Positions 1 to 54,392 of a stretch of DNA of 54,392 bases are shown here, piece by piece. The first letter of the stretch is position 1. Each line of letters opens with the position of its first letter. Under the pieces are notes generated by a model. The model was not told where the DNA came from and ran no database searches. It worked only from the letters and a program-made list of their open reading frames with translations. Position numbers and translations under genes: made by a program. Origin of the DNA: Akkermansiaceae bacterium (GTDB taxonomy: Bacteria > Verrucomicrobiota > Verrucomicrobiia > Verrucomicrobiales > Akkermansiaceae); the NCBI GenBank assembly GCA_903878115.1, contig CAIRGO010000292.1, positions 1 to 54,392 of the forward strand. Reading direction: 5' to 3'.

Positions 1-3000
1 ACCCTGAATGGCGAGAACATTGTTGCCTGTCTGCAGGAGAGCGATTGAGGAGTCGAGACTGATGACTTCCTCTGCAATGGCTACGGCATCAGGTGTTTCA
101 GCCGTAGCGGCACTAGTTCCGGTGAGTATGCTTGGTGCGTTGCGCGAGGCGATCCTTGTGCCATTCAAATAAATCACATAGCCATCATCGGCTTTGATTT
201 TTAAACGTAAGGCCGAGGTGTCACTTTTTTCTTGAGCAGTGAGCGAGAAAGGATAACGCATGAATGCTGTAGCGTTTTGATTGAGCATCGGCGTAGAAAT
301 ATTTTGTCCAATGTGCGTGGCCAAGAGATCTCCCGGAGGTGAAAAACCTATCGCTGGTGTCGTTATGGCGGACCATGAAACATCACTGGTTGCTGGTAAC
401 GACCATGTGGCGACAGAGTTGGTTAGTGTATTGTTGTAAATGGAAATGATTTCTGTGGGGCTCAAGCCGCGATTGTAGATGCGCACCTCATCGATCAATC
501 CATCGAAAAATCTTTCTGTTCCATTTCCGCGAGCACCGATGGCCCAGCCGACAGCGGGCACGGTTACGGCTCCAATCGTGCTTGCTGCTGAAGCGATTTG
601 ACTGCCATTCCGATAGAGTCTCCACGTTGTTCCATCCCAAACTATAGCGATATGCGTCCACACACCGATGTCATTGGTGGCAGAATTGAGACCCGTGGCG
701 TTGCCACTGGCAATGACTGTCGATGAATTTGACCAGTAACCACCTTGATAGGCTCCGCCGTTGATGCGCAGGGTGATTTCTCCGTTAGGCGAACTCGTTG
801 TATCGTGTCCTTTATTGATGATATTGCGCAGGCCATTCACCGCATCTGGCTTGACCCACGCCGAAAGGGTGATTTGACCAGTGATTTTCAATCCAGCAGG
901 ATCACCAAGAGAAATGTAGTCATTCGTGCCATCAAAATTCGCAGCTCCTGCTCCATATTTTCCTGGAGAAAGTATGGCCGCACCACTGGTCAATGTGCCG
1001 TTATAGCCACTTGCCGAATCATTCGCATTGGTATTGAGGTCGTAGTAGGCAAGCAAGTTGGGAATACTAGATGACGTGAATCCATCGCTAGGAGACGTGG
1101 GAATCCTGTATTTTCCTGCTGATTGGGCAGTAATCAGCGGAGCATTGTAAACAATGCTATTTTGATTGGAGGGATCACTGCCATCGGTGGTGTAATAAAT
1201 ACTCGCCGTGCCACTCATGGTAATATTACTTCCCGTGGAAATGGTCCCTCCAGCGGGGGCGAATGTAGGCGCGCTTACGTTGCTGTAAAATCCAGCGGTG
1301 GTGTATTGACTGATGACGGTGTTCGTTCTGTTAGGCATCCAGATATTTCGACAATCATCTTTCGACGATATCCAATTAGCAGGGGTTCGATAGTTCCAGC
1401 GAGCGCATTCTGCGATAAGAGCTTTGTCGATTGTGGCAAAAATTCCATCGAGCCTTGCTTGATTTGCAGCAGGGGTCATCGCTCCGCTGGGGTTAACAAA
1501 ATTTCGATGGATGCGATCAGAAAGCATGCGGCGATAGGTTGATCCACCGTCTTTGTAGAGCAGTGAAAAAATACTACCGGGACCATCGCCATTTTTTAGT
1601 CCAGGAGCATCACGTGCTGTGCGATCTTGTGCAGCGCTGCCATACCCTGAAAAGGTTAAATAACCATCCGCATCATTGAGGATAAATTTCATACCATGCC
1701 CGACATCAGCAGGACCCGTGATGCGGTATTCATCCTCCGAAGTGCCAAACATGAACATCGTCATGTAATCAACGTACTGCGAAACGTCAACATAGGGTTG
1801 CAGTTTGGTATAAACGTCAGAGCCTGAGCGCGCCAGAGACTTGATCCGCTCCCAGGCTTCTCCCGTTCCGTCGTAAACAGTTCCAGGATTAGCCCAGCCA
1901 CCAACGTTGAGATTACCATTGATCGACTCGTAGTCGCTACTTAGGCCACCGAAGTAGCTACTTATCATATCAGCACCCCAGCGTTCGCGTAGATGATAGA
2001 GTCCCCAATACACACCATTAAGATAGAGATGAACAAACCGACCGTGCGCTGCAAAACTGCCCATGTCTAATAGAGTGGCATCAGTAAACATGTTAGACAT
2101 ATAAAATCCGCGCTGACTCATGTCATGTGAGCCATTGCGCAGTTCGAAAGAATCAAATTCTTCCTGCGCTGCTAAGCCATGCTCGAAGCCCTTAAAGATC
2201 GGGAATTTGAACTTCCCGGCACCGTATGCTGACTTGAAACTAACACGGACACTTTTCTTGGTGAAATTGGTGAACGCTCCGCCGAAAAGTTGTGCCCCGC
2301 AGGGAAATTGCACATTTTCTCCCGTAGTGGGATTCAGCCATTCTATGGCTCCGATGCTGTCTACACCGCCCTTGATTGTAGTGGGTCCAACAGTGAGTGA
2401 CATGGAGGGAATCTGTCTGAGTGATGCGACCATGTCGGCACTGTAATTGGTGACAGTTGTTGGTTGAGCCCAAGGTGTTGATGAGATCACTGAGGCAGTG
2501 AAAACATAAGTATTGGTATCCACATTGGTGGGCGCAAAGTTGCTTCTGAATGCTGCTGCGCGAATTACCGTAGTACTACTGAATGTTATTGGCTCAGTGT
2601 AGATCGTTCCCGTTGTTGCAGTTGGCGCGGATCCGTCCGTCGTATAACGAATCACCGAACTTGGCGTTACTGTAGTGATGGCTACACTTTGGGATGTGTC
2701 ATAAAATCCACGCTTGATCGAAAACTTCGTGTCTTCCACGACACCATCGTAGCGCGTTCCATTTTCTGCATTCGGAGTGGCCGAAAAAAAATAACCGTAT
2801 TGACCACTCACTATGCCATAGCTGTGATCACCGAATTGCTTGGGATACAAGGCAGTCGTAGGATAATCAGCAGGAATTTGGCTCAATACCGTAGTTCCAT
2901 CTTTGGCGATTAGTCCAAGTGTTTCACCCGAGGTATTCAGCGCGAAAGATGCGTGGGGAGCCTCAAATTCCTCTGATATTCCGATGCCATCGGCAAAAAC

Positions 3001-3972
3001 GATGGCATAGCCATTGCCAGGGATTGCGAAGCTGGGAAATTTCCATTTGATCTTATTTGTTAGATCATCGGTGAGGTAGTAGTCTTTGAGATTGATGGCA
3101 AAAGAGTTGGGATTGTACAATTCAATCCAGTCATTGCGCACACCGGCGGCGTCTTGGATGCCACTGTCATTTTTCGCGAGAAATTCTGAAATCGAAGGCG
3201 GAGCTTCCGTTTGGTCAACGCCGATGGTAACGGTCTTGGTGATGCTACCTGCTCCATTTGATGCCGTTAGTGTGTAGGTAGTATTTGCGGTTGGCGAAAC
3301 AGTAATGGAACCAGTTGATCCAGCGATTGTTCCGATGCCTTGATCGATACTGAGCGATGTGAAATTTGCCACTTTCCATGAAATCACCGATTGGCTCGGC
3401 AGCGCTGGATTTCCCGTTTGCGTGATATTTCCTGCATTGGGACCAAAATAACGAATGTCAGGCTTATCAGCTTCGTAGGCCATAATTTCAGCGACTTGTG
3501 GTGCTGTTCCCGTATTTCCAGTGTTGGTAATGCGAATGAAGCGTCCTTTGAACGTACCAGTGGGATCGAGATCTTTGGTAAGGACATCAACGCCGCCTTG
3601 AGGATTGTTCGTGCCAGTGGGGCGCAATTGATAACTCCATCGTATTGCTCCAGCTACCCCTCCACTGTCGGCATAGACCGCCATCGTTACTTTCGACAGC
3701 AGGTTCGCGCCACTATTAATTCTGCTATATAGTTCAATAGTTTGCAGCGGGTATTCGGCGCCGAGATCAATTTGATAGTAGAATCCAGGAGTGGCAACTG
3801 CGGGCAAGGAATAGGAGGCTGCGTCGCCATCTGTTACGTTGGAAGCGGGATTGGTTGTGCTAGCTCCTACAGCAGTTACTGGTTTGTCCAATGCGATATT
3901 CACATCGGCGGCATGCCCTAGCATCGTGCTGATGAGCAATGGTAAACAAATTAAGGTTTTTCTGAAACGCAT
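1..3972 (-). CDS. Secreted multidomain CotH-domain protein (3' end beyond window)
   Basis: An uninterrupted minus-strand frame of 1324 codons runs from an ATG at 3972 off the left edge, so the C-terminus is missing. Residues 1-22 form a signal peptide ending LGHAA. I read, in order: a discoidin-like segment (about 23-170), an Ig-like segment (about 190-255), a lamin-tail domain with NDWIELYNP (about 262-380), a chitobiase-C-terminal-like module with YTTDGSAPT (about 405-475), a CotH kinase-like domain with LNGVYWGLYHLRE (about 540-800), a second YTTDGSDPS module, and a LamG/concanavalin domain with NFDGTNDYISLGD and FDGLIDEVRIYNRGLS (about 945-1130). CotH proteins of spore formers are atypical protein kinases; in PVC bacteria such domains sit in large surface proteins of unknown role. 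No ribosome binding site precedes the ATG. Family assignment is strong, function unknown. Confidence 0.85.
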   Translation of the reverse strand, partial: MRFRKTLICLPLLISTMLGHAADVNIALDKPVTAVGASTTNPASNVTDGDAASYSLPAVATPGFYYQIDLGAEYPLQTIELYSRINSGANLLSKVTMAVYADSGGVAGAIRWSYQLRPTGTNNPQGGVDVLTKDLDPTGTFKGRFIRITNTGNTGTAPQVAEIMAYEADKPDIRYFGPNAGNITQTGNPALPSQSVISWKVANFTSLSIDQGIGTIAGSTGSITVSPTANTTYTLTASNGAGSITKTVTIGVDQTEAPPSISEFLAKNDSGIQDAAGVRNDWIELYNPNSFAINLKDYYLTDDLTNKIKWKFPSFAIPGNGYAIVFADGIGISEEFEAPHASFALNTSGETLGLIAKDGTTVLSQIPADYPTTALYPKQFGDHSYGIVSGQYGYFFSATPNAENGTRYDGVVEDTKFSIKRGFYDTSQSVAITTVTPSSVIRYTTDGSAPTATTGTIYTEPITFSSTTVIRAAAFRSNFAPTNVDTNTYVFTASVISSTPWAQPTTVTNYSADMVASLRQIPSMSLTVGPTTIKGGVDSIGAIEWLNPTTGENVQFPCGAQLFGGAFTNFTKKSVRVSFKSAYGAGKFKFPIFKGFEHGLAAQEEFDSFELRNGSHDMSQRGFYMSNMFTDATLLDMGSFAAHGRFVHLYLNGVYWGLYHLRERWGADMISSYFGGLSSDYESINGNLNVGGWANPGTVYDGTGEAWERIKSLARSGSDVYTKLQPYVDVSQYVDYMTMFMFGTSEDEYRITGPADVGHGMKFILNDADGYLTFSGYGSAAQDRTARDAPGLKNGDGPGSIFSLLYKDGGSTYRRMLSDRIHRNFVNPSGAMTPAANQARLDGIFATIDKALIAECARWNYRTPANWISSKDDCRNIWMPNRTNTVISQYTTAGFYSNVSAPTFAPAGGTISTGSNITMSGTASIYYTTDGSDPSNQNSIVYNAPLITAQSAGKYRIPTSPSDGFTSSSIPNLLAYYDLNTNANDSASGYNGTLTSGAAILSPGKYGAGAANFDGTNDYISLGDPAGLKITGQITLSAWVKPDAVNGLRNIINKGHDTTSSPNGEITLRINGGAYQGGYWSNSSTVIASGNATGLNSATNDIGVWTHIAIVWDGTTWRLYRNGSQIASAASTIGAVTVPAVGWAIGARGNGTERFFDGLIDEVRIYNRGLSPTEIISIYNNTLTNSVATWSLPATSDVSWSAITTPAIGFSPPGDLLATHIGQNISTPMLNQNATAFMRYPFSLTAQEKSDTSALRLKIKADDGYVIYLNGTRIASRNAPSILTGTSAATAETPDAVAIAEEVISLDSSIALLQTGNNVLAIQG

Positions 3973-4019
3973 GGGGCTAGGTGTTTACATAGCATTGGCA
4001 AAACATTAGTCAATGCCCG

Positions 4020-4054
4020 AAAAAAAAAGCACTTTGCCTTGTGAGCAAAGTGCT
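4020..4054 (-). terminator. Rho-independent terminator
   Basis: A perfect 10-bp inverted repeat (4028-4037 with 4045-4054, 7-nt loop) is followed, in minus-strand orientation, by a run of nine T (4020-4028). It lies 15 bases past the stop of the PVC dehydrogenase gene and therefore ends that transcript before the CotH gene. Confidence 0.9.
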
Positions 4055-4068
4055 TGATAAGGAAAAAA

Positions 4069-7000
4069 TCAACCACCTTGCTGTTTGAGGGACATCAGAT
4101 ATTCAACGAGATCGGTGAATTCTTGCGTAGTGAGTCCACTAGCTAAGCCCGGTGGCATCATGCTGGTGCCGGGATGTTGCTCCTCTTTTACATCGGCCCG
4201 CTTCACAATGCTACTTGCTCCGGTGATGTCGCGTATAGTGAGAACGCCATCTTGTTCTTTGGTCACAAAACCCATTTTGGCGGAGCCATCTTTCATCATT
4301 AGGATCGATGTCTGGAAGCCTTGAGACACTACTTTTCCAGGCTCTAAAATGGACTCAATGATGTAATCGCGGCGGAATTTAGCTCCGGCCGCACCAAGAT
4401 AGGGGCCTTTTTGTTCTGCCGCAGGATCGACGCTGTGACAGGCAATGCAACCTTGCGCGGTAAATAGCTTTGCTCCTTTTGCCGCGTCGCCTTTGCCGTC
4501 CATCGCGAGCTTGGCGATTTCTTCTGGCTTCAGTTCAGCTACTTTTTTTCCTGCGTGACTTCCTTGTGCGGCGGCAATGGCCTCTTTCGCGGCTTTCGCT
4601 GCATCGATGGTTTTCTTGTTGTCGAACGTGATGCCAGCCTCGATTTGCTTGTCAAAACCAGGGAGTTTCATATCTGCTAGAGCGAGGAAAAACCCAACTT
4701 CTTGTGGGTTTTTGTCGGCGATTTCGCGGACTTGTTTTTTCCACTGTTCTTTGGCGAGAGGTGAATTCATAACGGTGAACAGCGCGCGCCAAGCAATGCG
4801 GGATACCGTGTCGTTGGATTTTTTCGCGATCTCATTGAGTTGTTTTACCTCAGCACCCCGTGCGGTTTCGTTGACAAAATCGTTGATCAATTGATCGGCT
4901 GCTTTATCATGATTGGCTTCATTTAGCCATTCGCCCAACACGTCGAGACGATGCGTGGTGACATCTTTAGTGCCGCGCATCAGAGCATTGTAGCATTGCA
5001 TGCGGAGAGTCCACTCGCGTTTGCTATCCTTGGCTGCGTTGATTAAAATGGTAGCTGTGGCGGGATCTACATTAGTGGATCCCATAGCTAGGGTTACAGG
5101 ATCGATGCCTCCAAGTTTTAGTTTCGCAACTTCCAAACGGTTTTTGGCAAAAACTTCGATCAATCCAGCGCGATCGGCATCGTTGACTTTGGTAAAGTTT
5201 TTCTCTAACGCTGCTTGAATGCGCGGGGAAGCCTCCCAGTTGATAGGCTCAAAATACGGACCGCGGTCGTCAGGGCGTGTGCTCCACCAGTCATTAAGGT
5301 TCCAAGGTTTTTCTTTATTCATGAGGCGTGCGAGTGCGCCCATGGCACCAATACGCAAGGTGTTATCAGTGGTGGCTGTGCTCACGGTGATGAGACCATC
5401 GACGGATTCATCCGAATGCATGAGTTGCAAGGCTTTCAGCGCTGTTTTTTGCTGAGGTGATTGTTCAAGAGCTGCAAGACATTCCTTAACGGCGTTGAGT
5501 TCTACGATGCACTGAACCGCAAGGTGAGGTAATACGTAGTGTTCGTTTTGTTCAAACTTGGCGCCTTTTTTGAGTTTGCTGGCATCGTTTTCAAATGTCG
5601 CAGCCGCGGCGAGAATTGCGGTGGCAGCTTCTTTTTTGCCGAGTCGGGCGAGGCCGATCATGGCCTGGCGTTGGATGCGCGGATTAGGGTCTTTTAAGGC
5701 GTCAATGAATGGTTTTAGCGGCACATCTGCGAGTTCTTTTTTACGATCCGTGAGTGCACGCAGGGCGAATTCACGCACCTCTTTGTCAGCGGTGAGTGCG
5801 ACCAAGTTTTTCGTGGATTCTGCACCGATGAGTTGCTTGTAAGTGAAAATCGCAGCGACACGAGCAGGCACAGATATTTTGCTATCCTTGATGTATTCTT
5901 CGAGAGCCTTGACGATGGCAGGTTTTTTACCGCGACGAATGATTTCGCGTTGGGTTTCCAAGCGCGCTACGGCTGAAGGGGAAATGACGCCTTTAACGAC
6001 ATTTTCATCAGATAGCTTTGGGAGGTCAGGAAATGGTGTGTGAGTCGCGCCATCAACGGTGATGATTTGAACCAGACCGATCGCTTTACCATCACCAGAG
6101 TAAGAGAATCCTCCATTGCGCCAGTCGGCAAGATAGATATTTTGCAATCCATCCACATCGATATCAATCGCGTGGGGGGCATCATGAAATACATCTTGAT
6201 CTGCTACAAATGTTGCCTCGAATGGTTTGAGTGGGTGACGTAAAAACTTTCCTGTTGTCCAATCGCAGGTATAGAGAGTGTCACCGAATCCTTCTGGGAA
6301 ATTCGGTTCTTGTAAGTAAAGACCGCCAGTTCCTGAGCCGCCACCATAATCGGCGAGAGGGGATAACATGTCATCTTTAAAATTTTGGTAAAACCGTGGA
6401 TAGCCGTGATTGCCATATTGCACATAGTGGTGCAGTCGGGTGTTCCAGCCCTTTCCATCATTGGTGTTATCGCGTGAGAACATATCCAAAAGAGGTGAAA
6501 TCGCGACGTCGCAAATGTTTCTCATGTAGAGCGCATAAGGTTCCATTTCTGAACCATCTGGGCGAACACGAACGACACCGCCACCTTGTAATGTGTAGTG
6601 AGTTCCGTCAGCGCTCACTGCATCAGGCATGCCAAAGTCACCAACTGCGACATACAGCCAGCCATCGATGCCCATGCGCACGCCGTTGGTGGTGTGGTCG
6701 GCACCACGTGGATGCTCGATGCCCCAACCGAAACCTTTTACCAGAACTTTCGATTCATCGGAAACGCCGTCACCATCGGTATCGGTGAACGATGACAAAA
6801 ATGGAGGATGGATAATGTACAGAGTATTTCCCAACATGTGGCCTCCACGAGGCGAGGAGAGGGAAGGCACAAAGTCTTTGAACTCATCTGCTTTACCGTC
6901 GCCATTGGTATCACGGCAGCGGATGACCTTGCCGTAGCCTTTCACATGGCCGAGCGAGCCATTTGGATCAGAAGAAACATAAACATCGCCATTTGCCCCT

Positions 7001-7131
7001 GCTGATAATGCCGTGGGATAATTGACATTAGGGTATTCTGCATAGGTCTTGATCGAGAATCCCGGAGGTAATGCCAAAGCTGTTCCGCAAAGCGAAAGTG
7101 GCAGGAGTTTGCAAATCGTGGATGTTTTCAT
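4069..7131 (-). CDS. PVC-type membrane-bound dehydrogenase with HEAT repeats and cytochrome c domain
   Basis: A 1020-residue exported protein. The frame opens at 7158, but the ATG at 7131 gives a clean signal peptide (MKTSTICKLLPLSLCGTALA) and is preferred. The first ~370 residues form a beta-propeller of the Planctomycete/Verrucomicrobia dehydrogenase N-terminal type (repeated GDVYVSSDPNG and DTDGDGVSDES-like blades). Then comes a long helical HEAT-repeat region (about 400-830). The C-terminus carries a haem box GCIACH near residue 894, followed by the conserved region with a distal PGTSMMPPGL, whose Met could be the sixth haem ligand. The family is thought to oxidise carbohydrates or alcohols in the periplasm and pass electrons to a c-type haem; substrate unknown. 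A strong terminator follows, so it is the last or only gene of its transcript. Confidence 0.9.
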   Translation of the reverse strand: MKTSTICKLLPLSLCGTALALPPGFSIKTYAEYPNVNYPTALSAGANGDVYVSSDPNGSLGHVKGYGKVIRCRDTNGDGKADEFKDFVPSLSSPRGGHMLGNTLYIIHPPFLSSFTDTDGDGVSDESKVLVKGFGWGIEHPRGADHTTNGVRMGIDGWLYVAVGDFGMPDAVSADGTHYTLQGGGVVRVRPDGSEMEPYALYMRNICDVAISPLLDMFSRDNTNDGKGWNTRLHHYVQYGNHGYPRFYQNFKDDMLSPLADYGGGSGTGGLYLQEPNFPEGFGDTLYTCDWTTGKFLRHPLKPFEATFVADQDVFHDAPHAIDIDVDGLQNIYLADWRNGGFSYSGDGKAIGLVQIITVDGATHTPFPDLPKLSDENVVKGVISPSAVARLETQREIIRRGKKPAIVKALEEYIKDSKISVPARVAAIFTYKQLIGAESTKNLVALTADKEVREFALRALTDRKKELADVPLKPFIDALKDPNPRIQRQAMIGLARLGKKEAATAILAAAATFENDASKLKKGAKFEQNEHYVLPHLAVQCIVELNAVKECLAALEQSPQQKTALKALQLMHSDESVDGLITVSTATTDNTLRIGAMGALARLMNKEKPWNLNDWWSTRPDDRGPYFEPINWEASPRIQAALEKNFTKVNDADRAGLIEVFAKNRLEVAKLKLGGIDPVTLAMGSTNVDPATATILINAAKDSKREWTLRMQCYNALMRGTKDVTTHRLDVLGEWLNEANHDKAADQLINDFVNETARGAEVKQLNEIAKKSNDTVSRIAWRALFTVMNSPLAKEQWKKQVREIADKNPQEVGFFLALADMKLPGFDKQIEAGITFDNKKTIDAAKAAKEAIAAAQGSHAGKKVAELKPEEIAKLAMDGKGDAAKGAKLFTAQGCIACHSVDPAAEQKGPYLGAAGAKFRRDYIIESILEPGKVVSQGFQTSILMMKDGSAKMGFVTKEQDGVLTIRDITGASSIVKRADVKEEQHPGTSMMPPGLASGLTTQEFTDLVEYLMSLKQQGG

Positions 7132-7221
7132 GCGTGACCAGATACGATGCCCAGTCACTCATTTATTCAAGTTTTTTTGATCCTTTGTCATTCTAACGGC
7201 TCAGACTGGAATCATTTACGA

Positions 7222-9390
7222 TTACGGTTCGCCTTGTGGAAAAATCGTTACGATATCGCTTTCCAATTTTTCATCGACCCAACGATCGATCGCTTGTTTC
7301 ATTGCTGATGTAATCTCTGGATGAGCAGCTGCAACATTATTCTCGCAGTGGGGGTCTTCGCTAATATGAAAGAGTCGATAGTTACGTCCCCCATCTGCTT
7401 GCGGCGTGAGAATCATCTTCCACCGCTCGGTGCGCAGGCAACGCTGTTTTGCCTGGATCAATCTATCTTCGTATTCGGGCTTTAAGACAAAATGATAATC
7501 GTAGTGATCGTCGATGAATGTTAACTCATCCATGGGAGGTAAGGTGGGGCGTGTTATGTTTTCCACGCGGAATTGAATGAACGGAAATCCAGTCTCTGCA
7601 TAAAATGGACGACTCACGGGTGCCGCGGATTTTTGAATCCATGGGGCAAAACTTTTACCATCCCAGGTGCTAGGCCGCTCAATCGAGAGTAATTCTAAAA
7701 TCGTCGGCGCGACATCAATGGTGCGCACGGTTTGCGGAAAAATCTGTTTGGTCATTCCTGGTATGTATACCAACATCGGCACATGATTGGTTTGATCTCC
7801 GCCGTGAAAACTGAGGCCATGACCAAGTGTTGCGCCGGGTTCATAAAGATCGTCACCGTGGTCGGAACTGATGATGATGATGGTGTTATCATATTGTCCA
7901 TTCTTCTTCAAGGCATCGACAATGCGCTTCACACAATCATCAAACTGACGAGTGCATCCATCATACAATGCTGAAATTTGTTTTGCATCGGCAGGGGTGA
8001 GATTGTTCCATTTATTTTCTAAATCGGTGCCACCGATGAATTCATCAATGTCAAAATCAACAGAATTTTTATTGCGCCCCTGATACGCAGGATCAGTAAA
8101 CATGCGGCAATATGGCTCAGCTGTGCGGTAGGGCAGATGATTGCAAGAGTAAAACACGTGCCAAAAAAATGGTTTGTTGCCCTCGGCTGCTAGCTTGAGT
8201 TTTTCTTCGACTCGGGTTGTTACCACATCAGGCGTAACGAATTGCGCAAATGACTCAATTTCAGGAAATACTTTGAAGCCAGCGGCATGATCAAAGTAGA
8301 GCGGAATGACAAAATGAGCCATGATCACAGCTTGGCTCATGTAGATTTTAAAGCTATCAAAAGTGGATACGGAAACGTCTTGATTGCCCATTGGCATCAC
8401 TTGATAAAACCCTGCACACCAATCACCGATCGCTGCTGTTTCATATCCGTGATCCGCTAGGATTGAGGCTATGGGAGTAATGGATGATGTCGTTTTTTCA
8501 ACTTGCTCGCGACTTGGATACATGTGGCGGAACCCATGGTGATGCGGGTAAAGTGAGGCATGCAACGCGGTGTTAGATTCTAGCGTAGAGGCAATTGGCG
8601 TAAAGCAGTGAGTGAATAGTTGGGACTCTGCAGCGAGCGCGTCTATGGTGGGAGAAGGTCCTTGGGCTGCCAATCCATCGCTGCGATTTGCTTGATATCC
8701 GGTAAATCCCATACGATCACCGCGCAGTGAGTCGGATCCGATCATGATCACATTCCATTGTTTCTTAGTCGCAGAAGCCTGAGTGGTGGATGATTTGGCC
8801 GTGAATAACCCATGCGATTGCGCTAATGGGATGGCAATGAGTAATGCTGTGATGCAAGTCACGGCAGCGCGTGCTTTTTTATTTTTCGTTAGACGAAACA
8901 AATGCCATACAGCTACCCATATCAAAAATGCTAGCGGGATTACTTGAAAGGTGAGCCATGAGAGCCATTGGGGAAACCAGCCGCAAAGGTGAAAATACCA
9001 GCGACCAAATTCTTCTTCGCTGAGAAAATAGGGTCTTGTTTGTGATAGCCTAAGTACGCAAAATCCATGGAGAATAAGTGTGAGTAAAAAGGCCCGTGAC
9101 ATCGCCCATTTGCCATGAGTTTTGCAGCGTTTTTCCCACATATACCAAAGTGGCATGATGCATAGTGTGGCTAGAACGCATAAAATTAGATAGGCAACAC
9201 CAGCATGAAGATTTTCTTTAATCAAAAATGCCATGTATTTATCACGCGCTAGGGCACTGAATTTATTCTCCATTCCCGTCGAGCTTGTTGCCAAACGAAT
9301 AATGCCCAATACATAATGGATGAACAAAAACAATGCCGTACCGAGAATCGGTGGTTTCCAGCTAAGTCGTGAAAAATTCATGTCAGTCAT
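7222..9390 (-). CDS. Five-helix membrane enzyme of the sulfatase/LtaS superfamily, Thr at the nucleophile position
   Basis: A 722-residue protein with five hydrophobic helices in its first ~190 residues (about 15-35, 63-85, 97-116, 141-163, 173-191) and then a periplasmic alkaline-phosphatase-fold domain beginning NVIMIGSDSLRGDRMGF. The aspartate-histidine metal site ISSDHGDD lies near residue 508. Where sulfatases have C/S-x-P-S-R, this protein has TLESN, with Thr-269 in the nucleophile slot. Five helices plus a catalytic Thr is the layout of lipoteichoic acid synthase and phosphoethanolamine transferases, so a lipid-headgroup phosphotransferase is more likely than a sulfatase; donor and acceptor are unknown. 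Its ATG overlaps the end of the upstream gene by 8 bases, implying translational coupling. A second in-frame ATG at 9381 is a possible start. Confidence 0.8.
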   Translation of the reverse strand: MTDMNFSRLSWKPPILGTALFLFIHYVLGIIRLATSSTGMENKFSALARDKYMAFLIKENLHAGVAYLILCVLATLCIMPLWYMWEKRCKTHGKWAMSRAFLLTLILHGFCVLRLSQTRPYFLSEEEFGRWYFHLCGWFPQWLSWLTFQVIPLAFLIWVAVWHLFRLTKNKKARAAVTCITALLIAIPLAQSHGLFTAKSSTTQASATKKQWNVIMIGSDSLRGDRMGFTGYQANRSDGLAAQGPSPTIDALAAESQLFTHCFTPIASTLESNTALHASLYPHHHGFRHMYPSREQVEKTTSSITPIASILADHGYETAAIGDWCAGFYQVMPMGNQDVSVSTFDSFKIYMSQAVIMAHFVIPLYFDHAAGFKVFPEIESFAQFVTPDVVTTRVEEKLKLAAEGNKPFFWHVFYSCNHLPYRTAEPYCRMFTDPAYQGRNKNSVDFDIDEFIGGTDLENKWNNLTPADAKQISALYDGCTRQFDDCVKRIVDALKKNGQYDNTIIIISSDHGDDLYEPGATLGHGLSFHGGDQTNHVPMLVYIPGMTKQIFPQTVRTIDVAPTILELLSIERPSTWDGKSFAPWIQKSAAPVSRPFYAETGFPFIQFRVENITRPTLPPMDELTFIDDHYDYHFVLKPEYEDRLIQAKQRCLRTERWKMILTPQADGGRNYRLFHISEDPHCENNVAAAHPEITSAMKQAIDRWVDEKLESDIVTIFPQGEP

Positions 9391-10513
9391 TAGGGGAAGT
9401 GGGGGCAGAAATGCGGTAAATATTGTTACTGATGACCTTATTGATTACTAAAGAATTTTTTGCTTTCATCGCTTTTGCAAATTGCAGTCGCAGAATCATA
9501 TTGGTTCCTCCGTTCGAAATGCGTTGCTGAATGAGGGCATGTTCTTGGCTGTTTCTCTGCACATATCCGTAAAGAAAAGCTTCACTGTCTTTTGCCTGTA
9601 GTTGGTAGCACACCCAGCGTGCTTCATCGGAAAATTCCGCTAGGTAGCGAATGGTAGGTTCTACAGTGACACGAAAAGCCATCGCTTTCGTCGGTTGCTC
9701 AGTGGCATACTGATCCCATGCCATCGGTTGATAATTGACGTGACTTTCCCAATCGATTTTCACTTCATTTTCGCTAAGTTGCTCGATGAGCAATCTTTCT
9801 CCTAGCGTTACATCTACTGAGGCCACAACACTCCAAAATAAGGTGTTCTCCAATGTCAATGGTTTGTAGTCGGTCACTACTCCTACTTTCGCTGCTTTGA
9901 GCGGATACCGTGAATAATAACTTTCCATACGCGCCTTCATGGCCTCAGGTTGACGAACGTAACGTAGTTTTTCATCAATGGTAGAAGCCTGCATGTAGCT
10001 CCGTACGGCTGTGTCAATCGCTTTGACTAATTCTTGCGCAGTGCTAATGTCGGTTTCTTCTGCGATCAATAATTTGTTTTTTTCTAAGTTAATAACTTCT
10101 ACTTTTTCTTTCTCACTTAACAGAGAATAACTGACAAAAATGACGAATGATACGATGATTAAGCCCAGCAAGACTACCCAGCCAATGGGTGTTTTGTTTG
10201 TAGTGCTGCCCCACTCATTTTCATGCATATCAGGATCTATCTGATTTGGTTGCAAAATTTCATCGATCGTATATTCAACACTTTTCCCTTCAAAATGTCG
10301 GCGTTGTATTTCTTCCAATACGATGCCACTAGGTTCGTCATCCACTGGGAGCTCATCTTCGACGACGCGCACATTTGGCGTTTTGTTTTTGCGCAATGAA
10401 TCAAGAGATTTATTGACGCGCTTTTTTTGAAATTTATCAAGGCGGGTCACTTGCTCAGCAGGAGAGTGCGCCTGCTTTGGATCGAGCTTGATGATGTCTT
10501 CCTCTTCGTTCAT
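9383..10513 (-). CDS. Single-pass membrane protein of unknown function
   Basis: A 376-residue protein I do not recognise. The first ~105 residues are charged and presumably cytoplasmic. One transmembrane helix follows (about 109-130, WVVLLGLIIVSFVIFVSYSL), then a ~240-residue predicted extracytoplasmic domain. That domain has an NTF2-like feel, with short alternating strands and a helix containing TAVRSYMQA, but I cannot assign a family. It is the first gene of a two-gene operon: its stop overlaps the start of the LtaS-like enzyme, so it may be an accessory or anchor for that enzyme. The gene diverges from the glycosyltransferase at 10582 across only 68 bases, so the two promoters must share that space. 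Confidence 0.75.
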   Translation of the reverse strand: MNEEEDIIKLDPKQAHSPAEQVTRLDKFQKKRVNKSLDSLRKNKTPNVRVVEDELPVDDEPSGIVLEEIQRRHFEGKSVEYTIDEILQPNQIDPDMHENEWGSTTNKTPIGWVVLLGLIIVSFVIFVSYSLLSEKEKVEVINLEKNKLLIAEETDISTAQELVKAIDTAVRSYMQASTIDEKLRYVRQPEAMKARMESYYSRYPLKAAKVGVVTDYKPLTLENTLFWSVVASVDVTLGERLLIEQLSENEVKIDWESHVNYQPMAWDQYATEQPTKAMAFRVTVEPTIRYLAEFSDEARWVCYQLQAKDSEAFLYGYVQRNSQEHALIQQRISNGGTNMILRLQFAKAMKAKNSLVINKVISNNIYRISAPTSPND

Positions 10514-10581
10514 TTCTTGCTGCGCAACAATAAGTCAAAAACATGTTCGACGCAATGCCAGAGGTGGTGTAAATCTTTTCC

Positions 10582-11688
10582 ATGCCTGCGCCGCGAATTT
10601 TAATGCTCACTGCGGCCTTCGGAGAAGGTCACAATAGCGCGGCTCGAAATCTATCACTTGGCTTACAGCGCTTAGGAGCGGAGACCTTAGTCGCTGATCC
10701 TTGTATGTTGTCATCGCCAATTGTGACGAAGCTTCTTTGCAATGGCTATCGCTTCCTGACCACTCACTTGCCTAATTTATGGTATAAAATTTATCTGTCT
10801 ACTGACAAAATGGATTTTTCTCGTCAAGACTCGCTATTGATGCGTAAGCCAGAAAAAAAAGTTGCTGAACTCATCGAAGAATTTAGCCCTGATGCCATCG
10901 TTAGCACATATCCCATCTACCCGTATTTCTTGGCTCGAATCCTTGCAGATCGAGTCGTCAAGCCGCCTGTGTATACGGTGATTACTGATTCGATCGAGAT
11001 CAATGCATCATGGAAAAAAGCACCGACTGCAGCGTGGTTAGTTACTGATCCCCAAACGCGCGAGTTATTAATACGAACTGGATTACCTCAAGAAAAAATC
11101 ATCGATACGGGTTTTCCTGTTCATCCTGACTTTGCTGAAATGAGTGGCCTTGATTCTAGGGCGATCATCAAACCATTTCGGATACTGTATTTTCCCACTG
11201 CAAAAAAACCTCACATTCGTCGTTTTTCCCGTGCCTTGCTAGACGCTTCACCTGATGTGCAATTGACAATTGTATTAGGGAAAAATATCAGGCTGCTGTA
11301 TCAACGCGCCCGAGAATTGCGGGCTCAATTTCCAGGCAGGGTGAGAATCATAGGCTGGACTAAGCGTGTGCCACAATTGCTCGATTCCCATCACGTGGTT
11401 GTTGGAAAGGCGGGTGGAGCTACGGTTCATGAAGCCATTGCTGCGCAGTGCCCGATGATCGTGCATCATCTTGTGCCCGGACAAGAGGAAGGTAATTTGA
11501 AATTATTAGAACATCTTGGCTGCGGAGCACTCGCTGAAACACCCGAGGCGATTCGAGCTTTGACCGTTGATTTGTTAGCGGATCAAGGCCAGCGTTGGCG
11601 TGCCATGAAGACGAAGCTTTCAGTGTATCATCGTAATGCTGGGGCTTTTCATGCCGCTCGTTTTTTGTTGGGGCAACTCGCGAAGTGA
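10582..11688 (+). CDS. MurG/UgtP-type glycosyltransferase (MGDG-synthase family)
   Basis: A 368-residue GT-B glycosyltransferase. It opens with ILMLTAAFGEGHNSAARNL, the MGDG-synthase N-terminal signature, and includes VSTYPIYPYFLARIL. The C-terminal sugar-nucleotide domain holds ARVRIIGWTKRV-like and KAGGATVHEAIAAQCPMI motifs (GGATVHEA is the GT28 donor-site motif), and VPGQEEGN. The family moves glucose or galactose from a UDP-sugar to diacylglycerol on the cytoplasmic face, making glycolipids. The size matches the family (about 370-400). It lies divergently beside the LtaS-like membrane transferase, which suggests a shared glycolipid pathway. The C-terminus converges on the zinc-ribbon gene with a 5-base gap. 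Exact acceptor not predictable. Confidence 0.85.
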   Translation: MPAPRILMLTAAFGEGHNSAARNLSLGLQRLGAETLVADPCMLSSPIVTKLLCNGYRFLTTHLPNLWYKIYLSTDKMDFSRQDSLLMRKPEKKVAELIEEFSPDAIVSTYPIYPYFLARILADRVVKPPVYTVITDSIEINASWKKAPTAAWLVTDPQTRELLIRTGLPQEKIIDTGFPVHPDFAEMSGLDSRAIIKPFRILYFPTAKKPHIRRFSRALLDASPDVQLTIVLGKNIRLLYQRARELRAQFPGRVRIIGWTKRVPQLLDSHHVVVGKAGGATVHEAIAAQCPMIVHHLVPGQEEGNLKLLEHLGCGALAETPEAIRALTVDLLADQGQRWRAMKTKLSVYHRNAGAFHAARFLLGQLAK

Positions 11689-11693
11689 GAATT

Positions 11694-11975
11694 TCATAAA
11701 TAGAAGCCACGCAAAACGATGTATAGCACTATAAGAATTGCGACTACATACCAATACCATTTGATGCCGATTTTATTATGTGGAGAGCGTCCGAATTCTT
11801 TTTTCACAAAATCATCGTAATCAAAGTCTTCATCAGGGAGGTCAAGTCCCTCAACGTGTTTATCTTGTTTCCAAGATTTAGGAGCAGCGGGGATCTGTTT
11901 ATTTTTACTAGAGCATATAGGGCAGGGTATGCCAACGGATACTTCATGATTGCAGCTAGGACATTGGTATTTCAT
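11694..11975 (-). CDS. Small zinc-ribbon membrane protein
   Basis: A 93-residue protein with an N-terminal zinc ribbon (YQCPSC at 3-8 and IPCPIC at 16-21), an acidic linker (LDLPDEDFDYDDFVKKEF), and one C-terminal helix (about 72-91, WYWYVVAILIVLYIVLRGF). The ribbon would face the cytoplasm. I know no function. It lies convergent to the glycosyltransferase and 30 bases beyond the amidase start, both on the minus strand in the same direction as the following cluster. The paired CxxC motifs and the hydrophobic tail make it a real gene rather than a shadow. Confidence 0.75.
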   Translation of the reverse strand: MKYQCPSCNHEVSVGIPCPICSSKNKQIPAAPKSWKQDKHVEGLDLPDEDFDYDDFVKKEFGRSPHNKIGIKWYWYVVAILIVLYIVLRGFYL

Positions 11976-12005
11976 GCCTTAATCCTATGATTAGGGAGCT
12001 GCTTC

Positions 12006-12602
12006 TTAACCTCGTGAGCGGAAGTATCCGACTCCTTCAGCGATTCCGTCTGCCAATGACTGACGATACCATGCCTTGCGCATACGATCACGCTCGGCAG
12101 TATTACTGACGAATCCACATTCTACCAAAATGGCGGGCATCGTAGCATTGCGGATTACATAAAACCTTGCGGTTTTTACTCCGCGGTTGGTGCATTTGAT
12201 TCGCTTCAAAATACTGTTGTGCACATAGCTGGCGAGAGATGAGCTTTGCGAATTCGCATAGTATGTCTCAATGCCGCAGGCTTCTTGACGCCAAGTAAAG
12301 TTGTAATGGATACTGATAAAAATCGCGCTACGATACTTAGATGCCATCGAAACTCGCTGAGGTAATGAAATAAAACAATCACTACGACGCAAGACTGCGG
12401 TACGATAGCCTTTTTTCTTGAGTGATTCTTCTAGTCTTAGCGAGGTATCAAGAGTTAAGTGTTTCTCGTAAACTCGGCCCCACTGGCAGCCTTTATCATG
12501 ACCACCGTGCCCGGGATCAATGACTACTGTGGAGAAATATTTTGCTTCTGCTTGAGAGCAGACAGCAAAAATACAAGTTAGCATGATGGAGAAGAATTTC
12601 AT
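12006..12602 (-). CDS. N-acetylmuramoyl-L-alanine amidase (Amidase_3)
   Basis: A 198-residue exported cell-wall hydrolase. Residues 1-20 are a signal peptide. The catalytic domain begins VVIDPGHGGHDKGC (first zinc His), continues with YEKHLTLDTSLRLEESLKKKG (the Glu ligand region), then FISIHYNF (second His) and PAILVECGFVSNTAERDRM (catalytic Glu). It cuts the amide bond between MurNAc and the stem peptide. It is shorter than E. coli AmiA/C, with no AMIN domain and no peptidoglycan-binding repeat, so it is a minimal periplasmic amidase. It is probably transcribed with the small zinc-ribbon gene downstream. A possible AGGA lies three bases before the ATG. Confidence 0.92.
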   Translation of the reverse strand: MKFFSIMLTCIFAVCSQAEAKYFSTVVIDPGHGGHDKGCQWGRVYEKHLTLDTSLRLEESLKKKGYRTAVLRRSDCFISLPQRVSMASKYRSAIFISIHYNFTWRQEACGIETYYANSQSSSLASYVHNSILKRIKCTNRGVKTARFYVIRNATMPAILVECGFVSNTAERDRMRKAWYRQSLADGIAEGVGYFRSRG

Positions 12603-12675
12603 AATCCTGAGAGAATAATGAGTAAGATACGGGTGAATGCAATTAAAATATACAGAAATTAACTATCTATTCAAA

Positions 12676-13554
12676 TTAATTATAAGTGTAAGGAGGTCTT
12701 TCCGAAATATTGCGGATTTTTCCTTCTTGTTTGGCAGCAGCTTTCGGATCGTAGAGTACACTGCCTGAAACTTTGACACTACCGTCGCCGAAAGTAACCA
12801 ATTTTGGATCACCAGCTCCGCCGCGTTGGTGAAGCTCACGGCCTAGAAATCTTCCATTAATATCGATGCGAGCTAACACATAGAATTCTGGGGTCGCCAG
12901 GTAAAGCACATGCAATGTTTGCACTTTGTCTACCGCAGCTTGCGGTTTACGAAAGAGCAATGCTTCCCCTAAATTGAGAGTTTGCATGGAGGTTCCTGTT
13001 TTGCTGTCGATGAGTTGGCAATAGAGTTGTGTTTTTTGTGAATTGGTGAAATTCATTAAGCGGTATTCTCTCGTAAGTCCATTTGACCCAGGCACGCCAA
13101 CTTTCTGGCTCCAGTCGGCACGTGCATTGGCAGTAGTGAAAAGAATTCTGTTTGATACAAATCCGTTGGCGGCATCTCCCGTAGGGCGAATCACGGCTGA
13201 AATTGTATAGGTGTCTTGCTCCTTGAGATGAAACAATTTCGAGATCTCGATCGATTTCGCCATTGTCTGGCCTGCTCCAATTTTCACGGGAGCGAAGTCA
13301 CCGCGACCAACGGATGATACGGCCTCGCCGTTTCCACGTTTTACTACAAAGTCAAGCCAAGGAGTGCGTCCTTTGCTCGCTAAAATAATGTCGTTGCCGG
13401 TGCGGTTGGTGATTGTGACTCCGACTACGATACTTTCTCCAGCGAGAAATTGAGTTTGTGTGGTGCGAATGCTAACTTCCAGTTGAGCGGAAGCATTGCT
13501 CAGCAGCATCAGCGAACTAATGAGAAGAGCGAATAAATACAGGGCACGTTTCAT
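12676..13554 (-). CDS. Exported protein of unknown function
   Basis: A 292-residue protein. The frame opens at 13611, but the ATG at 13554 starts a signal peptide (MKRALYLFALLISSLML, cut after NASA), so I use it. The mature part begins with an Ig-like/intracellular-proteinase-inhibitor-like domain (about 23-125): LEVSIRTTQTQFLAGESIVV, TNRTGNDIIL, then a strand-rich region. The second half contains LYCQLIDSKTG and YVLARIDINGRFLGR and ends PPYTYN. I assign no function. It follows the zinc-ribbon protein gene by 44 bases in the same direction, so the two are likely co-transcribed. Confidence 0.75.
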   Translation of the reverse strand: MKRALYLFALLISSLMLLSNASAQLEVSIRTTQTQFLAGESIVVGVTITNRTGNDIILASKGRTPWLDFVVKRGNGEAVSSVGRGDFAPVKIGAGQTMAKSIEISKLFHLKEQDTYTISAVIRPTGDAANGFVSNRILFTTANARADWSQKVGVPGSNGLTREYRLMNFTNSQKTQLYCQLIDSKTGTSMQTLNLGEALLFRKPQAAVDKVQTLHVLYLATPEFYVLARIDINGRFLGRELHQRGGAGDPKLVTFGDGSVKVSGSVLYDPKAAAKQEGKIRNISERPPYTYN

Positions 13555-13598
13555 GGAATTACAAATAAGCTTCGAAGCTACTGCGGTCAAGAAGCATT

Positions 13599-14924
13599 TC
13601 AGGGATTCCAATCTTTCGCCTTAATTTCGATCACTTCTAAAAATGGTCTTTTGGGGTCCTCGATGGTATTCCATTGAAGAGTGACAACTACAGGAATCGG
13701 ATTTTTCCATTTCAATCCCTCCAAGGGAGAATTAAATGCTTGGCGAGTTTCTGATTGTTGATTGGCGTAAGCAATGGCTAAATCGTCGCCATTATAATGC
13801 GCGCGAAAATAAAATGTCGATTTTTTAGCGGCATTTGGAATAGTATCTTGGTAGCAGTTGATGCGAGCATCCATGATCACATGAAAGTCACGAGGTTGAT
13901 CCTGTGGGTTTTTGGCGTATAGAACAAGGGCTCCACCTATGCAGTCGATGATCGGTTCCGCAATGATTTTGGGCGGTTCATTGCCACGTTGTTGGATGAG
14001 GACTGTAGCAGATTTTGGAAAATTCATGGAATTTTCGCGGAAACGCACCTCGTAGTAGTATTCGACCAATTGTTCAGCGGGATGAGGGATAACAGATCCT
14101 GGGCTAATTTGACTAATTGGCCAAGGTCGGTTTAAGATGGAGTTTGCCAATTCATTGGGAGGCTTTTTGGAAAAAATTAGCTCTTTTCTCTCGGCAAATG
14201 TTTTGGCTGACAAAAATTGTTTAAGTAATGCGGAGGCTTCATGTCCGAGCGGAGGAGTGGGTTGTTGATTTGTTTCTGCGACCGGAGGATTTTTGTCGAT
14301 GGTAGGATTGATGATAGGCGTGATTTGTATTGCGGGTAATTCGCTTTCCTTTGGAATAGCTGGCTGTGCTATAGTCTCCTCGATGGATGATCTGGCGGTT
14401 AATGGTGGCTGATTTGTAGTCAGTTCTCTATCGTCCTTGAGAAATTTCACTAACGTAAAAAATCCTTTGCCTAAAGCTAAGAAGATCAACAAGGGAATCA
14501 GCAACCGAAGCCACAAAACACTTTTTTGTTTTTTCTGCATCGACGGAACAGATACGCCAGCTCGTGAGGTATGTTTAATATTTTGCGCGAGTTGCTGATC
14601 GTTCACGCGGACGTATGCTTCTACTTGCTGGTGCGCTTCTTCAGGGCGTTGACTTTTCGCTGTCACCAAACGTGGTTCGGGACGGATCGCTTCTCCTGTT
14701 GCTTTTAGCTGTTGAAGGGGCTGTTGCTGTATGAACTGCTGTGAGTCATCTTGTGCGTAGGATGGTTGCACAGTTTGTTTAGGGAAGCCCTCTTGATGCG
14801 GTGAGGATATGCTTGAGTTGCATTGAGGGCAGGGACCTGTGATACCAGCCATCACAGCGGGGACGCTCAATTTTACTCCGCAGTAGGGGCAACTAAAAAC
14901 GATGTCTGGTGCTGATGTGTTCAC
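13599..14924 (-). CDS. Zinc-ribbon single-pass membrane protein of unknown function
   Basis: A 441-residue protein starting with GTG. An N-terminal zinc ribbon (FSCPYCGVKLSVP, then GPCPQCNSSI, about 10-40) is followed by a Gln-rich linker (about 45-130), one transmembrane helix (about 134-155, SVLWLRLLIPLLIFLALGKG), a Pro-rich stretch, and a C-terminal ~200-residue domain (about 235-441). That domain contains LLKQFLSAKTFAERKELIF, a pattern seen in many PVC membrane proteins of this layout. The ribbon should be cytoplasmic and the C-terminal domain periplasmic. No known enzyme motif. No clear ribosome binding site. Confidence 0.75.
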   Translation of the reverse strand: MNTSAPDIVFSCPYCGVKLSVPAVMAGITGPCPQCNSSISSPHQEGFPKQTVQPSYAQDDSQQFIQQQPLQQLKATGEAIRPEPRLVTAKSQRPEEAHQQVEAYVRVNDQQLAQNIKHTSRAGVSVPSMQKKQKSVLWLRLLIPLLIFLALGKGFFTLVKFLKDDRELTTNQPPLTARSSIEETIAQPAIPKESELPAIQITPIINPTIDKNPPVAETNQQPTPPLGHEASALLKQFLSAKTFAERKELIFSKKPPNELANSILNRPWPISQISPGSVIPHPAEQLVEYYYEVRFRENSMNFPKSATVLIQQRGNEPPKIIAEPIIDCIGGALVLYAKNPQDQPRDFHVIMDARINCYQDTIPNAAKKSTFYFRAHYNGDDLAIAYANQQSETRQAFNSPLEGLKWKNPIPVVVTLQWNTIEDPKRPFLEVIEIKAKDWNP

Positions 14925-15059
14925 GATTTGTTAGGCGTAGTTGTGAGAAAAACGCAAGAGGTAATTAACCATGGGGGCAGGAATGGTAACGAAGATTGAT
15001 AGGTGGTGTGAACAGCTATACTTTAATGAGAAAACGATGACTAGACAGCGATGGCTTTC

Positions 15060-16169
15060 TCAGTGGGTGCCGAGAGCCTCGCCTGAGGCATTGCCGAGAT
15101 TTGCTAGTTCAGCGGGAAGGAATTTTTTGAAGCGATTTTTATCGATTGCTTTCATATACGCTTCTTGAGGAGAAATCATGCCTTGTCTCATTTTTTGCCA
15201 AATGGATTCATCCATGAACTGCATGCCTTCGCTTTTTCCACCGGTGATAACATCGGATAGTTTCTGGGTAGCTCCCTCACGAATAATCGCAGCGACGGCA
15301 GGTGTGGCAAACATGATTTCATGCACGGCTGTTCGACCTGGTTTATCACAGCGGCGGCAGAGTAACTGCGCTAGCACACCGCGCAATGAGGCTGCGAGCA
15401 TGGTGCGAACTTGTGATTGTTGGTCGGCTGGAAATACGTCGATGATCCGGTCTACAGTTTTACGGGCATTGTTTGTGTGCAGGGTGCCGAAGACTAACAG
15501 ACCCGTTTCTGCCGCTGTCAGAGCAAGAGATATCGTTTCCAAATCGCGCATCTCACCTACCAATACGATGTCGGCATCTTCCCGCAAAGCGGCGCGCAGA
15601 CCATCGGCAAAGGATGGTGTTTGGATCGGCACTTCCCGCTGTGTGAGGATACTTCTTTTGTTGCGATGAACAAATTCAATCGGTTCTTCTACGGTGATGA
15701 TGTGCCGATTATAGTTGGTATTGATGTAGTCAAGTAAGGCGGCAAGGGTGGTCGATTTTCCCGAGCCTGTAGGGCCTGTGACAAGCACGAGACCGGAGCG
15801 CATGTGTCCGAATTCTTTAACAATAGCCGGCACTCCTAGGCTTTCCAGCGAGGCAATTTCTGTGGGAATGAGTCGAAATACTGCAGCAAGTCCGTTTTTT
15901 TGCTTTAGATAGTTGCAACGAAAACGCGATGCATCATCCATAGCGTATGCGAAGTCGAGATCGCCTGATTCAAGATATTTTTTAAAGGCAGCAGGATCGC
16001 AGATTTCCTCAAGCAAGGATCGAAAATCATCGCCTGAAAGAATTGGTTGTTCGGGAATCGCTTGGATCGCCCCATGCATACGAATCTTAGGAACTTGACC
16101 CTCAGATAAATGTAAGTCCGATCCTTTTGAATCGACGAGGTATTGAAAATATGCATCAATGCGTGCCAT
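15060..16169 (-). CDS. pilT: PilT-like type IV pilus retraction ATPase (second copy)
   Basis: A 369-residue hexameric secretion-type ATPase. The N-terminal PAS-like domain contains SKGSDLHLSEGQVPKIRMHG. The RecA-like core has Walker A GPTGSGKST (about 130), the Asp box TVEEPIEFVH, Walker B ADIVLVGEMRD and the His box GTLHTNNA. The family's AIRNLIRE helix appears as AAIIREG. A Cys pair (LCRRCDKPG, about 265) replaces the usual LxxRxDGxGR. These proteins depolymerise type IV pili to give twitching. It lies 46 bases downstream of another pilT paralogue; two paralogues (PilT/PilU) are common, but no pilin or assembly gene is nearby. Confidence 0.92.
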   Translation of the reverse strand: MARIDAYFQYLVDSKGSDLHLSEGQVPKIRMHGAIQAIPEQPILSGDDFRSLLEEICDPAAFKKYLESGDLDFAYAMDDASRFRCNYLKQKNGLAAVFRLIPTEIASLESLGVPAIVKEFGHMRSGLVLVTGPTGSGKSTTLAALLDYINTNYNRHIITVEEPIEFVHRNKRSILTQREVPIQTPSFADGLRAALREDADIVLVGEMRDLETISLALTAAETGLLVFGTLHTNNARKTVDRIIDVFPADQQSQVRTMLAASLRGVLAQLLCRRCDKPGRTAVHEIMFATPAVAAIIREGATQKLSDVITGGKSEGMQFMDESIWQKMRQGMISPQEAYMKAIDKNRFKKFLPAELANLGNASGEALGTH

Positions 16170-16215
16170 AAAATAAAATTGTTAGATGAGAAATAAAAAG
16201 TTGTTAACTATGAAT

Positions 16216-17295
16216 TTATGATTGGAAGAATGAGCGCATTTGGATTTTATCTTCTGCCCGATAAAGACACTCATCGGGTGTAATTAATCCTTGGATGTAA
16301 AGTCTGCGCAGTGATTCATCCATTGTAATCATGCCTACGTTTTTACCCGTTTGCATCACACCAGGAAGCATGTAAGTTTTTCCTTCGCGAATGCAGTTTG
16401 CTACAGCGGGTGTGTTGACTAACAATTCTAGTGCTAGCACACGACCATTGCCATCGGCACGCGGGACCAATTGTTGAGAAAGGACGCCACGCAGAGATTC
16501 AGAGACCATGATCCGAATTTGATCGCGCTGGTCGGTGGGGAAAACGTCCAAAATCCGGTCGAGTGTGCGCGGTGCATTTCCCGTATGCAAGGTACCTAAG
16601 ACTAGATGTCCCGTTTCTGCCGCTGTTAGGGCGAGTTGGATCGTTTCAAGGTCACGCATTTCACCAACCATGATCACATCGGGGTCTTCTCGCAAGGCTC
16701 CACGGAGAGCTTTGGCAAAGGAATCTGTGTGTGAGTGAACTTCACGCTGATTGACGTGGCACGTTTTTGAATCAAATACATATTCGATCGGGTCTTCTAA
16801 AGTGAGAATGTGGTCATCACGATCACCATTGATGAAGTCAACCAATGCCGCAAGAGTGGTGGACTTGCCTGATCCCACAGAGCCAGTAACGAGAACTAGT
16901 CCGTTGTGGTAGCGAGTAAGCGGCGTAATGTGATCGAGCGGTAATCCAATGTCCGCCATACTGCGAATCGTGGTGCTGATGATACGAAAAACCAAATCCA
17001 AGCCTAAACGTTGTTTGACGACAGAGGCACGAAAGCGTCCTTCTCCATTATCGTAGGCAAAATCCACATCGCCTTTTTCTTCAAGTCGTTTCCATTCTTT
17101 AGGGCCGAGGAAAGAATTGGCTAGTTTTTGCGTTTCTTCGTTCGTCAGCGGCAAATGATCATCCCAAATAGGATTAAGTTGACCATTACGGCGCCATGCG
17201 GGAGGAAAGGCTGTGGCAAGATGAATATCGGAGCAACCATACTCTTGGCCGAGGCGAAGGTATTGATCGACGTGATCGAGAACAGTGTGTGACAT
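16216..17295 (-). CDS. pilT: PilT-like type IV pilus retraction ATPase (first copy)
   Basis: A 359-residue ATPase homologous to its downstream neighbour. It has GCSDIHLATAFPPAWRRNGQ in the N-terminal domain, Walker A GSVGSGKST (Val where Thr is usual), the Asp box TLEDPIEYVF, Walker B PDVIMVGEMRD, His box GTLHTGNAPR, and RADGNGRVLALELLVNTPA. The helix VANCIREGK matches the C-terminal functional motif of PilT. It retracts pili by hydrolysing ATP at the inner-membrane platform. The start ATG at 17295 is the only one that retains the N-terminal domain. It is separated by 33 bases from the YqjK-position gene upstream, so it could be read through from it. Confidence 0.92.
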   Translation of the reverse strand: MSHTVLDHVDQYLRLGQEYGCSDIHLATAFPPAWRRNGQLNPIWDDHLPLTNEETQKLANSFLGPKEWKRLEEKGDVDFAYDNGEGRFRASVVKQRLGLDLVFRIISTTIRSMADIGLPLDHITPLTRYHNGLVLVTGSVGSGKSTTLAALVDFINGDRDDHILTLEDPIEYVFDSKTCHVNQREVHSHTDSFAKALRGALREDPDVIMVGEMRDLETIQLALTAAETGHLVLGTLHTGNAPRTLDRILDVFPTDQRDQIRIMVSESLRGVLSQQLVPRADGNGRVLALELLVNTPAVANCIREGKTYMLPGVMQTGKNVGMITMDESLRRLYIQGLITPDECLYRAEDKIQMRSFFQS

Positions 17296-17328
17296 GCTGA
17301 AGTTTATTTAGCGATTTTGAGAAAAAGA

Positions 17329-17718
17329 TCAATCAGAGAAATGCGCGCGAGAATTTTTATTCGCAGCAACTGCGGGTGGCAGATACCGCTTGCGTAGCTC
17401 AGCAATTAGTAGAGTTTTGATGGCGGGTTTGGCGAGGGCGATGGCAGCAGTGCAGGCAAATCCTAGTAATCCTTTGCGAGACTTAGCTTTTTCTGGTACG
17501 GGCACAGATTTACGACGAAACAGTTTAATCGCTAGCAAGCCAACTACTAGTGATCCACCAAACCAAGCGACTGGTCGAGAACTGACGGATGCTTTCAACC
17601 GTGCAGGAATATTCATGCGATCCTTCAGAGTCTGGATGTGACCCGTTAGTTCCGCGCGAGCCGATTCACTGCGTCGAATTAATGATTCGATTGTTTGGTT
17701 TTGATTCGTTGAAGCCAT
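17329..17718 (-). CDS. Small membrane protein, third gene of a YqjD/YqjE-like set
   Basis: A 129-residue protein with an N-terminal amphipathic region (SLIRRSESARAELTGHIQTL), resembling the start of DUF3618-type proteins, and two hydrophobic segments: about 48-66 (PVAWFGGSLVVGLLAIKLF) and about 84-105 (GLLGFACTAAIALAKPAIKTL). Its start overlaps the preceding YqjE-like gene by 40 bases, which argues for coupled translation. By position it matches the third member of the enterobacterial yqjD-yqjE-yqjK set, but sequence similarity to YqjK is not something I can show. Role unknown, probably inner-membrane. Confidence 0.7.
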   Translation of the reverse strand: MASTNQNQTIESLIRRSESARAELTGHIQTLKDRMNIPARLKASVSSRPVAWFGGSLVVGLLAIKLFRRKSVPVPEKAKSRKGLLGFACTAAIALAKPAIKTLLIAELRKRYLPPAVAANKNSRAHFSD

Positions 17719-18089
17719 AGTCGGTCTTTTTGAAACTCCGTGCGTGTGACGGGGAAGATTGGTGCGGAGGGTTGTTTAAGCTGGGATAAAAATACCAGCG
17801 CTAAGATGAAGTGCAGAGTGGCAAGAATCAGCGTGATCAACCACCATTCGATTTTACAGTAATGGTGGATGAGACAAGTGATGCTAACCATGAATCCTAA
17901 CCACGCTGCTGCTAAGCAGACGGCGATGACAATAGCCTGACTGGTTTTTTTCGCTGCAATGCGTGAGGCTTCTGTTGATTCCAAGCGGATCAATTCCATG
18001 CGCGATGAGACCAATTCGGCCAACGCAGTTTGCCAATCATTGGGAGGATGCAAATCAGTCTCAGGGGCAGGTGAAGGGTGTTCAGTCAT
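17679..18089 (-). CDS. YqjE-like (holin superfamily) membrane protein
   Basis: A 136-residue protein with the layout of the YqjE / phage-holin-X (DUF1469) family. It has an N-terminal helix ALAELVSSRMELIRLESTEA, which carries the family's RxELxxxE-type pattern, then two transmembrane helices (about 50-72 and 80-102), and a basic C-terminus. These are inner-membrane proteins of unknown biochemical role that accompany the ribosome-associated membrane protein YqjD. The gene starts 14 bases after the stop of the YqjD-like gene and overlaps the next one. Confidence 0.75.
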   Translation of the reverse strand: MTEHPSPAPETDLHPPNDWQTALAELVSSRMELIRLESTEASRIAAKKTSQAIVIAVCLAAAWLGFMVSITCLIHHYCKIEWWLITLILATLHFILALVFLSQLKQPSAPIFPVTRTEFQKDRLWLQRIKTKQSNH

Positions 18090-18102
18090 GCGGTTGGCGC
18101 GA

Positions 18103-18534
18103 TTATCGACGGACGATCAGGCCAATGAGAAAGCCTATGCCCACAGCGCCAAGAACGCATTTTGTAGGGTGCTCGCGGATGTAGTCTTCCGCAGAAGAAT
18201 GAGCTTCACGGGCTTTTTCGCGTGTTTCCGACCATTGTTCGTTAGCGATCTCTTTGAAATGCTGTGCTTTTTCTCCCGCAGCAGATTTGAAGGCGGCTGC
18301 TTTTTCGGTGGCTGCGGTGCGTGCTTCACGAGCTTTTTCTGCGGTGAGATCACGAAAATGCGTTGCGCTTTCTACAGCACGGTCTTTGAGAGAGGCTGCT
18401 TGAGCTGTCAAATCCTTAATTTTTTCTCCCGCAGCAGCGCGTAGGTCATTAGCTGCCTGAGACACCGACGGTATGGCGGTGAAGCCTGCATTTGAGTCTA
18501 GTGTTGAGGCATCAGTAGCGTATGGATCGTTCAT
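18103..18534 (-). CDS. ElaB/YqjD-like (DUF883) membrane-anchored helical protein
   Basis: A 143-residue protein from the ATG at 18534; the frame extends to 18636, but the extra residues look like untranslated leader. Alanine-rich heptads (LRAAAGEKIKDLTAQAASLK, EKAREARTAATEKAAAFKSA) form a long coiled-coil helix. The C-terminus AEDYIREHPTKCVLGAVG followed by IGFLIGLIVRR is the DUF883 signature: a short anchor helix after a conserved HP. E. coli YqjD and ElaB are stationary-phase inner-membrane proteins that bind ribosomes. Here the gene heads a three-gene set and lies just downstream of ppk in the same direction. Several internal repeats of the type EKA-A-E explain the many open shadow frames. 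Confidence 0.85.
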   Translation of the reverse strand: MNDPYATDASTLDSNAGFTAIPSVSQAANDLRAAAGEKIKDLTAQAASLKDRAVESATHFRDLTAEKAREARTAATEKAAAFKSAAGEKAQHFKEIANEQWSETREKAREAHSSAEDYIREHPTKCVLGAVGIGFLIGLIVRR

Positions 18535-18651
18535 AATAATTGGAGGTTGGTGGTTAAGTGAAAGTGAACAAAGGAAACGTGCCATCTTTTTGATGAAAAA
18601 GCAAGAGTGGTGTTTTGCATTTTTTTCATGCAACAATCAGCCAATTTTCGT

Positions 18652-20742
18652 TTAATTTGGCGTATGCGGCTCAAAAGTCAGAGAACGCTCGTGTTCACGT
18701 TTCTTGGCGCTGCGTTTTGCTTCGCGGTAAAAATGCAGTTGTGCGCGAAATGACTTTTGACCTTTCGCCGCGACAATGATTTTAGATTTTCCATCTGCTA
18801 GAAGTTCATGAGCATTACAATTGTCTGCAAAGCAGTTCTTGAGGAGTCCTGCCAATCGACGCTTGATCGATGCATCTTCGATTGGGATCATCAGCTCAAT
18901 TCTTCGATCAAGATTGCGTGACATCCAATCGGCGGAAGAAATGAATATCTCCGGCTCGCCTCCTTGATGAAAGGAAAAAATCCTAGCATGCTCGAGATAG
19001 CGATCGATGATGGAGACTACTTTAATGTTTTTGGAATATTTTTTATCGTTAGGTTTTAAGCAGCAAACGCCGCGGATATTGAGTTGGATTTGCACGCCAG
19101 CTTGGGATGCTTTGTAAAGTGCTTGGATAATTTCGGTGTCTTGTAGCGAATTAACCTTTGCCATAATGTGGGCGGGTTCGCCGAGCTTCGCGCGGTCTGC
19201 TTCTGAAGCGATGAGTTGCAACAATCGTGCCTTCATTTGTGTCGGAGCTGGAATCAATCGACGAAATCTTAGCAACTTCGAGCGACCAGTGACCGCATTG
19301 AAAAATAATGAAGCATCGTGACCATAGTCAGGGCGGCAAGTGAGCAGGGAAACATCTGTGTACAGTCGAGCCGTAGTTTCGTTATAATTTCCGGTTCCCA
19401 GATGAACGTAGCGACGAAGATTGCCGTCTTCACGTCGTACTACTAGGCAAATTTTCGCATGTGTTTTGAGTCCCTTTACCCCGTAAACAATGTTAGCGCC
19501 AGCATTGAGTAGCTCGTCGGCACGGAGAAGGTTGCGCGCTTCATCAAAGCGCGCTTTGAGTTCGACCAATACTGTTACTTGTTTGCCGTTTTGAGCGGCG
19601 AGAATCAAGGCGTCGATGATGCGTGACTTGCGTGCAGTCCGATAGAGCACTTGCTTGATGGCGAGAACATTGGGATCAACAGCAGCTTCCTCCACCAAGC
19701 GCAGCACAGGATCAAATGATTGATATGGGTGAAATAGTAGCAAATCTTTTTGCGAAATAGATTCGAAGATTGAGCTGCCAGGCGCAATGTCGGGTGAATG
19801 TTGTGGAGTCCATTCCTCATCTCTTAAATGATCAAATCCGGGTAAAAATGCTAAGTCCATAAGGCTCGCTAGCCCTACTGGTCCACGAGGAATGCTGTAG
19901 ATTTCTGCTCGTGAAATGTTGGTGACCTCGCGAATGATCGCCACCAATTCGCGCGTGCATGTAATAGGGACTTCTACCCTTACGGTGTCAGAAAAGCGAC
20001 GCGCCGTGAGCACGTCTTCCATTTCGTCGGCGAGATCATTGGTGTTATCGTCGTCCACAGCAATGTCACCATTTCGCGTTAGGCGAAATACACCGGTGGC
20101 CGTGACTTTTTCTCCCTGAAATAATGAAGAGGCATGGAGCGCAACTAGGTCTTCTAACAAGATGAAAGTGTTTGGGTTGTTAGGCAATGCAATGCGTCGT
20201 CCTAGTGATTCGGGCAGCGGAATAAACGCGTAGCGTTTTGTGCCTGATTCTGGGTCTTGAATGCGACATGCGAGAATTGGTGTGAGCGCAGGAAGCATTG
20301 GTGCAGGCTCATCGGGCACGTAGGAGAGGGGAGTTAATACCGGCATGATCGAGTGCTCATAGACAGCTTGTAAAGTCGTCTTTTGAGCATCATTTAGCTT
20401 AGTGGGGTCAAGAAAATGGATGTCGTTTTTTGCCAGTAATGGGATCAATACGCCATGAAGTAGGTGGTATTGATCTTCGATAAATTGATGAGTGCGTTTG
20501 CGAAGTAGATCGAGTTGTGCCGCGGGTGTATGGCCAGCTGAATCCAGAGTTTTTCGCCCAGCGCGCTGCAAGATCGATAGCCCTCCGATGCGCACTTGAA
20601 AAAATTCATCGAGATTGGAGGCGGTGATGGCGAGAAATTTCACCCGTTCTAACAAGGGAACATCATTGCGCTGCGCTTGATGCAACACGCGTTGATTAAA
20701 TTCTAACCAAGAGAGCTCGCGATTGAGATAAGGTACGGCCAT
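18652..20742 (-). CDS. ppk1: Polyphosphate kinase 1
   Basis: A 696-residue protein covering all PPK1 domains. The N-terminal domain begins YLNRELSWLEFNQRVLHQA and ASNLDEFFQVRIGGL. The head domain follows. The phospholipase-D-like catalytic part contains FHPYQSFDPVLRLVEEAA, the autophosphorylated-His motif GLKTHAK (near residue 426) and YVHLGTGNYNE. The C-terminal domain contains RGVCCLKP and SSADWMSRNLDRRIELM. It reversibly polymerises the gamma-phosphate of ATP into polyphosphate at the membrane. Length matches the family (about 690-720). It precedes the YqjD-like gene by 117 bases, and polyphosphate and the YqjD family are both linked to stationary phase, but a functional link is only inferred. 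Confidence 0.96.
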   Translation of the reverse strand: MAVPYLNRELSWLEFNQRVLHQAQRNDVPLLERVKFLAITASNLDEFFQVRIGGLSILQRAGRKTLDSAGHTPAAQLDLLRKRTHQFIEDQYHLLHGVLIPLLAKNDIHFLDPTKLNDAQKTTLQAVYEHSIMPVLTPLSYVPDEPAPMLPALTPILACRIQDPESGTKRYAFIPLPESLGRRIALPNNPNTFILLEDLVALHASSLFQGEKVTATGVFRLTRNGDIAVDDDNTNDLADEMEDVLTARRFSDTVRVEVPITCTRELVAIIREVTNISRAEIYSIPRGPVGLASLMDLAFLPGFDHLRDEEWTPQHSPDIAPGSSIFESISQKDLLLFHPYQSFDPVLRLVEEAAVDPNVLAIKQVLYRTARKSRIIDALILAAQNGKQVTVLVELKARFDEARNLLRADELLNAGANIVYGVKGLKTHAKICLVVRREDGNLRRYVHLGTGNYNETTARLYTDVSLLTCRPDYGHDASLFFNAVTGRSKLLRFRRLIPAPTQMKARLLQLIASEADRAKLGEPAHIMAKVNSLQDTEIIQALYKASQAGVQIQLNIRGVCCLKPNDKKYSKNIKVVSIIDRYLEHARIFSFHQGGEPEIFISSADWMSRNLDRRIELMIPIEDASIKRRLAGLLKNCFADNCNAHELLADGKSKIIVAAKGQKSFRAQLHFYREAKRSAKKREHERSLTFEPHTPN

Positions 20743-20827
20743 GCACGAGAACCATAGTCATGATTTTGCGAATTGCCAAGGATGCATCCGCAGAAAAATT
20801 GTCACACTAGAGGCTCGCGTATTGACC

Positions 20828-22111
20828 TCACTTCATCTGCCGTGCAGAGGCTTTCAAACGCAGTGCATTGAGAGCAATGAAGCCCGTGGCATCGTCTTGG
20901 TTGTAAGCTTCTTCTTGGCCGCCTTCCATGGTGGCAATGGCTTCAGAATAGAGAGAATGTGGCGACCTGCGCCCCGCATTCATGATATTTCCTTTGTAGA
21001 GTTTGACGCGCACTTCGCCGCTAACTGTTTGTTGCGTATGCGTTACTAGTGCTTGGATGGCTTCACGTTCAGGAGCAAACCAGAAACCATTATAGACAAG
21101 TTGTGCATATTTAGGGATTAATGAATCGCGGGTAAACATCGCCTCCCGATCCATTGTTAGCGCTTCTAGGTCGCGATGAGCAGCTAGCAGAATTGCACCA
21201 CCAGGAGTTTCGTAAACGCCACGAGATTTCATGCCGACAAAGCGATTTTCCACAATGTCCACCCGTCCAACGCCATGTTTTCCGCCGAGGAAATTCAGCA
21301 AGCGCATGATGCCATAGGGATTGAATAAAGTGTATCCATCTTTTTCTCCCGTAGGATTTGCATCGCCAAGTTCGGAGACGATGCTTTTGAGATTGTCAGC
21401 ACGGATGCCGATGGCGTCGCCTTTGTGGAAGAGAATTTCTACATATTCTGCTTTGTCCGGCGCATCTTCCGGGGCGGTGGAAAGCACATACATTTCCCGA
21501 TCGATTTCCGTGGTAGCATCATACCATGGATCTTCTAACATGCCGGCTTCAAACGAAATGTGCAGCAAGTTCCGATCCATCGAATACGGCTTTTTCATCG
21601 ATGCTTTGATCGGGATTTGATTGGCCTCGGCATAGGCGATCATCTCGGCGCGACCAGGGAAATCTTTGCGGAACGAGGCATCACGCCAAGGGGCAATGCA
21701 TTTGATGTTAGGAGCTAATGACGCCATGGATAGCTCGAAGCGCACTTGGTCATTGCCTTTGCCCGTGGCTCCGTGCGCGATGGCATCAGCACCTTCAGCA
21801 ATGGCGCAATCGATCATGCCTTTGGCGATGCATGGACGAGCAATGGATGTGCCTAACATATAACGGCCTTCATAGATAGCACCCGCCTGAATCATCGGGA
21901 AAATGTAATCACGGGCAAATTCTTCTTTTAGATCGCCAATGTAACATTTACTCGCTCCCGTGGTAAGCGCTTTCTCCTCGAGGCCATCGAGCTCTTCGGC
22001 TTGGCCGACATCAGCGCAATAGGCGATGATTTCGGCGGAATATTTAGCTTTCAACCATTTGAGAAGAACAGAGGTATCAAGACCTCCTGAGTAAGCGACG
22101 ACGATTTTCAT
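20828..22111 (-). CDS. argG: Argininosuccinate synthase
   Basis: A 427-residue enzyme that ligates citrulline and aspartate using ATP in arginine synthesis. I take the ATG at 22111, giving [20 protein letters not shown] with the N-type P-loop SGGLDTS; the open frame extends to 22285 but only through leader sequence. Further conserved blocks are [50 protein letters not shown] (citrulline/aspartate site) and [19 protein letters not shown]. It is somewhat longer than the common ~400 residues, with a C-terminal extension. argH is not in the window. The 183-base gap to the divergent sulfatase gene must hold its promoter. Confidence 0.97.
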
Positions 22112-22294
22112 AAAATTTACTGTGTGCGCGAGCAAGCAAGCAGTTTCAGAGGAATGACGCAAGTGTGAAAAGGGAAAAACTCCGTAGTCGGATAGATAAG
22201 TGATTTCTCCACCGTAGATTCCACTTGTCGGGCGTTCAGCTTTGACGCATAGAGGACTAGTCAAAAATTTTAACAGAGATCGCAAAAAAGTAAA

Positions 22295-23710
22295 ATGATG
22301 AAAACCGCTGTATGCTATTGGCTTTTCCTTTGCGGGGCGATGATGGCTGCCGAGTTATCAGCCCCGCCCAAGTTAAACGTCTTGCTGATTACGGCGGATG
22401 ATATGAACTACGACTCACCGGGTTTTACAGGATGCCGAGTGCCGGAGATTACTCCAAATCTAGATCGATTGGCTGCTGAGGGAATGTGGTTTCAACACGG
22501 GCATGTTACGGTGGCGGTTTGTCAACCGAGTCGAGAATGCATCATGACCGGTCGCTATCCTCATCATAATGGAGCGACTGGTTTTTACCCAGTGCGCGAT
22601 GGTGTGCCTACACTTGCGGAGATCATGAAAGATGCTGGTTATCAATTGGGCATTCTCGGCAAGGCGATCCATCTTCAGCCGCCGACAAAATTCCCGTGGC
22701 ATTTTTGTCGGGATATGGCGGAGCTCAGTGAGGGGCGTGATCCTACAAAATACTATCAGTTTAGTAGTGATTTTTTTCAGCAGGCAAAAGTGGCAGGGAA
22801 ACCATTTTTCCTGATGGCGAATTCTCATGATCCTCATCGTCCTTTTGCAGGGAGTGAAGGCAAAGGAAAAATGTCCTATCCGGCACCGAGTAGGATCTAT
22901 ACGCCGGAAGAAATCGTAATGCCATCATTCTTGCCAGACCTCCCGAATATCAGAAAAGAAATGGCGCAATATTTTTCCTCTGTTCATCGCTGTGATCAAA
23001 GCATCGGAGAAATCCTTCGTGCATTAAAGGAATCCGGTCAGTCTGACAACACCCTGGTGATGTTTGTGAGCGATAACGGAATCGCGATGCCATTTGCAAA
23101 AAGCAATTGTTATCTTACCAGCACCCGCACACCTTGGTTGGTGCGTTGGCCAGGTAAAGTCAAACCAGGGATCGTCGAGCGAGAGCATTTTATTTCTGGA
23201 ATTGATTACATGCCGACGATTCTTGAGGCCACCGGAATCGCGATCCCTGCCAACACCGATGGTCGTTCTTTTTTGCCAGTCTTGACGGGCGAAAAACAGT
23301 CGGGACGAGACCATGTTTTCACTTGTTATAACGAAGCATATGGAAATAAAGTATACCCGATGCGCTGCATGCAGGACAAACGTTTCGGTTATATTTTCAA
23401 TGCATGGTCTGATGGGAAAAAAAGTTATAGCACCGAAGGAATGAGCGGGCTTTCTTACAAGGCGATGCAGGAAGCCGCTGCCGATAGTAAACTAATCGCT
23501 GAACGGGTGGAGATGTTGGTGCATCGCACACCCGAGGAGTTTTATGATTTCTCAGCAGATCCGAGCGCACTGCATAATCTCATTGCAGACCCTGCTTTTC
23601 AGGAACAAATTAAAAAAATGCGAGCGAGCATGTTAGAGTGGATGATGCAAAACGATGACCCGCTTCTTTCTCAATTTCGTGCCACCACCACAGATCTTCC
23701 TAATAAATAA
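22295..23710 (+). CDS. Exported sulfatase with intact formylglycine motif
   Basis: A 471-residue exported enzyme. The signal peptide spans about 1-19 ([19 protein letters not shown]). The sulfatase core starts [19 protein letters not shown] (metal-binding Asp pair). [19 protein letters not shown] gives the C-x-P-S-R motif whose Cys is converted to formylglycine. Further motifs are [39 protein letters not shown] and [12 protein letters not shown]. It belongs to the family that desulfates polysaccharides such as sulfated algal or host glycans; the substrate is not predictable. An adjacent second ATG (22298) could also be used. It is followed after 32 bases by an exported alpha/beta hydrolase, suggesting a two-gene unit. 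Confidence 0.93.
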
Positions 23711-23742
23711 TATTACGATAAACATAGTAACAGAATACATTC

Positions 23743-24573
23743 ATGAAATACCTAGCGCTCATCTATCTATCTTTCACCGCGTTGATCTCGCCGATCTTGG
23801 CCGATGCCCCATTAACTCTTAGTTTTGAAGGGGAAAAAATCGGACAATGGCGTGGCTACAAACAACACGTTTTCCAATGTGATGGCTGCACCGCATGGGT
23901 GGTGGAACCAAAAGTCGCCTTGCCTGGCAATCCGTGGTCATGGAGTATGGAATTTCCTGATGCATTTGCGGATCGCTGTGCCGCGCCGCAACTGTTAGAA
24001 GCGGGATTTTACCATGTGCATATTGTGGTTGGAAATACGTTCGGTTGCCCCGATGCCGTGAAGCATTTTCATGCCTTTCATGAGTTGCTGATGACAAAAG
24101 GTTTCGCCAAAAAAGCAGCTCTGATTGGCCTCAGTCGTGGCGGTCTTTATGCGTATCGTTTTGCCTCAGAATATCCTGACCGCGTGGCGGTGATCTATGG
24201 CGATGCCGCGGTGTGTGATTTCAAAAGCTGGCCCGGTGGTAAGGGCAAGGGCAAAGGTAGCAAGGGCGATTGGCAGTCATTGATCAAGCATTATGGCTTT
24301 AAAGATGAAGCCGAAGCATTGGCCTATAAAGGCAATCCGATTGACACGCTAGCACCATTAGCGAAGGCGAAAATTGCTCTCATCAATGTCGTGGGCGATG
24401 CCGACACCACAGTTCCTGCTGAGGAAAATGCCGTTATTGTGGAACAACGTTACAAGGCATTAGGTGGCGTTTGTGAATTGATTCATAAACCGGGAGTGAA
24501 TCACCACCCGCACGGGTTGGATGATCCAAAACCTGTGTTGAAATTTATCATCGAGCACGCCACATCGCGCTGA
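23743..24573 (+). CDS. Exported alpha/beta hydrolase
   Basis: A 276-residue protein with a signal peptide (about 1-20, cut near SPILADA). The mature part is an alpha/beta hydrolase: the nucleophile elbow is GLSRGG (Ser near residue 130), the Asp region is VVGDADTTVPAEEN, and the catalytic His is probably in PGVNHHPHGL. A lysine/glycine-rich GGKGKGKGSKG insert (about 165-176) is unusual and may be a flexible loop in the lid. The fold fits an esterase or a carbohydrate esterase acting next to the preceding sulfatase. Substrate unknown. Confidence 0.85.
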   Translation: MKYLALIYLSFTALISPILADAPLTLSFEGEKIGQWRGYKQHVFQCDGCTAWVVEPKVALPGNPWSWSMEFPDAFADRCAAPQLLEAGFYHVHIVVGNTFGCPDAVKHFHAFHELLMTKGFAKKAALIGLSRGGLYAYRFASEYPDRVAVIYGDAAVCDFKSWPGGKGKGKGSKGDWQSLIKHYGFKDEAEALAYKGNPIDTLAPLAKAKIALINVVGDADTTVPAEENAVIVEQRYKALGGVCELIHKPGVNHHPHGLDDPKPVLKFIIEHATSR

Positions 24574-24783
24574 TGGCAGCAATAACCTAGGTTGCCATTA
24601 GGGCATGCGTTATTTTGGTGAAAAATCTTGAATGGGAGAACGTGACTCAGTTGGTAAGAATTTGATCTGTGTCCCTGCTGCGATTGTGAAAAACAGGCAA
24701 TTCTCTCCTTTTTCTGCCGATTCAACGAGAAAATGCAAATCAGCCATTTACCAATCAGGTTTTCCGCGCTATGGATGCGCCTC

Positions 24784-25329
24784 ATGTCCGACATTACACT
24801 CACAATCCACACGACGGCCGGTGATATCCGTGCTACGCTTTTTGCGTCAAAAACTCCCGTTACCTGCGCCAATTTTCTCAATCTTGCGCAGCGAGGCTAT
24901 TACAACAACGTTGCCTTTCATCGGGTGATCGATCGTTTCATGTTGCAAGGCGGCGATCCCACCGAAACCGGGCGCGGCGGTCCAGGGTATAAATTCGCCG
25001 ATGAATTCCATCCCGAACTGCGCCACAACAAAGCGGGGATTTTTTCGATGGCAAATGCGGGACCAGGAACGAATGGTTCGCAATTTTTCATAACCACGGT
25101 GCCTACGCCGTTTCTTGACAATCGCCACTCGGTATTCGGCGAAGTAACATCGCCGATGGATGTTGTGAAAAATGTGATGGGCAAAAACAACACCGGTGAG
25201 CAAGGCTGCAAGCACAATGGAGTGGGTGATAAAATCACCTCCATCACCATTCACGATGATACCACCGCGTTGTTCGAATCACAGAAAGACAATCTAGAAC
25301 ATTGGAACTCGATTCTTGATAAGCGCTAA
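24784..25329 (+). CDS. Peptidyl-prolyl cis-trans isomerase, cyclophilin type
   Basis: A 181-residue cytoplasmic cyclophilin. The frame opens at 24733, but the ATG at 24784 begins MSDITLTIHTTAGDIRATLF, the usual start. Active-site blocks are FHRVIDRFMLQGGDP (catalytic Arg), GPGTNGSQFFITTVPTPFLD and HSVFGEV. The Trp of the cyclosporin loop is replaced (PFLDNRHSVFGEV), as in many bacterial members. It catalyses proline isomerisation. There is no signal peptide from this start; the longer start would add a short hydrophobic stretch but no convincing signal. The next gene, metG, begins 20 bases later, so the two are probably co-transcribed. Confidence 0.93.
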   Translation: MSDITLTIHTTAGDIRATLFASKTPVTCANFLNLAQRGYYNNVAFHRVIDRFMLQGGDPTETGRGGPGYKFADEFHPELRHNKAGIFSMANAGPGTNGSQFFITTVPTPFLDNRHSVFGEVTSPMDVVKNVMGKNNTGEQGCKHNGVGDKITSITIHDDTTALFESQKDNLEHWNSILDKR

Positions 25330-25349
25330 TCGCGCTAACTTATTTCACC

Positions 25350-26909
25350 ATGCTGCTCACTACTGCCATCGACTACACCAACGGCTCGCCTCACATTGGC
25401 CATGCTTATGAGAAAATCATCACGGATGTTCTCGCTCGTTATCAACGCTTGCTTGGTATGCCAGTGTATTTTCTCACAGGTGTCGATCAGCATGGTCAAA
25501 AAGTAGAACAAACCGCAGCGAAAGAAGGCGTGTCGCCCGAGGAGTATGTGGAAAAAGTGACGGCGCGATTTTCTGCACTATGGGCGAAAACTGGTGTGCA
25601 TTACGATGGTTGGGCAGCCACCACTGATCCACGTCACAAGCGTTGCGTGCAGAATATTCTCACCACGCTTAAGGACAACGGTCAGTTGTATAAAAAAATC
25701 TATCACGGATTTTATTCCGTTCGTCAGGAGCAATTTCTCACTGATCGCGATCGTGATGAGCAGGGGAACTTTGGCCCTGAATGGGGTGAAGTGAACGAGA
25801 TCAAAGAGGAAAATTGGTATTTCAAACTAAGTGAACACACCGCGTGGTTACAGGGATTTTTAGAAAAGTCTGATGAAGTAATTTTGCCACATTTTCGCAA
25901 GGCGGAGTTGATGAATGCCCTGGCAAAAAATGATGGGATTGACCTGTGCATTTCGCGCCCCAAGGATCGTTTGCAATGGGGCATTGAGATTCCCTTCGAT
26001 ACGGAATTCGTTACCTATGTGTGGTTTGATGCTCTGATCAACTACATTAGCTTTGCAGGCTACGGCGGTGAATCTGCTGACTTGCCAGATTTTGCCACTA
26101 CATGGATTGATCCAGTTCATGTGATCGGCAAAGATATCATGGTGCCGGCCCACGGCATCTATTGGTTCTGCATGCTGCATGCGATGGGCTTTAGTGATGA
26201 GCAAATGCCACGGTTGTTAGTGCATGGATGGTGGAATATCCGTGGGGATAAAATGTCAAAATCGTTAGGCAATGTCGTCGATCCTAACTTACTCGCTGAC
26301 ACCTTCGGTGTGGATGCATTGCGCTATTATCTTTCCCGCGATATTACGATGGGCAAAGATAGTGACTTTGACATCGAACGTCTCGTCATGCTTTTCAATA
26401 CCGAGCTCGCAAATGAACTTGGCAATCTCTGCAATCGTGCGCTCAATATGAGCCAACGTTTCACCGCGGGCGTGCTGCATTGCTATTTGCCATTAACGGA
26501 GGAAGACATCGCTCTGCAACAATCGTTAGTGGAATCGATCAATCTCTATCGTGACGCCATGGATCATTTTGATGTTTCGAAAGCCCTTGAAGCTTTGAAT
26601 CGTCACGTGGTGAATTGTAATATTTATGCTGAGCGTATGAAGCCCTGGGAAATGAACAAAGACCCAGAAAAAAAATCGCGTGTTGCGACGGTGCTTTATC
26701 ATCTAGCAGAAAGCGTGGCACATTGCGCAGTGCTGCTTTCACCCGTGCTGCCGGATGCGGCAGCGAAACTAGCTGAGCAGTTGAATCGCACGGATTTGAT
26801 GTCGCTCACTCTCGATCAGCTGAGTTGGGGTTTGTTAGCGAATGATCATCAGATTAATCTGCCAAGTCCAGTTTTTCCACGCATCGTGGTGCCGGCTGCC
26901 ACTCCGTGA
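25350..26909 (+). CDS. metG: Methionyl-tRNA synthetase
   Basis: A 519-residue class I aminoacyl-tRNA synthetase. It opens LLTTAIDYTNGSPHIGHAYE, with the HIGH motif as HIGH. The second signature is KMSKSLGNVVDP near residue 305. The connecting region GFYSVRQEQFLTDRDRD has no Cys-x-x-Cys zinc knuckles, so this is a knuckle-free form. VWFDALINYISFAGYG and WNIRGDKMSKS are typical of MetRS. The C-terminal anticodon-binding helical domain contains ELGNLCNRALNMS. There is no C-terminal EMAP-like tRNA-binding domain, so it is the short form. Only this synthetase is in the window. It follows the cyclophilin by 20 bases and the permease by 19. Confidence 0.96.
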   Translation: MLLTTAIDYTNGSPHIGHAYEKIITDVLARYQRLLGMPVYFLTGVDQHGQKVEQTAAKEGVSPEEYVEKVTARFSALWAKTGVHYDGWAATTDPRHKRCVQNILTTLKDNGQLYKKIYHGFYSVRQEQFLTDRDRDEQGNFGPEWGEVNEIKEENWYFKLSEHTAWLQGFLEKSDEVILPHFRKAELMNALAKNDGIDLCISRPKDRLQWGIEIPFDTEFVTYVWFDALINYISFAGYGGESADLPDFATTWIDPVHVIGKDIMVPAHGIYWFCMLHAMGFSDEQMPRLLVHGWWNIRGDKMSKSLGNVVDPNLLADTFGVDALRYYLSRDITMGKDSDFDIERLVMLFNTELANELGNLCNRALNMSQRFTAGVLHCYLPLTEEDIALQQSLVESINLYRDAMDHFDVSKALEALNRHVVNCNIYAERMKPWEMNKDPEKKSRVATVLYHLAESVAHCAVLLSPVLPDAAAKLAEQLNRTDLMSLTLDQLSWGLLANDHQINLPSPVFPRIVVPAATP

Positions 26910-26928
26910 TTCATAAAGCACCATACGC

Positions 26929-28545
26929 ATGAAAAAGTCCTTTAGCTTAATGCTTGCTTGGCGATACCTCAACCCTCGTCGGGCGTGGATTTCCTCGATT
27001 GTGATGATCTCAGTCGGCGGCGTTTTGTTAGGAGTGCTGGTATTGGTCGTCGTCATGGCAGTTTTCGCGGGACTAGAGCGCGAACAAAAACAACGGTTGT
27101 TAGGTTTTAGTCCGCACTTGTTGCTTCAGTATTCTGAGACTGGTATTAATGCCACCACCATCGAAAACTGGGGAGAACAGATCGACCGCGCCAAATTAAT
27201 TCCTGGTGTCGTTTCTGCCTATCCACACGTCGAAGACAATGCGGTATTGGATTCTGGATCGATGCAACGTCCGGTGACCTATCAAGCTGTCGAAACCAAT
27301 GAGCCTGAGCAAATGGCGGGCATTGAGAAAATTCTCGATCTTGAAAATTATCCAGAATCTACTGCTGATATGGGCCTTGATGCCCGTGTGGTGGTTTCTT
27401 CCTTGATGGCTGATCAGTTTGGTTGGCAACTCGGGGATAAAATTAATCTGTATTCAACGCGTAATTTCCAGGAAGTTCTCAAGACCTACAAAAGCACCGA
27501 AGAACCGATCGTGCGTGAACGATTTCCAAAAGAGATTACTGCGATTCGCGATCTAACGGAAAAACAGTGGCTGGAAACGAGCACTGGTTTTACCATGAAT
27601 CGCAGCATGATGAATGCATTGAATGAAATTTATCAACTGATAGAAATCACTGATTTGCGCGACGGCGAACATCAAGCACTGCTAGGTATGTGGGACGTAG
27701 TCCTCGCCGCAGAAAAAAATGAGGCGAATGATACCTTTCATTTTGCCGAGGGCGCAAAGGCGCAGTTCCAAGAACCGCTGCGAGAGATTTTAGAATCTAA
27801 GCAAGATGAAATGGATGCTACCGAATTGAAAAATTTGAAAAGCATCGTGTTGCCACGCGAAGTAGAAATTGTTGGTGTTTTTCAAGCTGGTATGATGATG
27901 AAAATGCCTGATCTTTTTGTTCCGTTGCCACTGGCTCAAAGTCTGTCTGGATTGGGCGAAGGAGTGCAAGGGATTGCGCTACGGATCGAAGATCCTTATC
28001 AAGCAGAACAATTTCGTCCGATTGTGGGAAATGCTCTTTCAAAAAATTGGTATGTCATCACGTGGGGCGAGCAATTTCAGCAATTTTTTTCCCTCATCAG
28101 TCAACAACGATCGATGATGTATTTTGTGCTGTCGTTTATTGGATTGATCTCCGCTTTTTCGATGATGGCGGTGATGTTTACGGTCACGATTCAGAAGAAA
28201 CGTGAGATTGGGGTGATGAAAGCGTTAGGTGCCACACAATGGCAAATCATGCGCGTATTTCTCTATCAAGGAATCATTCTAGGATTGGTTGGTTCGCTGT
28301 TAGGTGTGTTTTTAGGACGCTTGATTATTTATTGCCGCGGTCCAATTCAGGACTTTTTTCAATCATTTGGTTTTGATCCATTCGCCTCGCGCTTGCTTGG
28401 ATTGCCGAAACTTCCTGCCTACATGGATCCCAAAGAACAATTTTACATTGGCTTGATGGGGTTGCTCTTGTGCATGTTTGCCTCGATTGTCCCAGCCTTT
28501 TTTGCCGCACGTAGTGACGCGGCTAAGTCATTACGCAATATCTAA
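26929..28545 (+). CDS. LolC/LolE-type FtsX-fold ABC transporter permease
   Basis: A 538-residue inner-membrane permease. It has the FtsX/MacB layout: one N-terminal helix (about 25-45, VMISVGGVLLGVLVLVVVMA), a long periplasmic region (about 60-370), and three C-terminal helices. The conserved KKREIGVMKALGATQWQIM is the FtsX-domain coupling motif. LolC/E members pull lipoproteins from the inner membrane with LolD ATPase. This one is about 130 residues longer than usual (~410), because of a helical insertion at about residues 185-300 in the periplasmic region. No lolD lies in the window. It is followed by the GYF-RDD protein after 4 bases, so the two are probably translated together. Confidence 0.88.
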   Translation: MKKSFSLMLAWRYLNPRRAWISSIVMISVGGVLLGVLVLVVVMAVFAGLEREQKQRLLGFSPHLLLQYSETGINATTIENWGEQIDRAKLIPGVVSAYPHVEDNAVLDSGSMQRPVTYQAVETNEPEQMAGIEKILDLENYPESTADMGLDARVVVSSLMADQFGWQLGDKINLYSTRNFQEVLKTYKSTEEPIVRERFPKEITAIRDLTEKQWLETSTGFTMNRSMMNALNEIYQLIEITDLRDGEHQALLGMWDVVLAAEKNEANDTFHFAEGAKAQFQEPLREILESKQDEMDATELKNLKSIVLPREVEIVGVFQAGMMMKMPDLFVPLPLAQSLSGLGEGVQGIALRIEDPYQAEQFRPIVGNALSKNWYVITWGEQFQQFFSLISQQRSMMYFVLSFIGLISAFSMMAVMFTVTIQKKREIGVMKALGATQWQIMRVFLYQGIILGLVGSLLGVFLGRLIIYCRGPIQDFFQSFGFDPFASRLLGLPKLPAYMDPKEQFYIGLMGLLLCMFASIVPAFFAARSDAAKSLRNI

Positions 28546-28549
28546 CAAC

Positions 28550-29383
28550 ATGAGAGTTTGGATCATTATCGACGGTGAAAAATCCGGACCTTTCGACATT
28601 TCCTATATCGCGCGTCGCATTGAAGAAGGAGAATTGAATGCTAGCCACTACGGTTGGAGCGAGGGCATGAAATCATGGATTTCTCTCGCGGAAATGCCTC
28701 AGTTTACGGAATCGTTTGCCCGTCGTAGTCAGGAACCACTCCCGCCGCCCATTCCTGATCTGGTGGTGAATCCTTATCTGCCTCCGACAAATTTACAGCC
28801 TGCTGCTGTGGGCGCGCGTGTACCGGTATCGTTTTTGATCCGTCGTTTCTTTGCTCGCTGGTTTGACTGGATGTTATGGTCTGGAATTTACCTCTGCACA
28901 GCCATTGCAATTGGCATGGACGTGAAAGCGTTGGTGATGAATTTTTGGTTCACCTATGCGATGATGATTGTCTGGGTGATTTTGGAGTCGGTGATGATGC
29001 ATCTCTGGCAAACAACTCCAGGAAAGTTTTTGTTAGGCATTCGTGTGCAATCGGCCGCGGGAAGCCCTCTTTCGTTAGGAAAAAGTTTTCTGCGCACCGT
29101 GCGTGTTTATTTAATGGGCATGGGAATGATTCACCCATTGTTGATGCCGATTTGTCACGGTTTTTCGTTTTGGTTTGTACGTAAGTATGGCGCTGCATTA
29201 TGGGATGGCTCCTTAGGGCAACGCGTAGAATGCAAGGCTCTTAGCGCATGGCGTTGGGTTACCTTTGCGTTGATTTTATTTACGATCATGCAACTAACTG
29301 GGGTCATGCTAGAGCCGCTATCGCGCGAACTGCTAAAGGATTTCTATGCTCAGTATCCGCAATGGGCTCCGCCAACGCAGTGA
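28550..29383 (+). CDS. GYF_2-RDD membrane protein
   Basis: A 277-residue protein. The ATG at 28550 gives the N-terminal GYF_2 (DUF4339) domain: MRVWIIIDGEKSGPFDISYI and HYGWSEGMKSWISLAEM. A proline-rich linker follows (LPPPIPDLVVNPYLPPTN). The C-terminal RDD domain (about 95-260) has the Arg and Asp pair RRFFARWFDWMLW and a later TTPGKFLLGIRVQSAAG. RDD proteins are small inner-membrane proteins of mostly unknown function; some have transport roles. GYF domains bind proline-rich peptides. This fusion is common in bacteria. It starts 4 bases after the permease gene and converges on the AAA gene with a 2-base gap. Confidence 0.85.
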   Translation: MRVWIIIDGEKSGPFDISYIARRIEEGELNASHYGWSEGMKSWISLAEMPQFTESFARRSQEPLPPPIPDLVVNPYLPPTNLQPAAVGARVPVSFLIRRFFARWFDWMLWSGIYLCTAIAIGMDVKALVMNFWFTYAMMIVWVILESVMMHLWQTTPGKFLLGIRVQSAAGSPLSLGKSFLRTVRVYLMGMGMIHPLLMPICHGFSFWFVRKYGAALWDGSLGQRVECKALSAWRWVTFALILFTIMQLTGVMLEPLSRELLKDFYAQYPQWAPPTQ

Positions 29384-29385
29384 TT

Positions 29386-31029
29386 CTAACGAAAAATGTT
29401 AGGCACGAAGGAAAGATCCGTGGCTTCTGCGACGGCTAGTTTGATTTGTTCGGCAATGATTTCAGGCGCTACGGGTGCTTGGTAATCTGCTAACGCTTTG
29501 GTCAATGCCTCGATGGGGTCGGGGTATTTGGTTTTTAGCATGCGATAGACTTTCACCGATAGTGCTTCTGCTGCACCAGGGGTCAATAAATTCGGCATGT
29601 GTTGCACTAAATTGTTAGGCAATTGATCGGGTAGCACGACTTGTCGGCGTTTGCATAAAGCTCGCAACAGCGCATAACTTTCCTCCACCGTGCTTGTCGG
29701 GAAAAGTGGGATTTTCACATCGATCCTGCCTGGGCGTTTTAAGTCCACTTCTACCAAATCGGGACGACTGGTCGCTAGGACCCAGATGATTTTTCCGCGA
29801 TTGCGCGAGTTGCTCATTTGCTCGGCCATCATACCATAAATGCGTCCATTCACACCCGAATCACCGCTGTCAGCATTGCGACGCCCCAGTGCTTGATCAG
29901 CTTCATCAATGAAAACAATGCAGCGGCCAAGTGCTTCTAATAGCCGAAAAATTTTCTCTAAATTTGATTCTGTCGAGCCGACCCATTTGTCGCGGAAATT
30001 TTTCATTTTCACCACCGGCACACCAGCTTCACCGGCGAGGCATTCGACGAGAAATGTTTTCCCTGTTCCCACTGGACCGCAGAAAAGATAACCCATCGGC
30101 AGGGCGGCGAGGTCGCCTTTTTTCCAGAGTTCGATATCTTGTCGTAGCCATTGTTTGATGCTCTCGATGCCGTAGAGATCATCGAGTGAGCGGTCGGGCT
30201 TGAGAAATTCGATTAAGCCACCGGCGTCTTGTTCGACTAATTCTTTTTTGATGGCGATTAAGTCATCCACCTGCAATGGCAGTTGATGATGTTCACGTTT
30301 CTGCAATAGAGATTCGATCGAATGTAAGCTCGCACCAGCTAAAGCTGCGGCGGGCTGAGAAAGATCTGTGATAAAGGGAGCTAACGCTCTTGCATAAATT
30401 CCTGACAAGTATGTCAAGGCGGGCATTAACTGATCCGCTTGAGGCAGGGGAATGGTGATGCGCGCGCTTTGTGGGTTCGTGGCGAGCAATGGATGAATAT
30501 CATTGAGATTTTCGCTCAGCAAAAAAGTAGCACAATGGCTGCTAGTAATCGCAGGGTCAGTGGCCCAATCGCGAAGTTGCGAGGCGATCGCGCTCAGTTC
30601 ATAATTGGCCGAGCCTTGCGATGGTGGGATGATTAAGTTGACGCTTTGCACGAGAATCGCTACGCGAATAATCTTATCTGGCTTGAGCCGAGTTACATTC
30701 GCACAGAAACGCAAGTAGTGGGTTAGCACATGAATGGCCTCGCGCGGTGTGCTGGGTAATAATTTGTCTTTATAAGTTGGCCATTGCGCAAAAATCTCGC
30801 CGCCCTTTTCCACGCGCGTTCCGTTGCCTAGATCGTAGCTGATGATGACATCAAATTTCGCTAACAGAATTTCTTTCAGATAATCGGTTAGACTAGACAA
30901 TCGCGACTTTCCGTTAGATGAAATCAAATAACGGTCGTTGATATTGCCAGTCACCAAGAATTGTGAAGCGGCTCCCGATTCGTAGAGATCGATGATTTCT
31001 TGCGTCCATGGTGGAAGGGAGGAGTTCAT
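29386..31029 (-). CDS. Classic AAA ATPase (Vps4/Ycf46-like) paired with a PspA-like protein
   Basis: A 547-residue protein. The N-terminal half (about 1-270) resembles the inactive P-loop-like region of Ycf46-type ATPases (FLVTGNINDRYLI). The C-terminal half is a classic AAA module: Walker A GPVGTGKT (about 316-323), pore loop DKWVGSTESNLEKIF (about 345-360), Walker B IVFIDEADQALGRR (about 370), Sensor 1 LATSRPDLV and the arginine-finger RPGRID (about 433). The KWVG pore loop is like that of Vps4 and katanin, which unfold or disassemble helical polymers. It starts 26 bases after the PspA-like gene, so the two form an operon. Role inferred: disassembling or remodelling the PspA-like polymer. 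That inference is not shown by the sequence itself. Confidence 0.88.
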   Translation of the reverse strand: MNSSLPPWTQEIIDLYESGAASQFLVTGNINDRYLISSNGKSRLSSLTDYLKEILLAKFDVIISYDLGNGTRVEKGGEIFAQWPTYKDKLLPSTPREAIHVLTHYLRFCANVTRLKPDKIIRVAILVQSVNLIIPPSQGSANYELSAIASQLRDWATDPAITSSHCATFLLSENLNDIHPLLATNPQSARITIPLPQADQLMPALTYLSGIYARALAPFITDLSQPAAALAGASLHSIESLLQKREHHQLPLQVDDLIAIKKELVEQDAGGLIEFLKPDRSLDDLYGIESIKQWLRQDIELWKKGDLAALPMGYLFCGPVGTGKTFLVECLAGEAGVPVVKMKNFRDKWVGSTESNLEKIFRLLEALGRCIVFIDEADQALGRRNADSGDSGVNGRIYGMMAEQMSNSRNRGKIIWVLATSRPDLVEVDLKRPGRIDVKIPLFPTSTVEESYALLRALCKRRQVVLPDQLPNNLVQHMPNLLTPGAAEALSVKVYRMLKTKYPDPIEALTKALADYQAPVAPEIIAEQIKLAVAEATDLSFVPNIFR

Positions 31030-31055
31030 GAGCGCCGTATGGTGATGATGGAGCT

Positions 31056-31841
31056 TTACGCCTCAGGGGTCATTTCTTTTTTGATCTCTGCTGGAGCGGC
31101 TTCAGTAGCGCTGGGTGCCGTGTTGACTGGCATGCCCAGTTCCGCCGCGAGATCAGCGAGAGCCATGTCCTCGAGCGCTTCACGTTCAGATTGTTGCTCC
31201 TTGAAGCTAGATGTATCGATGCTATCGCGCGCCACACGAGCACGACCAGCCGCTTTGATGCGTTCTTCCTCGACCATATCGTGCACACGGCTAAGCGTAT
31301 CTCCCGAACCGCCGATTTGCGTGAGCATACCGCTGGCCATCTCGTTCATTTCTGCGAGGGCTTTTTTCATTTTCAGATCATCGAGATCTTTGCGCAGTTC
31401 TTCCATTTTATCGCGCGCGGTTTTTATGGCGATATCGCGCGATAGCGTGAGCTCTTTATAAGTGGTTTCGGCATCGACGAGTTGAGCTCTGTTATCAGCG
31501 AGCTCTTTACGAACGCGTTGCAGTTCCAGGGCGATTTCACCTGCGAGACGTTGGTTGCCGGCGCGCAGGTTAGCAGCAGCTTTGGCTTTCAAATCGATTT
31601 CCTGTTTTTCCTCACGCTTTACTTGAGCAATTAGTTTTTCACAAAGCCCTGCGTGTGCGACGAGCCCTTGATTGAATTGAGTGATTTGCTTGCGCAAGTT
31701 TTCTTTTTCGAGCTCAAGTAGTGCTTCAGGATTGCGTTTTTCCATGCCGGAAACGAAGAGTCCCAGAAAGCCTTTGAAGATATTGGCAAGTCGTTTAAAC
31801 ATATTTTTTGGTGATGGAGGTGGATCGTTGTCAATCGCCAT
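31056..31841 (-). CDS. PspA/IM30-like coiled-coil protein
   Basis: A 261-residue protein rich in heptads. An N-terminal amphipathic helix (MFKRLANIFKGFLGLFVSGM, starting at residue 14) is followed by a long coiled coil (about 40-190: LEKENLRKQITQFNQGLVAH to KKALAEMNEMASGMLT). A hairpin break comes at GGSGDTL, and the C-terminal tail is Ala/Pro/Glu-rich. These are the features of the bacterial ESCRT-III relatives PspA and Vipp1, which coat damaged membranes. The similarity is structural rather than strong in sequence. A shorter start at 31802 (residue 14) is possible. It is the first gene of an operon with the AAA ATPase. Confidence 0.7.
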   Translation of the reverse strand: MAIDNDPPPSPKNMFKRLANIFKGFLGLFVSGMEKRNPEALLELEKENLRKQITQFNQGLVAHAGLCEKLIAQVKREEKQEIDLKAKAAANLRAGNQRLAGEIALELQRVRKELADNRAQLVDAETTYKELTLSRDIAIKTARDKMEELRKDLDDLKMKKALAEMNEMASGMLTQIGGSGDTLSRVHDMVEEERIKAAGRARVARDSIDTSSFKEQQSEREALEDMALADLAAELGMPVNTAPSATEAAPAEIKKEMTPEA

Positions 31842-31902
31842 GCTGGCATCGACTTAACTATGCTGAATCGTTACGGTTGATCGGTCAAGACAGGAGTGCA
31901 TG

Positions 31903-31922
31903 GGAAAAACATGTTTTTTTCC
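31903..31922. repeat. Short A/T-rich inverted repeat between nusB and the PspA-like gene
   Basis: A 20-base near-palindrome (GGAAAAA arms around CATG) sits in the 109-base gap between the nusB stop and the PspA-like start. On the minus strand it could form a hairpin ending the ribH-nusB transcript. No T-tract follows the 3' arm, so this is a weak call. Confidence 0.3.
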
Positions 31923-31950
31923 AATCAGTTGCAGCGTAGCAAATCGCTTC

Positions 31951-32838
31951 TTAGCTTTTTCTTATTTGATCAAGCACGCCGTTCACAAAGCGTCCCGAAT
32001 CAGTAGAGCCGAATTTTTTCGCTAGATCGATCGCTTCATTGATGACAATTTTCGCTGAAATATCGGGGCGAGTCAGTAATTCACAAGCTGCAAGACGAAG
32101 GATGGCGCGATCTACAGGGTCGATGCGTTCTGGCACATAGTTTTCAATGATCTGTGCAAGTTTATAGTCGATGGTTTTTTTGTGCAGCAGCACTGTATCG
32201 ACTAATGAATCGGCATCACGGCGCAGGGCAGCAATTTCTTCACTGGATTCGCGGATGTGCTTGAGATCGCTCTGTTCAGGGAATTGATGGGGATTTTCTA
32301 ACATGCCTACGCGATCAGAGATGCGTTGCATGCGGCGAAGTGATGCGGAGAGCGCCTCTAGAGAATTCCGTAAAGTGGGGAAATCTTCTAACGAGAGGCG
32401 GAAGCGTTCCCTTGCGGTGCTGATGTCACCGTTGACAGCAAACAAATTTTTCACAGCCTCGTCGAGCTGTCCGACCACTCCATCATTTTCTACATCGTGT
32501 AGTGGCAGTTTTCTAAGTGAATCATAATGAGCCGACCATGCTGACTCGAGACGAAGAACGAGTTGCAAATCTTTTTTGATACTTTCAGTATCGGTGGTAG
32601 CGGAAAGACGGGCGATCGCAGTGGTAGAGCGTTCCGTCAATTCGATCAAACGATCAGAACGTCCCTGAGAGATATGCTCCAGAGCCCGTAAGATACTGGT
32701 GAGCAAACGACGGCGGTCAGATTCCGTGAGCAAATCCCAAAAGGTTTGACGGTAATCTGCAGCGGGAGCTCCGCCTTCGAGGTCTGCACAGTAGAGGAAT
32801 TGCACTGCGGCCTCGCGGATTTGGCGACGACTAGGCAT
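31951..32838 (-). CDS. nusB: NusB antitermination factor with large central insertion
   Basis: A 295-residue protein. The N-terminal NusB half-motif RRQIREAAVQFLYCADLEG (5-23) and the C-terminal NusB core (KTIDYKLAQIIENYVPERID, VDRAILRLAACELL, KIVINEAIDLAKKFGSTDSG; about 220-292) are well preserved, including the NExxxLAKkFG helix that contacts RNA and S10. Between them lie about 150 residues of predicted helix (about 50-215) absent from ordinary NusB (~140 residues). NusB binds boxA RNA with NusE and supports rRNA antitermination. Its start overlaps the ribH stop by 8 bases; the ribH-nusB order is common in bacteria. No internal stop or frameshift interrupts the insertion. Confidence 0.9.
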   Translation of the reverse strand: MPSRRQIREAAVQFLYCADLEGGAPAADYRQTFWDLLTESDRRRLLTSILRALEHISQGRSDRLIELTERSTTAIARLSATTDTESIKKDLQLVLRLESAWSAHYDSLRKLPLHDVENDGVVGQLDEAVKNLFAVNGDISTARERFRLSLEDFPTLRNSLEALSASLRRMQRISDRVGMLENPHQFPEQSDLKHIRESSEEIAALRRDADSLVDTVLLHKKTIDYKLAQIIENYVPERIDPVDRAILRLAACELLTRPDISAKIVINEAIDLAKKFGSTDSGRFVNGVLDQIRKS

Positions 32839-33337
32839 TGGAGCGGCTATTGGTGCGGGGAATGGAGCGATCGAGCTCCTGGAAAATATCGATCATCGAA
32901 GCCGCAGCGCGTGCTGCTTCACGACCTCGATTAATTGTGGCGCCGATACAGCGTGCGTAGGCTTGTTTTTCATCATCGACGAGAAGAACTTCATGTATGA
33001 TCGGAACGCGGTGGGTGACGGCCATGCTTTGCAACGACGAAGTGACTGACTCAGCAACCAAATCTGCATGAGCGGTAGCGCCGCGAATGATCAGCCCTAG
33101 AGCGATGATGCAGACGGGACTTTCGCGGTTAAGCACATTCGCGATGGTGACAGGAATTTCAAATGCGCCGGGGACGCGGATAAGATCGACACGTGATTGC
33201 GGCAAAATTTCCCCCAATTCGTCGATTGCATTTTCCACGAGAGCATCGGTAAATTCCTCATTGTATTTTGACGCGACAATACAAATGCGAACTTTAGCGC
33301 CCATATGGCGAGGACGTGGCGGTAGATTGGATGACAT
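32831..33337 (-). CDS. ribH: 6,7-dimethyl-8-ribityllumazine synthase
   Basis: A 168-residue enzyme that condenses 5-amino-6-ribitylamino-uracil with 3,4-dihydroxy-2-butanone-4-phosphate, the penultimate step of riboflavin synthesis. Motifs: VASKYNEEFTDALVENAIDE, VPGAFEIP, and IALGLIIRGATAHADLVAES, with His where the catalytic His is expected. The segment usually written FGVLT appears as HEVLLVDDEKQA; this suggests some variation in the substrate pocket, but the fold is unmistakable. The gene precedes and overlaps nusB, and it diverges from an ECF sigma gene across 105 bases. The final enzyme of FAD synthesis, ribF, lies at 47920. Confidence 0.93.
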   Translation of the reverse strand: MSSNLPPRPRHMGAKVRICIVASKYNEEFTDALVENAIDELGEILPQSRVDLIRVPGAFEIPVTIANVLNRESPVCIIALGLIIRGATAHADLVAESVTSSLQSMAVTHRVPIIHEVLLVDDEKQAYARCIGATINRGREAARAAASMIDIFQELDRSIPRTNSRSNA

Positions 33338-33442
33338 CGGAAGCGACTTATGCTTGGTAATTTCCTAGAAGTCAACGCCGAGAGTGCAGAGAATGGTATT
33401 TTTTTCAAAATGATCAAATGAGAAAAAACTAAACCATTTGTC

Positions 33443-34012
33443 ATGCTCCGACATGTATTATATAGAGATTTCATGGCGGAGCAGACCACAGATGGACAAG
33501 AAGCAGAGGATTTTGTGCGTGAGCTGACAAATCATCAAACAGCTATGCTGGCTTATATACGTTCTTTGATGCCAGGAAGTTCCGGCACTCGCGATTTGTT
33601 GCAGGAAGTAAATATTACTCTTTGGCAGAAGCGGGATTCTTTTGAGATGGGCACCAATTTTAAAGCGTGGGCGTTTCAGACGATCCGTTATCATATTCTC
33701 AATCACCGACGTCGTATGACGTCACAGGGTTGGCTAATTTTTGATGATGATTTGATTGAAGAAATTTCTCCTGCTTTTGAAGTGGAATCAGAGGAATTGG
33801 AAGAACGACATCTGGCACTCAGAAGTTGTTTGCAAAAATTACGCCCGCAAGATCGAGAACTCTTGCATCAACGTTATGTGAGCGATGCATCATTAAATGA
33901 GTATGCAGCGGCGATCAAACGTAGTGCTGGTACATTGAAGGCGACATTATTTAATCTTCGCGCGGTTTTGCGTCGTTGCATCGAACAACAATTAAAAGAA
34001 AATCCCCAATAG
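33443..34012 (+). CDS. ECF sigma factor of the PVC FecR-associated type
   Basis: A 189-residue sigma-70-family protein. The sigma-2 region contains MLAYIRSLMPGSSGTRDLLQ and EVNITLWQKRDSFEMGTNFK (the DLLQEVxxxLW pattern typical of PVC ECF factors), AWAFQTIRYHILNHRRR follows, and the sigma-4 region is LRPQDRELLHQRYVSDASLN. A second in-frame ATG at 33473 (MAEQTTDG) is an equally plausible start. The stop is 5 bases before the ATG of a FecR-like membrane protein, the usual sigma/anti-sigma arrangement. It would respond to an extracytoplasmic signal through that partner. Target promoters unknown. Confidence 0.88.
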   Translation: MLRHVLYRDFMAEQTTDGQEAEDFVRELTNHQTAMLAYIRSLMPGSSGTRDLLQEVNITLWQKRDSFEMGTNFKAWAFQTIRYHILNHRRRMTSQGWLIFDDDLIEEISPAFEVESEELEERHLALRSCLQKLRPQDRELLHQRYVSDASLNEYAAAIKRSAGTLKATLFNLRAVLRRCIEQQLKENPQ

Positions 34013-34017
34013 AGTTC

Positions 34018-35415
34018 ATGAAAAGAGAAGATCACGAAATGATTCAGTCCGCTTTTGATGGGCACATTAGCAAACAACAATTTGCTGCCCTGCAACAGCG
34101 TCTGCGAAGCGATGCAGAATTTTTGGCGCTCTATCGTGAATATGCTTTGATGCATCACAGTCTGCGCGAAGAGTTTGAAGGTCGTGCTGTGATTACGAAA
34201 AAAACTCCTAAGCTGATCGTGAAAAAAACGCCCAAATGGCCGATCATAGCATTAGCGGCCGCAGTGGCAATATTTGCGGTCATTTTGATGAATGGTAATC
34301 CTGAAATCGTGACGCTGAGTGGACCCGTTTATGCAATGGGGAAATTTTCCGATGATGCCCAATGGACTACAGACGGAAAGACTGTGACTTCTTTATCGGG
34401 TTTAGAAATTCATCAAGGCGCGCGCGTCCATTTACATCATGGGCAAGCGCAATTGTCGATGGCGAGTGCTGCCGTAGCGATGATTGATGGTCCTGCTGAA
34501 TTTATTTATCTAAGTGATCATGAAATGGAGCTGCGTTCAGGTTCGGCTTGTTTTCGCATGAGTGAAGGTGCCAAGCCGCTAACAGTGCGCACTCCTACGA
34601 TGGTGGTAACCGATTTAGGCACTGAGTTTGGCGTTATTTGTATGCCCTCGCGCCCTACGGAAATTCAGGTATTTGAGGGAAAAGTGCAGGTTTCACTTCC
34701 GGACCTTGCTTCGGCTTCGATTGTGAATGCCGGCCATGGAGTGCGTGCCATTGATGCGAAATCGTTAGAGGCAATACCCGTCACGATGACGCGGATGAAG
34801 TCTCAACTTGCGAATTTCACCACGATAACGGCGGAAGATTTTTCTAAGACTACTTCGGCAGGCGGATCAATGGAGCAACGTTCTCCTGTGCGTGGTAGCG
34901 GAGCATGGAGAGTAGAGAATGATTCGCCACTAATCAAAGATAATCATCTGGAGGGAGACAATTTTCAAGCGTTTTTGCCTTTTCCAGAAATGCAATTTAA
35001 CTCTGGAGATCGCGTTCTGCTAGCTACAATGGAAGTTAGCAATCCCCAGCTTGGTTCCTTTCACTCTGCTGGGTGGGCTGGCATGAGTTTTTATCACAAA
35101 AAACAAGAATTGTTATTTTTTGGCGACGGTTATGGCGACGATCCGCGATGGGCGCTCGATGTGAAACAGCAATTGCCGCTAGTATTCTCGCCAAAAAATA
35201 TCACTGGACCGCGAACAGTGACATTACGCTACGATCAAAGATCAGGAGAGGTGAGTCTTCATGACGGAGGCATTCCCTTGTCCGCTGCATTTTGCAAAGC
35301 CACGCTACCTGTCGGCACAACATTTGATGAAATTCGCCTCAGCGCTTCCGAAGGTGGTACCTTGTCTTTAAAAGGATTCACACTGCGCATTGGCGAATCG
35401 ACAAATGTTCCTTGA
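34018..35415 (+). CDS. FecR-like anti-sigma or signal-transducing protein
   Basis: A 465-residue protein beginning MKREDHEMIQSAFDGHISKQ, using the ATG at 34018, 5 bases after the sigma stop. The cytoplasmic N-terminus (about 1-60) would bind the sigma factor; one transmembrane helix follows (about 76-95). The periplasmic FecR domain contains RSGSACFRMSEG, TPTMVVTDLGTEFGV and EIQVFEGKVQVSLP. The C-terminal ~200 residues (about 260-465) form a beta-rich jelly-roll/LamG-like domain (GAWRVENDSPLIKDNHLEG and TVTLRYDQRSGEVSL) that might sense a ligand or a carbohydrate. Together with the preceding gene it forms a complete sigma/anti-sigma module. Confidence 0.85.
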   Translation: MKREDHEMIQSAFDGHISKQQFAALQQRLRSDAEFLALYREYALMHHSLREEFEGRAVITKKTPKLIVKKTPKWPIIALAAAVAIFAVILMNGNPEIVTLSGPVYAMGKFSDDAQWTTDGKTVTSLSGLEIHQGARVHLHHGQAQLSMASAAVAMIDGPAEFIYLSDHEMELRSGSACFRMSEGAKPLTVRTPTMVVTDLGTEFGVICMPSRPTEIQVFEGKVQVSLPDLASASIVNAGHGVRAIDAKSLEAIPVTMTRMKSQLANFTTITAEDFSKTTSAGGSMEQRSPVRGSGAWRVENDSPLIKDNHLEGDNFQAFLPFPEMQFNSGDRVLLATMEVSNPQLGSFHSAGWAGMSFYHKKQELLFFGDGYGDDPRWALDVKQQLPLVFSPKNITGPRTVTLRYDQRSGEVSLHDGGIPLSAAFCKATLPVGTTFDEIRLSASEGGTLSLKGFTLRIGESTNVP

Positions 35416-35474
35416 ATTGTCTGGCATCCAATGCTTGATCTTGTCTGAAGTTCTGCTACTGTTACGCTATAAGA

Positions 35475-38400
35475 TTGAACGTTGAATCGAAATCTCCCTT
35501 CGAAATCATAACGAAGCGCCCGAAAAAGTGGAGGCGTGCTTTGTTGTTGATACTGGCTGGTGTGCTTTTACTGGTATGGCTAAATGGCCCTGGTATTCGC
35601 TGGTTGCTGCCAAAGATCGCGTCGCATTTTTTAGAGAAGCAGTCCATGTCGGCGAACTTTTCCGTAAGTGGTTCGGTCCTTAGTGGCATTTCCATTCATG
35701 ATTTGCGTTTGGTCGGCGGTCCCGTGGTTGCTTTATCAATCAAGGAAATACAGCCTCACTACCATTGGCGTGAATTGATTCATGGTGAAATACGTGGTCT
35801 AGCAGCTCATGAAATCAATGTCGATGTTGATTTGGATCGAACGTTCCCTCAGACAAAAAAAGCAGAGCCCGAAGTGCCGTTTGATCTAGCAAAATTGATC
35901 GAATCGATTCGCGCTGCGCGATCAAAAACATTGGCGTATGATGTGGATTTTACCACGGGTTCGATCCGCGTGCATCGCTCAGAAAAAGATCTCGTTACTG
36001 TCAAACCATCTTCATTTTTCCATAAGCAAAATTCCTCAGACTGGATAGTTTCTCTCGGGACCATAAAGTATTCTGAACGACAAGATTTTCCTGCACAAAA
36101 AATACATTTGGAGTGGAGTGAAAATGGACTTTTTCTTGACCAAGTTGGGCTATCCGATGATGTGAAAATTTCTGGGATTACTTTTTCAACGCCTGCAGAT
36201 CTAAAGCCAGCAGTATCGGCAACGGTCGATGTAGTGAAATCGCAATTTTTTGTCGACGTTAAACCGGATGTTTCCAGTATCAGCATTGCTTTACAAAACG
36301 GTGAATTATTCTTCGATGATGTATCAAAATTGCTAGGAAAAGATTTACCAGTGACTGGGAGAATGATCAAATTTTCGCTAGCGCTAACACCACAAAATTT
36401 GCCGATTCATGGAATCAGTAATCAGCCGATGACGACTGATTTAACAATGAATTTGCAAGTAAACGATGTAATCTATGAGGGGCGAAAAATTGATCAATGC
36501 CTTGTTTCGATTAACAAAATTGGATCTAAAGCAAACATCGAAGTGAAGGCAAATGCGTTAGGCGGTGAATTGAACACTTCCGCCGCATTACTATGGGAAG
36601 TGAATCCTACCAATTTGGATCAATGCAAAAATGTGCAATCAGAGCTCGACCTAACGATTCCGAACATGCAGCCGATATTGATTGCCTTAAAACCGGATTT
36701 AAAAATACCTAACGAAAAAGTGCTGCCATTGCCGCCGGTCGGTGCCATTCGCTTAAAAGGTAACTATAAGAATCATGCTAGTCGGTTGGGTGATTTTAAA
36801 GCGACTCTGGCAGTAACTCCTGAAAATTCAGCCATTGCTCCATTAGAAATGAATTTTTCCCACCAGCAGGAAAATCCTCTGGCGGTTGAGTTGAAAACAG
36901 TGAATTTGACTGCTAATGCTAACTATGATGTCGCGAATCGGACTTACCAAGCAGAGGCTGTTCTGAGCGAATGGATTCCTGATCTCCTTTCGCCGTGGAT
37001 CGCTTGGATGGACAAGTCTATTCCCAGCGGTATCAAAGCATCTCTCGCCTGGAAAGGTAGCGGTTCTCTGAAGGCTTCTACTCATCGTGGCGAAGCGGAC
37101 CTAAGCGAAATTTCATTCGTGCGCGAAGCAATTGATGCGATCAATGCCAAAGGTCAGATGTCTTACGATTGGCCAAGTTCCGTGAAGATTGAAAATTTCT
37201 CAGTAAGGCAAGGCACACAAGAGGTAAAAGTGGATGCCGTATTTGCTGATCAAGTAATTAACATTTCGCAGGTCAGTCTTTCGGATCGTGGGCAAAAACT
37301 CATCCAAGGAAAAACTCACATTCCCGTTCCGCAAACGATGAATTCCATCGATGATTTCCTCGCGCAAAAAAATATGTTAGAAGTTTCGATGAAAACCGAA
37401 GTTCTACCGATGAGCACATGGAACAACTGGTTGCCTAAAGACTCTCCCTTGCCCATATCTGGGACAACAGAACTTGACTTGCAGATATCCGGCTCGCCAG
37501 CGGCTCCGCTGATCAATGCTGAATTCCGGGCCAAAGATGTGCGCTCGTTACAACGCGCTGATCTTCCGCCTGCAGATCTGATTCTGCAGATTAGCACGGA
37601 GGCTCAGGTGCTTAAAATGAATGGGCAACTACTTAACCCACGCACTCCACCGACTAGCTTGTCTGCAAAGATTCCCTTTCGTCCTGGGGAATGGGCGAAG
37701 TCTCCTGAGCTGCTTAAATCGGAAATCATTGATGCCTCGCTTCAAATCCCCAAACTCGATCTAACTCGATTCAAGGACTTGATTCCTGGAGTGAAGGAAA
37801 TCGCGGGATTGATTGATGGCAATGTTACCGTTAGAGGAACTATCGGTGCGCCCGACATTCGCGGACAACTTGATTTAACAGCATTTAAAGTGACTTTGCC
37901 TAACGAAAAAGTGCCGCCGATCACCAATACTTCTGCGCGATTGACCTTTGCTGATCGTGTGGCTCGTCTTGATTCACTCTCTGCCACCCTTGCGGGAGGT
38001 GAAATCAAAGCCTCAGGAACGATGAAGATACCAGCAATTGGTGAGCCATCGCTTGATCTTAGTATCCGTGGAAATTCCTTGCCGCTGTGGCGAGATGCTG
38101 CAGTGATTGTGCGGGCCGATGCCGATCTGAAAATCGCTGGATCATGGCAAACAGTCCGTATCAGTGGTCCGATTAAGATTGTCGATAGCATGCTGTATAA
38201 GGATTTTGAAATCATCCCCATTGGTAAACCATTCACTTTGCCACAAGCCGCATCGTTGCCTGCACTGGACACGAAGATCAGCGATAAAGTGGAAAGTTTG
38301 CCAGCGCCATTTGGCAAATGGGCGCTCGATCTCACCATAAAAACGGAGAATTCCTTTTTAGTTCGCGGAAATTTAGCGCATGGATCGATTGTAGCCGATG

Positions 38401-38969
38401 TGCGTGTCGGAGGAACTTTAGCAAATCCCTTGCCAGATGGAAGTGCTACGATCAAATCTCTCACCGCAGCATTACCCTTAAGTAAATTGACCATTCAATC
38501 AGGAATTGTTAGGCTTACACCTGCTACTGGACTTGATCCCATTCTCGATATTCGAGGGACATCGAAAGTTTCTAACTACGACGTGAATTTATACGTTTAT
38601 GGCGCTGTATCTGCTCCGAAGATTCTGCTCACTTCCGAGCCTCCTTTGCCCGAGAACGAGATTATGACTCTCCTCGCCACAGGAACCACCACCTCTGGTC
38701 TCGGTAACGGTTCTACTGCTCAAACGAAAGCGATGCAATTGTTGATTGAAGAATTCCGTCGCGGTCGTCTGCCCATGGGCAAACGATTATTGCCGCTATT
38801 GTCAAAGTTAGAAGATGTGGAAATCGCATTCGGCGATCCTGACCCCTATACCGGGAAAAAATACGCGTCTGCTAAAGTCCCGATCAGCTCTAAATATTTT
38901 GTCTCTGGCTCGGTCGATGGTGAAGGCCTCACGCGTAGTTTGTTAATCTTTGAGTTAAAATTTCGTTAG
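35475..38969 (+). CDS. tamB: TamB-like translocation and assembly module protein
   Basis: A 1164-residue protein anchored by one N-terminal helix (about 22-40, RALLLILAGVLLLVWLNGP), followed by a very long beta-repeat region. The C-terminal DUF490 domain carries LTSEPPLPENEIMTLLATGT and a terminal beta segment ending RSLLIFELKFR. Such proteins bridge the periplasm and shuttle lipid or assist insertion of outer-membrane proteins. No ATG is available before the helix: the start is TTG at 35475, the nearest upstream stop in this frame being at 35436. The gene is followed after 7 bases by a TamA/BamA-like barrel, as in the tamA-tamB pairing. AsmA-like repeats make lipid transfer likely. Confidence 0.88.
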   Translation: MNVESKSPFEIITKRPKKWRRALLLILAGVLLLVWLNGPGIRWLLPKIASHFLEKQSMSANFSVSGSVLSGISIHDLRLVGGPVVALSIKEIQPHYHWRELIHGEIRGLAAHEINVDVDLDRTFPQTKKAEPEVPFDLAKLIESIRAARSKTLAYDVDFTTGSIRVHRSEKDLVTVKPSSFFHKQNSSDWIVSLGTIKYSERQDFPAQKIHLEWSENGLFLDQVGLSDDVKISGITFSTPADLKPAVSATVDVVKSQFFVDVKPDVSSISIALQNGELFFDDVSKLLGKDLPVTGRMIKFSLALTPQNLPIHGISNQPMTTDLTMNLQVNDVIYEGRKIDQCLVSINKIGSKANIEVKANALGGELNTSAALLWEVNPTNLDQCKNVQSELDLTIPNMQPILIALKPDLKIPNEKVLPLPPVGAIRLKGNYKNHASRLGDFKATLAVTPENSAIAPLEMNFSHQQENPLAVELKTVNLTANANYDVANRTYQAEAVLSEWIPDLLSPWIAWMDKSIPSGIKASLAWKGSGSLKASTHRGEADLSEISFVREAIDAINAKGQMSYDWPSSVKIENFSVRQGTQEVKVDAVFADQVINISQVSLSDRGQKLIQGKTHIPVPQTMNSIDDFLAQKNMLEVSMKTEVLPMSTWNNWLPKDSPLPISGTTELDLQISGSPAAPLINAEFRAKDVRSLQRADLPPADLILQISTEAQVLKMNGQLLNPRTPPTSLSAKIPFRPGEWAKSPELLKSEIIDASLQIPKLDLTRFKDLIPGVKEIAGLIDGNVTVRGTIGAPDIRGQLDLTAFKVTLPNEKVPPITNTSARLTFADRVARLDSLSATLAGGEIKASGTMKIPAIGEPSLDLSIRGNSLPLWRDAAVIVRADADLKIAGSWQTVRISGPIKIVDSMLYKDFEIIPIGKPFTLPQAASLPALDTKISDKVESLPAPFGKWALDLTIKTENSFLVRGNLAHGSIVADVRVGGTLANPLPDGSATIKSLTAALPLSKLTIQSGIVRLTPATGLDPILDIRGTSKVSNYDVNLYVYGAVSAPKILLTSEPPLPENEIMTLLATGTTTSGLGNGSTAQTKAMQLLIEEFRRGRLPMGKRLLPLLSKLEDVEIAFGDPDPYTGKKYASAKVPISSKYFVSGSVDGEGLTRSLLIFELKFR

Positions 38970-38976
38970 TTGATTC

Positions 38977-40968
38977 ATGAATTTCCGACTCATATCATTG
39001 GTCTATTGTTGCTGCTTGTTATTTACGCAGGCGGCAGAAATTAAGATCGTAGGTTTGCGTTCCATGACTCAGGGGGAGGCGATGTCGATCCTAGGTGACC
39101 GCATTGCTTTAGTGAAAAAAAAGCCAGCAACGCCTTCTCGCGCGTCAGATGTGGCATTTATGTTAGAGAGTTTGATGCGTTTGCAGGGATATGCTAATGC
39201 AGCGGTCACTGGCACCGTCGTGGGTAGTGGTTCTATCATTCAACTCGATGTCAGTGAGGGATACCGCCAATACTTTGGAGAGATTTTTTTGGAGGGGATC
39301 GATGATAAAGAGCAAAAGAAAATGATCCGATTATTCACCAGTAATGCCCAAAAACGTTTGCTGGCATTTGCTCAAGGGGTTCCATTCCTCGAAGAAGATG
39401 TTGCCATTGGACTATGGTATTTGCAGCAGGAGCTACAATCTAACGGTTATTGGGTCGCGTCAGCAAAGGAGGTGAAACGGACACCGCAAAAAAATGGAGA
39501 TGTTGATTTTATGATTCAAATTGTAAAGGGGCCGCGTCATCTTCTTAAAATGCCAATCATTTCAGGGGAGCAAGGCTCGGTAAGTTCATTATTACGCGAA
39601 AAAATATCAAAATATCAGGGATTGCCCGCCACGACTGCTAACATCAACTCGATTCGTAGTGATGTTGAGACAATCTATCGGGAAAATGGCTACGCCGATG
39701 CAAAAGTGCTGCTGAGTGGACAAGCAACAAATGGCAGTTTCCAGCCAGAAATTGCGATTAATCTTGGCAAACGCTATCGTGTGAGTGATGTCACGGTCAT
39801 TGGCTTAGAAAAAACCAAGTTGTCTCGCGTTGCTAATCGTTTCGCGGATATGAAAGGAGAATACTATGATGCTACGCGCACGGATAAAGAAATCCGCAAA
39901 CTGCTCAACACCGGTGCGTTTCAATCCGTCAGATGGGAGACGGAAACGTTAGCTGATTCCGATGCGATCGATGCTATCCTGCAAGTGAAAGAGGGCAAGG
40001 CGCGCAGTTTTTCCAGCTATGCGGGCTTTCAAACATTCGAAGGACCGATTATTGGTGCGCGTTACAGCGACCGAAATCTGTTAGGAAATCTATGGAACTT
40101 CAGTGGGGGATTAGAAATTACAGGTCGGGGTATATTATTTGACACACGATTGGTAGATCCTTGGTTTCTTGATCAAGATCTCACTGCGGGAGTGCGTTTT
40201 TTTGCGGTCCATCGAGATCTTGATGTTTACCAAAAATTCGAGTCAGGGTTCTCTGCCGATATGACTTGGGAAATGACGGATCATGATACATTGCTATTAT
40301 TCGCAGCTTCTTCTTTTGTTAGCATTTCTGGTGCTAAGATCGATGAAGTTGATTTAGGTGCCACTTCCTATAACCACAATCGTGTGCGCTTGACGTGGAC
40401 TCATGATGAGCGAAACAACACGGTCACCCCTAGTGATGGATGGATTTTTGATACATCTGGCGAACTAGGTACAGTAATAGGGGACGAAAATGCTAGCTAT
40501 GCAAAATGGGAGGCACACGTGACGGAATACATTCCGATTAAGGAAGTGAATCATATTGCATTAGGTGCGCGCTTGGGAATGATCATCCCAGCGACAACTG
40601 GGGAATTGCCGATCGATTTACGATATTTCCTCGGCGGTCCCGGCAGTGTGAGAAGTTTTCCGCAGAGAGAATTAGGCCCACGCAATAGCGAAAATATACC
40701 GCGTGGCGGTGAGGCGTATTGGATTGCTAACGCCGAATATGTTCATCAAATTTCAGGGCCGCTAAAAGCAGTTGCTTTTACTGATGTCGGCACATTGAGT
40801 GCAGATTTTAGTAGTTTTGATTTATCCGCGTTTGATGTGGCTGTTGGCTTAGGAATCCGCTTGGATTTGCCGATTGGTCCTGTGCGATTGGAGTATGGTC
40901 ATAATCTCACTCAAGATCCAGGCGAACCAACTGGCGCATTCCATTTTGCGATTGGTGTGCCGTTTTAG
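38977..40968 (+). CDS. tamA: Omp85-family outer-membrane protein (TamA/BamA-like)
   Basis: A 663-residue outer-membrane protein with a signal peptide (about 1-19, ending LFTQAA). Several POTRA domains span about 22-335 (VSEGYRQYFGEIFLEGID and YRVSDVTVIGLEKTKLSRV, GAFQSVRWETE). A C-terminal Omp85 barrel (about 345-663) carries the L6-loop motif GGPGSVRSFPQRELGPRN and ends LPIGPVRLEYGHNL with a terminal GVPF, the outer-membrane sorting Phe. The start is 7 bases after the TamB-like gene, so they are co-transcribed; that context points to TamA rather than BamA. The converging ABC exporter begins 11 bases past its stop. Confidence 0.9.
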   Translation: MNFRLISLVYCCCLLFTQAAEIKIVGLRSMTQGEAMSILGDRIALVKKKPATPSRASDVAFMLESLMRLQGYANAAVTGTVVGSGSIIQLDVSEGYRQYFGEIFLEGIDDKEQKKMIRLFTSNAQKRLLAFAQGVPFLEEDVAIGLWYLQQELQSNGYWVASAKEVKRTPQKNGDVDFMIQIVKGPRHLLKMPIISGEQGSVSSLLREKISKYQGLPATTANINSIRSDVETIYRENGYADAKVLLSGQATNGSFQPEIAINLGKRYRVSDVTVIGLEKTKLSRVANRFADMKGEYYDATRTDKEIRKLLNTGAFQSVRWETETLADSDAIDAILQVKEGKARSFSSYAGFQTFEGPIIGARYSDRNLLGNLWNFSGGLEITGRGILFDTRLVDPWFLDQDLTAGVRFFAVHRDLDVYQKFESGFSADMTWEMTDHDTLLLFAASSFVSISGAKIDEVDLGATSYNHNRVRLTWTHDERNNTVTPSDGWIFDTSGELGTVIGDENASYAKWEAHVTEYIPIKEVNHIALGARLGMIIPATTGELPIDLRYFLGGPGSVRSFPQRELGPRNSENIPRGGEAYWIANAEYVHQISGPLKAVAFTDVGTLSADFSSFDLSAFDVAVGLGIRLDLPIGPVRLEYGHNLTQDPGEPTGAFHFAIGVPF

Positions 40969-40979
40969 TAACTCACTTT

Positions 40980-42782
40980 TCAGCTTGCCTCGCCAGCTGC
41001 GTCTAACAATTTTTTGAACATTCCAGACTGTTTTTCTAATTCTTCAAATGTGCCATTGCCAACGATGCATCCTTGATCAAGCACTGCAATGCGCTGAGCC
41101 ATTCGTATGGTAGAAAAGCGATGTGCGATGAGAAATGTGGTGCGTCCTTTGCTTAGCTCGCGCAAACTTTCTGCGATTACAGCTTCGCTTTCTGCATCGA
41201 GCGCGCTGGTTGCCTCGTCTAGAATTAAGATCGGCGCATCTTTAAGAAACGCTCGGGCCATCGCGATCCGTTGGCGTTGACCTCCTGATAAACTGGAACC
41301 ACGTTCGCCTACAACGGTCATGTATTTCTCTGGTAAGCGATCGATGAATTCATCGGCAAAGGCTTTTTTCGCAGCATCTTCTACTTCTTCGTCAGTGGCA
41401 CTCGGGCGGCCGACTCGGATGTTTTCTAAGATACTTTCTTGAAACAAAACTGGCATTTGTGGAACGACTGCAATTTGGCCGCGCAAATCGGTTAGGGACC
41501 ATTCGCGAAGATCGAAGCCATCGATTCTAACGACACCATGAATCGGATCGAACAAGCGCGGCAAAAGTTGAATCATCGTCGTCTTGCCTGAGCCACTTGG
41601 CCCAACAAGAGCAATCATTTCTCCTTGTTTTACCTCGAGCGTTACATTTTTCAGTACCGGTTCTTCTTGATAAGAAAAATCGACGTTTTCCCAGCTAATA
41701 TTACCTAGCAATTTCCCACGCTTGCGGATGTTTTCGTCTGCGGGATTGCTTACGCTTTCTTCCGCTTGCATGATCATTTCAAGTCGATCTGCGGCAGCTC
41801 CGCCTTGGCGCAATAGAGCATTGAGCGCACCTAACTTTTTCACTGGCTCATAAGCCATAAAGAGTGCCATGCCGACGGCGATAAATTGATCCAATGACAT
41901 TCCGCGCTGCACGCCTAGATACAATGCAATGGAAAATCCCACTGATGCGACTACTTCGATCGATGGCGAAATCATTGCTTTGTATTTTACTACTTTTAAC
42001 AATAAACGGAGAATGCTGCGAATTTGTGTCTGATAGGATAAAGTTTGCCGTTGCTCTAACTGATAGACGCGCACTTCTAAGGGAGATTGAAGAGTCTCGG
42101 CAATGGTCGAAGAAGTTTCGCCCATTTGTTTTTGTACCGCGCGTGAGCGTGCAGCAATTCGTTTCCCTGCTCTGGCTATGGGCAGGATACAAAGTGGTAT
42201 TGAAAACATGCCGATGAGGGCAAATGCCATGCTATTGTTTTGCACAGACTTTGAGATTAAATAATAAATGGCTGCAATGAGAGTTGCTGGTTGTTTGATC
42301 AAATCATTACTGCCTTGAGCAATGGCATACCGCAGTACTTCTGCATCATTGGTCAAGCGTGAGAGAAGATCGCCAGACTTATTGCCGTGGTAATAACTCA
42401 TCGGTAAGCGCTGTAATTTTTCAAACGCTTGCGACCGAATCCCTTCCAGCACAGAAAATCCAGCTTTGTTGATGAGATAGGAATTCATGTAACCAGCGAA
42501 ACCGCGCACCAGAAATATCGCGGGAATAAACATGCAGACAATTAGAGTTAGTGATTCTGCGGAGCCATCTAGCCAATTCGCTTGAAAGCTCAATAACCAT
42601 TGTGGCACTTTATCCATTCGATCGGTGGCATGAAAAAGTAGAGGGAAAACATGCTCCAGCAGGGTAGGCAGCCCCAAGCCGCTGGCAACGCCGTAAAGAA
42701 TGCCAAATAAGATGCCTCCGATAAAGGTGCCTTTCACCTTAAGTAGGTGATGATAATATCTTCTGAGAGAACTCTTTTTCAC
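40980..42782 (-). CDS. MsbA-like ABC exporter (fused membrane and ATPase domains)
   Basis: A 600-residue half-transporter starting with GTG at 42782; an upstream ATG is followed at once by a stop. The transmembrane domain has six helices (about 15-320). The ATPase domain contains Walker A GPSGSGKTTM (about 385), the signature LSGGQRQRIAMARAFLKDAP (about 490), Walker B ILILDEATSALD, and the H-loop LIAHRFSTIRMAQ. It forms a homodimer that flips lipid A, other lipids or drugs across the inner membrane. Its position near TamA/TamB fits an envelope-lipid role, but the substrate cannot be told. Confidence 0.92.
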   Translation of the reverse strand: MKKSSLRRYYHHLLKVKGTFIGGILFGILYGVASGLGLPTLLEHVFPLLFHATDRMDKVPQWLLSFQANWLDGSAESLTLIVCMFIPAIFLVRGFAGYMNSYLINKAGFSVLEGIRSQAFEKLQRLPMSYYHGNKSGDLLSRLTNDAEVLRYAIAQGSNDLIKQPATLIAAIYYLISKSVQNNSMAFALIGMFSIPLCILPIARAGKRIAARSRAVQKQMGETSSTIAETLQSPLEVRVYQLEQRQTLSYQTQIRSILRLLLKVVKYKAMISPSIEVVASVGFSIALYLGVQRGMSLDQFIAVGMALFMAYEPVKKLGALNALLRQGGAAADRLEMIMQAEESVSNPADENIRKRGKLLGNISWENVDFSYQEEPVLKNVTLEVKQGEMIALVGPSGSGKTTMIQLLPRLFDPIHGVVRIDGFDLREWSLTDLRGQIAVVPQMPVLFQESILENIRVGRPSATDEEVEDAAKKAFADEFIDRLPEKYMTVVGERGSSLSGGQRQRIAMARAFLKDAPILILDEATSALDAESEAVIAESLRELSKGRTTFLIAHRFSTIRMAQRIAVLDQGCIVGNGTFEELEKQSGMFKKLLDAAGEAS

Positions 42783-42953
42783 TCGCCGAAACTACATGCG
42801 TTACTGGTGTTCTGGCAATAGCCATTTATGAATTGTTAGATTATTGCGCTTTGGAATGCCAGCGCCAGTATACAGCGGTTATTATTTGTGGAGACGAATA
42901 TTGATCTCATAAGATATCATTTTATTTTTTAAAGACAGCCATTATTTCGCATC

Positions 42954-43201
42954 ATGAAGCTCAAAGGCTGGACCCTGACGAAACGCCGTGCTGGCCATTC
43001 CCCCCGAGTCAAGGCTTCCAAATCCGTCGCGGATCTACTTAAGCAACGTTGGGCAACCGACCTCGCTTCGAGTTCATCCAGCACGCAAGGCTCAAACTTC
43101 GTGCTTGGATTCACCGCTATAACAATCATTGATCACACCAATCATTCAAATACAAATCGCTCAACCAATACTATACAAGCATATGCAATAAAGCAGCCCT
43201 A
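42954..43201 (+). pseudogene. Decayed IS3-family transposase (orfB) with internal deletion
   Basis: A frame from 42954 encodes GWTLTKRRAGHSPRV, then SVADLLKQRWATDL, which matches the N-terminal part of IS3-group orfB integrases, where RPRV ... DERWATDL precedes the first catalytic Asp. After 'RWATD' the similarity moves to another reading frame at about 43060-43201: RFEFIQHARLKLRAWIHRYN, an in-frame stop, then SHQSFKYKSLNQY, which matches the extreme C-terminus (family form: ...IQHA...WI..YN..RPHQALG.KTP). The central DDE region (~90-100 codons) is missing. The N-terminal segment is GC-rich compared with the very AT-rich sequence around it, a sign of acquisition. No terminal inverted repeats were seen. 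The rest of the 506-base gap (42783-42953 and 43202-43288) is AT-rich with no gene visible. Confidence 0.7.
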
Positions 43202-43288
43202 AACACTTGATCGGTTTTTTATTTATGGAAAATCATTATGTTTTTGATATTTCTCTAGTTTTCGTTCAGTATTCAAATCGCAGACAAT

Positions 43289-44140
43289 ATGAAGAAAAAT
43301 ATCATTGTATCAGCTATGTGTCTTTTGGGTGCCCTTAGCACTGTATCAGCCGCGCAACCTCTCAAAGTTCTTCTCGTGATCGGCGGCTGTTGCCACGATT
43401 ACGCGAAACAACAATTCATTCTTGCCGACGGGATTCAAGCCCGAGTCAACTGTGAAGTGAAAATTGAATACTCTGCCAGCGGCAATACCAAGCCAGAGTT
43501 TGCGATTTATAAGAATCCCGATTGGGCGAAAGGTTATGATGTGGTCATTCACGACGAATGTGCCGCCGATATTACGGATAAAACGATCATCGATAATATC
43601 GTCAATGCTCATAAAAATGGTGTGCCAGCAGTGAATCTTCATTGTGCGATGCATTCGTATCGCAGTGGTAGTTTCAAGCAACCTATGGCACCCGATGCTC
43701 CTGAAGCAGCATGGTTTAACATGCTTGGCTTGCAAACCTGCAGTCATGGCCCGCAACTGCCGATCGCCATTACATATACTGACAAAAATCATCCGATCAC
43801 CAAAGGTTTAGAAGATTGGACGACAATCAAAGAAGAACTCTACAACAATGTGCACGGTATGGAAGGCAATTTCAAAAACTGGCCAACGGCTCATCCGCTT
43901 GCAGAGGGCAAGCAAGGCGCAGGTGACAAACCAGGACAAAATCACACGGTGATTGTGTGGACAAACGAGTTCAGTGATAAGAAAACGAAAATTTTCAGCA
44001 CTACTCTCGGACACAATAATGATACGGTAGCGGACGCACGTTACCTTGATTTGGTGTCTCGTGGACTGCTTTGGTCATGTGGAAAATTAGACAAAGACGG
44101 CAAAGTCATGGCTGGCTTCGAGTCGACACGCGCTAAGTAA
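43289..44140 (+). CDS. Exported ThuA-domain protein
   Basis: A 283-residue exported protein with a signal peptide (about 1-22, cut near VSAAQ). The mature part is a ThuA (trehalose-utilisation) class-I-glutamine-amidotransferase-like fold: VLLVIGGCCHDYAKQQFIL, KGYDVVIHDECAADITD, VPAVNLHCAMHSYRSGSF and FSTTLGHNNDT. ThuA-like proteins are very abundant in Planctomycetes and Verrucomicrobia, often next to sugar-dehydrogenase genes, and their reaction is not established. The CCHDY segment may form the nucleophile region but cannot be called catalytic from sequence. The gene stands alone, with a terminator after it shared with hpf. Confidence 0.88.
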   Translation: MKKNIIVSAMCLLGALSTVSAAQPLKVLLVIGGCCHDYAKQQFILADGIQARVNCEVKIEYSASGNTKPEFAIYKNPDWAKGYDVVIHDECAADITDKTIIDNIVNAHKNGVPAVNLHCAMHSYRSGSFKQPMAPDAPEAAWFNMLGLQTCSHGPQLPIAITYTDKNHPITKGLEDWTTIKEELYNNVHGMEGNFKNWPTAHPLAEGKQGAGDKPGQNHTVIVWTNEFSDKKTKIFSTTLGHNNDTVADARYLDLVSRGLLWSCGKLDKDGKVMAGFESTRAK

Positions 44141-44166
44141 TTTTTCTCTTTTTTACTTCTACAAAA

Positions 44167-44196
44167 AAACAAGCTCCCCAGTTGGGGAGCTTGTTT
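44167..44196 (-). terminator. Terminator between ThuA gene and hpf
   Basis: A perfect 13-bp inverted repeat (44167-44179 with 44184-44196) with a 4-nt loop lies between two converging genes. On the minus strand it ends in seven T (opposite 44163-44169), so it is a strong terminator for hpf. On the plus strand only three T follow, so it may work for the ThuA gene with lower efficiency. Confidence 0.85.
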
Positions 44197-44220
44197 GCGT
44201 TAGAGGCTTGTCATCAACTT

Positions 44221-44811
44221 CTATTCTGGTTTGATATCCATGGATGCATACTCACCATCTTTGCGACGATAGATGATCGACAAGCAGCCGCGGCGTGCTG
44301 ATTTGTAGAGAATAAATGGCCTGTCGCCAAGTTCTAGCTCCATGATCGCATCTTCTTTAAACATCGTGCGAAGTTTGTAGTTGTCGGCATGGATGATGTA
44401 GGGGATCGGATCTTCTACGGATTCTTCTGGATGATCTAGGGCTTCTTCGTTGAAATATTTCTCATCGAGATAACGGATCGACTCATTGCGGTGAGGGCGA
44501 TTCTTTTTCATCAAGCGAGTTTTTTGTTTGCGCATACGGCGAGCAATTTTGTCAATAGTAGCATCTAGCGCCGCATACATATTGGCATCTTCGCTCTCAG
44601 CTTCGATGGTGATATGATTGGCGCAATAAAGGATGATTTCGGCAATGTGGCGGTTTTTCTGCACGTCGAGTACAATTTTCGCTTCGATGATGCGCGGGTA
44701 ATCAAGATGGAGACTCTCGATTTTCTTTTCCGCGTGCTCTTTTAACGAAGGAGTGAGTTGCTCGTGTCGCACGGTTATAGTGATAGGCGGATTCACATTT
44801 GCAGTTTGCAT
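44221..44811 (-). CDS. hpf: Long-form ribosome hibernation promoting factor
   Basis: A 196-residue protein. The N-terminal S30AE domain (about 8-110) has ITVRHEQLTPSLKEHAEKKI and AALDATIDKIARRMRKQKTR. The C-terminal dimerisation domain (about 140-195) contains DNYKLRTMFKEDAIMELELG, DRPFILYKSARRGCLSIIYR and RRKDGEYASMDIKP. Long HPF joins two 70S ribosomes into 100S dimers in stationary phase. A seven-base inverted repeat lies at 44849-44866, upstream of the start. The gene is monocistronic and ends at a strong terminator. It diverges from the metallophosphoesterase gene over 172 bases. Confidence 0.94.
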   Translation of the reverse strand: MQTANVNPPITITVRHEQLTPSLKEHAEKKIESLHLDYPRIIEAKIVLDVQKNRHIAEIILYCANHITIEAESEDANMYAALDATIDKIARRMRKQKTRLMKKNRPHRNESIRYLDEKYFNEEALDHPEESVEDPIPYIIHADNYKLRTMFKEDAIMELELGDRPFILYKSARRGCLSIIYRRKDGEYASMDIKPE

Positions 44812-44848
44812 TGTCTTGTTCTGTATTTGTTATATTAGAAACGAAACC

Positions 44849-44866
44849 ATTTCATTTCTATGAAAT
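44849..44866. repeat. 7-bp inverted repeat upstream of hpf
   Basis: Perfect arms ATTTCAT and ATGAAAT around a 4-base spacer, 38 bases before the hpf start. It could be an operator or a small leader hairpin. No known factor is assigned and AT-rich palindromes can arise by chance. Confidence 0.3.
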
Positions 44867-44983
44867 CAATATGCACCAGCCATCGAAGAATGCCATGAAA
44901 AAATGCAGATTTTTTTTCACAACAAACTTTTTTCTATGCCGATTCAGCTTGACATAAAAATTGATTAAGTTACGTCAAACAAC

Positions 44984-46054
44984 ATGCAGAGCAGGAGACG
45001 TTTTCTTTATGATTTTTCAGTGGGGGTGACTAGTTGGGTAAGTATGTCAGATCTCGCCATGGCGCAAACTACGGCGGTGCAATCTGATCAGTCACTGTCA
45101 TTTTTTTTAGTAGGGGACACCCATTATGCTGCCGACGCTGCTGATGTTTCTCGAATGGACGAGACATCTCACGCCTATAACATCCGTTTGATCGAATGGC
45201 TGAATCGTCTGCCGGGAACTTCATTTTCTGAGGCAACGGGTGGTCAGCGGATCGCTAGTCCGCACGGTGTAATTCATGCGGGTGACTTAATCGATAATGG
45301 AGATAAAGGACCGTCAAAATATCCCCAAGCAAGAACTGAAATTGCTGCGTGGATCGCAGATTATGGATTGAATGGTGGGGATGGAAAATTAAAGTGGCCT
45401 GTGCGCGAGGTTCATGGGAATCATGATAGTCCGCATGGCGATGGCCCGGTGATTCCTTTACTCAAAGAGCGCAATCGCAAACGTAGTGGTCTTGCGCTGA
45501 TTTCACATAATGGATTGCATTACTCCTGGGATTGGGGAGGCGTTCATTTTGTTGCTCTAGGAATCATTGTAGGCGACACGAAAGAATGTGTTCGCAAACG
45601 TAGATATGCGGCGCTGGACAGTCTCGCATTTTTGCAACAGGACCTTGCGGAATCAGTGGGAAAAAGTAAGCGGCCTGTCATCATCGTGAGTCATGTTGAT
45701 GTTCATCGCTACGCGACTGAATGTTCTGCCGAAGAAGTGCTAAATCACGAATGGGATTTCGCTGATGTGCAGGCATTTTACGAAGTTCTCAAACCGTATC
45801 GTATTGCTGCAATGTTATGCGGACATACGCACGTGCGGAAAATTGCGCGCTGGGATGGTTCTGGCAATGATCGTGTCGCAACAGGTATACCTTTCCTTAA
45901 TACCGATAACTCGGCGCACTTTAATAGTGAAACGCAGGGATTATTGCACATCGAGATGAACAATACCCATCTCATTGTGCGCGAGTTTGTCACCAAAGAT
46001 GCTTGGCTTACTGGGGCATGGACTCCGCAAGTTTGGAGTTTCCCATTGACGTAA
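44984..46054 (+). CDS. Exported calcineurin-like metallophosphoesterase (probable Tat substrate)
   Basis: A 356-residue protein. The N-terminus MQSRRRFLYDFSVGVTSWVS carries a twin-arginine motif (SRRRFL) followed by a hydrophobic core and DLAMAQ, so a Tat signal is likely; Tat export would suit a metal-loaded enzyme. The phosphoesterase motifs are complete: VGDTHYA, HAGDLIDNGD, VHGNHDSPHGDG, IIVSHVDVH and CGHTHVR (metal ligands D, D/N, H, H, H). It would hydrolyse phosphomonoesters or diesters in the periplasm. Substrate unknown. It may be co-transcribed with the MYG1-like gene 60 bases on. Confidence 0.87.
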   Translation: MQSRRRFLYDFSVGVTSWVSMSDLAMAQTTAVQSDQSLSFFLVGDTHYAADAADVSRMDETSHAYNIRLIEWLNRLPGTSFSEATGGQRIASPHGVIHAGDLIDNGDKGPSKYPQARTEIAAWIADYGLNGGDGKLKWPVREVHGNHDSPHGDGPVIPLLKERNRKRSGLALISHNGLHYSWDWGGVHFVALGIIVGDTKECVRKRRYAALDSLAFLQQDLAESVGKSKRPVIIVSHVDVHRYATECSAEEVLNHEWDFADVQAFYEVLKPYRIAAMLCGHTHVRKIARWDGSGNDRVATGIPFLNTDNSAHFNSETQGLLHIEMNNTHLIVREFVTKDAWLTGAWTPQVWSFPLT

Positions 46055-46114
46055 AGCAGATGGTTTGATTCTGCGCCATTGACAAACGTTGCGTTCTTGA
46101 GGAAGTTCGTCTTG

Positions 46115-46981
46115 ATGATTACTACGATTTTAACGCATCCTGGCTCCGCGCATAAGGATGAATTCTTAGCCTGCTGTCTTTTAGTGGCGGTGCATGGCGT
46201 GCCGATAGTGCGCCGCGAACCTACAGTCGCAGATCTCGACGACCCAGCGGTGATCGTTGTTGATGTGGGCGGTGAATATGACGAAAGTAGGATGAATTTT
46301 GACCATCACCAATTTCCTGCCGATGCACCGCCGATTTGTGCGTTGAGTTTGGTTATGAAGCATCTTGGCATTTATGATGATGCGCGGATGTTTTGTGAGT
46401 GGTTAGAGCCGGCAGAATGGTTTGATACTCGCGGACCTGTGAAAACAGCAGAGTGGCTTGGTGTTTCGCGCGAGTCGTTAGGAAAGCTTCAATCGACGAT
46501 TGACGTCACGGTATTGCGCAGGTTTGCTTTTTGTCAGCGTCTCGAAAAGGGCAATCTCATATGGGATTTGATGCAGGTAATTGGTCAGGATTTGTTGTAT
46601 TACTTGCGAAGCATGCGTGAGCGCATCGAGGCATTACGCGTAAATCTCGTTTTTTGGGATATGGAAAAAAATGGAGAAGTTTTTCACGCGGTGTTTCTTC
46701 CGCGTATGGATTCTATGATCGATGACCCTTCGGGTGGAATGACTCGCTATTTGCGCTCCATTGGAAAAAATGAAGAAATTGCAGCATTGATTTATCCAGA
46801 TCGTCGGGGAGTGGGTTATGGGTTGAGTCGGAACAATGATCATCCGCGTCTTGACTTCACGATGATCGAACAATGTGAGGATGTGCATTTTGCTCATCCG
46901 CGTGGTTTTGTAGCCAAGACTTCGGCCACGGAAGAATCTCGTTTGCGAGAATTATTGGTGGCTTCATGGACGGCGAAATGA
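46115..46981 (+). CDS. MYG1-like (UPF0160) metal-dependent hydrolase
   Basis: A 288-residue protein, taking the ATG at 46115 (the frame also opens at a TTG at 46079). The start ITTILTHPGSAHKDEFLACC parallels the MYG1 HNGTFHCDEALA region, and VVDVGGEYDESRMNFDHHQF contains the DHH-like NFDHHQ metal motif. GVGYGLSRNNDHPRLDF and VHFAHPRGFVAKT fit the family's C-terminal part. Eukaryotic MYG1 is a 3'-5' exoribonuclease; bacterial members belong to the same superfamily and act on RNA or nucleotide-like substrates, but this protein's target is unknown. Its last codons overlap the start of the squalene-synthase-like gene. Confidence 0.8.
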   Translation: MITTILTHPGSAHKDEFLACCLLVAVHGVPIVRREPTVADLDDPAVIVVDVGGEYDESRMNFDHHQFPADAPPICALSLVMKHLGIYDDARMFCEWLEPAEWFDTRGPVKTAEWLGVSRESLGKLQSTIDVTVLRRFAFCQRLEKGNLIWDLMQVIGQDLLYYLRSMRERIEALRVNLVFWDMEKNGEVFHAVFLPRMDSMIDDPSGGMTRYLRSIGKNEEIAALIYPDRRGVGYGLSRNNDHPRLDFTMIEQCEDVHFAHPRGFVAKTSATEESRLRELLVASWTAK

Positions 46982-47892
46982 TCATGAGTTCACCACCGAC
47001 AGTTGATCTCGGGACTACAATTCTCAAGGGCGTTTCACGTTCGTTCTATCTGAGTCTGCGCTTCTTGCCAGCGGCCATGCGTGAGGGAACTAGTCTGGGA
47101 TATTTGCTCGCACGAATGAGCGATACCATTGCGGATACTACTGGTGTGGCTGTGGTAACGCGATTAGAATTGTTAGATGATTTTGATCGTGCAGTCCAGT
47201 TGGGAGGAGAGTTTTTTTGCCCGAATAAATTGTCAGAAAATTGTGTGGTAGGGGAAAAAATTTTGTTAGAAAAAGTTAATCCTATTTTGTCATGGTTGTG
47301 CAGCGTTCCTGCTGAAGTGGCAGCCTTGATTCGTGCGGTGATTGCGGAAATTATTTCGGGGCAACGTCTTGATTTGGTGCGTTTTGGTAATGCCTCTGCG
47401 AACGATCAAATGCTGTTGCATGATGATCATGAACTCTACGATTACTGTGACCGCGTGGCCGGCAGCGTGGGGGAATTCTGGACAAGGCTTGGTTTGCATT
47501 GCTATGGCAATGACTTTTGTGATCAATCGACGCAGCAAATGATCGAGTGGGGACGTTCGTTTGGAAAAGGATTGCAGCTCGTCAATATCCTGCGGGACTT
47601 ACCTGAGGATGTGAAAGCTGGCCGGTATTACCTGCCTGATTCTGCTGTAAATGATTTGATGGCTCTTCATCGGCAGTGGTGTCAACGCGCCGAGATTTTA
47701 GTGCAATCTGGTTTACAATATGCGCATTCGCTAAAAATGCGTCGTATCAGATCCGCCTCTGTCTTGCCCGCGCTGTTGGCGCTGGAAACATTAGAAAAAA
47801 TGCACGATGTCTCATGGTCGCGCTTGAGTCAACGGGTGAAGGTGACACGGAGCACAGTATTTCGTTGTTTTGTGGAAGCGGTCGTATTTTGA
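46978..47892 (+). CDS. Squalene/phytoene synthase family protein
   Basis: A 304-residue prenyltransferase. Motifs: KGVSRSFYLSLRFLP, the first Asp-rich motif as SDTIAD, YDYCDRVAGSVGEFWTRLG, and the second FGKGLQLVNILRDLPEDVK with GRYYLPDS. Those two regions bind the diphosphate Mg ions and link two C15 or C20 units to squalene or phytoene. The YCDRVAG and LVNILRD motifs are closer to single-enzyme squalene synthase (SQS) than to phytoene synthase, but I cannot settle it. No hpnD/E or dehydrosqualene desaturase is nearby. Its ATG (46978, alternatively 46984 or 46966) overlaps the MYG1-like stop. Confidence 0.85.
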   Translation: MIMSSPPTVDLGTTILKGVSRSFYLSLRFLPAAMREGTSLGYLLARMSDTIADTTGVAVVTRLELLDDFDRAVQLGGEFFCPNKLSENCVVGEKILLEKVNPILSWLCSVPAEVAALIRAVIAEIISGQRLDLVRFGNASANDQMLLHDDHELYDYCDRVAGSVGEFWTRLGLHCYGNDFCDQSTQQMIEWGRSFGKGLQLVNILRDLPEDVKAGRYYLPDSAVNDLMALHRQWCQRAEILVQSGLQYAHSLKMRRIRSASVLPALLALETLEKMHDVSWSRLSQRVKVTRSTVFRCFVEAVVF

Positions 47893-47919
47893 GTGTTTAC
47901 GAGATCAGCAATCTACTTC

Positions 47920-48864
47920 ATGATCAAGCCGATGTTACGCCTGCAAAAATTTAATGATCTCTCAGAGTTAACTGGCGCGTTGCATCTAGCTCTTGGAGTA
48001 TTCGATGGCGTTCATATGGGGCACCGCGCGGTGATTAATACTGCGCAACAGGCCGCAGCGCGGGATGGGGGTAGCTGCGGCGTGGTGACATTTGATCCAC
48101 ATCCGATTCGGCTCTTGGCGCCAGATCGGGCACCGAAACAGCTGTTGGCATCGTTGGATCATAAAGCGCGATTGTTAGATGAAATCGGCGTTGATTTTTT
48201 GTTAGCACTTTCTTTTACCCGAATGCTGGCGGCGCTAGATGCGGAAATTTTTGTCGAACAGATGGTAGCAACTGGGCAGGTGAAATCCATCTCGGTGGGC
48301 GAAGATTGGCGTTTCGGTAATGGGCGAAAGGGCGATGTCTCGTTGTTGCGTGCTATGGGTGAGCGGCATGGATTTGCGGTGAATGCACTGCCACCAGTAA
48401 TGCACCAAGGAGAGAGAATTAGCAGCACTCGCATTCGGCAATCGATCCGCGATGGCGCGATGGCGAATGCTGCGGAAATGTTAGGCCGCCCTTATGGGAT
48501 CGAGGGTATTGTGGTGAAAGGCCAGGAACTCGGGCGGACCTTAGGATTTCCCACCGCAAATGTTGCTTTCGGCGAAGAGCAATTACCTCCCGATGGAGTG
48601 TGGGCTGTGCGGGGTCGTCTCGGTCATGTAGCATGGACAGGTGTAGCCAATCTCGGCTGTCGTCCTACAGTTAACGGCACGGCACGGGTACTAGAAGTGC
48701 ATTTGTTTGATCATCAGGAAGATCTTTATGGCAAACTGTTAGAAGTAGAATTCGTAAAATCCCTGCGCGATGAGAAAAAATTCGCCTCCATCGATGAATT
48801 ACGCCATCAAATCAGCCTAGATGCCATTGCCGCGCGTGATTTTTTTTCTCACAGCTCATTATGA
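47920..48864 (+). CDS. ribF: Bifunctional riboflavin kinase/FAD synthetase
   Basis: A 314-residue enzyme. The N-terminal FAD-synthetase domain has LGVFDGVHMGHRAVI (the HxGH motif), CGVVTFDPHP, SFTRMLAALDAEIFVEQM, VGEDWRFGNGRKGDV and ISSTRIRQ (the nucleotidyl-transferase ISSTxIR). The C-terminal riboflavin kinase domain has GRPYGIEGIVVKGQELGRTL, GFPTANV and GVANLGCRPTVNG. It phosphorylates riboflavin to FMN and adenylates it to FAD. The preferred ATG is at 47920; a GTG at 47893 directly after the previous stop is an alternative. It completes the flavin route started by ribH (32831-33337). Confidence 0.95.
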   Translation: MIKPMLRLQKFNDLSELTGALHLALGVFDGVHMGHRAVINTAQQAAARDGGSCGVVTFDPHPIRLLAPDRAPKQLLASLDHKARLLDEIGVDFLLALSFTRMLAALDAEIFVEQMVATGQVKSISVGEDWRFGNGRKGDVSLLRAMGERHGFAVNALPPVMHQGERISSTRIRQSIRDGAMANAAEMLGRPYGIEGIVVKGQELGRTLGFPTANVAFGEEQLPPDGVWAVRGRLGHVAWTGVANLGCRPTVNGTARVLEVHLFDHQEDLYGKLLEVEFVKSLRDEKKFASIDELRHQISLDAIAARDFFSHSSL

Positions 48865-48874
48865 CGATATTCTT

Positions 48875-48922
48875 GGAAGAAATGGTGGTCAAATCGACGT
48901 ATAGCGCTTAGTTATTTCTTCC
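48875..48922. repeat. 9-bp inverted repeat before the cyclase gene
   Basis: Perfect arms GGAAGAAAT and ATTTCTTCC are separated by 30 bases that include the palindrome AGCGCT. The right arm ends 8 bases before the ATG of the sugar-phosphate cyclase gene, covering the place where a ribosome binding site would be. No T-tract follows, so it is more likely a leader structure than a terminator for ribF. Confidence 0.4.
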
Positions 48923-48930
48923 TTCAACTC

Positions 48931-50082
48931 ATGGAACGTTACGATTTACCGATGTCTGTGCCTTTTGTTCATCGCGTGTGTTTTACGCGCGATTCCTTTG
49001 CTGTGGACAATTCTTTGCTGCGTGACCTGCTTAGTGAGGGTGGCGGCCGGCGAGTATTGGTCTTTCTGGAAGCCGCTGTGGCGGATGCATGGCCGCTACT
49101 TACTGCTCAGATTCAGTCTTATTTCAGTGTTGGCAATGTCACGCATTCTGGTACCGTAGTGGGCTTTGGAGGAGAGCCTGCAAAGGCTGATGATCATTTG
49201 GTTCGCTCGGTTTGGGATAAAATTGAGAAAGAAAAAATTGACCGTCATTCCTATGTCCTCTGCATCGGCGGCGGCGCATTTCTCGATGCTGTTGGTTTTG
49301 GCGTCGCAACGGCTCATCGAGGTATTAGATTTTTGAGATTCCCTACAACTACTCTCTCTCAAGACGACAGCGGGGTAGGGGTGAAAAATGGGATCAATTC
49401 GTTTGGCAAAAAAAATTGGGTTGGTACCTTTTCGGTGCCTTATGCAGTTGTGAACGATTTTCTCTTTTTACGCTCTCAGAATCCTGAAATCAATCGACAA
49501 GGCCTCATTGAGGCGATCAAAGTTGCGTTAGTAAAAGACGTGGCTTTTTTTGACTGGATCGAGGAACACGCGGCGGCACTCTCGCTGCTTCAAGACGATG
49601 TGCTGCAAGAATGCGTGAAACGCTCTGCATTACTCCACGCTCGGCACATCACTAGCGGTGGCGATCCTTTTGAAATGGGTAGCAGCAGACCGCTCGATTT
49701 TGGTCATTGGGCCGCACATAAACTCGAACAACTCACACAATTTCAACTCAGCCACGCAGCGGCCGTTGCCATTGGCTTGTGGCTCGATGTGAAGTATTCG
49801 GTGAAATGTGGATTGCTATTGCAGTCCCATGCTGAACGGATCGGGCGCGTGCTACAACGCATGGAAATGCCCATGTTTCACGAAATGTTGTCAGTTCGCG
49901 ATGCTGATGGCGCATTGTTAGTGATCAAAGGATTAGAAGAATTCAGGGAGCATCTTGGCGGTCGACTCACCGTGCTGCTGTTGAAGGAGCCAGGGGTGGG
50001 CGTGGATGCATATGAAATGGATGCATCACTCATTGAGACATGCGTGCTAGAAATGCAGCAAGCTGCGATGCAGCTGCGTTAA
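48931..50082 (+). CDS. Sugar-phosphate cyclase, 3-dehydroquinate-synthase-like (EboD-like)
   Basis: A 383-residue NAD-dependent cyclase of the DHQ-synthase fold. It has CIGGGAFLDAVGF (dinucleotide-binding loop, GGGA in place of the usual GGGV), FPTTTLSQDDSGVGVKNGIN (the usual VDSSVGGKxGIN is altered to DDSGVGVKNG) and GLIEAIKVALVKD with the Glu zinc ligand. The zinc His ligands lie in RPLDFGHWAAHKLE (GHTFGH altered to GHWAAH) and LSHAAAVAIG (usual HGEAVAIG altered). These changes argue against an ordinary aroB and for a member of the wider sugar-phosphate-cyclase group; EboD proteins show this form. No ebo neighbours are seen. The C-terminus is 4 bases from the convergent sigma gene. Confidence 0.75.
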   Translation: MERYDLPMSVPFVHRVCFTRDSFAVDNSLLRDLLSEGGGRRVLVFLEAAVADAWPLLTAQIQSYFSVGNVTHSGTVVGFGGEPAKADDHLVRSVWDKIEKEKIDRHSYVLCIGGGAFLDAVGFGVATAHRGIRFLRFPTTTLSQDDSGVGVKNGINSFGKKNWVGTFSVPYAVVNDFLFLRSQNPEINRQGLIEAIKVALVKDVAFFDWIEEHAAALSLLQDDVLQECVKRSALLHARHITSGGDPFEMGSSRPLDFGHWAAHKLEQLTQFQLSHAAAVAIGLWLDVKYSVKCGLLLQSHAERIGRVLQRMEMPMFHEMLSVRDADGALLVIKGLEEFREHLGGRLTVLLLKEPGVGVDAYEMDASLIETCVLEMQQAAMQLR

Positions 50083-50086
50083 TCGA

Positions 50087-50707
50087 TTATCGCTCCAAGT
50101 ATCCCGCTAAGGAATCGCGCAATACACCGCGTGCGCGAAAAAGTAGGCTTTTTACCGAAGATACACTCGTATTAAGTGTCCGGGCAATATCCTCGTAATC
50201 CATGCCTTCAAAGGTTCTTAAAACAACCGCCAGTCGTTGCTGCTCGGGCAATGCGGCGATCGCTTGATCGATGCTCTGATGCAATTCACGTTTTTCCATG
50301 CCGTGATCTGGTTGCAGTGTTTCATCGCTATGTGCGGAGGACGGTCCGTGTTCCTCGAATTCATCTAACGAAACTTCCTTTTTCCGCGAACGCCGCCGAC
50401 TTTCATTGAATACTAAATTACGCGCCACCGTGAATAGATAGGTGGTAAATTTTGCCTCTGGTTTCCATTTCGGAGCGGCATTCCATATCCGCACGAATAC
50501 CTGCTGCGCAATGTCTTCTGCTTCGTGCTGATCATTCAGCATGCGTGCCACTGTCCCGATGACTGCCTGCTGATGACGCTCAATCAATAGCCTCAGCGCT
50601 TGCTCATCACCGCGGGCACAACGATACATCAGCTCGACGTCGATTGCATCCGCAGCGGATTTGTCGCCGAGATCGGTAGAAGATTGATCAGATATAGAAC
50701 CAGCCAT
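50087..50707 (-). CDS. ECF sigma factor (RpoE-like)
   Basis: A 206-residue sigma-70-family protein; I use the ATG at 50707 (MAGSISDQS), the frame also opening at 50725. Sigma region 2 contains ELMYRCARGDEQALRLLIER, DQHEAEDIAQQVFVRIWNAA and FTTYLFTVARNLVFNESRRR. Region 4 is AIAALPEQQRLAVVLRTFEG with DYEDIARTLNTSVSSVKSLL. It has no visible anti-sigma gene next to it: the converging gene is a cyclase and the diverging one a DUF1592-type protein. It could be tied to the diverging secreted genes, but nothing in the sequence proves this. Confidence 0.92.
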   Translation of the reverse strand: MAGSISDQSSTDLGDKSAADAIDVELMYRCARGDEQALRLLIERHQQAVIGTVARMLNDQHEAEDIAQQVFVRIWNAAPKWKPEAKFTTYLFTVARNLVFNESRRRSRKKEVSLDEFEEHGPSSAHSDETLQPDHGMEKRELHQSIDQAIAALPEQQRLAVVLRTFEGMDYEDIARTLNTSVSSVKSLLFRARGVLRDSLAGYLER

Positions 50708-50899
50708 GTATGTTGCTGCGGTCATCGTTCATGAAAAGAAACCAAGTGGAAAGCGAGAAGTTGCGAAATATTTCTCCACTGTCCCGTTATTTTCATGGGC
50801 ATTATCGCCTGTACTAAGCGATTTTTTTGCTAGGATAATATTCGTTTTTGCATATTTTCTGATACAATATAAATTCAGCTTTCGTAACGGATGACGTCT

Positions 50900-53110
50900 A
50901 TGAAGTTTTTGTTCCTTTTTTCAATGCTTGCTTGCGCTCTGCTGCGTGCGGACCCCGCTGCTGTGTGGGATAAGGAAATGATGCCGATCCTTGAAAATTA
51001 TTGCTTCGATTGTCATGCGGATGGTTCCAAAAAAGGAGATTTCTCTTTCGAAAATTTCCCTACGATTGCCTCCATGCAGGCGAACCGTTCGATTTGGAAA
51101 CGGGTGAGAGAAAATCTCACGATGGAGCTCATGCCGCCGATTGATAAGGATCAGCCATCGCGCGATGAACGAAAAAAACTAGTGGCTTGGATTGATGCCG
51201 CAGTATTTCCCATTGACCCCAAAAATCCCGATCCTGGCCGTGTTACTCTTCGCCGTCTCAACACTTTCGAGTATCAAAACACAGTGCGTGATCTCGTAGG
51301 CGTAACACCTGACACTTCGCTGCTACCGCCAGATGATGGTGGTTATGGTTTTGATAACATCGCTGATGTGCTGTCGCTCTCCCCCGCACATGTGGAAGCC
51401 TACCTCACCACTGCGGCGAACACACTCGATGAAGTTTATGGAAAAACGTCCCCGCCCAGCAAAGACATTCCACCAAATACTCTCAGTGGTAGCCCTGCAT
51501 TTGATGGTGAAGAATTTAGCATGTATACAGGCGGAACACGCTCCATTGCGCTGCGGGAAAAGCCTGGGAAATATAAAGTCACCTTTCGCTTAGGTGGTGA
51601 GCAAGCCGGTGATGAACCCGTCAAAGCAGTCATTACTCTGGGCAAGGAAAAGAAAGCCATAGAGATCCCCAAACGAACTCCAGAAAAATTCAGCATCACC
51701 ACTGACATTGGGCCGGATGCGAATCTGCTAGCGATCGAGTTCACCAATGATTTTTGGGATGAGAAAACCAAAGGCGATCGCAATTTGATCATTCATGGCA
51801 TCACTCTAGAAGGTCCTCTCGATGGTGGCCCCAAACGTGCCGCAGTATTGTTTCCTCCTAGGAAAGAAAAAATGACCGACGATCAATACGCTGCACTGGT
51901 GCTGAGTAATTTTCTTTCCCATGCCTTCCGCCGTCCTGCCACCGAGGATGAGATTGCTCGCCACTACGCGTTCGTTAAAAAAAATCGTAAGCCAGGTCAG
52001 AGCCTTGAAGATGCGATGCGCCCTGCGTTCGAAGCTGCATTGATCTCACCACAATTTTTGTTTCGTGAACTCCATGCCGTATATTCGTTAGAGAAACCGG
52101 GCGCCGTAGTTCCCGTTCCGGAGTTAGCATTGGCGGCGCGTATGTCTTATTTTTTGTGGAGTTCTACACCGGATGATACCACTCTAGCGCAAGCTGCGGC
52201 AGGTCAATTGCGACAAAACTTCACCGAAGAAATGAACCGCCTCATTCGCGATCCGAAGTCGAGTGCGCTGATCGATCGTTTTTTTGGTCAATGGCTTCAG
52301 TATCAAGATGCCGATTTCATTCCAGTTGACACCAAACTCTACCCCGCCGTTAACGACCAGTTGCGCAAAGCCATGGTCAAGGAAACCCGCACCTTTTGTG
52401 AAGACCTCTGGAAAAATAATCTGCCTATCACTCGCTTGATTGATGCTGACTACACTTATGTCAATGAACGTCTTGCCCGTCATTATAAAATATCTAACGT
52501 AAGTGGTGATGATTTTCGTAAAGTCCCCTTGCAAGACCCTCAGCGTCGAGGCATCTTAACTCAGGGTTCCATACTCGTGTTAACTTCCAATCCTAACCGA
52601 ACTTCACCCGTGAAGCGCGGCAAATGGGTGTTGGAAACATTACTCGATCAGGCACCACCGCCACCGCCGCCGAATGTTCCTTCGCTTGCGCCACCTAGCC
52701 ATAGTAGTACGGCTAGATCGATGCGGGAGCAACTTGAGGCCCATCGCAAAGACGCCGCCTGCGCTTCCTGCCATAAGCTGATGGATGGTATAGGATTTTC
52801 CTTTGAAGCCTTCGATGTTGACGGCTCTCGCCGCCCTGATGGCTTTGATTCACAAGGAGTTTTATCCACAGGCGAACGCGTGGATTCTCCCGCTGCGTTA
52901 GCGAAAATTATTGCCGAACAACGTGCCGGAGTCTTTCACCGCGCCTTTGCCGCAAAACTACTCACCTTCGCATTAGGCAGGGGGTTGGACTACTACGATC
53001 ATCCAGCCATCGATAAAATCGTCGCTTCTGCCGCCAAAGAAAATCATACTCTCCACGCCTACCTGCGTGCTACTATGGTATCATTTCCCTTTCAATATTA
53101 TCGTAAGTAA
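50900..53110 (+). CDS. Planctomycete-type cytochrome protein with DUF1587/1595/1592/1588/1585
   Basis: A 736-residue exported protein. The preferred ATG at 50900 starts a signal peptide (MKFLFLFSMLACALLRA); an earlier ATG at 50891 also fits. The N-terminal PSCyt1 haem domain has NYCFDCHADG near residue 38. DUF1587 follows (RRLNTFEYQNTVRDLVGVTP), then a carbohydrate-binding-like segment, then DUF1595 (FLSHAFRRPATEDEIARHYA), DUF1592 (AARMSYFLWSSTPDD and GQWLQYQDADF), DUF1588 (QRRGILTQGSILVLTSNPNR and SPVKRGKWVLE) and DUF1585 at the C-terminus. A late CASCHKLMDGIGFSFEAFD could bind a second haem. The family is thought to take part in periplasmic redox or polysaccharide processing. No DUF1552 gene follows, which is the usual partner. 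Confidence 0.93.
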   Translation: MKFLFLFSMLACALLRADPAAVWDKEMMPILENYCFDCHADGSKKGDFSFENFPTIASMQANRSIWKRVRENLTMELMPPIDKDQPSRDERKKLVAWIDAAVFPIDPKNPDPGRVTLRRLNTFEYQNTVRDLVGVTPDTSLLPPDDGGYGFDNIADVLSLSPAHVEAYLTTAANTLDEVYGKTSPPSKDIPPNTLSGSPAFDGEEFSMYTGGTRSIALREKPGKYKVTFRLGGEQAGDEPVKAVITLGKEKKAIEIPKRTPEKFSITTDIGPDANLLAIEFTNDFWDEKTKGDRNLIIHGITLEGPLDGGPKRAAVLFPPRKEKMTDDQYAALVLSNFLSHAFRRPATEDEIARHYAFVKKNRKPGQSLEDAMRPAFEAALISPQFLFRELHAVYSLEKPGAVVPVPELALAARMSYFLWSSTPDDTTLAQAAAGQLRQNFTEEMNRLIRDPKSSALIDRFFGQWLQYQDADFIPVDTKLYPAVNDQLRKAMVKETRTFCEDLWKNNLPITRLIDADYTYVNERLARHYKISNVSGDDFRKVPLQDPQRRGILTQGSILVLTSNPNRTSPVKRGKWVLETLLDQAPPPPPPNVPSLAPPSHSSTARSMREQLEAHRKDAACASCHKLMDGIGFSFEAFDVDGSRRPDGFDSQGVLSTGERVDSPAALAKIIAEQRAGVFHRAFAAKLLTFALGRGLDYYDHPAIDKIVASAAKENHTLHAYLRATMVSFPFQYYRK

Positions 53111-53140
53111 TAGCGTAAGATTTATGGATTCATTGTGATC

Positions 53141-54392
53141 ATGAAAAAATACTCACATCTTCGGTGTTTTGCTTTTCGTTCATACTTCTGGCTGTTGGTG
53201 TTTGTTTTTCATGGATTGCCATCTTCTGCGGCGATTTATGAAGTCGGTCCTAGCAAAGAGTTGGCAGAGATTGAGGCGGTGCCATGGGAATCACTCGTTG
53301 CTGGGGATGTGGTGAATATTCACTGGCGTGCCGAACCTTATCGCAGCAAGTGGGTTATCTGTCGGCAGGGAGAGCTCAACAAACCGATCATAGTGCGCGG
53401 CGTTGCGAATCAGCAAGGTCTGTTGCCAGTGATCGATGGTCGTGATGCCGTTACGCGCAAGGAGTTGAATTTTTGGAGTGAAACCCGAGCCGTGATCAAG
53501 ATCGGCGGCGCCAACAAACCAGCGGACTTGATACCGCAACACATCGTTGTGGAGAACTTGGACATTCGCAGTGCTCGGCCACCTTTTGCGTTCAACGGTC
53601 GTAACGGGAAAACTGCATATGATTCCAATGCCTCAGCACTTTTCATTGAAAAAGGTGAGCACATCATCGTACGAAATTGTGTGATCCACGACAGTGGCAA
53701 TGGATTATTTTCCAGCTATATGGCAAAGGATATTCTTATCGAAAAATGTTTCATCTACGACAACGGAATTGAGGGGAGCATTCTCGAGCACAACAGCTAC
53801 ACAGCAGCGCAAGGCATTACGTTTCAATTCAATCGCTATGGACCATTGCGCAAAGGTTGTCTTGGCAATAATCTAAAAGATCGTTCGGCAGGCTTGATCG
53901 TGCGGTACAACTGGCTCGAAGGCGGGAATCGTCAATTGGATTTGGTGGACGCGGCCGACAGTCCGATCCTGCGCGATGATCCTCGTTATCGTTCTACCTG
54001 GGTCTATGGCAACGTTCTCATCGAGCGCGAAGGCGATGGCAACAGTCAGATTGTGCACTACGGTGGCGATAGCAAAAAGAAAGAATGGTATCGCAAAGGA
54101 ACACTCTATTTTTACAACAATACCGTGGTATCGACGCGTCGCAGTCCGACGATGATCTTCCGCTTGTCCTCGGGCGATGAGCAGGTGGATTGCCGAAATA
54201 ATATTTTTTATGTCACTGAAGCAGGGCCAAACCTCGCACTACTAGAAGGTGCTGGGCGTGTGAACTTGCAGCATTGCTGGTTCAAAAATGGTTGGGTTCC
54301 TACTCGTGGTGAATTGCTTGGTAAGATCACTGGGCAGGATGCTTGTCTCTCGGGGAACGATCCGTCGTTTCTCAACCCAGAGCGCCAAGACT
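53141..54392 (+). CDS. Exported right-handed beta-helix protein (3' end beyond window)
   Basis: An open frame of 417 codons from the ATG at 53141 to the right edge, so the C-terminus is missing. The signal peptide spans about 1-30 (YFWLLVFVFHGLPSSAA). The remaining part is a parallel beta-helix of the polysaccharide-lyase-like type: PIIVRGVANQQGLLPVIDGR, HIVVENLDIRSARPP, HIIVRNCVIHDSGNGLF, ILIEKCFIYDNGIEGSI and LYFYNNTVVSTRRSPTMIF. Such repeats are common in polysaccharide lyases and pectate-lyase-like proteins, but no catalytic set can be assigned. It starts 30 bases after the DUF1592-type gene and may be co-transcribed with it. Confidence 0.85.
   Translation, partial: MKKYSHLRCFAFRSYFWLLVFVFHGLPSSAAIYEVGPSKELAEIEAVPWESLVAGDVVNIHWRAEPYRSKWVICRQGELNKPIIVRGVANQQGLLPVIDGRDAVTRKELNFWSETRAVIKIGGANKPADLIPQHIVVENLDIRSARPPFAFNGRNGKTAYDSNASALFIEKGEHIIVRNCVIHDSGNGLFSSYMAKDILIEKCFIYDNGIEGSILEHNSYTAAQGITFQFNRYGPLRKGCLGNNLKDRSAGLIVRYNWLEGGNRQLDLVDAADSPILRDDPRYRSTWVYGNVLIEREGDGNSQIVHYGGDSKKKEWYRKGTLYFYNNTVVSTRRSPTMIFRLSSGDEQVDCRNNIFYVTEAGPNLALLEGAGRVNLQHCWFKNGWVPTRGELLGKITGQDACLSGNDPSFLNPERQD

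Follow-up and report, generated by a model that had tools for sequence, protein, structure and literature searches.

Do two adjacent genes in the genome of an Akkermansiaceae bacterium encode a membrane-remodeling polymer and the ATPase that takes it apart? Judging from two papers (PMC11791191; PMC10936438), what disassembles PspA/Vipp1 polymers is an open question. The pair analyzed here possibly does in bacteria what ESCRT-III and Vps4 do elsewhere. This two-gene system is kept together across the records of several phyla and carries a candidate docking tail, so the question becomes testable with two proteins. The whole analyzed stretch of DNA, herein referred to as the window, is 54,392 nucleotides long (contig CAIRGO010000292.1). 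The gene pair occupies the following positions:

31056..31841, minus strand: open reading frame (ORF) of the PspA/IM30 family, 261 aa as called (PF04012, 41.4 bits)
31056..31802, minus strand: likely true PspA gene, 248 aa from a start at M14, by comparison
31030..31055: spacer of 26 bases between the PspA gene and the AAA gene
29386..31029, minus strand: gene for the tandem AAA protein, 547 aa

The PspA-like ORF is located upstream and the AAA gene downstream, at the coordinates and with the 26-base gap given in the preliminary description of this locus; both are on the minus strand. The gene pair is real. A NusB-family gene is located upstream of the PspA-like ORF on the same strand (Pfam). 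Directly downstream of the AAA gene, a GYF_2 and RDD gene was found on the opposite strand (window positions 28478-29383; Pfam). A terminator scan found no minus-strand site between the PspA and AAA genes; this blank says little, since the sites found by the scan were no more numerous than in shuffled sequences.

The upstream protein matches the PspA_IM30 profile (PF04012) over residues 14-234, with 41.4 bits against a curated cut-off of 33.9 and an E-value of 1.7e-10. The preliminary description had assigned this protein to the PspA/IM30 type and named a profile search placing it outside PspA/Vipp1 as a refutation; the search placed it inside the family. A sequence search of the PDB with the same ORF gave three matches (E from 0.017 to 0.7), none of them PspA or ESCRT-III. 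The AlphaFold2 (AF2) model, built from 43 sequences, has a mean pLDDT of 77.9 and contains six helices (residues 11-36, 38-93, 97-152, 155-176, 179-207, and 213-235). Among solved chains, E. coli PspA (4whe) comes first for this model, with a Z of 10.5 and an rmsd of 2.6 across 126 residues. Unrelated long-helix chains score equally, and the comparison tool cautions that Z values below about 13 are hardly informative for long-helix folds. Vipp1 chains follow just behind 4whe and reach positions 15..237 of the model at very large rmsd. Because unrelated long-helix proteins match the model equally well, the PspA assignment is carried by the profile match.

All 14 aligned PspA ORFs conserve the Met that corresponds to M14 in the window ORF, and 10 of them start there. 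The gene is therefore likelier to be 31802..31056, with the start probably at M14 (31802) rather than at M1. Near this start lies the following feature:

31734..31811, minus strand: predicted amphipathic helix alpha-0, residues 11-36 (AF2 block pLDDT 66-75; hydrophobic moment 0.50)

The moment of 0.50 is reached by 1.1% of shuffled sequences, which agrees with the amphipathic N-terminal helix noticed earlier.

The downstream protein matches PF00004 with 93.9 bits (cut-off 21.2) over residues 315-441. Its domains and motifs are located as follows:

30220..31017, minus strand: degenerate first AAA domain, about residues 5-270, placed by model alignment; no Pfam match and no Walker A
29392..30219, minus strand: second AAA domain with intact motifs, about residues 271-546 (PF00004, 93.9 bits; the model aligns with Vps4, spastin, and p97 D2)
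30055..30078, minus strand: Walker A GPVGTGKT, residues 318-325
29977..29988, minus strand: pore loop 1 KWVG, residues 348-351 (W349 and G351 in 52/52)
29896..29916, minus strand: Walker B VFIDEAD, residues 372-378 (D375 and E376 in 52/52)
29719..29736, minus strand: arginine-finger segment RPGRID, residues 432-437 (R432 and R435 in 52/52)

All four motifs named in the preliminary description are thus present, and the six residues indicated are identical across the 52 close-family AAA sequences. The strict Walker A pattern GPxG[TV]GKT was found in 51 of 57 AAA sequences, and five distant ones have the form G..GVGKS. At residue 421, where we would expect the usual sensor-1 Asn, all 52 close relatives have Ser, as do the five distant ones. 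No Walker A was found within the first 260 residues in any of the 57 sequences, and Pfam gave no match in the N-terminal half of the window protein. This first domain contains a conserved FxxxGNxxD stretch where the P-loop would sit.

The AF2 model of the AAA protein (50 sequences) has a mean pLDDT of 90.7 and a pTM of 0.84. Residues from about 5 to 536 align with p97, Rix7, NVL, Drg1, and Pex1/Pex6 (Z about 20-21, 449-482 residues, rmsd 5-9), over a span of these chains that presumably covers both their AAA domains. For the second half, Vps4 and spastin align at an rmsd of about 3 (Z about 20-21). Since the model aligns across both domains of tandem AAA proteins, the N-terminal half is read as a degenerate first AAA domain, which would be inactive judging from its missing Walker A. 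This first AAA-like domain starts near residue 5. NCBIfam gave 79.2 bits for CDC48 and 45.1 bits for CdvC, both far below the cut-offs of those models. Neither an MIT domain nor Vps4_C was matched by Pfam at E up to 1. In view of the tandem architecture and the lack of MIT and Vps4_C matches, the protein is not assigned to the Vps4/CdvC family. The label 'Vps4-like', used earlier for this tandem protein, is thus dropped as a family name: no MIT domain was matched, and the CDC48 score exceeds that for CdvC. With no MIT domain found, the AAA protein does not fit the way in which Vps4 is known to dock.

In total, 326 relatives of the AAA protein were found by scanning one genome per species, and the best 80 loci, selected by means of two peptides from the second AAA domain, were analyzed. 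By record title, these best 80 of 326 comprise 50 Verrucomicrobiota, 27 loci from other groups (Planctomycetota, Acidobacteria, Deltaproteobacteria, Abditibacteriaceae, Sumerlaeota, and more), and 3 named just 'bacterium'; most are metagenome-assembled genomes (MAGs). Of the 80 best loci, 54 encode a PspA of the window subtype upstream of the AAA gene and in the same orientation, four times as an end-of-contig fragment. The remaining 26 genomes were searched for a subtype PspA elsewhere: 25 carry one each (369-411 bits), and none was found in G283 (L119). Some of these 26 PspA-less loci may be linked across contig breaks, as only short stretches lie upstream of the AAA gene in L072 (849 bases), L091 (1679), L110 (2192), and L132 (668). 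The operon-like pairing reported from the window is therefore widespread, and a check proposed with it, a survey of gene neighborhoods, places the PspA and AAA genes together far beyond the source genome.

The same association was seen when whole genomes were compared. Among 38 genomes (the source genome and 37 kin), the AAA protein was found in 14, and all 14 carry the subtype PspA, nearby in 9 and on another contig in 5. Here, 'nearby' means the same strand with spacers of 26 to about 1300 bases, sometimes with another ORF between. One genome, G010, was counted as PspA-positive via a contig fragment, the Pfam search having found no PspA in it. PspA alone, with no AAA, was found in G004. The association is strong by Fisher's test (p 1.6e-9, phylogeny not corrected). 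Within the source genus, the pair is present only in G000 and G002 out of ten genomes. Among 240 genomes drawn across the phylum, an AAA protein of the window family was found in 4, all of them with the subtype PspA, and PspA alone in 2; five genomes with distant AAA proteins were excluded from this count. Some PspA_IM30 match is present in 33 of the 240, and 29 of these 33 have no AAA of the window family. The phylum draw adds little independent weight, since three of its four AAA genomes recur among the kin and the remaining one is where L092 comes from. The locus and genome sets overlap further (L064, L118, L121, L129, and L092 correspond to G002, G036, G025, G010, and G264), and loci, MAGs, and phyla are non-independent samples. 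Co-occurrence of the subtype PspA with the AAA protein is near-obligate for one PspA clade.

What distinguishes this PspA subtype is found after the core, where a C-terminal helix (residues 213-235) is followed by a linker that varies and a tail end that is conserved:

31137..31205, minus strand: C-terminal helix with the subtype motif ALADLAA, residues 213-235 (AF2 block pLDDT 69, 89, 83 for residues 211-240)
31059..31079, minus strand: extreme C-terminus KEMTPEA, residues 255-261, the window form of the K-x-M(G-P) tail end

The helix motif was found in 76/76 subtype PspAs and in 0/25 usable control PspAs; the 76/76 is descriptive because the pattern was composed after the family had been seen. 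The 76 sequences are 50 in-locus PspAs, 25 unlinked ones, and that of the window; the in-locus fragments L071, L087, L100 (just 50 aa, 32.5 bits), and L129 were excluded. The controls comprised 27 rows, two of which were wrong ORFs (L186 and L209). A loose tail pattern matches 72 of the 76 subtype PspAs, the other four having TMGP or SMGP outside the pattern, and M257 is present in 90% or more of the rows. Conservation within the subtype is 0.86 for residues 225-236, 0.36 for the linker (237-252), and 0.78 for the core (14-212). The helix is the sixth in order, counting from alpha-0, and we take it to occupy the place of alpha-5. In PspA/ESCRT-III lattices, alpha-5 packs. Conservation of the C-terminal helix may thus serve assembly instead of docking. 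The motif is also a clade marker, and with its place in the helix order it is not accepted as a proven docking site.

The PspA tree was built from 43 of the 76 subtype sequences, 3 PspAs from genomes lacking the AAA, and 23 of the 27 controls, with a midpoint root. The AAA-linked PspAs form one group (95/96), separate from the other PspAs. Two AAA-less PspAs of one genus branch just outside this group under the midpoint root. The third, from G004, is placed within the seven-member group of the window PspA (98/98). Its branch measures 2.22, those of its neighbors 0.05-0.22; the tree tool flags long branches that meet, and this branch may be misplaced. This gene (L158:5663-6412) comes from the source genus, and G004 also carries a canonical PspA. 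The C-terminal motifs, read by eye, are altered in 3/3 AAA-less PspAs, two of which come from one genus. A long branch and altered motifs are what would be expected if the partner AAA had constrained PspA, the events being few.

Further genes accompany the pair in some lineages; the hydrophobic and coiled-coil calls on these genes were made by eye. A third gene, encoding about 230-320 aa with a hydrophobic N-terminus, was found between or near the PspA and AAA genes in 22 of the 80 best loci (E up to 1e-5; one of them, L134, is weak), and all 22 have PspA. Examples located between PspA and AAA, of about 270 aa, include L105:5092-5892, L113:5138-5968, and L124:5111-5944, among others. Six members were scanned, and no Pfam match above cut-off was found. 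As searches for the third gene gave no match in the source genome or in 35 of the 38 genomes (the source genome included), it is optional, and its role as a required component was rejected. Other loci encode a short hydrophobic protein, about 120-130 aa in length, between PspA and AAA (L076:5566-5964, L080:5565-5963, L087:509-880, and L121:5568-5942); three of these were scanned, and no Pfam match above cut-off was found. The small hydrophobic genes look as if a membrane partner had been recruited more than once. The longer operons at L151-L155 (G081, G123, G153, G197, and G200) contain a tandem-AAA family that is only distantly related, scoring 259-322 bits to A1. The only one of these operons scanned, L154, encodes an ABC ATPase together with VWA, OmpA-domain, and coiled-coil proteins, and it includes a gene weakly related to the third gene. 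The match of its coiled-coil protein to PspA_IM30 is not significant (E 0.41).

The analysis shows which domains make up the two proteins, that the first Walker A has been lost, and that subtype PspA and AAA co-occur almost obligately. Judged from sequences and structure models, the pair is probably, if by no great measure, a bacterial ESCRT-III-type polymer with a dedicated remodeling ATPase. PspA would polymerize on the inner membrane via its amphipathic helix alpha-0, as suggested by its family. The AAA protein would form a two-tier hexamer, in which the first ring, having no P-loop, may act as a platform and the second ring, with Walker A/B, arginine fingers, and the KWVG pore loop, would do the pulling. 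The subtype PspA might be recognized by its special C-terminal helix and/or by the K-x-M(G-P) tail end on its flexible linker. Threading of the PspA tail would then extract subunits, resulting in turnover or a change in shape of the coat. Contact between PspA and AAA, the hexamer, threading, and disassembly are steps that we infer, and that the AAA protein takes PspA polymers apart is our best inference. It is conceivable, although we lean slightly against it, that an ESCRT-III/Vps4-type machine evolved independently in bacteria. After losing the ATP site in the first ring, a Cdc48-type tandem AAA would have become the disassembly engine dedicated to one PspA clade, with the C-terminal helix and tail replacing MIT-MIM. 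A passage of PMC11746142 reports slow ATP hydrolysis by PspA itself, so PspA may need no partner.

Another client for the ATPase is an unlikely reading that nevertheless deserves to be kept in view. Here, PspA would be a scaffold or adaptor recruiting the AAA protein to damaged membrane, where the latter would extract or unfold other membrane proteins, as Cdc48/p97 does. The higher score for CDC48 than for CdvC and the p97-like tandem fold are consistent with this, and the third gene, with PspA in 22/22 of its loci, suggests that some lineages include a further membrane protein in the system. However, the fixed partner is PspA, with its own tail signature, and neither the source genome nor most of its kin gave a match to the third gene.

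The direction of action could also be the opposite of disassembly, the AAA protein serving PspA polymers as an assembly factor, by loading or shaping them and not by removing subunits. This reading fits the same co-occurrence data, and we consider it improbable, as translocation and disassembly are the usual activities of classic AAA proteins whose pore loop is aromatic. Section 18 of Ravi et al. (2024; PMC11237479) also mentions membrane-complex assembly. The present data do not separate the two directions.

Regulation of the AAA protein by PspA, with the AAA protein as effector, appears quite improbable. Its model is E. coli PspA, which represses PspF. This repression appears among the titles in the reference list of PMC8281802. 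However, PspF is an NtrC-type AAA+ protein with a Fis-type HTH according to Ravi et al. (2024; PMC11237479), whereas the window AAA matches PF00004 and has no such domain; its domain class disfavors a PspF-like role in transcription.

That PspA and AAA have no joint function, and that common phylogeny or chromosomal position is all that links them, is very improbable: 50 of the 80 best loci are verrucomicrobial by title, most are MAGs, and the tests ignore phylogeny, but the two genes co-occur even on different contigs (25 of 26 genomes), which makes functional unlinking unlikely as a default, and they are present and absent jointly within one genus.

With disassembly of PspA by the AAA protein as the preferred reading, the pair can be compared with known systems. 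The preliminary description stated that AAA ATPases had been reported near pspA, and this is correct. In section 18, Ravi et al. (2024, mSystems; PMC11237479) note that bacterial PspA is occasionally accompanied by a double-AAA+ protein, inactive in its N-terminal domain; they propose that such pairs use ATP to remodel membranes in a manner comparable to Snf7/VPS4. The window pair shares with that description the two AAA domains, the N-terminal copy without Walker A, and the gene near PspA, and it is a member of the kind published there; for the example AEY64321.1, identity of family with the window AAA rests on the description. Longer operons mentioned in the same section, with an ABC ATPase, a permease, a PBPB-OmpA protein, and TM-bearing Snf7 homologs, resemble the L154 operon of the distant AAA family. 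Co-occurrence is 'occasional' in that section and near-obligate for one PspA clade here; this near-obligate co-occurrence, the tail signature, and the fold are added by the present analysis. No experimental study of a PspA/double-AAA pair was found in the open-license PMC literature.

The likeness to ESCRT-III/Vps4 (CdvB/CdvC) consists in an ESCRT-III/PspA-superfamily protein accompanied by a classic AAA protein whose second domain aligns with Vps4. Unlike Vps4/CdvC, the window AAA is a tandem protein, has no MIT or Vps4_C match, and scores higher with CDC48 than with CdvC. Thus, of the interpretation first given to this locus, PspA membership and the widespread operon-like pairing stand, and the statement of Vps4 family does not. 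PspA-PspF likewise joins PspA with an AAA+ protein, but PspF, as an NtrC-type transcription activator, belongs to another AAA+ class. With p97/Cdc48, Rix7/NVL, Drg1, and Pex1/Pex6, the window AAA shares, in its predicted model, the tandem AAA fold across nearly its whole length. An inactive ring is also present in Pex1/Pex6. It differs from these tandem proteins by its 547 aa, the lack of an extra N-domain, a first domain lacking the P-loop, and PspA as its genomic partner.
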